A DNA stretch of 36,394 nt from NCBI GenBank assembly GCA_946616305.1, contig CAMOIV010000004.1, positions 1 through 36,394 of the forward strand, in the 5' to 3' direction. Below, piece by piece: positions 1 to 36,394 of the stretch (position 1 is its first letter; each line of letters starts with the position of its first letter). The translations under genes were made by a program, and so were the position numbers. Below the pieces are notes generated by a model, which saw nothing but the letters and a program-made list of their open reading frames with translations, ran no database searches and was not told where the DNA came from. Origin of the DNA: an uncultured Lachnospiraceae bacterium (GTDB lineage Bacteria; Bacillota; Clostridia; Lachnospirales; Lachnospiraceae).

Positions 1-110
1 TATGCGCACTTTCCTAGTCACATAGCCGAGAAAAAACTTCAAGCAGAAAAAATCTTCTCCCGCCTTGCAAATAAACAATATCCGATAAGAAAGGATGATT
101 GTTTGCCGGC
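1..110. other. AT-rich stretch downstream of the carrier-protein gene
   Basis: This edge segment is richer in A and T than the coding DNA that follows. On the minus strand, after the carrier-protein stop, a purine-rich GGCGGGAGAAG stretch is followed by a TTG at 42-40 that opens a frame of 14 codons running off the window edge (LKFFLGYVTRKVRI). This could be the start of a third gene of the minus-strand operon, but the spacing to the ribosome site is long and no family can be recognised from 14 residues. No convincing terminator hairpin is seen, which fits continued transcription to the left. Confidence 0.25.
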
Positions 111-332
111 TCAGGAAAGACGGTCGATCAGTGCCTGTATAGCCTTGATACTGTTGAAATTGGCCGGAACTATCTCCGATGCCGGTATGGAAATGTCATA
201 TTCGTCGTCAATGGCGCTTATTATCTGGATGATATCAAGTGATGAGATCACCTTGCCGTCTATGAGATCTTCGCAGTTCTCAAAATCCACATCATCCCTT
301 ATATCCTTAAGCAGTTCAAGTAATCTGTCCAT
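111..332 (-). CDS. Acyl carrier protein (stand-alone, PP-binding family)
   Basis: A 73-residue acidic, helical protein of normal carrier-protein length. The phosphopantetheine attachment site is read as Ser31 in ISSLDI; the usual DSL motif has Ser in place of Asp here. The following residues (IIQIISAIDDEYDISIP) match helix II and the loop of carrier proteins, and a late NFNSIKAI segment matches helix IV. The start is fixed by a near-perfect AAGGAGG just upstream. The gene lies 12 nt after the membrane protein gene, so the two are probably co-transcribed. Carrier proteins of this small free-standing type often serve ligase/MBOAT or DltC-like surface acylation rather than fatty acid synthesis, but no ligase is in the window, so the cargo is unknown. 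A phosphopantetheinyl transferase that could activate it closes the large operon at 32536-33210. Confidence 0.88.
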   Translation of the reverse strand: MDRLLELLKDIRDDVDFENCEDLIDGKVISSLDIIQIISAIDDEYDISIPASEIVPANFNSIKAIQALIDRLS

Positions 333-344
333 ATTTCCTCCTTA

Positions 345-1121
345 TCATCTGTGAAGCTCTTTTTTCGCGTAGTTCCAAAGCGTCTGAAGCTGCTTTTTAT
401 GACGGCAAAGCTTTTCCGTACATTCGGCGCAGCTGAGGTACCGGTTGGTGTTCTCCGCAAATCTCTCGGGATGGAGGTAGAAAGTGATCTCCCACCTGAT
501 GAGCAGGATGACCGCCATCCCCAGCAGACTCCAGGTGTAGGGGTTAGGCACGAAGAACAAAGGCGTGAACATCATGGCAAAATCCCAATTGTATATCCTG
601 CAGGTCACACAGCACCTGTTCTTGAGGAACCAGGTCTGGAAGGGGCAGAAGAACAGTATGCATATAAGGTCGCATACGGAATAAGCGCTTGAGAGCACCA
701 GCATGAAATCATCGTTAAGAACTCTTATGACATGCAGGGCGCCTATGAGTGCATTTAGTATGATCCAAACCATGGCCACCAGCATGGTAGCATTATTATC
801 AGATATAATCGGACTCTTCTCACCGGTCTCCTGGAAATTCCTGGCGAACTGCTTCTGACATCCCGGGCTTCTTATGGGCGAGGGGAAAAGCCTGAAGACC
901 ATATCCGCAAAGAAAAGGATCCAGAATATGGCCAGGATCACCGGGTGCTCCGCAAACCTGCTGGAGATGGGCATATCATAGCTTATCTGGTTATATATCC
1001 AAAGGGAGAATATGATAACAAAAAGGATCGACCGGAAGGTGAGCTCGAAATAATGAACTATCATCACCGCCGACGGCTTAAGCTTTGCTTTTTTTGGTTT
1101 TCTGACTTCTTCCGGTTTCAT
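345..1121 (-). CDS. Conserved-looking cysteine-rich membrane protein, unknown function
   Basis: A 258-residue protein with about five hydrophobic segments (near residues 28-46, 58-79, 111-133, 138-158 and 181-209). It carries two cysteine groups: Cys159 plus Cys170, Cys171 and Cys174 in KNRCCVTCRIYNWD, and Cys231, Cys234 and Cys239 in CAECTEKLC near the C-terminus. These could bind a metal or iron-sulfur centre; that is inference. The frame is open much further upstream, but the ATG at 1121 is preferred because it has GGGAAAGG at good spacing and yields a charged N-terminus before the first membrane segment. I do not recognise a named family. It sits directly before the carrier-protein gene (12 nt), so a joint membrane role is possible. 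Its upstream region is shared with the divergent capE promoter. Confidence 0.7.
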   Translation of the reverse strand: MKPEEVRKPKKAKLKPSAVMIVHYFELTFRSILFVIIFSLWIYNQISYDMPISSRFAEHPVILAIFWILFFADMVFRLFPSPIRSPGCQKQFARNFQETGEKSPIISDNNATMLVAMVWIILNALIGALHVIRVLNDDFMLVLSSAYSVCDLICILFFCPFQTWFLKNRCCVTCRIYNWDFAMMFTPLFFVPNPYTWSLLGMAVILLIRWEITFYLHPERFAENTNRYLSCAECTEKLCRHKKQLQTLWNYAKKELHR

Positions 1122-1359
1122 ATTCTGCCTTTCCCGGCACACTGTGGTTGTCTTTTGCAATACTTGTTTTATCACAGTATGGAAAATATGTCCATTATCC
1201 TTAAGGGTCTGTGCCGTAATATACCTGTCTGTTTGGGAGGAACCGTGGCGCTTTTGCCATGAGGGCTGCATGAGGGGCGGTAATAATGCTATGGCCAATA
1301 AAGCCGTATGTGGTATAATGACTTGTTGTATTATACCGATCAACGGAAGGACTTTTGGT
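1122..1359. promoter_or_regulatory. Divergent intergenic control region
   Basis: These 238 nt separate the minus-strand membrane protein/carrier operon from capE. No gene is supported here: the capE frame is open through much of it, but without a ribosome site. The notable elements are the extended -10 and dyad at 1311-1337 and the capE ribosome site GGAAGGA at 1345-1351, 8 nt before the ATG. Because the dyad is symmetric it also presents TATAAT on the minus strand, but no matching -35 is visible for that direction. Confidence 0.5.
1311..1337 (+). promoter_or_regulatory. Extended -10 promoter inside an 8-bp inverted repeat, upstream of capE
   Basis: TGGTATAAT at 1311-1319 is a consensus extended -10 (TGn plus TATAAT). 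It overlaps a perfect inverted repeat: GGTATAAT at 1312-1319 and ATTATACC at 1330-1337, separated by 10 nt. Transcription would start near 1326, inside the dyad, about 34 nt before the capE ATG. This arrangement is typical of a repressor operator, or could form a hairpin in the opposite transcript. No good -35 is visible, which extended -10 promoters tolerate. Confidence 0.5.
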
Positions 1360-2394
1360 ATGGCAGATCATATTTTTGACGGGAAGACACTGCTCATTAC
1401 AGGCGGTACGGGCTCTTTCGGCACCGCAGTGCTGAACAGGTTCCTGCATACGGATATTAAGGAGATAAGGATCTTTTCAAGGGATGAGAAAAAGCAGGAT
1501 GACATGCGTCACCTCTACAATGATCCCAAGATCAAATATCATATAGGAAATGTGAGGGATTATGATTCCCTGCAGGATGCCACCTACGGCGTGGATTACA
1601 TCTTTGCTGCAGCGGCCCTGAAGCAGGTGCCCTCATGCGAATTCTTCCCGGTGGAGGCAGTGAAGACCAATGTGCTGGGTACGGAGAACGTACTGAATGC
1701 AGCCATACATAACGGGGTTAAGAAGGTAGTATGTCTTTCCACCGATAAGGCGGCTTATCCCATCAATGCCATGGGCATCTCCAAGGCCATGATGGAGAAG
1801 GTCTTTGTGGCAAAAAGCCGTACGGTTGAGGAGGAGAAGACCATGATCTGCGGCACCAGATACGGTAACGTGCTGTGCTCGAGGGGATCAGTGGTACCTC
1901 TTTTCATAGATCAGATAAGGGACAATAACCCCATAACCATAACAGAGCCCAAGATGACAAGGTTCATCATGTCTTTGGAGGAGGCAGTGGAGCTTGTGCT
2001 TTATGCATTCGAGAATGCGCATTCGGGAGATATTTTCGTACAGAAGGCCCCTGCCTGCACCATAGAGGTCCTGGCACAGGCTGTATCGGAGCTGTTCCAT
2101 GCCACACAGGAGACTAAGATCATAGGCATCAGACACGGAGAGAAGATGGCTGAGACTCTTCTCACCGCCGAGGAGAGGATCAAGGCAGTGGATGAGGGCA
2201 ACTTCTTCAGGGTTCCCGCAGATAACAGGGATCTGAATTATGATAAATACTTCACCCACGGCTCTGCCAGAGACGATTCCATAACCACCTTTAATTCGGA
2301 TAATACGGAGAGGCTTAATGTGGAGCAGGTCAAAGAGAAGCTTCTGAAGCTTGATTATATACATGACAGGCTTAAGGAATTCGGACTGGAGTGA
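1360..2394 (+). CDS. capE: CapE-type UDP-GlcNAc 4,6-dehydratase (C5-inverting)
   Basis: A 344-residue short-chain dehydrogenase/reductase, the usual CapE length. The NAD(P) site TGGTGSFG is at residues 14-21. The catalytic region reads STDKAAYP followed by MGISK, with Met138 and Lys142 where most family members have Tyr-xxx-Lys; this Met substitution is typical of inverting UDP-GlcNAc 4,6-dehydratases such as CapE and FlaA1/PseB. It should convert UDP-GlcNAc into UDP-2-acetamido-2,6-dideoxy-L-arabino-4-hexulose in the cytosol. capF and capG follow at once, giving the three-enzyme UDP-N-acetyl-L-fucosamine route. The start at 1360 is chosen over longer options because of GGAAGGA 8 nt upstream. 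Its product is also the first intermediate of pseudaminic acid synthesis, which matters for the nonulosonate genes further along. Confidence 0.93.
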   Translation: MADHIFDGKTLLITGGTGSFGTAVLNRFLHTDIKEIRIFSRDEKKQDDMRHLYNDPKIKYHIGNVRDYDSLQDATYGVDYIFAAAALKQVPSCEFFPVEAVKTNVLGTENVLNAAIHNGVKKVVCLSTDKAAYPINAMGISKAMMEKVFVAKSRTVEEEKTMICGTRYGNVLCSRGSVVPLFIDQIRDNNPITITEPKMTRFIMSLEEAVELVLYAFENAHSGDIFVQKAPACTIEVLAQAVSELFHATQETKIIGIRHGEKMAETLLTAEERIKAVDEGNFFRVPADNRDLNYDKYFTHGSARDDSITTFNSDNTERLNVEQVKEKLLKLDYIHDRLKEFGLE

Positions 2395-2407
2395 ATAAGG
2401 GACGTTT

Positions 2408-3538
2408 ATGAAGATCTTAGTCACGGGAGCCAACGGATTCATAGGTAAGAACCTTGTAAAAAGACTTGAGAACCTGGGATATACCGATATCCTCTGTTTT
2501 GGCAGAGAAAACACAAATGAGGAGCTTAAGGCTTTTTGCAATGAGGCAGATTATATTTTCCACCTTGCAGGAGTGAACAGACCTCTGTCGGAGGAGGAGT
2601 TCACATCAGGGAATACCGGTCTTACCAGGACTCTTACCGGATATCTTATGGAGTGCAAAAGATCCTGTCCCGTAGTCATCACCTCCTCTGCCCAGGCAGA
2701 GCTTGACAATCCCTACGGCATCTCCAAGAGAGAGGCGGAAGAGGCTGTATATGAATACGGACAGAAATCGAAGGCACCGGTGCTCATATACAGGATGCCC
2801 AACGTATTCGGGAAATGGTCAAAGCCCGAATACAATTCCGCGGTGGCTACCTTCTGCCACAACATTTCAAGGGGACTTCCCATAAAGGTCAATGATGCGA
2901 GTCATCCCATGACGCTTCTGTACATAGACGATCTTCTGGATCTGCTGACAGGGGTCATGAGGGATCATTTTGAAGGTAAGAAGATACAGGGCAGCGGTGA
3001 GAGACTCGCAGACCTTACCTGTCCTCAATATAAGACTACCCTTGGTCATATCGCAGATACCATACAAAGCTTTCCAAAGATGCGCGAGAGCCTTGAGGTG
3101 CCGGATCTTTCCGATCCCCTGGTCTCGAAGCTTTATTCCACATATTTAAGCTTCCTGCCGAAGGATGGCTTTGCATATAAGCTCAAGATGAATAAAGACG
3201 TCAGAGGGTCATTTACTGAGTTTCTCAGAAGTGATGACAGGGGTCAGATTTCAGTTAACATAACTCATCCGGGGATCACCAAAGGCCAGCACTGGCATGA
3301 CAGCAAAAACGAGAAGTTTCTGGTGGTAAAGGGAGAGGGGCTTATCAGATTCCGAAGGATAGGTGACAGTGAGGTCACAGAGTACCACGTTAACGGAGAT
3401 GATCTGACGGTGGTGGACATACCTACGGGATATACACACAGCATAATAAATGAGGGCGAGGAGGATCTGGTCACTCTGATGTGGGCAAATGAAGCATTCG
3501 ATCCCGATCGTCCGGATACATACAGGGAAGAGGTCTGA
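2408..3538 (+). CDS. capF: CapF bifunctional epimerase/reductase (UDP-FucNAc pathway)
   Basis: A 376-residue two-domain protein, close to the 369 residues known for S. aureus CapF. The N-terminal SDR domain has TGANGFIG near residues 7-14 and Tyr103-xxx-Lys107 in PYGISK. The C-terminal cupin domain (from about residue 255) contains GQHWHDSKNEKF with His295, His297 and Glu302, and a further His344 in GYTHSI, which fit a metal site. In the known pathway the cupin epimerises C3 of the CapE product and the SDR domain reduces C4 with NADPH. It follows capE by 13 nt and precedes capG by 4 nt, matching the order in S. aureus capsule clusters. Confidence 0.94.
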   Translation: MKILVTGANGFIGKNLVKRLENLGYTDILCFGRENTNEELKAFCNEADYIFHLAGVNRPLSEEEFTSGNTGLTRTLTGYLMECKRSCPVVITSSAQAELDNPYGISKREAEEAVYEYGQKSKAPVLIYRMPNVFGKWSKPEYNSAVATFCHNISRGLPIKVNDASHPMTLLYIDDLLDLLTGVMRDHFEGKKIQGSGERLADLTCPQYKTTLGHIADTIQSFPKMRESLEVPDLSDPLVSKLYSTYLSFLPKDGFAYKLKMNKDVRGSFTEFLRSDDRGQISVNITHPGITKGQHWHDSKNEKFLVVKGEGLIRFRRIGDSEVTEYHVNGDDLTVVDIPTGYTHSIINEGEEDLVTLMWANEAFDPDRPDTYREEV

Positions 3539-3542
3539 AGAT

Positions 3543-4670
3543 ATGAAAAAACTGAAGCTGGTGACGATACTGGGGACAAGACCCGAGATAATCAGGCTCT
3601 CGGAGGTCATAAAATGCGCCGACAGGTATTTTGATCATATCCTGGTGCATACGGGACAGAATTACGACAGGACCCTCAATCAGATATTCTTTGAGGAGCT
3701 GGGACTTAAGGAGCCTGCATATTATCTTGACTGTGTGGGAGGAGATCTTGGTGAGACCATGGGAAATATCATCGCAAGATCCTACACCCTGCTTAAGGAG
3801 CTTGAGCCCGATGCGGTGCTGATACTCGGTGATACCAACTCGGCTCTTTCGGCCATTTCCGCCAAAAGACTCAAGATCCCCATTTTCCATATGGAGGCGG
3901 GAAACCGGTGCTGGGACTGGAATGTCTCGGAGATGATAAACAGAAAGATTGTAGATCATATCTCCGATATCAATCTGCCCTATACAGAGCACTCCAGAAG
4001 ATATCTGCTGTCTGAAGGAGTGGACGGCAAGACGGTCTTTGTGACGGGATCTCCCATGAAGGAGGTTCTGAATAAAAACCGTGACAGGATAGAGAAGTCA
4101 AAGGTCCTTGAAGAGCTGGGGCTTACTCCCGGAAAATACATACTGGTGTCGGCTCACAGGGAGGAGAACATAGACATAGAGGAGAACTTCATGGAGCTCA
4201 TGAACTCCATTAACAACATCGCGCAGAAATACGATGTCCCCGTCATTTATTCCACTCATCCCAGGACTCAGAAGTTCATTGACAGCAGAGGCTTCAAATT
4301 CGACAGGAGAGTCAGGAATCTGAAGCCCTTCGGCTATCTTGACTATAACAAGCTGCAGGAGAACGCTCTCTGTGTGCTTTCCGATTCGGGAACACTGTCG
4401 GAAGAGTCTGCCATGATGGATTTTCCGGCTGTTCTGATCCGGACATCCACGGAGCGCCCTGAGGTGCTTGATAAGGGCTCTGTCATCATAGGCGGCATCA
4501 AGAGTGATGATGTGGAACAGGCAGTGGAGATGGCCATAAGCATGAGGGATAACAAGGAACCCTATGTGGAGGCAGAGGACTACGCCGACGAGAATGTATC
4601 GCTGAAGGTCATCAAGGTGATACAAAGCTATACCAAGATAGTAAATGAGACCGTGTGGCTCAAGCATTGA
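3543..4670 (+). CDS. capG: CapG-type UDP-N-acetylhexosamine 2-epimerase
   Basis: A 375-residue GT-B-fold 2-epimerase of the WecB/CapG family. Visible motifs are GTRPE at residues 11-15, HMEAGNR around residues 116-122 (Glu118), and SAHREEN with His205, all typical of non-hydrolysing epimerases. Following CapE and CapF it should make UDP-N-acetyl-L-fucosamine by C2 epimerisation. The variant HMEAGNRCWDWNVSE, rather than the HVEAGLR of WecB, fits the CapG subgroup. An upstream in-frame ATG exists inside capF, but the ATG at 3543, just after the capF stop, gives the normal N-terminus. The gene ends 35 nt before the radical SAM gene, so the five genes from 1360 to 7319 may form one operon. Confidence 0.93.
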   Translation: MKKLKLVTILGTRPEIIRLSEVIKCADRYFDHILVHTGQNYDRTLNQIFFEELGLKEPAYYLDCVGGDLGETMGNIIARSYTLLKELEPDAVLILGDTNSALSAISAKRLKIPIFHMEAGNRCWDWNVSEMINRKIVDHISDINLPYTEHSRRYLLSEGVDGKTVFVTGSPMKEVLNKNRDRIEKSKVLEELGLTPGKYILVSAHREENIDIEENFMELMNSINNIAQKYDVPVIYSTHPRTQKFIDSRGFKFDRRVRNLKPFGYLDYNKLQENALCVLSDSGTLSEESAMMDFPAVLIRTSTERPEVLDKGSVIIGGIKSDDVEQAVEMAISMRDNKEPYVEAEDYADENVSLKVIKVIQSYTKIVNETVWLKH

Positions 4671-4705
4671 TCCCATACACGACAGGACCTGAAAGGAAGA
4701 TAAGG

Positions 4706-6094
4706 ATGAAGATATCCAAAAGGATGCTGAAGTATGCAAGGGAGAACTACAATGAGGTAAAGCATACCACTCTGAACCCCGAAGGGCCGGGCGTGGTGAG
4801 GATACATCTCGTGCCTCCAAAGGTTACGGATGATGACATAGGACCCTCTGTGGTCATACTCAACGGGCAGGATATAGTCCCTCTGGATGTATCCTGGACC
4901 ATATTAATGTGCGAATTCATATCCGAAGTGAATAAATACAGCGGCCGGGAGGTTAATGAGGCCGAGGTAGCGCAGATTATAAAGGACACCTGCCGGAGAA
5001 TGAGGAAGATATATCCCCTGATACCCGGCAGATACTTTATTTCCGACATAGATACCATCATGACCACCTTCAAGCAGATCGCTTACCGTGAGAAGGTGAC
5101 CGAGGACATCCCATACATGAGCCTTGGCGAATATGCTCCATACATGAGGGCGCCTCACAGGATGGATCTGATGGTATCGGCCATGACAAAGGATGATAAA
5201 TGGCACTGCAATCTGAAGTGCCTTCACTGCTATGCGGCAGGACAGCAGCATTCGGGTGAGACCGAGCTTGATACCGAAGACTGGAAGAAGATCATGGACA
5301 AGCTTAAGGAGGCCTGTGTACCTCAGATCACCTTCACGGGAGGAGAGCCTACCATGAGGGAGGATCTCTGCGAACTCATAGAGTACGGGGAGTGGTTCAT
5401 CACCAGACTCAACACCAACGGAGTGAAGCTTACGAAGGAATACTGCCATGCCTTAAAAGCAGCGTCCCTGGACAGCATACAGATAACACTGTATTCGGGA
5501 GACAAGGATATACACAACAGGCTGGTGGGAGCAGAAGGGCATGAAATGAGTGTTTCGGGGATAAAGAATGCTCTGGAGCTTGGTATGAGCGTCAGCGTCA
5601 ATACCCCTCTTTGTACTCTGAATGAAGACTATGTATCCACCCTGAAGTTCCTTCACGATCTTGGGGTCACCTATGTTACCTGTTCGGGGCTTATCACCAC
5701 GGGGAATGCGAAAAAGGACGAGTCCGTATCGCTGCAGCTTAGCCGTGAGCGTATCGGTGAGATACTTAAGGACGCAGTGAGATACTGCAATGAGAATGCC
5801 ATGGAGATAAGCTTTACTTCTCCGGGCTGGGTTGATGACAGTCTGTGTGAGGAGCTTGGAATAAATACTCCCACCTGTGGTGCATGCCTTTCAAATATGG
5901 CCGTAACCCCCGGGGGCAAAGTTGTTCCCTGTCAGAGCTGGCTTGAGGGTGAGGCATTGGGTGACATGCTCCATGACGACTGGGAGAAGATATGGGATGA
6001 TCCCGATTGCATTAAGAGGCGGGAATACTCGGCACTTATGCTTGGCACCTGCCCCTTAAGGCAGAGTGCACCTCATGAAAAGGAGGTGGGATAA
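4706..6094 (+). CDS. Radical SAM/SPASM-like peptide maturase with RRE-like N-terminal domain
   Basis: A 462-residue protein. Residues about 55-120 (PSVVILNGQDIVPLDVSW, then a helical stretch) resemble the PqqD/RRE fold that binds precursor peptides; this is inference from pattern. The radical SAM core starts with Cys168, Cys172 and Cys175 in CNLKCLHCYA (CX3CX2C for a 4Fe-4S cluster), followed by FTGGEPTMRED. The C-terminus has a SPASM/twitch-like cysteine set: Cys391, Cys394, Cys409, Cys435 and Cys449. Such enzymes install thioether or other crosslinks in ribosomal peptides. The next gene starts 1 nt later and encodes a Cys-Ala-rich tail, the obvious candidate substrate. The start at 4706 is chosen because of AAAGGAAG upstream; an earlier GTG overlapping capG has no ribosome site. 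A specific named subfamily is not recognised. Confidence 0.88.
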   Translation: MKISKRMLKYARENYNEVKHTTLNPEGPGVVRIHLVPPKVTDDDIGPSVVILNGQDIVPLDVSWTILMCEFISEVNKYSGREVNEAEVAQIIKDTCRRMRKIYPLIPGRYFISDIDTIMTTFKQIAYREKVTEDIPYMSLGEYAPYMRAPHRMDLMVSAMTKDDKWHCNLKCLHCYAAGQQHSGETELDTEDWKKIMDKLKEACVPQITFTGGEPTMREDLCELIEYGEWFITRLNTNGVKLTKEYCHALKAASLDSIQITLYSGDKDIHNRLVGAEGHEMSVSGIKNALELGMSVSVNTPLCTLNEDYVSTLKFLHDLGVTYVTCSGLITTGNAKKDESVSLQLSRERIGEILKDAVRYCNENAMEISFTSPGWVDDSLCEELGINTPTCGACLSNMAVTPGGKVVPCQSWLEGEALGDMLHDDWEKIWDDPDCIKRREYSALMLGTCPLRQSAPHEKEVG

Positions 6095-6095
6095 G

Positions 6096-7319
6096 ATGAG
6101 ATACAGGATAACAGGTATCGTATCAAGGCTTCTGGCAGCAGTATTTATTATCCTTGCAGCCACCTTTACGGTGTCGGAGGTTACATATGCCGCTCCTCTT
6201 GACGAGATACTGGTTTATGATATAACGGCCAAGGTACAGGATGATGCCACGGTGAAGCTTACCTATCATATAGAATGGAAGGTTCTGGACTCCGATTCGG
6301 AGGGCCCGCTGTCCTGGGTCAAGGTGGGCATACCCAACAAACACTACGGCGAGGTACTGGGCCTGACCGACAATATCAAGTCCATCGGATACAGCTCTGA
6401 CGGCGGAAGCTATATGAGGATCGATTTTGACAGAGACTATTACGAGGGCGAGGTCATAGTATTCGAGTTCAGCGTGGTACAGGATTATATGTACCAGGTG
6501 GACAAGCTGGAGGAGGGATATACGGTATATACCTTCACTCCCGGATGGTTCGATGATATCACCGTGGATCATATGACACTCAGGTGGAATGCTGACAAGG
6601 TGGAGAGCTTTGATCCGGCTTGCTATACCCTGGTGGGCAATCTGGTATGGATGGAGGATGATATGCCTCCGGGAGAAAAGTTTACCATCAATGTGACCTA
6701 TCCCAATGACGCCTATGGCTTTGATCTCTCCAAGAAGACAGAGGAGCCGGAGGAGGACGACGATTGGATCTACTACCTTATAGGAGCGATAGTATGTCTT
6801 ATCGTCCCCGGCGGAATGGTGATGACCATTATCGGGGTCATCAGCACGGCTATATACAATGCCTTTGCTGCCTTCGGACCAAAGGAGAAGAAGATCACCA
6901 GGACCAAGATAGTCTATTTCGATTCCTGTCCCGGATGCGGAGCTCCCAGAGGAGAGGGCAAGACAAAGTGCGAATTCTGCGGCAGGGATCTTGTAAAGAG
7001 CAAAGAGGTTATAGAGGAGAAGGATATCAAGGGCAAGGAGAAGGAGGCTGCGAAATTTGTCAAAGAGGGCGAATTCCGGTATACGGCAGATCCGAACACA
7101 TTCATCAATGTCCATGTGGTCCCTGTACCCCGTCCCCGTAGGTCATATAGTTCGAGAGGCAGCTCGGGACGCTCGCACCACAGTTCCTGTGCTCACAGCT
7201 CCTGCGCCTGTGCATGTGCCTGCGCCTGTGCCGGAGGAGGCAGGGCAGGGTGTTCTGCAAAGGATTTCTATAAGACTAACTTAAGACTCAGATTCCTTGG
7301 GAAACATAAGGGAATATAA
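6096..7319 (+). CDS. DUF2207-like membrane protein with zinc ribbon and C-terminal Cys-Ala repeat
   Basis: A 407-residue protein in clear segments. Residues 1-31 are a signal peptide (likely cleaved or anchored near VTYA). Residues about 32-215 form an extracytoplasmic beta-rich region resembling DUF2207. Hydrophobic residues about 225-250 span the membrane and are followed by a basic, therefore probably cytosolic, stretch. A zinc ribbon follows (Cys278, Cys281, Cys292, Cys295), then a charged linker. A Ser/His/Gly segment leads into Cys365, five Cys-Ala units (Cys370, 372, 374, 376, 378), GGGRAG, Cys386 and SAKDFY. Ordinary DUF2207 proteins end in glycine-rich tails, so this Cys tail is distinctive. 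AAAGGAGG precedes the ATG, and the radical SAM stop is 1 nt upstream, so tight co-expression is expected. The tail is the likely target of the radical SAM enzyme. Confidence 0.85.
   Translation: MRYRITGIVSRLLAAVFIILAATFTVSEVTYAAPLDEILVYDITAKVQDDATVKLTYHIEWKVLDSDSEGPLSWVKVGIPNKHYGEVLGLTDNIKSIGYSSDGGSYMRIDFDRDYYEGEVIVFEFSVVQDYMYQVDKLEEGYTVYTFTPGWFDDITVDHMTLRWNADKVESFDPACYTLVGNLVWMEDDMPPGEKFTINVTYPNDAYGFDLSKKTEEPEEDDDWIYYLIGAIVCLIVPGGMVMTIIGVISTAIYNAFAAFGPKEKKITRTKIVYFDSCPGCGAPRGEGKTKCEFCGRDLVKSKEVIEEKDIKGKEKEAAKFVKEGEFRYTADPNTFINVHVVPVPRPRRSYSSRGSSGRSHHSSCAHSSCACACACACAGGGRAGCSAKDFYKTNLRLRFLGKHKGI
7188..7253 (+). repeat. Cys-Ala repeat segment (coding)
   Basis: This stretch encodes seven cysteines within 22 residues: Cys, Ala-His-Ser-Ser, five Cys-Ala pairs, Gly-Gly-Gly-Arg-Ala-Gly, Cys. 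The five pairs use mixed codons (TGC GCC, TGT GCA, TGT GCC, TGC GCC, TGT GCC), so the repeat is kept at protein level and is not a simple expanding DNA microsatellite. Confidence 0.9.
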
Positions 7320-7340
7320 ACCGCGAAACGCGGCAGTGGT

Positions 7341-7352
7341 ACAATATATTGT
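7341..7352. promoter_or_regulatory. 12-bp perfect palindrome ACAATATATTGT
   Basis: A perfect 12-bp palindrome about 40 nt upstream of the promoter-like element of the large operon and just after a small CCGCG-AAA-CGCGG hairpin (7321-7333). The hairpin is too short and lacks a T tract, so it is not a clear terminator. The palindrome is a plausible binding site for a dimeric regulator. This is a single occurrence, so it is suggestive only. Confidence 0.3.
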
Positions 7353-7391
7353 GGTCTTACCTATAATAAAGTAGTTATTTAGGGGAATATA

Positions 7392-7419
7392 TGCTATACT
7401 TCATCTGTATGCGATGAAG
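7392..7419 (+). promoter_or_regulatory. Extended -10 promoter with start-site dyad for the large operon
   Basis: TGCTATACT at 7392-7400 fits an extended -10. It is overlapped by an inverted repeat CTTCATC (7399-7405) and GATGAAG (7413-7419) that would straddle the start of transcription near 7407. A second TATAAT at 7362-7367 lacks a usable -35. The ribosome site AAGGAAGGA follows before the ATG at 7445. Because nearly all downstream genes overlap, this is likely the main promoter for 7445-33210. Confidence 0.45.
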
Positions 7420-7444
7420 CATGCAGTAAGGAAGGATCGATATC

Positions 7445-8395
7445 ATGCATTTTCTTATAACCGGAGGAGCCGGATTTATAGGCTCCAATATGACGGACGC
7501 ACTGTTAAAGAAAGGACATAAGGTCACTGTCTATGACGGATTCATAACGGGTCACAGACAGTATCTTGAGGAGGCTGCAAAAAGTCCTGATTTTACCCTT
7601 GTGGAGGGTATGATCGAGGAGGAAGACAAGCTGGATGCAGCCATGAAGGGCGTTGATTTCGTATTTCACTTTGCGGCAAATGCCGATGTGAGGAGAGGGC
7701 TGGAGCATCCCTTAAAGGATCTTGAGCAGAATACCAACAACACTGCCAGAGTCCTTGAAGCCATGAGGAGAAATGACGTTAAAAGGATAGGCTTCTCATC
7801 CACGGGCTCCGTATACGGAGAAGCCGAGGTGATACCTACTCCCGAGGACGCTCCCTTCCCGGTACAGACCTCCCTTTATGCAGCCTCAAAGCTGGCAGGA
7901 GAGGGGCTTATCGAGGCATATTGCGAGGGATATGATTTCCAGGGTTATATATTCAGATTCGTATCCATCCTTGGGGAGAGATACCCTCACGGACACGTAT
8001 ATGATTTCTATAAAAAGCTGAAGGCGGATCCCACAAGTCTTTACATACTGGGAGACGGGCATCAGAAGAAATCCTATCTGTATGTGGGAGACTGCATAAA
8101 TGCCATATTGACAGTGATAAACAACTGCAACGAAAAGGTGAACATCTATAACCTTGGGACAGATGAATACTGCGAGGTCAACGATTCCGTGGGATGGATC
8201 ACAAAGAGGATGGGAGTTGATCCAACGCTGTCCTACTCGGGAGGCAACAAGGGCTGGATAGGTGACAATCCCTTCATATATCTGGATACGAAGAAGATAC
8301 GATCCCTTGGATGGAAGCCTGAATATACCATAGAGGAAGCGGTGATAAAGACCGTTGATTATATAAGCGAAAACGAATGGCTTATCGAGGAGTAG
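7445..8395 (+). CDS. NAD-dependent nucleotide-sugar epimerase/dehydratase (SDR family)
   Basis: A 316-residue extended SDR protein. GGAGFIG at residues 7-13 binds NAD, and the catalytic Tyr145-xxx-Lys149 lies in SLYAASKLAGE. The sequence is closest in style to UDP-glucose 4-epimerase and related NDP-sugar epimerases, but the substrate cannot be fixed. It is the first gene of a heptose module (gmhA, transaldolase, hddA, hddC/gmhB), so it may act on GDP-heptose or supply another NDP-sugar such as UDP-galactose. The start has AAGGAAGGA upstream. The gene ends 5 nt before gmhA. Confidence 0.87.
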   Translation: MHFLITGGAGFIGSNMTDALLKKGHKVTVYDGFITGHRQYLEEAAKSPDFTLVEGMIEEEDKLDAAMKGVDFVFHFAANADVRRGLEHPLKDLEQNTNNTARVLEAMRRNDVKRIGFSSTGSVYGEAEVIPTPEDAPFPVQTSLYAASKLAGEGLIEAYCEGYDFQGYIFRFVSILGERYPHGHVYDFYKKLKADPTSLYILGDGHQKKSYLYVGDCINAILTVINNCNEKVNIYNLGTDEYCEVNDSVGWITKRMGVDPTLSYSGGNKGWIGDNPFIYLDTKKIRSLGWKPEYTIEEAVIKTVDYISENEWLIEE

Positions 8396-8400
8396 ATGAC

Positions 8401-8961
8401 ATGAACACAGCGGATTATATCAAGGGTTATCTCGAAGAGACCGTGGAGATAGCAAAAACCCTCCCTGCTGATGAGATAGAAAAGGCAGTGGACATACTGA
8501 GAAGAGTCAAGAAGGATGAAGGACGGCTCTTCATACTGGGAGTCGGGGGATCCGCAGCCAATGCGTCCCACGCTGTCAATGATTTCAGGAAGATCGGGGG
8601 TATCGAGACCTATGCTCCCACGGATAATGTGTCCGAGCTTACGGCAAGGACCAATGATGAGGGATGGGATACCACCTTTACGGAGTGGCTCAAGATATCC
8701 CATATAGGATCAAAGGACGCTGTCATGGTGCTGTCAGTAGGTGGAGGGAATGAAAACGCCAGCCCCAATATAGTCAGCGCACTGAAGCTTGCAAAGGATA
8801 AGGGAGCAGGCGTCATATCGGTAGTATCAAGAGACGGAGGCTATTCCAAAAAGGTCAGCGATGCCTGTGTTCTCATACCGGTCATCTGCGATGAGAGGAT
8901 CACTCCCCACGCCGAGGGTTTCCAGGGCATAGTCTGGCATCTTCTGGTAAATGCACTATAG
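8401..8961 (+). CDS. gmhA: GmhA-like sedoheptulose-7-phosphate isomerase (SIS domain)
   Basis: A 186-residue SIS-domain protein, near the usual 190-residue length of GmhA. The phosphosugar loop GVGGSAANASH is at residues 47-57, LSVGGGNENAS at about 111-121, and the C-terminal active-site helix region has ITPHAEGFQGIVWH with His170, Glu172 and His180. It should convert sedoheptulose 7-phosphate to D-glycero-D-manno-heptose 7-phosphate. The context supports this: an HddA-type kinase and a fused nucleotidyltransferase/phosphatase follow. The start at 8401 is preferred because GAGGAG sits 8 nt upstream; an earlier ATG overlaps the epimerase gene without a ribosome site. Confidence 0.88.
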   Translation: MNTADYIKGYLEETVEIAKTLPADEIEKAVDILRRVKKDEGRLFILGVGGSAANASHAVNDFRKIGGIETYAPTDNVSELTARTNDEGWDTTFTEWLKISHIGSKDAVMVLSVGGGNENASPNIVSALKLAKDKGAGVISVVSRDGGYSKKVSDACVLIPVICDERITPHAEGFQGIVWHLLVNAL

Positions 8962-8985
8962 GAAGTATGGCATAACGGAGCATAT

Positions 8986-9702
8986 ATGGATTACAGAGAC
9001 TTAAAGATCGATATCTACGCCGACGGCGCGGACATCGAGCAGATGAAGAGAGTATACAGCGAGGGATTGGTAAAGGGGTTCACCACCAATCCCACATTGA
9101 TGAAAAAGGCCGGAGTAAAGGATTATAAAAGCTTTGCAAAGGAGGCGGCGGATCATATAAAGGACCTGCCCCTGTCTTTTGAGGTATTTGCGGACGATTT
9201 TGAGACCATGGAGAAGGAAGCACTGGTCTTAAGCGCCATCGGTGACAACGTATATGTCAAGATACCCGTTACCAATACAAAGGGAGAATCAAGCGCCCCG
9301 CTGATAAAGAGACTCTCGGATAAGGGCATAAAGCTCAATATAACCGCGGTGTTTACCATAGAGCAGGTAAAGACGGTACTTGAGGCCCTTAACAGGAACA
9401 CACCCTCCATAGTATCCATCTTTGCAGGACGGATCACCAATGCCGGGGTGGATGCGGAGCCTGTCATAGCCGAAACGAAGAGGCTCTGTCTGGAGCACGG
9501 CAGATCAAAGGTGCTCTGGGCTTCCAGCAGAGAGCTTTTCAATATCATACAGGCAGAAAGGTCCGGGGCGGATATCATAACCATAACCGATGACCTGCTG
9601 CAGTCGCTTAAGACCATAGGACGGGATCTTAACGACTATTCACTGGATACAGTCAAGATGTTCTACAATGACGGAAAGGCATTAGGGTATAAGATCTTAT
9701 GA
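8986..9702 (+). CDS. Transaldolase family protein
   Basis: A 238-residue TIM-barrel protein of the short transaldolase/TalC type. The N-terminal TTNPTL is at residues 33-38, and the Schiff-base lysine is read as Lys92 in VYVKIPVTN. Transaldolase moves a three-carbon unit between sugar phosphates and can make sedoheptulose 7-phosphate, the substrate of GmhA encoded just upstream. This strongly suggests a dedicated local supply of the heptose precursor, though a fructose-6-phosphate aldolase activity cannot be excluded from sequence alone. It lies 24 nt after gmhA and overlaps hddA by 4 nt. Confidence 0.88.
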   Translation: MDYRDLKIDIYADGADIEQMKRVYSEGLVKGFTTNPTLMKKAGVKDYKSFAKEAADHIKDLPLSFEVFADDFETMEKEALVLSAIGDNVYVKIPVTNTKGESSAPLIKRLSDKGIKLNITAVFTIEQVKTVLEALNRNTPSIVSIFAGRITNAGVDAEPVIAETKRLCLEHGRSKVLWASSRELFNIIQAERSGADIITITDDLLQSLKTIGRDLNDYSLDTVKMFYNDGKALGYKIL

Positions 9703-10676
9703 TTATAGCCAGAAGCCCCTTGAGGATATCCCTGGGAGGAGGAGGAACGGACCTTCCCTCCTATTATGAGAAAAGGGGAGGCTTCCTCATATCTGCAGCT
9801 ATAGACAAATATGTCTATATCATCCTTCATGATACCTTTGACGGCAGTATAAAGCTGAAATATTCCGAATACGAAGAAGTAAGGCACGTCGATGACATAA
9901 GGCATGCCATATTCAGGGAGACCATGAAAAAGCTTGAGATCCCCGATGACTGCTCTCTGGAGATCTGTTCCATGGCGGATATCCCTCAGGGTACGGGACT
10001 GGGATCCTCATCCACCTTTACAACAGCCCTTCTTCGGGCCTTTCACCAGTACAAGGGAGATATCGCCAGCGCAAGGACCATAGCGGAGGAGGCCTGCGAT
10101 ATAGAGATGGTAAGGCTTGCAGAGCCCATAGGCAAGCAGGATCAGTATATATCCGCCTACGGAGGTTTGACCTGCATGGAGTTTTCAAAGGACGGAAGGG
10201 TGGATGTATATCCGTTGAATCTTAGACAGGAGACCTTTTACGATCTTGAAGACAACCTGATGCTGTATTTCACAGGCTTTTCCAGGTCTGCTTCGGGGAT
10301 ACTGAAGGAACAGGATGATGCCAGCAAGAAGGATGATGATGACATGCTGGCAAACCTCGACTACGTAAAACATCTGGGCTATGACTCCCAAAAGGCTTTT
10401 GAGCAGGGAGATCTTAGAGCCTTCGCGGATATCATGAACGTTCACTGGGAATACAAGAAAAAGCGGTCTAAGGGGATGAGCAACCCAAAGATCGACGAAT
10501 GGTATGAATATGCCATGAAGAACGGTGCCCTTGGCGGCAAGATGATAGGCGCAGGGGGCGGAGGATTCCTGATGTTTTATGCGGAGAACAGGACGAAGCT
10601 CAGGCAGGCCATGTCGAAGACCGAGATGAGCGAGGTCAGGTTCAGATTTGAGATGAAGGGGGCAAGCGTTCTATGA
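9699..10676 (+). CDS. hddA: HddA-like D-glycero-alpha-D-manno-heptose 7-phosphate kinase (GHMP family)
   Basis: A 325-residue GHMP kinase. Motif 1 is APLRISLGGGGTD-like (RSPLRISLGGGGTDLP near residues 6-20), the ATP loop PQGTGLGSSS is at residues 96-105, and motif 3 GAGGGGF is near residue 285. This pattern fits sugar kinases that phosphorylate the anomeric C1, as in the GDP-heptose route; HddA makes the 1,7-bisphosphate in the alpha form. L-fucokinase-like specificity is the alternative, but the gmhA and hddC/gmhB neighbours decide for heptose. It overlaps the transaldolase gene and the next gene by 4 nt each. Confidence 0.9.
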   Translation: MIIARSPLRISLGGGGTDLPSYYEKRGGFLISAAIDKYVYIILHDTFDGSIKLKYSEYEEVRHVDDIRHAIFRETMKKLEIPDDCSLEICSMADIPQGTGLGSSSTFTTALLRAFHQYKGDIASARTIAEEACDIEMVRLAEPIGKQDQYISAYGGLTCMEFSKDGRVDVYPLNLRQETFYDLEDNLMLYFTGFSRSASGILKEQDDASKKDDDDMLANLDYVKHLGYDSQKAFEQGDLRAFADIMNVHWEYKKKRSKGMSNPKIDEWYEYAMKNGALGGKMIGAGGGGFLMFYAENRTKLRQAMSKTEMSEVRFRFEMKGASVL

Positions 10677-12019
10677 TGCCCAAAATGTCGGATATCCAGG
10701 TCGTGGTCATGATGGGCGGGCTGGGCAGGAGGCTCGGCTCATTGATATCCGACTGTCCCAAACCCATGCTCCCGGTTTCGGGCAAACCATTCTTTGACTA
10801 TGAGCTTTTACTCCTGAAGCTGGCGGGCTTCAGGAGATTTCTCTTCTGTACCGGGCATATGTCCCGGGAGATAGAGTCCTATTACAAAGACGGATCTCAT
10901 CTTGATATCAGCATCACATATTCCAAAGAGCCCGAGCTTCAGGACGGATCGGGTGTTAAACTCCTTGGCACGGGAGGAGCCTTAAGGCATGCCTATGATA
11001 AGCTTTCCGATGACTTTCTCCTGGTATATGCAGATTCCTTCATGGATATTGATTACCGTGAGGTTGTATGGAGGTATTTTAAGGCAAAGGAAGAGGGCTT
11101 TTCCTCTCTTATGACCCTGCTTAAAAATAACGGCGATTATGATAAGAGCAATGTGATCTATAAGGATGGCGCCTTAAAGCTCTATGACAAGAAACAGGAG
11201 CTTTCGGATATGGATCATATCGATTACGGCGTAAACATGTTCTCCAGGCAGGTATTTGCAGGAAGAGATGAGGGAGAGGTCTTCGATCTGGGAGACATAC
11301 AGCATGAGCTTTCCCTATCGGGCAGGCTTTACGGTCTGGTTGTCACAAGAAGGTTCTACGAGATCGGAAGAGTGGAGCCATATAAGGAATTCATATCCTA
11401 TGTGAAGGACAGGTTTGAAGATAAGAAAAAGGCTGTTTTCCTGGACAGGGACGGCGTACTGAATGAGATAGTATATAACGAGGATACCGAGCAGCTTGAT
11501 TCCCCCTTAAGACTGTCCGAGCTTAAGCTGCTTCCCGGGGCAGCCAGGGCAGTAGCAGAGCTTAAAAGCGCAGGATATCACGTATTCGTGGTAACGAACC
11601 AGCCTGCTGCCGCAAAGGGCAAGACAGATCTTGGAACTCTGTTTGATATAAATAAAAAACTGATGGAGCTGATACCGGATATAGACGAGGTCTTCATGTG
11701 CCCTCATCATCCTGTGGGAAGTCAAAAAGGCAGGGAGAGAGAGGGAGAACTCATCTGTGAGTGTGAGTGCAGGAAGCCCAAGGACGGCCTGATCCGGCAG
11801 GCTACGGCGAAATATGCCATAGACTCCGACTCCTCCTATATGGTGGGGGATTCCCATACCGACATCATATGCGGCAGGAGCGCAAAGCTTAAGACGGTCT
11901 TTATAGGCTCTCTGAAATGCGACACCTGTAAAAAGCTGGGGGACATCTCTCCCGACTATGTGGCTTTGGATATCGAGGACGCTGCGTCATACATCATAAG
12001 CGGGCGAATGAGAACATGA
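10673..12019 (+). CDS. Fused HddC-type nucleotidyltransferase and GmhB-type phosphatase
   Basis: A 448-residue fusion. Residues 1 to about 245 are a sugar-phosphate nucleotidyltransferase with MMGGLGRRLG and the CPKPMLPVSGKPF motif. From about residue 253 a HAD phosphatase begins with FLDRDGVLNE (Asp258, Asp260), and it carries a GmhB-like zinc loop with Cys343, His345, Cys362, Cys364 and Cys366 in CECECRKPKDG. It should remove the C7 phosphate from heptose 1,7-bisphosphate and transfer a nucleotide, probably GMP, to the 1-phosphate. Together with HddA this completes the GDP-D-glycero-alpha-D-manno-heptose pathway. Two adjacent ATGs (10673 and 10676) are possible starts. Confidence 0.9.
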   Translation: MMPKMSDIQVVVMMGGLGRRLGSLISDCPKPMLPVSGKPFFDYELLLLKLAGFRRFLFCTGHMSREIESYYKDGSHLDISITYSKEPELQDGSGVKLLGTGGALRHAYDKLSDDFLLVYADSFMDIDYREVVWRYFKAKEEGFSSLMTLLKNNGDYDKSNVIYKDGALKLYDKKQELSDMDHIDYGVNMFSRQVFAGRDEGEVFDLGDIQHELSLSGRLYGLVVTRRFYEIGRVEPYKEFISYVKDRFEDKKKAVFLDRDGVLNEIVYNEDTEQLDSPLRLSELKLLPGAARAVAELKSAGYHVFVVTNQPAAAKGKTDLGTLFDINKKLMELIPDIDEVFMCPHHPVGSQKGREREGELICECECRKPKDGLIRQATAKYAIDSDSSYMVGDSHTDIICGRSAKLKTVFIGSLKCDTCKKLGDISPDYVALDIEDAASYIISGRMRT

Positions 12020-13050
12020 GGATACTTGTCATAGACATAGCTGCATCAAAGACCGGAGCCCTGTCCGTATTGCGTGATTTCTACGGATATGTCAGAGGGC
12101 ACGCAGGAGAGGATGAGTGGATATTTGCCGTAGGATCAAAGGATGTCCTTGAGGAGCCGGCAGAGGACAATATCAGGATAGTGGTCAGAGATGATGTAAA
12201 GGCCTCATCCCTTGCAAGACTTCGTTTCGAATTCTTTACGGGAGCGGGCTTTATCAGAAGCATTGCCCCGGATGTGGTGATAAGCCTGGAAAACACCATG
12301 CCCGTCAGGATAGAGGGCGGCATCCGCAGGATACTGTACATCCATCAGCCTTTAGGCTTTCAGAAGCTTAAAAGATTCTCCCTCTTCAGGAAGGAGGAGA
12401 GGGCTCTTGCGCTGTATCAGAGGTTCTACCATAAGCTGATCATGGCATCGGCAAAGCGCTCGGATATCCTCATCGTCCAGACGGAATGGATGAAAAAGGC
12501 TCTGATAAGAGACCTTAAAGGAACAGTTAAAAGAATAGAGAAGATAGGACCCGACATACCGGATCTTTCCGGATATGTGAGGGAGGATCAAGGCGTATCG
12601 GACAGGTTTTTCTATCCCGCAAGCGATATAACCTACAAAAACCACCGTGTCATAGATGAAGCGGCAGAGCTTTTGAAGAAGGAAGGCATAAGCTGTGACA
12701 TCCTGTATACTAAGGACAGGGTCTTAAAAAGGGAGGAGGTATTTGAGGAATACAACCGTTCCACTCTTATCTTCCCCTCATACATAGAGACCTTCGGGAT
12801 GCCTCTTGCGGAGGCAAGGCAGTTCGGGACGGTGATCCTTGCTGCCGATACGGAATTTGCTAAAGAGGTCCTATATGGATATGATAGAGCATATTATTTC
12901 GATGCTTTTGATGCAAAAGCCCTTGCAGATCTCATGAAAAAGGTGATACAGGGGGAGCTTAAAAGAGGCAGCGGCGAAGTACCTGAGGAGAGAGAGGATT
13001 CCTACGGCAGGATCCTGGAGATGATAAGGAATGCAGAAGGACAGGCTTAA
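12016..13050 (+). CDS. Glycosyltransferase, GT4 family
   Basis: A 344-residue GT-B enzyme. The C-terminal nucleotide-sugar site reads FPSYIETFGMPLAEARQFG, matching the EX7E motif of GT4, and it ends with an ADTEFAKEVL segment like other family members. There are no membrane segments, so it acts at the cytosolic face on the lipid-linked repeat unit. It overlaps the upstream gene by 4 nt and directly follows the heptose activation enzymes, so a heptosyltransferase role is possible but not shown by sequence. Confidence 0.85.
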   Translation: MRILVIDIAASKTGALSVLRDFYGYVRGHAGEDEWIFAVGSKDVLEEPAEDNIRIVVRDDVKASSLARLRFEFFTGAGFIRSIAPDVVISLENTMPVRIEGGIRRILYIHQPLGFQKLKRFSLFRKEERALALYQRFYHKLIMASAKRSDILIVQTEWMKKALIRDLKGTVKRIEKIGPDIPDLSGYVREDQGVSDRFFYPASDITYKNHRVIDEAAELLKKEGISCDILYTKDRVLKREEVFEEYNRSTLIFPSYIETFGMPLAEARQFGTVILAADTEFAKEVLYGYDRAYYFDAFDAKALADLMKKVIQGELKRGSGEVPEEREDSYGRILEMIRNAEGQA

Positions 13051-14236
13051 ATATGTGATCTTTGCGGTTTATCCGCTGGCATCACTTATATATACCGCCG
13101 CTTTGTTCATAAGCGGATTAAGAGAGGGGATCTGCCTCACGGCAGTGCTTTTGGCTGCCATTTTATCTGCGGTGATAATGAAATATGTCAGGATAGAGCA
13201 CACGGAGGATGTGGTATTTTTGGTTTACATAATTTACAACCTCCTCTCCGGCATCTGGTGTGTTTATTTCGGCATCCCCCTGATGGTCTATGTGGGAGAG
13301 GTGACGACAACCCTTATCCCCATGGGACTTTTCTATGCGGGGAGATCCATGAAGGATGAGGATGCCCTGAGATTTTACGAGTGCTTTATCCTTGCCGTGC
13401 TGTTTCTGGGGGTACTGGGAGTTATCCTCAATGCTGTTGCGCCTCAGTTCTACCTGGATTATTCCGTGGCCATGAATTATATATCAAAGGCTGACGCCGA
13501 AACCGCCAGGGTCAGGATGGATTCGGTGGTGGGCTCGGGAGCTCTGGCCACATTGCTCTGCTTTTCCGTCTGCTCCTCGGTTTTCCTTATCGAGGATGAG
13601 CATAAGAGCAGGCGCATAAGAGGCATCGTATATCTGGTGCTTTCCGTAGTATTTGCCTTTATGGCCAATCAAAGAGCCTCCATGGCTTCCATCATCATCA
13701 TGCTGATATTCTTTAATTACACTGCCTTCAGGGTATATAAGGCCGCTCCGGTGAAGTATCTCATATACGAGGCAGCTGCCCTTGTCCTTGCCATAGGAGG
13801 GATAGTGGTATTTGCCGGAGGCATCTTCGACAAGATAATGGCCAGGCTTGTATCCATACCCCAGGGCTTCGGAGAGAGGTCCGAACAGTGGATAGCTGCC
13901 GTCAATAACATGTGTAATATATGGCTGGGAGACGGTCTGGGGTCCCACGGACACAGGGCAGTGGGATATCAGCCCTATATCGTAGCCGACGGCGGGCTTG
14001 TAAAGATATATGCTGAGATGGGACTTATCGGAACGTCAGTTATCATATTCCTTTTGGTGCTGATATACAGGAAAACCTACAGGAATCTTAAGAGTGTGGT
14101 GCCGGAAATAGCCATTATCACCTGTGCCATCTTGATCTCCATAGGCTCCAATCCTCTTGAATTTGAGATCTGTGCTCCCATAGCATATTTCGCTCTGGGC
14201 AGGGCCGTATTAAAGCTTACGGAGGATAAGGGATGA
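13031..14236 (+). CDS. Wzy-like polysaccharide polymerase/O-antigen ligase family membrane protein
   Basis: A 401-residue polytopic protein with about 10-12 hydrophobic segments. ANQRASMASI in a middle segment, and a large extracytoplasmic loop ending in GGLVKIYAEMGLIG before the last helices, are typical of the O-antigen ligase/polymerase superfamily. It should join lipid-linked repeat units after flipping. It overlaps the upstream GT4 gene by 20 nt and the WbsX-like gene by 4 nt. Sequence in this family is too divergent to predict linkage. Confidence 0.78.
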   Translation: MQKDRLKYVIFAVYPLASLIYTAALFISGLREGICLTAVLLAAILSAVIMKYVRIEHTEDVVFLVYIIYNLLSGIWCVYFGIPLMVYVGEVTTTLIPMGLFYAGRSMKDEDALRFYECFILAVLFLGVLGVILNAVAPQFYLDYSVAMNYISKADAETARVRMDSVVGSGALATLLCFSVCSSVFLIEDEHKSRRIRGIVYLVLSVVFAFMANQRASMASIIIMLIFFNYTAFRVYKAAPVKYLIYEAAALVLAIGGIVVFAGGIFDKIMARLVSIPQGFGERSEQWIAAVNNMCNIWLGDGLGSHGHRAVGYQPYIVADGGLVKIYAEMGLIGTSVIIFLLVLIYRKTYRNLKSVVPEIAIITCAILISIGSNPLEFEICAPIAYFALGRAVLKLTEDKG

Positions 14237-15309
14237 GGGTTCTGGCGCTTTATCTTCCACAGTTTCACCGCTTCGATGAGAATGATCAGTGGTGGGGAGA
14301 GGGATATACGGAGTGGACGGCGGTAAAGAGTGCCAAACCGCTGTACAAAGGGCATATCCAGCCAAGAGTCCCCATGGGAGGCGATTATTACGATCTGTCT
14401 GATCAGGAGGCGGCGGCTCTTTCTAAGCAGGCGGAGCTTGCAAGGGAATACGGCATATACGGGTTTGTATTTTACCATTACTATTTCAAGGGACAGAAGC
14501 TGATGGAGCTTCCGGCCGAGATCCTCTTAAGGCATAAGGAGATAGATCTTAAATACTGTCTGGACTGGGCCAACGAAACCTGGACCAGAGCCTGGTACGG
14601 CAGGATGGAGGATGTGCTCATCCGACAGGAGTACGGCGATAAGAAGGACTGGAAGGAGCATTTTGATTATCTCATACAGTTCTTTAAGGATGAAAGATAT
14701 ATAAAGATAGACAATAAGCCGGTATTATGCATCTACAGGACCTTTGACATAGAGCATCTTGATAAGATGAGGGCATACTTTGAGGAAAGGGCCAGGGAGG
14801 AAGGCTTTGACGGCATATATCTCATAGGTGGAAGAGTGGCAGAGCGCCTGGATGACAGGAATCTTTGCGACGCATGGTATTATTTTGAGCCGGGATACTC
14901 GCTCAAGCGTTCCCTGACCCCCTTCGGTACCTTCTGCTATAATGCCTCCACCGCCATAAGGGGAGCAGTAAACACCGTTTTCAAGACGCAGATCTTAGAG
15001 CGCAGGATACCTATACGCAGGATCTATGATTCCATACTGTCCAGGGAATACGGGAAGAATGAGTACCCGGGTCTTATAGCAAGATGGGACAATACACCAA
15101 GGCGCGGATACAAGGGACTGGTCTACACTGGAGGAAGTCCGGAACTCTTTGGTGATGCTTTATGTAAACTATCCCGCAAGATAGACAAGGACAGCTTCCT
15201 GTTCATCAATGCGTGGAACGAATGGGGAGAGGGAGCCATGCTGGAGGCTGATGAGGCAGAAGGATATGCATATCTTCAAAAGGTAAAAGAGGCTAATGAT
15301 GGACAATAA
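14233..15309 (+). CDS. WbsX-like protein (GH99-like domain)
   Basis: A 358-residue soluble protein. It opens with ALYLPQFHRFDENDQWWGEGYTEW-type sequence (residues about 5-28) and includes CLDWANETWTRAW and, near the end, FINAWNEWGEGAMLEAD; these are signatures of the WbsX family, whose fold relates to GH99 glycosidases. Members are found in O-antigen and capsule clusters and are often annotated as glycosyltransferases, but the reaction is not established to my knowledge. No signal peptide is seen, so it probably works in the cytosol. Confidence 0.87.
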   Translation: MRVLALYLPQFHRFDENDQWWGEGYTEWTAVKSAKPLYKGHIQPRVPMGGDYYDLSDQEAAALSKQAELAREYGIYGFVFYHYYFKGQKLMELPAEILLRHKEIDLKYCLDWANETWTRAWYGRMEDVLIRQEYGDKKDWKEHFDYLIQFFKDERYIKIDNKPVLCIYRTFDIEHLDKMRAYFEERAREEGFDGIYLIGGRVAERLDDRNLCDAWYYFEPGYSLKRSLTPFGTFCYNASTAIRGAVNTVFKTQILERRIPIRRIYDSILSREYGKNEYPGLIARWDNTPRRGYKGLVYTGGSPELFGDALCKLSRKIDKDSFLFINAWNEWGEGAMLEADEAEGYAYLQKVKEANDGQ

Positions 15310-16315
15310 GACAGGAGAAAAAATATCCGTTATCTCGATCATATATGATGTGGAGGAATATCTGCCTAAGGCTTTGGAGAGCATGACAGAGCAGAGCTAT
15401 AAGGATCTTGAGATCATCCTTGTGGTGGGGATCGGCAAAAAGGAGACAAAGGATCTTGAGATCTGTGAAGCCTACGCCGCAAAGGATGACAGGATAAAGA
15501 TCGTGGCAACAGAGGCCAGGGGTACCGGAGATGCAAGAAATAAGGGCCTTGACGCTGCAACCGGCGACTATATCGCCTTTATAGACGGGGATGACTGGGC
15601 CGAAAAGGATATGATGGAGAGACTTTATGTAAACCTAAAAGAGCATGATGCTATGATCTCCGTCTGCGGCAAATTCAGTGAATATGATGACAGATCGGAG
15701 CCCGATCCCGCAGCACCTGTTCGCGTGATGGATCCGGCCTCCTCCTTTGAGATGATCATGAGGGGCACGGGGTTTTTCTTCCACTGCTGGGACAAGCTTT
15801 TCGAAGCATCGGTATTTGAGGGCTTGAGATTCCCGGATGACAGGTATCTGGAGGACAGGTATGTCATAGACAAGGCCATAGCAAAGGCCGGCAGGATAGT
15901 ATATGACACAGCTCCGCTGTATCATTACAGGGTCAGGGGCAACAGTCTCTCTAGAGTCCGTGACATGGCGGAATACAATACCGATGCGGATACGCAGTTT
16001 TGCGAATTTGCTCTGGGCTATGCACCGGGACTTAAGGACCTTGCCGCCTCCTTCCTGCTGTATGATCATCTGACCTGCATACAGAATTACCTGCTTTACT
16101 TCAAGGGACAGGAGACGGATACGGCGAGGATGCAGGACAAGTACAAAGAACATATGGAATACTTACGGGTGGTCGGTAAGGATATAAAGCATAATCCCGA
16201 GATCGGCAGATCCCTTAAGATAAAGAGATATCTGGCCCTTTATGCCCCGCAGGTATTAAAGATACTGACAAAAAGACATGTGAGACAGATAGAAAATGAT
16301 AAAAAATTTCAATAA
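15299..16315 (+). CDS. Glycosyltransferase, GT2 family
   Basis: A 338-residue GT-A enzyme. The N-terminal domain has ISIIYDVEEYLPKALESM, then GDARNKGLDAATG and the metal-binding FIDGDDW. Two adjacent ATGs exist (15296, 15299); the second has better spacing to GAGG at 15289-15292. It overlaps the WbsX-like gene. It should add one sugar to the growing repeat; donor unknown. The C-terminal half (YRVRGNSLSR and onward) is normal for capsule GT2 enzymes. Confidence 0.87.
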   Translation: MDNKTGEKISVISIIYDVEEYLPKALESMTEQSYKDLEIILVVGIGKKETKDLEICEAYAAKDDRIKIVATEARGTGDARNKGLDAATGDYIAFIDGDDWAEKDMMERLYVNLKEHDAMISVCGKFSEYDDRSEPDPAAPVRVMDPASSFEMIMRGTGFFFHCWDKLFEASVFEGLRFPDDRYLEDRYVIDKAIAKAGRIVYDTAPLYHYRVRGNSLSRVRDMAEYNTDADTQFCEFALGYAPGLKDLAASFLLYDHLTCIQNYLLYFKGQETDTARMQDKYKEHMEYLRVVGKDIKHNPEIGRSLKIKRYLALYAPQVLKILTKRHVRQIENDKKFQ

Positions 16316-17924
16316 AGACAGATATCCCCGGCTTTACGGAAAGAGGATACTCTTTGTATGCAGGGAGACATATTCAAAGCCCTTATGGTTTTTGGCAAGG
16401 GACCTTAAGGAGACTAACGAGGTGGCAGCCTTCTACATAATGTCCTCCGAGAGTACATACAACAAGTGTTATTATAACGAGCATACCATTTTTGAGTGGC
16501 GTGAGAACCTGCCGGATGTAAAGCTCTACGACGTGGGAGACATATGCGACGAGTTTGTGGAGGGCTTCAGGCGCAGTAAGGACCCGACGGATCACGAATA
16601 TCTCGAGATGCTGGAGAGGGAATACACCCACTACAAGGTCCTTGGCCTTCAGCTGATGGCAAGCCAGGAGAATACCAGACATTACCATTACAGAAAGTAC
16701 TGGCCCATAACCTCCGACGAGGAGAATAAATACTGGCTGGAGCTGAATTACAAGAAGGTCATGAGGGTCCTTGACGACTTCAGACCTGATGTGATCCTTG
16801 ATACGGACAATGCGGAGCTGCAGAGAACGGTACTCAGTGAGGTTGCATATAAACGGGGAATACCTTATGCTACTATTGAGTACGGAAAATACGGCTTTTA
16901 CAAGTACCCGAGTTTTCAGAATTCCTTTGGCATCGATCCGTATTTCAGAAGGATCTATGAGGATTCCCTGGCCCTGTCAGCGGATGATATGTCGGAGGAA
17001 TACGCTTATATAAAGGATTTCAGGGAGAAATCCTCCATAATGAACAAGGAATTTGCCGGAACCGTTACAAGCCAGTATGAGAGGGGCAGGCTCTTTGATT
17101 CCATGAAGATAATGCTTGGGAAATGGAATTATTTCTGGGATCAGGATCATACGGCCCATAACGCAAAAAGGAAGAAACTCTCGGGCATGCTCTATGCGCC
17201 TACGAAGCCCTATCTTAAATACTATCTGGACGTGGAGCGCATCAAGAGAAAGCTTCTGGTAAAGAATGACTACTTCGAGGAACCCGTGGAGGGGGAGAGA
17301 TACGTATATATGCCTCTCCATCTGATACCGGAATCATCGGTCTTTGTAAAAGCCTCATTCTATGTGGATGAGATGAACCTCATCGAGCAGGTGTCCAAAT
17401 CCCTTCCCGTGGGGTGGAAGCTCTATGTGAAGGAGCACCAGGCCATGCTTGGGGAGCGGGACCTTGACTTTTACAAAAAGGCGGCCGAGCTTCCCAACGT
17501 CCGGGTGGTCCAGATCAATCATTACAAGGATCCGAAGCCCTGGATAACCAAGGCGGAGGGAGTGGTGACCATAACCGGTACCGCAGCATATGAGGCGGCC
17601 CTGCTGGGGAAGAAGAGCATCATCTTCGGTGAAGTGCCCTTCAGTCTCATAGAAGGTATCACCAGAGTGTCCTCATTTGAGGATCTGCCCCGGCTCATAA
17701 GGGAATTCGGGGAGGTTGACAACATACACTCAGCCGCAGCCTATATACATGCTATAAAGAGTGCAGGGGAGGAAGTAAAACTCTTCTACCTCATGGATGA
17801 GGCCGAAGAGATATTTGCCGGAAGAAGAGAGGAGTCGGAGGAATTCGACAGGGAACTTGAAAAACTGCTGGATTTCTATGAGAAAGGACTGGAGAATTAC
17901 GATAAATGGAAAGCAGGATCATAG
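16296..17924 (+). CDS. KpsC/KpsS-like capsule glycosyltransferase candidate
   Basis: A 542-residue soluble protein. The C-terminal half has YMPLHLIPE, then LYVKEHQAMLGER, and TITGTAAYEAALLGKKSIIFG, which together recall the GT-B Kdo-transferase-like capsule family (KpsC/KpsS, Capsule_synth) and CMP-sugar-using enzymes. The N-terminal half is not recognised beyond a Rossmann-like start (RILFVCRETYSKPLW). It directly precedes the NeuB-like gene with a 19-nt overlap, so transfer of a CMP-activated nonulosonic acid is a reasonable guess. An alternative is a general GT-B enzyme with another donor. Confidence 0.65.
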   Translation: MIKNFNKDRYPRLYGKRILFVCRETYSKPLWFLARDLKETNEVAAFYIMSSESTYNKCYYNEHTIFEWRENLPDVKLYDVGDICDEFVEGFRRSKDPTDHEYLEMLEREYTHYKVLGLQLMASQENTRHYHYRKYWPITSDEENKYWLELNYKKVMRVLDDFRPDVILDTDNAELQRTVLSEVAYKRGIPYATIEYGKYGFYKYPSFQNSFGIDPYFRRIYEDSLALSADDMSEEYAYIKDFREKSSIMNKEFAGTVTSQYERGRLFDSMKIMLGKWNYFWDQDHTAHNAKRKKLSGMLYAPTKPYLKYYLDVERIKRKLLVKNDYFEEPVEGERYVYMPLHLIPESSVFVKASFYVDEMNLIEQVSKSLPVGWKLYVKEHQAMLGERDLDFYKKAAELPNVRVVQINHYKDPKPWITKAEGVVTITGTAAYEAALLGKKSIIFGEVPFSLIEGITRVSSFEDLPRLIREFGEVDNIHSAAAYIHAIKSAGEEVKLFYLMDEAEEIFAGRREESEEFDRELEKLLDFYEKGLENYDKWKAGS

Positions 17925-19006
17925 AAAGGCTTAAGGAGGGGAAGTTTACCCTTATAGCCGAGATAGGTGTCAATTACTACGATATCGCAAAGAAGATGGG
18001 GATATCGGACATGGAAGCCGCAAAGCTCATGGTCAGGGAGGCCAAGGAGGCCGGCATTCATGCGGTCAAATTTCAGACCTATAAGGCCGAGACCCTGGCA
18101 GCAAAGGATTCTCCTTCATATTGGGATCTTGGGGAGGAGCCTACAACCTCACAGTATAAGCTCTTTAAGAAATTCGATTCCTTCGGGGAGGCGCAGTACA
18201 GAGAGCTTAAGGAATACTGCGACGAGCTTGACATAGAATTCCTCTCCACCGCTTTCGATATCGAAAGTGCGGACTATCTGGAGGAGCTTATGGGGATATA
18301 TAAGATATCCTCCTCGGATCTCACCAATATACCCTTCATAGAGTATCAGGCAGCCAAGGGGAAACCGGTAATGCTTTCCGTCGGGGCCTCCGAGCTTTTT
18401 GAGATAGAGCGGGCCGTGGATGCCATAAGGAGCGTAGGTGACAGCGAGCTTGTGCTGATGCACTGTGTACTGGAGTATCCGACACCCATAGAGCATGCCA
18501 ACCTCCTTAAGATAAAGACCCTGAGAGAGCAGTTCCCGGATTGTTACATCGGTTATTCGGATCACACAAAACCGACCCCCGACTGCGATGTGGCAAAATG
18601 TGCCTATGTCCTGGGAGCGATGGTCATGGAAAAGCATTTTACCCTGGATAAGACTCTTAAGGGCAATGATCATTATCATGCCATGGACCCGGAGGATGCG
18701 AGGGCCATCCTTGCAGCCTGTGAGCGGATGCAGATGCTTGAAGGATCAGGCGATCTGGTATGCCTTGAGAGTGAGGGTGCTGCAAGGGAGAATGCCAGAA
18801 GATCCCTTGTGGCGAAGGTTGACATAAAACAGGGAGAAGAACTGACTAAAGAGATGCTTACCTTTAAGCGTCCCGCAAGCGGCATATCTCCCGCGGATAT
18901 CGATAAGGTTGTGGGATCAAGGGCTCTTGTTGATATTCCCGAGGATACGATCCTTAAGGAAGAAATGATATCCCGGACCGATGAGGACGATGATGGCAGA
19001 GGATAA
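17906..19006 (+). CDS. NeuB-family nonulosonic acid synthase
   Basis: A 366-residue protein: a TIM-barrel synthase followed by a C-terminal SAF (antifreeze-like) domain from about residue 300. Visible motifs are FTLIAEIGVNYYD, HAVKFQTYKAETL, YKISSSDLTNIPF, YIGYSDHT and VMEKHFTLDKTLKGNDH, all typical of sialic, legionaminic and pseudaminic acid synthases that condense a hexosamine-type sugar with phosphoenolpyruvate. The EIGVNYYDIAKKMGIS segment differs from the common EIGxNHNG form, so it may be a distinct subgroup. The fusion gene at 20421 supplies activation of the product. Confidence 0.88.
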   Translation: MESRIIERLKEGKFTLIAEIGVNYYDIAKKMGISDMEAAKLMVREAKEAGIHAVKFQTYKAETLAAKDSPSYWDLGEEPTTSQYKLFKKFDSFGEAQYRELKEYCDELDIEFLSTAFDIESADYLEELMGIYKISSSDLTNIPFIEYQAAKGKPVMLSVGASELFEIERAVDAIRSVGDSELVLMHCVLEYPTPIEHANLLKIKTLREQFPDCYIGYSDHTKPTPDCDVAKCAYVLGAMVMEKHFTLDKTLKGNDHYHAMDPEDARAILAACERMQMLEGSGDLVCLESEGAARENARRSLVAKVDIKQGEELTKEMLTFKRPASGISPADIDKVVGSRALVDIPEDTILKEEMISRTDEDDDGRG

Positions 19007-20414
19007 TTCAAGAGCTGCCGTAAAGTCCGGTATCTGGTATGTAATATCGAACGTTATGATCAGGGCCGTGGGTATAATCACGGCTCCCATATATACCCGT
19101 CTCCTGAATACTTCGGAGACGGGTTTTGCCAATAATTTCAACAATTACGTATCTATTTTCTATGTGATGACCGGACTCTGTCTCATATACAGCGTCGGCA
19201 GGGCCAAGATCGACTTTAAGGGAGAGGAATTTCACCGCTATATGTCAGCCATCCAGGCTCTTTCCAGCATCTTCGGCCTGATCCTCCTTGCTGTTGTCAT
19301 GCTTTGCATGCCATCGGAGGGCATGCTGGGATATAACAGGCTCATAATCTTCATCCTCTTTGCCTATCTGACGGTATATCCCTCCATAGATTACATGCTG
19401 TACAAGCTGAGATTTGAGTACAGATACAAGGAAAACATAGCCATATCAGTGATAATAACCGTTTCAACCGTGGCCCTATCCATCGCCCTGATCCTTCTCA
19501 TGCCTCAGGATAAGGGCTTTGCAAAGATACTGGGAACCGTGATCCCCTCTGCTCTTGTGGCACTTGTCTGCTATATCGCCATATTAGGAAAGGGAAGGGT
19601 GGTATTTCATAAGGAATACTGGAAATATGCCCTGGCCATAGGACTTCCCATGATACCTCACGGACTGGCCATGATACTGCTGTCCAGGATAGACGTATCC
19701 ATGATATCGAGGATGTGCGATCTGTCCGCCGTGGGACTGTATACCTCAGGCTATGTCATAGGCTCCCTCCTCATGTTCGTGACCAATGCCGTGGGCAATG
19801 CCTGGGTGCCTCTTTTTAACGAAAGACTGGACGGAGGAGACATAGAGGGGATAAGGAGGGATAATAAGATCCTCATGGAGGCAGGCTGTTTTATGACGGT
19901 ATGTTTTATAGGAGTGGCCCCCGACATGATAAGGGTATTGTATGCAAAGCCCTATCACGAGTCCATGTATGTGGTTGCTCCGGTGGCACTGGGCACTCTT
20001 TGTCAGTATTTTTACACCAATTACGTAAATGCAGAGATCTTTTACAAGAAGACCGCACTGATAGCCGTCAATTCCTGCATTGCTGCGGGAGCGAACATAG
20101 TGCTCAATTACATCTTCATAGGCAGATACGGCTATATCGCCGCGGCATATACAACACTGGCGGGATATTTCATACTCATGATCCTGCACTACATCACCAC
20201 CACTCATATCCTTAAGAAAAAGATATATGCCGACGGTAAGTATTTTGCCATGCTTATCGTTACCGTATGTATCGGCACCGGACTGTCCATGACCTATGAT
20301 ACCTTCCTTTTAAGGTATTTATTCCTCACTCTTACAGTCCTTGTTTTGGTATGGATATGGAAACATGATATAATAACCTTTATGGGATTTATCAAAAACA
20401 AAAGGATGGGCTGA
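18993..20414 (+). CDS. Wzx-type flippase (polysaccharide transporter family), first copy
   Basis: A 473-residue protein with about 12-14 hydrophobic segments and no large soluble domain. The N-terminus (GIWYVISNVMIRAVGIITAPIYTRLL) is the standard opening of the PST/MVF flippase family. It should flip the lipid-linked repeat unit. Three ATGs lie close together (18981, 18990, 18993); the last has GAGGA 5 nt upstream. A second flippase of the same superfamily is encoded at 28879. Confidence 0.9.
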   Translation: MAEDNSRAAVKSGIWYVISNVMIRAVGIITAPIYTRLLNTSETGFANNFNNYVSIFYVMTGLCLIYSVGRAKIDFKGEEFHRYMSAIQALSSIFGLILLAVVMLCMPSEGMLGYNRLIIFILFAYLTVYPSIDYMLYKLRFEYRYKENIAISVIITVSTVALSIALILLMPQDKGFAKILGTVIPSALVALVCYIAILGKGRVVFHKEYWKYALAIGLPMIPHGLAMILLSRIDVSMISRMCDLSAVGLYTSGYVIGSLLMFVTNAVGNAWVPLFNERLDGGDIEGIRRDNKILMEAGCFMTVCFIGVAPDMIRVLYAKPYHESMYVVAPVALGTLCQYFYTNYVNAEIFYKKTALIAVNSCIAAGANIVLNYIFIGRYGYIAAAYTTLAGYFILMILHYITTTHILKKKIYADGKYFAMLIVTVCIGTGLSMTYDTFLLRYLFLTLTVLVLVWIWKHDIITFMGFIKNKRMG

Positions 20415-20420
20415 GCATCT

Positions 20421-22061
20421 ATGAAGATATTGATAGTCATACCGGCGAGAGGCGGATCAAAGAGGATACCAAGGAAGAATGTCAGGATGATGAACGGGAG
20501 ACCGTTGATCCTGTATTCCATAGACAATGCCTTAAGGCTCAAGGATCATTACGATACCGACGTCTGCGTATCCACGGATGATGAGGAGCTTGGGAGCATC
20601 GCCAAAACCTTCGGCATAGAGGTGATATGGAGAGATGAGAAGCTTTCCGCAGACAATGTCACCCTGGATCCCGTCATATATGATGCCATGAGGAAGATGG
20701 AGAACAGATACAGTGTCAATTACGACATAGTAGTTACCATGCAGGCCACCTCACCTACCCTCAGACCCAATACGATAAGGAAAGCCCTCGGAGAATTCAT
20801 CGATTCCGATTACGATACCATGATCTCCTGCGTCAACAGGCCCCATCTTTCCTGGACCAGATCAGGCGGTAAGATAGTCAAGAACTACGAGAAAAGGCTT
20901 AATTCACAGGAGCTTCCCTGCAACTATCTGGAAACCGGTGCCTTCCTCATAACAAGGCGCGGATGCGTAACCGAGGATTCACGTATCGGAGAGAACATAA
21001 CCGTATATGAGACCGATCCCAAGGAGGCCATAGATATAGACAGCGAAGAGGATTGGATCTCCGCGGAGTCAATACTCAAGAGAAAAAGGATACTCCTGCG
21101 GTGTGTTGGAAAGCCGGAGCTTGGCATGGGGCATATATACAGATGCCTCTCCATAGCATATAAGCTCATAGGTCATGACCTGCTCTTTGTCACCGATGAA
21201 GACAGCGTCATGGGTAAGGCAAAGCTGCAGGAATCCTATCTTGAATACGAGACCATATCCGATGACAGCGATTATGAGAGGATCCTCAAGAATTACATGC
21301 CGGACATCGTAGTAAATGACGTGCTTGACACCTCGGAGGAGCTTATAAAGCTTGAGAGGAAATATACAAAGAGGATAGTGAACTTCGAGGATATGGGACC
21401 GGGAGCATGGCTTGCGGATGCAGTCATAAATGCCCTGTACGAGAATCAGCCCAATAAGCCATACAACGTCTACGAAGGCTCGGATTATTATTTCATAAGG
21501 GATGAATTCCTGACGGAATCTCCCAAGGAATTCTCGGCTGAATGCCGGAATATCATGATCATGTTCGGAGGAGCCGATCCTTCGGACCTCACGGGTAAGC
21601 TTTATGAGATATGCCAGGTCCTGCATCCCAAGATGCCCAACGTGGAATTCCACTTCCTTACGGGCTTTGCATATGCCCACAAGGATAAGATAAAGCCCAT
21701 ACCCCCTGCAAATATCTTCGTGCACAATGATGCCAAGAGAGTATCCAGCTACATGAAGAAGGCGGACATGTGCATCACCAGCCAGGGGCGGACCATCTTT
21801 GAACTGGCATCCATGGGAGTACCTGCCATAGTACTGGCTCAGAACGAGAGAGAGGCTGAGCATGTATTTGCCGGCATGGGCAACGGCTTCATCAATCTGG
21901 GTATAGGAGAGCGGACCGATACTCTCACAATCATAAAGACCATCATGTGGCTTGCCGATATGCCTCATGTCAGGGCCGAGATGAGGGATCTGCAGCTTTC
22001 AAAGAAATTCGAAAAGGGTCAGAAGCGCGTTATAAAGCTCATACTCGGAGAAGACAGGTGA
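20421..22061 (+). CDS. Fused CMP-nonulosonate cytidylyltransferase and PseG-like UDP-sugar hydrolase
   Basis: A 546-residue fusion. Residues 1 to about 225 are a NeuA/PseF-type cytidylyltransferase with PARGGSKRIPRKN (8-20) and TMQATSPTLR. From about residue 228 a GT-B-like PseG domain begins, with GMGHIYRC (His238), then IMFGGADPSDLTG and SQGRTIFELASMGVP. PseG removes UDP from UDP-2,4-diacetamido-2,4,6-trideoxy-L-altrose just before the synthase step, so one protein would cover the steps before and after NeuB. This points to a pseudaminic-acid-like sugar, but other diamino sugars are possible. Confidence 0.88.
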   Translation: MKILIVIPARGGSKRIPRKNVRMMNGRPLILYSIDNALRLKDHYDTDVCVSTDDEELGSIAKTFGIEVIWRDEKLSADNVTLDPVIYDAMRKMENRYSVNYDIVVTMQATSPTLRPNTIRKALGEFIDSDYDTMISCVNRPHLSWTRSGGKIVKNYEKRLNSQELPCNYLETGAFLITRRGCVTEDSRIGENITVYETDPKEAIDIDSEEDWISAESILKRKRILLRCVGKPELGMGHIYRCLSIAYKLIGHDLLFVTDEDSVMGKAKLQESYLEYETISDDSDYERILKNYMPDIVVNDVLDTSEELIKLERKYTKRIVNFEDMGPGAWLADAVINALYENQPNKPYNVYEGSDYYFIRDEFLTESPKEFSAECRNIMIMFGGADPSDLTGKLYEICQVLHPKMPNVEFHFLTGFAYAHKDKIKPIPPANIFVHNDAKRVSSYMKKADMCITSQGRTIFELASMGVPAIVLAQNEREAEHVFAGMGNGFINLGIGERTDTLTIIKTIMWLADMPHVRAEMRDLQLSKKFEKGQKRVIKLILGEDR

Positions 22062-23257
22062 AGGTTGTCATCGTAAATACCGTCATAGGCACAGGAAGCG
22101 TGGGCCGTATCTCATGCGGTATTGCCGATGAGGTTAAAAAAAGAGGCGGAAGAGCCCTGCTGTGCAGGGGACGCGGACAGGAGGTCCAAGGATACGAGAA
22201 TTACCGGGTGGGATGTGACGCGGATATGTACATCCACGGGATCTTAAGCCGGATCACGGACAGGCAGGGATTATACAGCAGCGCCGCCACAAAGGGTCTT
22301 ATCAGGAGGATCGAGGAATATGACCCCGATATCATACAGCTGCATAACATACACGGTTATTATCTGAATTACAGGTTATTGTTCGATTACCTGAAAAAGA
22401 GCGGCAGGAAGACGGTGTGGACCCTGCATGACTGCTACAGCTTCACCGGACACTGCGTTCATTTCGAATACAGAAACTGCATGAAGTGGGAGAGCGGTGA
22501 GTGCGGACATTGCCCGGAGATCAGGGAATATCCGGCTTCGTACCTTTTTGACAGATCAAGGGAGAACTACGGCATCAAGAAGGAGGCTTATACAGGCCTT
22601 AAGAACCTTCACCTCGTAACACCCTCCGAATATCTGAAGGATAAGATTGAAAGATCTTTTCTCGCAGGATATCCCGTCAAGGTCATAAATACCGGGATAG
22701 ATCTGGGGGTTTTCAAGCCGGGGAAGGAGTCGATCCGCGAAAAGTATCATATAGGAGACAGGATACTGATCCTGGGAGTGGCAAATCCCTGGAGAGAGCG
22801 CAAGGGACTGTACGATTTTGCAAAGCTCTATGCAAAGCTGGATCCGGATAAATACGCTCTGGCCCTCATGGGCCTTAAGAAAAAGCAGGCAGAAGGACTT
22901 CCTTCGGGCATAATAAAACCGGGGCGCACAGACAGCATACAGGAGATGGCAGAGTGGTACAGGGCATCCGATGTATACATGAATCTCACATATGAGGACA
23001 CCTTTCCCACCACCAACATTGAAGCCTTAGCCTGCGGCACGCCGGTGGTAACCTATGCTTCCGGAGGCTCAGGAGAGATCATAGATAAAAATACAGGCGT
23101 TATGACACCCAAGGGAGATGTGGATAAGGCTCTGCAGGCAGTGGATCTCTTTGGCAGGAAAAAAGAGGAAATAAGCCGAAAATGCGTGGAAAAAGCAGGA
23201 GCCTATAATAAGGACATCAAATATAACGAGTATTATGAATTATATAAGGCGCTTTAA
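22058..23257 (+). CDS. Glycosyltransferase, GT4 family (GTG start)
   Basis: A 399-residue GT-B enzyme. WTLHDCYSFTGHC and the Cys-containing FEYRNCMKWESGECGHC resemble GT4 enzymes of colanic-acid and amylovoran type. The C-terminal site reads ASDVYMNLTYEDTFPTTNIEALACGTPVV. The start is a GTG overlapping the upstream stop by 4 nt (GTGA), with GGAG 7 nt before it; longer in-frame extensions inside the fusion gene are unlikely. An A7 run lies at 22136-22142. Confidence 0.85.
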   Translation: MKVVIVNTVIGTGSVGRISCGIADEVKKRGGRALLCRGRGQEVQGYENYRVGCDADMYIHGILSRITDRQGLYSSAATKGLIRRIEEYDPDIIQLHNIHGYYLNYRLLFDYLKKSGRKTVWTLHDCYSFTGHCVHFEYRNCMKWESGECGHCPEIREYPASYLFDRSRENYGIKKEAYTGLKNLHLVTPSEYLKDKIERSFLAGYPVKVINTGIDLGVFKPGKESIREKYHIGDRILILGVANPWRERKGLYDFAKLYAKLDPDKYALALMGLKKKQAEGLPSGIIKPGRTDSIQEMAEWYRASDVYMNLTYEDTFPTTNIEALACGTPVVTYASGGSGEIIDKNTGVMTPKGDVDKALQAVDLFGRKKEEISRKCVEKAGAYNKDIKYNEYYELYKAL

Positions 23258-24575
23258 GAATTCCATAATATCCATACTGGCACTTATCATGTATGCACTG
23301 TGCCTTGCGATACTCCTTGTACTGCTGGGCATCGAGAACTGGCAGATACTCGGGCTTTCCAGAACCTCCATCATCATGGTATTTACCTTTACCATCATGG
23401 GATTCCTGCTGGTGAGGGCATACGGCGGCTATAATGTGGGGGTGAGGAAGTCGAGACCCATAGTGATCTCCCTTTCTCTGGCCATGATGATAGACGACAT
23501 CATCACCTATCTTGTCCTGATCATCATGAACACCAACGATGCCAACGGACGCAGGATAGAGTTCGGCTCCGTGGGCTTCCTTCTCCTTGCCATTATAGGT
23601 CAGATAGTGATCATATCCATATTCGCAAGGCTGGGAAACGGGTTTTATTTCCTTGTGAACCCTGCAGAGAAGACCCTTATCATCACCGGAGACAAGGAGG
23701 ATATGGAGAGGGTCGAAAAGGCGGTCCTTATATTCCACAACAGGTATACCATCACAGGCTGTACATGGGCGGAGGACGAGGACATAGAGAATAAGATAGC
23801 CGAAGCCGACAGCGTCTTTTTCTATGATGTGCCCAAAGATGTGCAGGAGAGGCTTGCGGGATTATGCTACAGGACTCACCGGTCCATATACATCAACCCG
23901 GATATACAGGACATCCTTATCCACTCGGGCCAGGAGATATTCTTCTCCGATATACCTTTTTATCATACAAGTGCAAGGAATATCACCTTTGAACAGAGGA
24001 TAGTCAAGAGACTTGGAGATATATTTGTATCCTTTGCGGGACTGATCCTTACTTCACCCATCTTTTTAGTAGCAGCAGTTATGATAAAGCATGAGGACAA
24101 GGGTCCGGTGTTCTTCAGGCAGGAGAGAGCCACCGTGGGGGGAAGGGTCTTTCGCATAATCAAGTTCAGGACCATGAAGGAGAATATCGAGAATTTCTCT
24201 GTTACCAGGAATGATGACAGGATAACAAAGGTGGGAAAGTGGCTTCGCAGGTACAGGATAGATGAGCTTCCACAGCTCATAAACATCCTTAAGGGAGACA
24301 TGAGCCTGGTGGGCCCCAGGCCCGAGATGATGAAGAATGTGGAGGAGTATACGGCATCGCTTCCGGAATTCACATACAGGCTCAGGATGAAGGCAGGTCT
24401 TACGGGATATGCCCAGGTTATGGGGAAATACAATACCACCAGCCGTGACAAGCTGATCCTTGATCTGATGTATATAGAGAACTTCAGCATAGCCAACGAT
24501 ATCAAGATCCTGCTGCAGACTGTGACCGTGTTCTTTACGGCGGATGAATCCACAGAGGCCTTCGATGGAAAATAA
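23235..24575 (+). CDS. Polyprenyl-phosphate sugar-1-phosphate transferase (initiating enzyme, WbaP/WcaJ type)
   Basis: A 446-residue protein: four N-terminal membrane segments, a soluble nucleotide-binding-like region (about 145-230), and a C-terminal catalytic domain with KRLGDIFVSFAGL, FFRQERATVGGRVF, FRTMK, RRYRIDELPQL and MSLVGPRPEM. These mark the bacterial sugar transferase family that puts the first sugar phosphate onto undecaprenyl phosphate. It is the only such enzyme in the window, so it probably starts the repeat unit for this locus. Substrate (hexose or HexNAc) cannot be decided. Confidence 0.93.
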   Translation: MNYIRRFKNSIISILALIMYALCLAILLVLLGIENWQILGLSRTSIIMVFTFTIMGFLLVRAYGGYNVGVRKSRPIVISLSLAMMIDDIITYLVLIIMNTNDANGRRIEFGSVGFLLLAIIGQIVIISIFARLGNGFYFLVNPAEKTLIITGDKEDMERVEKAVLIFHNRYTITGCTWAEDEDIENKIAEADSVFFYDVPKDVQERLAGLCYRTHRSIYINPDIQDILIHSGQEIFFSDIPFYHTSARNITFEQRIVKRLGDIFVSFAGLILTSPIFLVAAVMIKHEDKGPVFFRQERATVGGRVFRIIKFRTMKENIENFSVTRNDDRITKVGKWLRRYRIDELPQLINILKGDMSLVGPRPEMMKNVEEYTASLPEFTYRLRMKAGLTGYAQVMGKYNTTSRDKLILDLMYIENFSIANDIKILLQTVTVFFTADESTEAFDGK

Positions 24576-25320
24576 GCCCCTTGTTTCGATAATAACCGTG
24601 GCACGGAATGCCAAGGATACCATAGCGCGTACCATAGAGTCGGTCCTTGCCCAGACCTACGACGGTCCCATGGAATATATCATTAAGGACGGCCTCTCCA
24701 CGGATGATACCATGGTAGTGGCGGAAAGCTACAGGACGGCCATGAAGGAGCGGGGGATAGCATATCGCATAGAAAGCTCCGAGGATAAGGGGATCTACGA
24801 TGCCATGAACCGTGGCATAGACCTGGCAAAGGGAGAGCTTGTGGGGATAATCAACGCCGACGACATCTATGAGAAGGAGTGCGTTGAGACTGTTGTAAAC
24901 AGGTATATCGAGACAGGCTTCGATCTGTGCTTCGGTGATATACGCATGATACTTCCATCGGGCAGGACCTTTGTGAAAAAGGCAAGGCTTCGCAGATATA
25001 CCACATCAAGAGACTGGAATCATCCCACTCAGTTCGTGAAAAGGAGTGTGTATGACAGGTTCAGGTTCAGATGCGAAAACATATCAGATGATATGGATCT
25101 GTACTTTGCCATAAGGAAAAGCGGAGCGAGGATAGAGGTCATAAACCGGGTGCTGGCAGACTTTACCATGGGCGGCGTCTCCTCATCCATACCAATAACT
25201 GAAGTTATTGAACGGATACGGAGACGATACAGGATCTACAGGAGGTACGGCTACAGCCGGCTGTATATATTTGAATGTGTGGGATTCGAGATCGTTAAGT
25301 ACATCGGATCCAAGTTTTGA
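24565..25320 (+). CDS. Glycosyltransferase, GT2 family
   Basis: A 251-residue short GT-A enzyme with SIITVARNAKDTIARTIESV, IIKDGLSTDDT, and GIINADD as the metal-binding site. It is close in style to WcaA/WcaE-like enzymes of exopolysaccharide clusters. The start at 24565 is preferred because AGAGG lies upstream and the protein then begins MENKPLVSIIT; an earlier ATG (24544) overlaps the transferase gene further. Confidence 0.87.
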   Translation: MENKPLVSIITVARNAKDTIARTIESVLAQTYDGPMEYIIKDGLSTDDTMVVAESYRTAMKERGIAYRIESSEDKGIYDAMNRGIDLAKGELVGIINADDIYEKECVETVVNRYIETGFDLCFGDIRMILPSGRTFVKKARLRRYTTSRDWNHPTQFVKRSVYDRFRFRCENISDDMDLYFAIRKSGARIEVINRVLADFTMGGVSSSIPITEVIERIRRRYRIYRRYGYSRLYIFECVGFEIVKYIGSKF

Positions 25321-25328
25321 AGGAAGAC

Positions 25329-26504
25329 ATGATCAGATCGGTTACTTTTTTTTCCAATTATTTCAATCATCACCAGAGAGCCCTGTGCGATGAGCTGTAT
25401 GCCGCTCTTTCCGAGGGTTTCTGCTTTGTTGAGACCGAACCCATGGAGGAATTCCGTTCCAGGATGGGCTGGCAGGTGGATGATATACCCCCTTATGTAT
25501 TAAAAAGCCATGAATCACCGGAAGCCAAGGCAAGAGCCTATGAACTGGCACTTTCTTCGGATGTGGTTATCATGGGTACGGCTCCGGAGGACTTTATCCG
25601 GCAGAGGCTTAAGGAGGATAAGCTTACCTTCAGGTATTCCGAAAGACCTCTGAAGGAGGGCAGATGGAAGATATTCGTACCCTACCTGGCAAAGAAATTT
25701 TATGTAAACCATATATCAAACAGGCAGAAGCCCCTTTACTGCCTCTGCGCAGGAGCTTTTGTGGCATCCGATTACAGGTTCCTTATGAACTCATACAAGG
25801 ACAAATGCTATAAATTCGGCTATTTCCCCTTCCCTGAGATAAGAAGCATCGATGAGATCATGGATGCAAGGGAGAAAAGGGACAGGATAAAGATACTGTG
25901 GTGCGGAAGGTTCATAAAGCTTAAAAGAGCGGATCTTGTAATAAAAGCCTGCAGGATCCTTGCGGATAAAGGGTACGATTTTGACCTTGAGCTGGTGGGG
26001 AACGGAGAGGAAGAGGAGCATCTGAAGGAACTTTGCGACAGTCTGAAGCTGTCTGACAGGACGCAGTTTACGGGATATATGTCTCCCTCGGAGGTAAGGG
26101 GAAAGATGGAGGAGGCAGATATATACGTATGCACATCCAACAAGCTGGAGGGCTGGGGATCGGTGATATACGAGGGACTGTCGGCAGGCTGTGCCACCGT
26201 GGCCACCTCCGTGGCGGGAGCCACTCCCTTCCTGATAGAGGATGGCACTACGGGATATGTTTTCAGATCGGGCTCCGAAAAAAGCCTTGCCCACAAGCTG
26301 GAGCTCTGTCTTAAGGACAAGGAACATATGAAGGATATAGGCAGGGCAGCCTACAGACAGATGGCGGACCACTGGAACCCCCGGGAAGCAGCAGCAAGGC
26401 TTATTGAGGTATCCGGTCATCTGATAAAGGGAGAGAGCTGTTTCATGGATGTGGGTCCCATGAGCAAAGCAGGGATCCTGTATGAGGACTGGTACAGGGA
26501 ATGA
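25329..26504 (+). CDS. Glycosyltransferase, GT4 family, with T8 tract near the start
   Basis: A 391-residue GT-B enzyme. The donor site reads VCTSNKLEGWGSVIYEGLSAGC and is followed by VAGATPFLIEDGTTGYVF, typical of GT4. The ATG at 25329 follows AAGGAAG; a TTG at 25317 overlapping the previous stop is the alternative start. Codons 6-9 contain eight consecutive T residues (25346-25353), where slippage would switch the gene off. No membrane segments are seen. Confidence 0.85.
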   Translation: MIRSVTFFSNYFNHHQRALCDELYAALSEGFCFVETEPMEEFRSRMGWQVDDIPPYVLKSHESPEAKARAYELALSSDVVIMGTAPEDFIRQRLKEDKLTFRYSERPLKEGRWKIFVPYLAKKFYVNHISNRQKPLYCLCAGAFVASDYRFLMNSYKDKCYKFGYFPFPEIRSIDEIMDAREKRDRIKILWCGRFIKLKRADLVIKACRILADKGYDFDLELVGNGEEEEHLKELCDSLKLSDRTQFTGYMSPSEVRGKMEEADIYVCTSNKLEGWGSVIYEGLSAGCATVATSVAGATPFLIEDGTTGYVFRSGSEKSLAHKLELCLKDKEHMKDIGRAAYRQMADHWNPREAAARLIEVSGHLIKGESCFMDVGPMSKAGILYEDWYRE

Positions 26505-27610
26505 AAAAGGTAGTATATCTTCTAGAATATCCCATAGATCTTCCCGGAGGAGCGCAGATGTCCACACTTTCCGTATGCGAGGGCCTTACGGCTGACAGCT
26601 CCCTTGGATACGAAACGGTTGTTATCTGCCCCGGACTTCTGTCCCATGACAAGAGCGAATATCCATTCAGGATTGATGAGTATCCCATGGGGGAGAACAG
26701 GGGGATAAACCTTATAAAACGGATAGGGGCTTTCAGGAAATATATCCGTGAGGAAGAACCGGATCTTATACATATCGAGATGTCAGAATCCCTTATAACT
26801 TACGGTTTCATCAGAGGCTCCTTCAAGGATATACCCTGCATCTATACCGACAGGGGGCTGTTATTCGGCTATAGGAAGAGGAGCAGATTCTTTATGGATC
26901 CGGTATTAAGAGACTGCCGGATGCTCGTCACCACTACGGAATACAATAAAGGCCTGTGGAGCGAGGGCTCTGACATAAGGCCCATATCGGTCATACCCAA
27001 TACCATATCAACCAGGTATTTCGGGGATTATGATCCAAAGAAGAGGGTGGCACACGAAAAGCCTGTCATAGGCCTTGCGGGAAGGATCTGTCCCGAAAAG
27101 GACTGGATGGGGGCATGCGGCTTTATCGATGAGCTTGCTGCAAGCGGACTTGATTTCAGGGTTTCCATAGTCCTTTCCACCTTTGAGAAGGGTGATGACG
27201 ATAAGGCAGCGGAGATCATAGAAAGACTTAAAAGGGCCGTAGGAGAGGACAATGTGGAGTCTCATCTCAACTACGATCAGCAGCAGATGTCGGATTTCTA
27301 CTACGGAGTGGATATATTCCTCATGACAAGCTGCTTTGAATCCTTTGGAAAAGCCGCTGTGGAAGCCATGAGCAGGAAATGTGCCGTGGTGTCCACAGAC
27401 GTGGGAGGACTTCCGGAGGTTGTGGGACTTCCCGGCAATCTGTATAGCAGACAGGATTTCCACAAGGGAGTGGCCTGTGTTAAAATGCTTGCAGAAAACC
27501 CTGAGGAGCTTGACAGACAGAGGGAGTACTTCTACAACAGATATCTGGAGAATTATACGGAAAAAAGATATATAGAAAGGCATGTGGAACTGTATGACGG
27601 GATTATATGA
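26501..27610 (+). CDS. Glycosyltransferase, GT4 family
   Basis: A 369-residue GT-B enzyme. It opens with YLLEYPIDLPGGAQMS, an acceptor-side loop common in GT4, and contains VIPNTIS, GLAGRICPEKDW and FLMTSCFESFGKAAVEAMSRKC, the EX7E-type donor site. It overlaps the previous gene by 4 nt. It is the last cytosolic transferase before the dehydrogenase gene, and its substrate is unknown. Confidence 0.87.
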   Translation: MKKVVYLLEYPIDLPGGAQMSTLSVCEGLTADSSLGYETVVICPGLLSHDKSEYPFRIDEYPMGENRGINLIKRIGAFRKYIREEEPDLIHIEMSESLITYGFIRGSFKDIPCIYTDRGLLFGYRKRSRFFMDPVLRDCRMLVTTTEYNKGLWSEGSDIRPISVIPNTISTRYFGDYDPKKRVAHEKPVIGLAGRICPEKDWMGACGFIDELAASGLDFRVSIVLSTFEKGDDDKAAEIIERLKRAVGEDNVESHLNYDQQQMSDFYYGVDIFLMTSCFESFGKAAVEAMSRKCAVVSTDVGGLPEVVGLPGNLYSRQDFHKGVACVKMLAENPEELDRQREYFYNRYLENYTEKRYIERHVELYDGII

Positions 27611-28919
27611 GGATCTTCTTGAAAAAAAAGAGAAACTGGCTTTGGTAGGATTGGGATATGTGGGAATGCCCATAGCCGTGGCCTTTTCAAAAAAGCTTGA
27701 TGTCATCGGCTTTGATCTGAATTCCAGAAAGATAGAGCAGTACAAGGCGGGAGTCGATCCCACCTCTGAAGTAGGGGATGAGGAGATAGCCTCCTGCAGT
27801 GTATCCTTTACGGATGATGAGAAGAGACTTGGGGAAGCAGGATTCATCATAGTTGCGGTACCCACACCCATCAACCAGGATAAGACTCCGGATCTGGCAC
27901 CGGTGGAAGGGGCAAGCCACATAGTCGGAAGGAATCTCAAAAAGGGAGCATATGTGGTATATGAATCCACCGTGTATCCCGGTGTTACCGAGGAGGTATG
28001 TATTCCCATACTGGAGCAGGAGTCCTCGATGAAATGCGGGAGGGACTTCAAGGTAGGCTATTCCCCCGAGAGGATAAATCCCGGCGATAAGGTCCACAGG
28101 CTCAACAATATCAAGAAGATAGTATCAGGATGCGACAGGGAGGCCCTCGAGGTCATCTCCTCCGTATATGAGCTGGTCATAGATGCGGGAGTCCACAGAG
28201 CTTCCTCCATTAAGGTGGCTGAGGCAGCCAAGGTGGTGGAGAATTCTCAGAGAGACATTAACATAGCCTTTATAAATGAGCTGGCCATGGCCTTTGACAG
28301 GATGGGAATAGATACCAATGAGGTCATAGATGCCATGGATACCAAGTGGAACGCCCTGGGCTTCAGACCCGGACTCGTAGGAGGACATTGCATAGGTGTG
28401 GATCCGTACTATTTCGTATACGAGGCGGAAAAGAAGGGATATCACAGCCAGATAGTGTCCTCGGGCAGGCGCGTCAATGATGATATGCCCACCTTTGTAG
28501 CTGAAAAGATCATCCATCAGCTGGTGCTCGCAGGAAAAAAGGTGAGAGAGGCGAGGATATTATTTCTTGGGATAACCTTCAAGGAGAATACTCCCGATGT
28601 CAGAAATTCAAAAATAACAGAAGTTGCGGATGCTCTGAAGCAGTACGGGCTGAGGCCGCGCTTTTGTGATCCCTATGCTGACAGGGAAGAGGTGTCAAGG
28701 TTCTACGGCTATGAGCTTGAGGATCCCGAAAACGTCAGGGATCTGGACTGCGTGGTCCTGGGAGTAGCCCACGATAAGTACAGGGCTCTGGGCTTTGAGG
28801 GCATATCCGGGATGTTTGATAAGGGCCTTCCTGCACAGGAAAGAGTCATCATAGATATCAAGGGTCTTCTTAACAGGGATGAGGTTGATGCAGCAGGATA
28901 CGTATACTGGAGGCTCTAA
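27594..28919 (+). CDS. UDP-N-acetylhexosamine 6-dehydrogenase (TviB/WbpA-like nucleotide sugar dehydrogenase)
   Basis: A 441-residue UDP-sugar dehydrogenase. NAD site GLGYVG is at residues 19-24 and the catalytic Cys266 is in GGHCIGVDPYYF, a form typical of the TviB/WbpA/CapL group that oxidises UDP-GlcNAc or UDP-GalNAc at C6 to the uronic acid. The ATG at 27594 gives the normal N-terminus (MTGLYEDLLEKKEK); one 12 nt upstream is an alternative. A run of eight A residues (27622-27629) falls in codons 10-12. It would give the polysaccharide an acidic sugar. Confidence 0.92.
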   Translation: MTGLYEDLLEKKEKLALVGLGYVGMPIAVAFSKKLDVIGFDLNSRKIEQYKAGVDPTSEVGDEEIASCSVSFTDDEKRLGEAGFIIVAVPTPINQDKTPDLAPVEGASHIVGRNLKKGAYVVYESTVYPGVTEEVCIPILEQESSMKCGRDFKVGYSPERINPGDKVHRLNNIKKIVSGCDREALEVISSVYELVIDAGVHRASSIKVAEAAKVVENSQRDINIAFINELAMAFDRMGIDTNEVIDAMDTKWNALGFRPGLVGGHCIGVDPYYFVYEAEKKGYHSQIVSSGRRVNDDMPTFVAEKIIHQLVLAGKKVREARILFLGITFKENTPDVRNSKITEVADALKQYGLRPRFCDPYADREEVSRFYGYELEDPENVRDLDCVVLGVAHDKYRALGFEGISGMFDKGLPAQERVIIDIKGLLNRDEVDAAGYVYWRL

Positions 28920-30339
28920 TCCCGTTAAGGGATTTCTGTCCTACTTTTATGGGAACTTCATAGTCCTTATTCTCGGCTTCATACAGACTCCGCTGATCAC
29001 CAGGATCCTGCCTACGGATGAGTACGGCAGGACAGGGATGTTCGAAACAGCGGTATCCATCATATACATCTTTGCCATACTGGGTCTGGATCAGTCCTAT
29101 ATGAGATATTATTACGTTAAGGATATCGACCGGGTGGCACTTATCAAAAAGTGTCTTGCCCCTGCCCTTATCATCGTAACGGGCCTTTCGGGCCTTTATG
29201 TATTCTTCTCCGATGCCGTGAACGGCTTTCTCTTTGAGAGATCCGGATCAGGTGTTGTGATCCTGGTGGTGGCCTACACCTATATCTGTGTCTTTGAACG
29301 GTTTATCTTTCTTGACGTGAGGATGGACCAGAACGGTAAGCTCTATTCCAATATCAACATAATCGAGAAGGTTCTCTCCATCGTTACACTCATAGGAGCC
29401 TACTTCATCATAGGTGACGATTTCAGGATAGGTCTTCTGGCACTGGTGGTGCCCTGGGGCTGCACCACACTGTTCCTTGCCGTGAGATACCTGATAAAGC
29501 ACAGGGACTACCGCAGGAGCCCCGACAGCTATGTCCCCACCTACAGGGAACTCATATCCTACGGACTGCCGCTCATAACCGTCCTCTTAATGGAATGGGC
29601 GCTGTCCTCCGCAGACAAGCTGGCTTTAAGGACCTTTTCGGACTTTAACGAGCTTGGCATATATAATTCTGCCATGAAGATAATAGTCCTCCTTTTGACC
29701 TTCAAGAATACCTTCATCGCATACTGGTCCCCGGTGGCCATGGAGAGGTTTGAGAAGGCTGAGATGGAGGAGAATAAGGACTTTTTCGGCAGGGTTTATG
29801 AGGCTGTGGTCTTTTTATGCGTACTGCTTTCGGTCTTTATGATACTTTTCAGAAAGGTGATAGTACTGCTTTTGGGCCCCGATTACCGTATGGCTGAGGC
29901 GGTCCTGCCCTTCCTTACACTGATGCCTGTATTTGCCATGATGTTTGAGGTTACGAACCAGAGCATCAAGTATACCAAGAAGGGTATCTATCTGAACATC
30001 GCCAGCATAGCGGCCATTATAGTGAATGTATCTGGAAATATAGCCCTCGTACCAAGGCTTGGCGGACTGGGAGCAGCCATCACCACCGGTGTTTCCTATA
30101 TGGCATATTTCGCCATAGGGTCATATTTTGCGGAAAAATGTATAAGAATAGGCTATAATTACAGGAAAACGGCGATATATGCCCTGCTGCTCACGGCATT
30201 CTGCCTGGAGGCTTCATTTGTGAACAGTGTTCCGGCTGATACCCTGTCGGGCCTGATAATCTTATGTATCGCAGTTATTATGGACAGGAAGGTAATCGTC
30301 AGACTGGTTTCATATGCAAAGAACATCTTCAAAAAGTAA
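28879..30339 (+). CDS. Wzx-type flippase (polysaccharide transporter family), second copy
   Basis: A 486-residue polytopic protein with about 12-14 hydrophobic segments and the family opening FLSYFYGNFIVLILGFIQTPLITRIL. It overlaps the dehydrogenase gene by 41 nt if the first ATG is used; the ATG at 28888 is an alternative. It shares the superfamily but little sequence with the flippase at 18993, so it is not a recent duplicate. Two flippases in one operon suggest two lipid-linked substrates. Confidence 0.9.
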   Translation: MRLMQQDTYTGGSNPVKGFLSYFYGNFIVLILGFIQTPLITRILPTDEYGRTGMFETAVSIIYIFAILGLDQSYMRYYYVKDIDRVALIKKCLAPALIIVTGLSGLYVFFSDAVNGFLFERSGSGVVILVVAYTYICVFERFIFLDVRMDQNGKLYSNINIIEKVLSIVTLIGAYFIIGDDFRIGLLALVVPWGCTTLFLAVRYLIKHRDYRRSPDSYVPTYRELISYGLPLITVLLMEWALSSADKLALRTFSDFNELGIYNSAMKIIVLLLTFKNTFIAYWSPVAMERFEKAEMEENKDFFGRVYEAVVFLCVLLSVFMILFRKVIVLLLGPDYRMAEAVLPFLTLMPVFAMMFEVTNQSIKYTKKGIYLNIASIAAIIVNVSGNIALVPRLGGLGAAITTGVSYMAYFAIGSYFAEKCIRIGYNYRKTAIYALLLTAFCLEASFVNSVPADTLSGLIILCIAVIMDRKVIVRLVSYAKNIFKK

Positions 30340-31003
30340 GATCATAACGATAGTTATAATATGCGCTGTCCTTGTCGCACTGAACATGGCAGTGTATTTT
30401 CGTGAGTTTACAAGGCATATAACCCTGAGGGGATATCTGCCGGGATGGCAGCTTTTGTATGAGCCTGACTATGCCATAGAGGGCATAGCCCAGGATACCC
30501 TGATCAGGGACATCATAAGAGACAGGACAGTGCTGGTGCCCAGGGAGGAGAGGCCTTATTCCGAATATCCCTACTACGGACACAGGTACAAGGAGGGAAA
30601 CCTGTTTTCTTTTGAATATTACACGGAGAACAATTATCTGAGGTATTTCAGGGAATATGCAGGAGCCGTTATAGTTGATGAAAGCCTGCCGGATGTTTAC
30701 GACATAAGCCGCAGAGGAGGCACCAGAGAGGGCTTTACCAACCTGGGACAGGGCTATGATATGCTAAGATACTCCTTCCTTGCCAATCATCATGTGGAGG
30801 AGGTCAACGATTGTTTTTATTATACCTTCCAGTATACGGTGGATCCCTACTACCAGCATGATGATATGCTGAATATAAACGTGGCTGCGGAAGGACTGGA
30901 TGAGGCTGATACCCTTGTGGCTCTCTGGGATGACGGTGAGAACCTGTATCTCATGAGCGAGAGCTATTACAGGGAGCACGGCGGGGAGGTTTTCCATGAA
31001 TGA
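30314..31003 (+). CDS. Hypothetical membrane-anchored extracytoplasmic protein
   Basis: A 229-residue protein with one N-terminal membrane segment (about residues 9-27) and the rest predicted outside the cell. The outer part is rich in Tyr and acidic residues (PYSEYPYYGHRYKEG, FSFEYYTENNYLRYF) and ends with LVALWDDGENLYLMSESYY. I do not recognise a family. It overlaps the second flippase gene by 26 nt and the GT-C-like gene by 8 nt, so it may be a partner of the latter, for example its missing outer domain. Confidence 0.7.
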   Translation: MQRTSSKSKIITIVIICAVLVALNMAVYFREFTRHITLRGYLPGWQLLYEPDYAIEGIAQDTLIRDIIRDRTVLVPREERPYSEYPYYGHRYKEGNLFSFEYYTENNYLRYFREYAGAVIVDESLPDVYDISRRGGTREGFTNLGQGYDMLRYSFLANHHVEEVNDCFYYTFQYTVDPYYQHDDMLNINVAAEGLDEADTLVALWDDGENLYLMSESYYREHGGEVFHE

Positions 31004-32543
31004 GCTGAATTCTCTGATAGAAGCCTTATCCCGTGGTAACTGCATAAGACAGGTGCTTGTGATGACGGCCTTTTTCGTCACAGGCTATCTGTTCTGCATG
31101 GCATGCAGGGTGAAGAACAGGGAGAGGCTACTGTATGCCTATCCTGCAGGGCTTGCCCTCTTTGCCCTGTCCGGGTATCTGATGCTGTGCCTTGGCATAC
31201 CCTTTGGCAGGATATCCGTTGTCACCGTGATGCTGCTCATCGCAGTGATATCTCTTGTCATATCTGTGAAAAAAGGGCTTTTGCTGCCTGCAGGCCATAA
31301 AAGGGAGGAAGAGAGAGTACCAAAAGGAGCGCCGGAAGGAACCATATCCCGTGAACTGATAAAAACATGCGTTGTTTTTGCGGCCTTCATACTGATATCC
31401 TTCATTTTGTGTCTTAATGTATTCAGGGTCGCCGTGGATAATGACTCTTTCTATTTCTTTTCCGTATTTCCCAATGCCATAGTCAGCGAAGGCAGGTATG
31501 CGGCGAATTTTGACTCCCTTTTAACGGATGCGGCCCCTATCGGCAGCATAGTGTTTACACTGCCGTATCTCTTCGGATTCTCGGAAACCTTCGGCATCAT
31601 GTATATGACTGACCTTTGCATGCTGCTGGTATTCACCTGTCTGAACTATTCCTGCCTTGAAAAGCAGATGGATAAAAAGGGCGCCCTGGTATCATGCATC
31701 GGCATAACCCTGTTCCTTGCCACATCCTCTGCGTATCTTACCAGCGCAAAATGGGTGATGGCAGGGGTATATTTCATGTCATATTACTTCTTTACTCTTG
31801 CCATAGGCTATGAGATATCACACATGGAGAAGGGAATAAGACCCTACGCTCTGATGACTCTTTTTATCATGATGACAGCCATGCTGAGGCACGAAGGCTT
31901 TATCATGGTATTGGTGCTGATCCTGTCCTTCTCAGCTCTTAAAGGCTTTGGCGGCAGAGAGCTTCTTGCATTTTGCGTGATCCCCGTGATCCTGGAAGCC
32001 GTACTGTATTACATAAGGATCTTTGCGATATTGAAGATAGATCCTCTGTATGCCTTCCTTACAAGGGAAAAAGCGTGCGTTATGATAGCTGCCGGCATAG
32101 CCGTGGCGATCTGGGTCACGCTGCCAAGAAACAGGCTTCCCGGGCTTTTCGGAAAAAGCTTTGTCATAGTACTGCCTCTGGGGCTTCTGTTACTTAATCT
32201 CATGATCCTGATCCTTCGGCATGAGAGATTTCTGACCAATCTGTACATGTTTTATTTCAATATAAGGACCAGAGCCGGCTGGGGACTTTTCGGCTACGAG
32301 GCTTTCCTGCTTTTCATCATCCTTCTGATCAAAGCTTTCATAAAGAAGGAGGGATGGCTGACCTTCTTTGACAGCCTCATGATCTCATATGTTCTTGCGG
32401 TGCTCATAGTGTGCTACGGAAGAGGAGATAACCTGAGGCAGGGTATAGGTGATTCGGGAAACAGAGTATTGCTGACTGCGGTACCCATCATGGTCCTTTC
32501 CATGTCACAGCGTCTCCTGCTATGGAGGAAACCGGATGAATGA
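30996..32543 (+). CDS. Polytopic membrane protein, GT-C-like glycosyltransferase or polymerase candidate
   Basis: A 515-residue protein with about 12 hydrophobic segments. The first large outer loop follows Asp148-Asn-Asp150 (AVDNDSFYFFSVFPNAI), which recalls the catalytic acidic loop of GT-C enzymes that use polyprenyl-phosphate sugars. A MLRHEGFIMVL motif lies in a middle helix. This could be a GT-C transferase adding a side sugar outside the cell or a divergent Wzy polymerase; the sequence does not decide. It overlaps both neighbours by 8 nt. Confidence 0.6.
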   Translation: MNELNSLIEALSRGNCIRQVLVMTAFFVTGYLFCMACRVKNRERLLYAYPAGLALFALSGYLMLCLGIPFGRISVVTVMLLIAVISLVISVKKGLLLPAGHKREEERVPKGAPEGTISRELIKTCVVFAAFILISFILCLNVFRVAVDNDSFYFFSVFPNAIVSEGRYAANFDSLLTDAAPIGSIVFTLPYLFGFSETFGIMYMTDLCMLLVFTCLNYSCLEKQMDKKGALVSCIGITLFLATSSAYLTSAKWVMAGVYFMSYYFFTLAIGYEISHMEKGIRPYALMTLFIMMTAMLRHEGFIMVLVLILSFSALKGFGGRELLAFCVIPVILEAVLYYIRIFAILKIDPLYAFLTREKACVMIAAGIAVAIWVTLPRNRLPGLFGKSFVIVLPLGLLLLNLMILILRHERFLTNLYMFYFNIRTRAGWGLFGYEAFLLFIILLIKAFIKKEGWLTFFDSLMISYVLAVLIVCYGRGDNLRQGIGDSGNRVLLTAVPIMVLSMSQRLLLWRKPDE

Positions 32544-33210
32544 TGATATCCGTTTGTATGTCCTTAATACGAAGCAATTGGATGATGAAGCCCTCTACAT
32601 GAAGGCTTATTATTATGTCTCGGACAGCAGGCGCATAAGGACGGATAAATACCGGTTCAGAGCAGACAAAGCAAGATCTCTCGGGGTAGAGCTCCTTATC
32701 TCATACGGTCTCATGGAAAACGGTATATATCCGGAGCCCTCGGGTTACAGGTTTTCCTATACCGAGAAGGGAAAGCCGTACCTTACGGGGGTGGGAGAAC
32801 TGTATTTTAATGCATCCCATTCCGGTATATACACGGTCTGTGCCTTCTCCCGCAGCGAGATAGGCTGCGATATCCAGGAGCATGACGTAAAGTTCCACGG
32901 ACTTGATGTGGCCAGAAGATTCTTTACAAATGAGGAATACGAAGAACTTAAGGTACTTGAGCCTGAAAAAGCCATGCGGCGCTTCATACATATGTGGTGT
33001 ATTCATGAAAGCTATGGGAAATATACGGGAGAAGGCTTTACTGACAGGCATGATAAGGGATTTGGAGAAGGGGTCAGATTCTATACCGCAGACGTGGATG
33101 AAGGCTACGAATGCGTCATATGCACAAAGGGAGAGGGGGAGCATACGATACTGCCGGCTGAGAATGTGATATCGGTGGACCCGGCGGCCTTTCTTTCCAA
33201 AATTACGTAA
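32536..33210 (+). CDS. Sfp-type 4'-phosphopantetheinyl transferase
   Basis: A 224-residue Sfp/HetI-type transferase of normal length. Motifs are GKPY (79-82), FNASHSG (91-97), IGCDIQE with Asp112, FFTNEEYEEL (129-138) and the core W154-CIH-E158-SYG-K162, with Glu158 and Lys162 conserved. It transfers phosphopantetheine from CoA to the serine of a carrier protein. It overlaps the upstream gene by 8 nt, so it is part of the polysaccharide operon, which is unusual. The only carrier protein in the window is the one at 111-332. Confidence 0.92.
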   Translation: MNDDIRLYVLNTKQLDDEALYMKAYYYVSDSRRIRTDKYRFRADKARSLGVELLISYGLMENGIYPEPSGYRFSYTEKGKPYLTGVGELYFNASHSGIYTVCAFSRSEIGCDIQEHDVKFHGLDVARRFFTNEEYEELKVLEPEKAMRRFIHMWCIHESYGKYTGEGFTDRHDKGFGEGVRFYTADVDEGYECVICTKGEGEHTILPAENVISVDPAAFLSKIT

Positions 33211-33320
33211 CAAAAGTTCTGATATTCACCCCTGCCTGCGAATAAAAACGAGTACTTTTGTAAAACCATGAAGCAAATGGGACATGGAAACGGATCTCAT
33301 GAGGGATTTAAACGGAAAAA
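33211..33320. other. Intergenic stretch between the operon and cbiB
   Basis: These 110 nt are AT-rich compared with the operon. CAAAAGT (33211-33217) can pair with ACTTTTG (33254-33260) across a 36-nt loop; this is a weak structure without a clear T tract, so a terminator is not firm. No cobalamin riboswitch box was found before cbiB and no promoter is clear. This is the likely right boundary of the large operon. Confidence 0.4.
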
Positions 33321-34301
33321 ATGATCGGTAAAATAATAATAACAACCCCATCAGTTGTTGCTGCAGCGTTTTTAATAGATGTTATTGTTGGTGATCCGGT
33401 GGTGCTGCCACACCCTGTGAGGCTGATAGGAAAACTCATATTATTTTTGGAACACATACTATATATTGATCATGATGAGGAAAAACAATTCAGGAGAGGG
33501 ATCTGTCTCACCCTCACGGTCATCATCACTTCAATGGTGACTACAGCACTGTTATTATTTGCAGCTTTCAGTATAAATTTCTGGCTGGGAACAATATTAC
33601 GGGTGATATTATGCACCTACTGCATCGCAGCCTGCGATCTGAAAAGGTCAGCCATGAAAGTATACCGTGCATGCAAAGATAACGATATCGATCTGGCCAG
33701 ATCCATGGTGTCCCGGATCGTAGGCAGGGACACGGATAAACTGAATATGGAGGGTGTTATTAAAGCGGCTGTGGAGAGTGTGGCGGAGAGTACCTGTGAC
33801 GGGGTGATAGCACCTGTGATTTATATGCTGCTTTTTGGCGCCACGGGTGGAATAACATATAAGGCGATCAATACTCTGGATTCCATGACAGGTTATCATA
33901 ACGATAGATACGAATACTTCGGGAAGGCCTCTGCGATAACGGATGATATAGCCAATTTTATACCATCCAGGGTCAGTGCGGTGTTGATCATCATCTCTTC
34001 CGCCATACTACATCTTGATTTTCGCAATGCTGTTATCATATGGAAAAGAGACAGGCGCAATCATAAGAGCCCGAATTCGGCCCAAACGGAGAGTGCAATT
34101 TCAGGTGCATTGGATATCCGGCTGGGAGGACCCGCTTTTTATTTTGGAAAAGCGGAAAATAAACCTTTTATCGGAGACGAAAAAAGAACTATATGTTGTG
34201 ATGACATTTTAATTTCATGCCGTATAATGTATTTTGCAGCAATTCTTGCAATAATACCAGGTATCTTATTCTTGCCGTATGCTATATACTATTTACTATG
34301 A
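33321..34301 (+). CDS. cbiB: Adenosylcobinamide-phosphate synthase CbiB/CobD
   Basis: A 326-residue membrane protein with five or so hydrophobic segments. GDPVVLPHPVRLIG near the start, ESVAESTCDGVIAPVIY, YKAINTLDSMTGY, IPSR and HKSPNSAQTESA are the family signatures. It attaches the aminopropanol (phosphate) arm to adenosylcobyrate in cobalamin synthesis. No other cobalamin gene is in the window. Its codons are visibly richer in A and T than those of both neighbours, suggesting a separate origin. It overlaps the acyltransferase gene by 4 nt. Confidence 0.93.
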   Translation: MIGKIIITTPSVVAAAFLIDVIVGDPVVLPHPVRLIGKLILFLEHILYIDHDEEKQFRRGICLTLTVIITSMVTTALLLFAAFSINFWLGTILRVILCTYCIAACDLKRSAMKVYRACKDNDIDLARSMVSRIVGRDTDKLNMEGVIKAAVESVAESTCDGVIAPVIYMLLFGATGGITYKAINTLDSMTGYHNDRYEYFGKASAITDDIANFIPSRVSAVLIIISSAILHLDFRNAVIIWKRDRRNHKSPNSAQTESAISGALDIRLGGPAFYFGKAENKPFIGDEKRTICCDDILISCRIMYFAAILAIIPGILFLPYAIYYLL

Positions 34302-35257
34302 AAAGTAAGAGATTATACGTTATTGATATCATCAAAGCCATAGCATGCATAATGATATTCTTATATCATTGCAATACCTTCCTCCCGGGGGAGTGGAGAT
34401 TTCTCACATACACCGGACAGGATCTTGGTAACAACCTTTTCTTTATGGTCAGCGGTTTTACTCTGATGCCCTCAGTGGCTTCTGCGACCCTTAAGGACTT
34501 TCCGAAGTGGTATTACAGGAGGCTTATAAGGGTTGTGCCCATAACGGCAGTTTCTTATATAGCCTGCTACATCACCGGATACTTCACCTTTAAGGATCCG
34601 GCCCAGCTTTTTGCGGTTTTTGTCTATCCGACCCTATACTGGTTCGTGACTGCCATCCTGATCTTTTATATCATTATCTTCTTTATTGGAAAGCTTTCAA
34701 ACCGGACTGTGAACATCATCCTCTGTATCGCTCTTTTCATATTATATGTATGCCTTTTCGGCAGACAGACCAGACTGTATGTCATAGGTCTCCTTTCCAT
34801 GCTGATGGGATATATGCTGAGGGAGGCACTTACGGAAGGCGGTGAGGACAGACCGAGGAGCATTTTGTATATACCGGGCATAGTATCGGGACTTATCATT
34901 TTCGCCATAGGCAGGCATTTGGACAATATCGGAGCGGCTACGCCGGGACAGGCCTTTCTTACCGGCTTTGGAGTCCTCAGCGCAGGGATCTTCGCTCTTA
35001 TATTCGGCTATGGCTTTAAGGGAGATATAAAGGGAGGTTCTGTCATCAGATTCATAGGGGATATGGCCCTTCCCCTTTACATTGTGCAATGCTACAAGAC
35101 CGGATTCATAGGGTATTACATAGGGCTGAACATAGATTTCCCCATGTCATTTCCGGTAAATTTTGTTGTGGTCTGGGGACTTGCCCTTATCCTGTATCTG
35201 TACGGAAAAGCCGTATCGCGCCTGCTTACGTTGCAAAGAAAGGATAATGTGGTATGA
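34298..35257 (+). CDS. Acyltransferase 3 family membrane protein (OafA/WecH-like)
   Basis: A 319-residue protein with about 10 hydrophobic segments. The opening VIDIIKAIACIMIFLYH with His24 and a following FFMVSGFTL are the hallmarks of acyltransferase-3 enzymes that O-acylate sugars from acyl-CoA. The ATG at 34298 overlaps the cbiB stop by 4 nt and has no visible ribosome site, so it is likely translationally coupled. Longer in-frame starts inside cbiB are not supported. It may decorate the polysaccharide with acetyl groups. Confidence 0.87.
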   Translation: MKSKRLYVIDIIKAIACIMIFLYHCNTFLPGEWRFLTYTGQDLGNNLFFMVSGFTLMPSVASATLKDFPKWYYRRLIRVVPITAVSYIACYITGYFTFKDPAQLFAVFVYPTLYWFVTAILIFYIIIFFIGKLSNRTVNIILCIALFILYVCLFGRQTRLYVIGLLSMLMGYMLREALTEGGEDRPRSILYIPGIVSGLIIFAIGRHLDNIGAATPGQAFLTGFGVLSAGIFALIFGYGFKGDIKGGSVIRFIGDMALPLYIVQCYKTGFIGYYIGLNIDFPMSFPVNFVVVWGLALILYLYGKAVSRLLTLQRKDNVV

Positions 35258-35280
35258 TAATGGCGTTTGTTCAAAAACGC
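35231..35280 (+). promoter_or_regulatory. Promoter-like element with start-site hairpin before the PTS IIC-like gene
   Basis: TTGCAA (35231-35236) and TATGAT (35253-35258) lie 16 nt apart inside the end of the acyltransferase gene. A hairpin GCGTTT/AAACGC (35263-35268 and 35275-35280) would sit at the 5' end of the transcript. GGAGGA at 35285-35290 is the ribosome site. The hairpin could also be a weak terminator, but no T tract follows. Confidence 0.4.
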
Positions 35281-35294
35281 TGATGGAGGATATT

Positions 35295-36389
35295 ATGGAA
35301 AAGATCAAGGCTTTTATGAAAAAGAAGGATATAGAGATATCCCTTAAACGATACGGAGTAGATGCTCTGGGTGCCATGGCTCAGGGTCTGTTCTGTTCCC
35401 TGCTCATAGGTACCATACTGAATGCTGCGGGAACTCAGTTTCACTGGAGTATCTTCACAAGGACCGTTGCTACCATAGCCGGTACCGACTACACCCTGGG
35501 AGGACTTGCATCCGCCATGAGCGGACCTGCCATGGCTCTAGCGATAGGCTACGCACTTAAATGTCCGCCTCTGGTGCTTTTCTCCATGGTATCCGTAGGC
35601 TTTGCCTCCAATGCCCTGGGAGGGGCAGGGGGACCTTTGGCAGTGTATTTTGTGGCTGTCATCGCTGCAGAGTGCGGTAAAGCTGTTTCCAAGGAAACAA
35701 AGATAGATATACTGGTGACACCCCTTGTGACCATCGTAGCAGGCATACTGGTTTCCATGCTTATAGCTCCGCCTATAGGAGCGGCTGCCATGTGGCTTGG
35801 AAATATCATAATGTGGGCTACTGAGCTGCAGCCCTTCTTCATGGGCATACTGGTATCCGTATTCATGGGTATGATACTGACCCTTCCCATATCATCGGCA
35901 GCTATCTGTGCCGCACTTGGACTGGTGGGGCTTGCCGGAGGAGCGGCCGTCGCCGGATGCTGTGCTCAGATGGTGGGGTTTGCCGTCATATCCTTTAAGG
36001 AAAACCGCTGGGGCGGACTTGTATCCCAGGGACTGGGAACCTCCATGCTCCAGATGGGTAATATAGTAAAGAATCCCAGGATCTGGATCGCACCTACCCT
36101 TGCTTCCGCAGTGACGGGGCCTATAGCGACCTGCATATTCAGGATGCAGATGAACGGTGCTCCCATATCCTCAGGCATGGGAACCTGCGGCATGGTAGGG
36201 CCTCTGGGCGTATACACGGGATGGATAAATGATGTGGCATCAGGTGCCAAAGCCGGGATCTCTGGAATGGACTGGCTGGGCCTCCTCCTGATCTGCATAG
36301 TACTGCCTGCCGTATTCTCCCTTATCTTTGACATGATCATGAGGAAGATCGGCTGGGTGAAGGACGGAGACATGAAGCTGAGTGAATAA
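35295..36389 (+). CDS. PTS EIIC-type (PTS_EIIC_2) integral membrane protein
   Basis: A 364-residue glycine- and alanine-rich polytopic protein with about ten hydrophobic segments. The features GGLASAMSGPAMALAIGYAL, SNALGGAGGPLAV and MQMNGAPISSGMGTCGMVGP fit the PTS_EIIC_2 family, in which stand-alone IIC-like proteins lack linked IIA/IIB domains. No PTS IIA or IIB gene is nearby, so transport of a phosphosugar or another role is uncertain. The ATG at 35295 is chosen because GGAGGA lies 4 nt upstream; longer frames have no ribosome site. It ends 5 nt before the window end. Confidence 0.82.
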   Translation: MEKIKAFMKKKDIEISLKRYGVDALGAMAQGLFCSLLIGTILNAAGTQFHWSIFTRTVATIAGTDYTLGGLASAMSGPAMALAIGYALKCPPLVLFSMVSVGFASNALGGAGGPLAVYFVAVIAAECGKAVSKETKIDILVTPLVTIVAGILVSMLIAPPIGAAAMWLGNIIMWATELQPFFMGILVSVFMGMILTLPISSAAICAALGLVGLAGGAAVAGCCAQMVGFAVISFKENRWGGLVSQGLGTSMLQMGNIVKNPRIWIAPTLASAVTGPIATCIFRMQMNGAPISSGMGTCGMVGPLGVYTGWINDVASGAKAGISGMDWLGLLLICIVLPAVFSLIFDMIMRKIGWVKDGDMKLSE

Positions 36390-36394
36390 ATAAG

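Follow-up and report, generated by a model that had tools for sequence, protein, structure and literature searches.

Most of the known radical SAM maturases of peptides act on short peptides which are later exported. The known substrates of the sactipeptide maturases SkfB, AlbA and StsB are short secreted peptides, and the SCIFF/ranthipeptide maturases combine a full SPASM domain with a cysteine-rich partner, a short precursor peptide. In the His-Xaa-Ser system (HxsC, HxsA), a radical SAM enzyme is proposed to act on the C-terminal repeat of a protein. SkfB forms thioethers and possesses both an RRE and a Twitch domain (PMC6231123). A related but different case, repeated Asp-Cys precursor motifs beside radical SAM genes, is mentioned in PMC9062424.

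Here we analyse a pair of genes from a stretch of 36 394 nucleotides of an uncultured Lachnospiraceae bacterium (the window). Both are encoded on the plus strand, as are all features of the pair described below. The first gene (positions 4706–6094) encodes a radical SAM protein of 462 aa with a Twitch-type (SPASM-like) C-terminus. Its partner (6096–7319), identified by its open reading frame and its homologues, is a membrane protein of 407 aa with a Cys-Ala tail, and not the short cysteine-rich precursor which defines sactipeptides and ranthipeptides. The open-access literature searched contained no description of such an enzyme/tail pair. Among the papers listed by text searches for the letters of the tail, the titles pointed to DNA or unrelated matter, and open-access searches for radical SAM together with DUF2207 or with Cys-Ala returned nothing.

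The radical SAM enzyme

The open reading frame of the enzyme belongs to a conserved family of 46 sequences, and Pfam analysis of the 462 residues detected Radical_SAM (9.8e-23) and, at residues 391–439, SPASM (3.3e-5). The CX3CX2C site proposed in the initial annotation (Cys-168, Cys-172 and Cys-175; 5207–5230) is confirmed, with Cys kept in 46 of 46 family sequences, and the protein thus has both the core domain and the motif of the radical SAM superfamily. The C-terminus, for which an extra cysteine set was noted there, has the Twitch/SPASM cysteines Cys-391, Cys-394, Cys-409, Cys-435 and Cys-449 (5876–6052), which are Cys in 46, 40, 46, 41 and 44 of the 46 sequences respectively. Motif counts for the 46 enzymes of the window's clade revealed CX9-15GX4C in all and the second-cluster motif CX2CX5CX3C in none. 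Because the former motif and the later cysteines are present while the latter motif is missing, the enzyme is, judged by these motifs, of the Twitch type, without the full SPASM second-cluster motif.

The best solved relative in profile searches is SkfB (3.7e-22, enzyme residues 166–434). The radical SAM core, the Twitch/SPASM C-terminus, an extra N-terminal domain and a cysteine-rich neighbour are shared with the sactipeptide maturases SkfB, AlbA and StsB, but the partner in the window is a membrane protein and, among the flanking open reading frames compared, no exporter or protease recurs generally. The whole enzyme also aligns with SCIFF/ranthipeptide maturases, which we take to be of the CteB type (99.4% probability in hhalign); the full SPASM of these maturases distinguishes them from the window's clade with its missing second-cluster motif.

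In NCBIfam, the highest scores went to NirJ2 and further enzymes of heme or molybdopterin pathways (MoaA, AhbC). The heme enzymes reach roughly one fifth of their cut-offs at most, the scores being 107.8 for NirJ2 (cut-off 500), 92.9 for AhbC (650) and 92 for AhbD (500). None of the best 25 of 65 and the best 25 of 51 matches attained its cut-off, and the enzyme is therefore placed in no named NCBIfam family. The sequence closeness to NirJ/Ahb/MoaA-type enzymes would suit an enzyme which acts on a small molecule, with the membrane protein merely anchoring it or sensing the product. Such an explanation is very improbable in our view, as genes of these pathways do not recur widely around the pair and as a mere anchor would not require the conservation seen in the tail.

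The score for HxsC was 56.4 (cut-off 267.9), and the tail of the window protein differs from the His-Xaa-Ser system in having no His-Xaa-Ser repeat. The padloc match to the prokaryotic viperin pVip (1.8e-16), confined to residues 167–306, was set aside as probably reflecting the shared core only; the NCBIfam viperin score was 50.2 (cut-off 180).

The N-terminal domain (residues 1–165; 4706–5200) had been regarded as RRE-like in the initial annotation. It contains residues which are invariant in the alignment of the 46 family enzymes (H20, P25, G29, R32, P37, N53, G54 and P59), and matched no Pfam family at E-values up to 1. Comparison by hhalign with a PqqD alignment built here gave 14–15% probability and a score of 22.4, over residues 92–124 only. 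This score exceeds those of all 100 column shuffles (maximum 16.0) in a test which took in 3 of 10 N-termini from a distant clade (see below). Taken alone, the domain failed to align by hhalign with seven radical SAM proteins bearing an N-terminal PqqD-like domain. The family alignments and the comparison with PqqD are thus suggestive only of an RRE, and the domain may be considered a candidate.

The membrane protein and its Cys-Ala tail

The stop codon of the radical SAM gene ends at 6094 and the ATG of the membrane protein gene is at 6096, which confirms the gap of one nucleotide noted earlier. A plausible ribosome-binding site of the second gene, AAGGAGG (6080–6086), can be read within the first. 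The membrane protein starts with a hydrophobic segment resembling a signal peptide (residues 3–33, 6102–6194; a probable signal peptide by hydropathy). Next come some 190 residues that form an outer domain, an internal transmembrane segment (residues 224–254, 6765–6857), a zinc-ribbon-like motif CPGC...CEFC (residues 278–295, 6927–6980; 39 of 61 relatives for each of its four Cys), a linker rich in Ser and His and, finally, the tail. Acidic residues precede the internal segment and basic residues follow it. From hydropathy and flanking charge, the N-terminal domain is predicted to be outside the cell and the tail on the cytosolic side.

One N-terminal and one internal hydrophobic segment were predicted for 44 of the 60 relatives with at least 300 aa, while 11 have two internal segments, four have two N-terminal ones and one has no N-terminal segment. 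The extra internal segment of L064 coincides with its Cys-Ala repeat. The open reading frame of the partner varies from 311 to 495 aa across the 27 family genomes which have the pair. Membrane proteins of the DUF2207 family have a similar layout, and the N-terminus of the window protein shows weak similarity to them in Pfam; with 14.1 bits at a gathering score of 24.4, it is not assigned to this family. A profile search of solved structures gave nothing significant (best E-value 0.29).

The tail (residues 365–389; 7188–7262) lies near the C-terminus as CAHSSCACACACACAGGGRAGCSAKDFY, after which 15 further residues follow. Five CA pairs (370–379), GGGRAG and Cys-386 are present as described in the initial annotation, and an additional CA is located at 365–366; the protein does not end there, as had been stated, but continues for 21 residues after Cys-386. 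When the whole protein was used as query, so that homologues were found without selection for the tail, all 27 contained a run of four to six CA pairs, GG or SS, GRAGC and [ST]xK. Outside the window's own genome, the best-segment identity of these homologues to the window protein is 35–66%.

Among the fetched loci, 141 distinct DNA versions of the tail core encode only four peptides; the search pattern fixed 11 of the 13 core residues, so that only the two free positions are informative in this count. [ST]xK, which follows GRAGC and was not part of the search pattern, is present in 120 of 121 tails among the matches listed. The sole tail without it, L171, is cut by the contig end directly after GRAGC. 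In the membrane protein alignment A2, the members were picked by the tail, and its invariance there is partly by construction. An artefact of DNA-level repeats was rejected as the origin of the tail, because the codons vary while the peptide does not. We conclude that selection acts on the tail peptide, on the cysteines and the GRAGC-xxK end alike, a pattern which would correspond to a reaction segment joined to a recognition segment.

The CxCxCxC spacing resembles that of metal-binding sequences. The tail might thus be a metal-binding or Fe-S/redox module which serves the enzyme, for instance as membrane electron donor or cluster carrier, and is itself unmodified. The zinc ribbon found in many family members and the small-molecule enzymes among the closest NCBIfam families in the matches listed are in line with this. 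Such a module would require a third substrate, but no gene recurs in more than a few neighbourhoods (see below). Furthermore, Fe-S carriers normally serve many enzymes, whereas the tail is found with one enzyme family, and the flanking GRAGC[ST]xK is as fixed as the cysteines. We therefore consider this explanation rather unlikely.

Distribution and surroundings of the gene pair

The co-occurrence of tail and radical SAM enzyme had been set beforehand as a test of the proposal, made in the initial annotation, that the two form a dedicated pair. Among 397 family genomes, the 27 with a clear homologue of the enzyme are also the 27 with one of the membrane protein, at cut-offs of 1e-80 and 1e-20, respectively, which were set after the lists had been viewed. 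The genes are adjacent by their coordinates in all 27, and in none of the 397 genomes is one partner clearly present without the other. At the cut-offs, the E-values show gaps from 2.8e-27 to 2.9e-6 for the membrane protein and from 9.1e-125 to 2.1e-26 for the enzyme. The enzyme gene of genome G355 is divided between two contigs, and one piece, with 4.9e-86, falls within the enzyme gap. If weaker radical SAM matches are included, 387 of 397 genomes are positive at an E-value of 0.001, as expected for such a large superfamily. Eleven further family genomes match the membrane protein weakly, mostly over the zinc-ribbon region.

The enzyme profile (E-values up to 1e-80) and the membrane protein profile (up to 1e-15) match the same 11 of 398 phylum-wide genomes, which are the window's own and ten of a distant clade; the pair is adjacent in those ten. 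The idea of a dedicated pair thus held up very well in both searches. All 10 enzymes of the distant clade contain the first SPASM motif, 9 of the 10 also have the second-cluster motif CX2CX5CX3C, and StsB and AlbA are among the NCBIfam matches listed for the distant-clade enzyme. Their partners have a tail of the form C[AYH]CVSCACACVSCACACACAGG[RG]GAGC[AT]xKF, which is complete in 8 of 10; in one of the others the contig stops within the repeat, and one is masked. As this clade has both a diverged enzyme and its own tail variant, the two appear to have diverged together. The second auxiliary cluster would either have been lost in the window's clade or gained in the distant one. In three distant-clade genomes the open frame runs on past the tail; in the one that was scanned, Pfam identifies the additional part as a TPM domain (3.7e-7).

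To these protein searches we added a scan for the tail only, using CACACAxxGRAGC against the DNA of a collection with one genome per species (84 980 species). It yielded at least 119 stretches with at least 121 tails, corresponding to about 120 genes. One of the tails, L178, seems to be the distal part of the gene which runs off the contig in L171. For 99 of the 121 tails among the matches listed, an enzyme of the same family is located at a distance of up to 1.5 kb. Of the remaining 22 tails, 21 sit at the edge of the fetched stretch. Whole-genome searches for the 22 revealed the enzyme for 13 of 15 and 5 of 7, thus for 18, counted as presence anywhere in the genome. With 99 plus 18 of 121 tails accompanied by the enzyme, a wide occurrence of the tail apart from a radical SAM gene, which would have spoken against the pair, is not seen among the matches listed.

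Four tails are in genomes where the enzyme was not found. Three of these (L097, L151 and L156) are at contig ends; the genome of L097 has one weak general match to the enzyme. The fourth, L091, is located inside a contig of 489 kb beside a large repeat-containing protein, has no match to the enzyme in its genome at E-values up to 1e-5 and is devoid of the usual N-terminal part. It is the one demonstrable orphan among the 121 tails of the matches listed and looks like a gene remnant.

This orphan would be in favour of two functionally unrelated genes which are mere neighbours. Such an explanation is hardly tenable in view of the identical presence sets in two genome samples, the reversed gene order in two loci (L070 and L100) and the very different backgrounds of the pair, with a GC content of 27–67% in the nine loci measured. 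We regard the pair as real, as widespread and as almost exclusive, and it is not explained by chance proximity. In most cases the enzyme gene precedes that of the tail protein, often with an overlap of 4 bases according to the automatic choice of starts. Two tail proteins flank one enzyme in L069 and on the contig common to L080 and L084, as expected if one enzyme serves more than one substrate.

The organisms identified by the tail scan, as judged from 80 listed loci, are mainly Lachnospiraceae, unclassified Clostridia and Oscillospiraceae; single assemblies of Acholeplasmatales, Anaeroplasma and Bacilli and two of Eggerthellaceae are included. The pair is spread across gut Bacillota and apparently also some Actinomycetota. 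It is present in the named isolates Gemmiger formicilis ATCC 27749 (L079, G398) and Hungatella hathewayi WAL-18680 (L139, G410), and is therefore directly testable.

The surroundings were compared for the window and 80 of at least 119 loci, with open reading frames chosen by length. This gave 242 flanking open reading frames in 65 neighbourhoods (64 loci and the window) from 81 sequences. When similar flanking genes were grouped, none of the groups spanned more than 5 of the 65 neighbourhoods, and, at the level of these groups, no exporter or protease recurs generally beside the pair among the 242 open reading frames. Ten flanking clusters comprise three or more loci and are mostly local synteny of small groups or open reading frames antisense to the pair; members identified include an ABC transporter, a polyprenyl synthetase, a histidine kinase and an amylase. 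The largest real group is an ABC transporter ATPase downstream of the pair in L069, L076, L080, L104 and L131, with a MacB/FtsX-type permease beside it in four of the five. Export of the tail is possible in this group because of the MacB-type transporter.

In the window, the pair is surrounded by genes of a polysaccharide locus (NeuB, cytidylyltransferase, WbsX and glycosyltransferases). The capsule locus of the initial annotation is therefore real for the window but is not a general setting. With no further gene found widely next to the pair in the 65 neighbourhoods, the capsule surroundings are incidental, and a capsule-specific role was rejected. An origin from phages or plasmids was likewise rejected: no plasmid matched the pair at 1e-30, and a search of viral contigs yielded 17 loci whose radical SAM matches are partial (22–38%).

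Proposed modification of the tail

We propose that the two genes form a self-contained enzyme–substrate pair, in which the enzyme probably modifies the cytosolic tail, with thioether cross-links as the favoured product. The N-terminal domain of the membrane protein would come to lie outside the cell and its C-terminal tail on the cytosolic side. The enzyme would bind the tail at its conserved end, GRAGC-[ST]-x-K, with GRAGC as the putative recognition element and with the N-terminal domain of the enzyme as a possible binding site, and would then use the 5'-deoxyadenosyl radical to modify the adjoining Cys-Ala repeats. Thioether links would connect Cys sulphur to backbone or side-chain carbons of tail residues. 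The modified tail is probably kept on the membrane protein, neither cut off nor exported.

That the tail is the substrate of the enzyme is a reading we hold with good confidence; with no third gene in more than a handful of neighbourhoods, no other general substrate is on offer. Thioether rings are favoured by the density of cysteines and by the SkfB-like build of the enzyme, though we rate this chemistry at slightly short of an even chance. The tail would stay in place, as no exporter or protease gene recurs generally in the neighbourhoods compared. Several observations stand against the proposed pair of enzyme and substrate. The best NCBIfam matches include the small-molecule enzymes NirJ2, MoaA and AhbC, well below their cut-offs, and Cys-x-Cys repeats also suit metal binding. 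One tail (L091) is without enzyme, as are three contig-end tails as far as their genomes were found to contain none. Finally, unlike in a typical RiPP cluster, no exporter or protease recurs generally in the flanking regions compared.

Modification of the tail by other radical chemistry, such as epimerization, carbon–carbon linkage or cysteine oxidation, is a branch within the proposed enzyme–substrate pair, with which its likelihood overlaps, and seems unlikely though worth consideration. SPASM/Twitch enzymes are chemically varied (PMC6231123), and a known repeat-directed enzyme makes cyclopropylglycine (PMC9062424). Nothing specific argues against such chemistry, but the density of cysteines would favour reactions of sulphur.

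A role of the modified protein in sensing or in the envelope is a guess. Tentatively, and with somewhat less than even expectation, the pair may represent a new class of protein modification. The enzyme would then assemble several rings, probably as a polythioether, on the cytosolic tail of a membrane protein which stays in place uncleaved, and the product would serve as a permanent part of a signalling or envelope protein rather than as a secreted peptide. If the membrane protein does have a dedicated enzyme for its inner tail, the chemistry of radical SAM maturases would be extended to resident membrane proteins, and the tail would be a new and very recognizable target motif for radical SAM modification.

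Polysaccharide genes beside the pair and proteins for comparison

Downstream of the enzyme-tail pair, the window carries a polysaccharide locus (7445-32543), followed by a CobD/CbiB gene from 33321. The locus encodes a NeuB-type synthase, a cytidylyltransferase, glycosyltransferases including WbsX, and a protein resembling polysaccharide transporters, together with SIS, GHMP kinase and nucleotidyltransferase genes which we take to be of the heptose type. Radical SAM proteins with a PqqD-like N-terminal domain, found by the PqqD search at six loci (L210, L213, L214, L217, L218 and L224), were used for comparison; these are presumably SCIFF-maturase-like.

Unusual tail proteins and hosts

The sole demonstrable orphan among the tails listed is a protein lacking the N-terminal part (L091, 3628-4437). 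It neighbours a large repeat-containing protein, and a search of its genome for an enzyme of the pair's radical SAM family found none. Two pairs lie in assemblies labelled Eggerthellaceae (Actinomycetota; L127, 4330-7040, and L095, 4391-7068), against a GC background of 58-61%. At 148 aa, the tail ORF of L095 is a short one, and it stands apart from the enzyme gene. These occurrences possibly reflect inter-phylum transfer; mislabelling of the contigs is also possible. In three genomes of the distant clade (L243, L244 and L245), the tail-protein frame stays open far beyond the Cys-Ala tail, and the extension in L243 matches a TPM domain. By eye, those in L244 and L245 resemble it.

Two tail proteins around one enzyme

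At two loci, a single radical SAM gene lies between two divergently oriented genes for tail proteins (L069, 2004-6117; L080, 5485-6744, with L084, 328-1581, on a common contig). Both L069 and L080 are also members of the group of loci that has a MacB-type ABC transporter close by. Because of this flanking arrangement, a single radical SAM enzyme may serve two tail-protein substrates.
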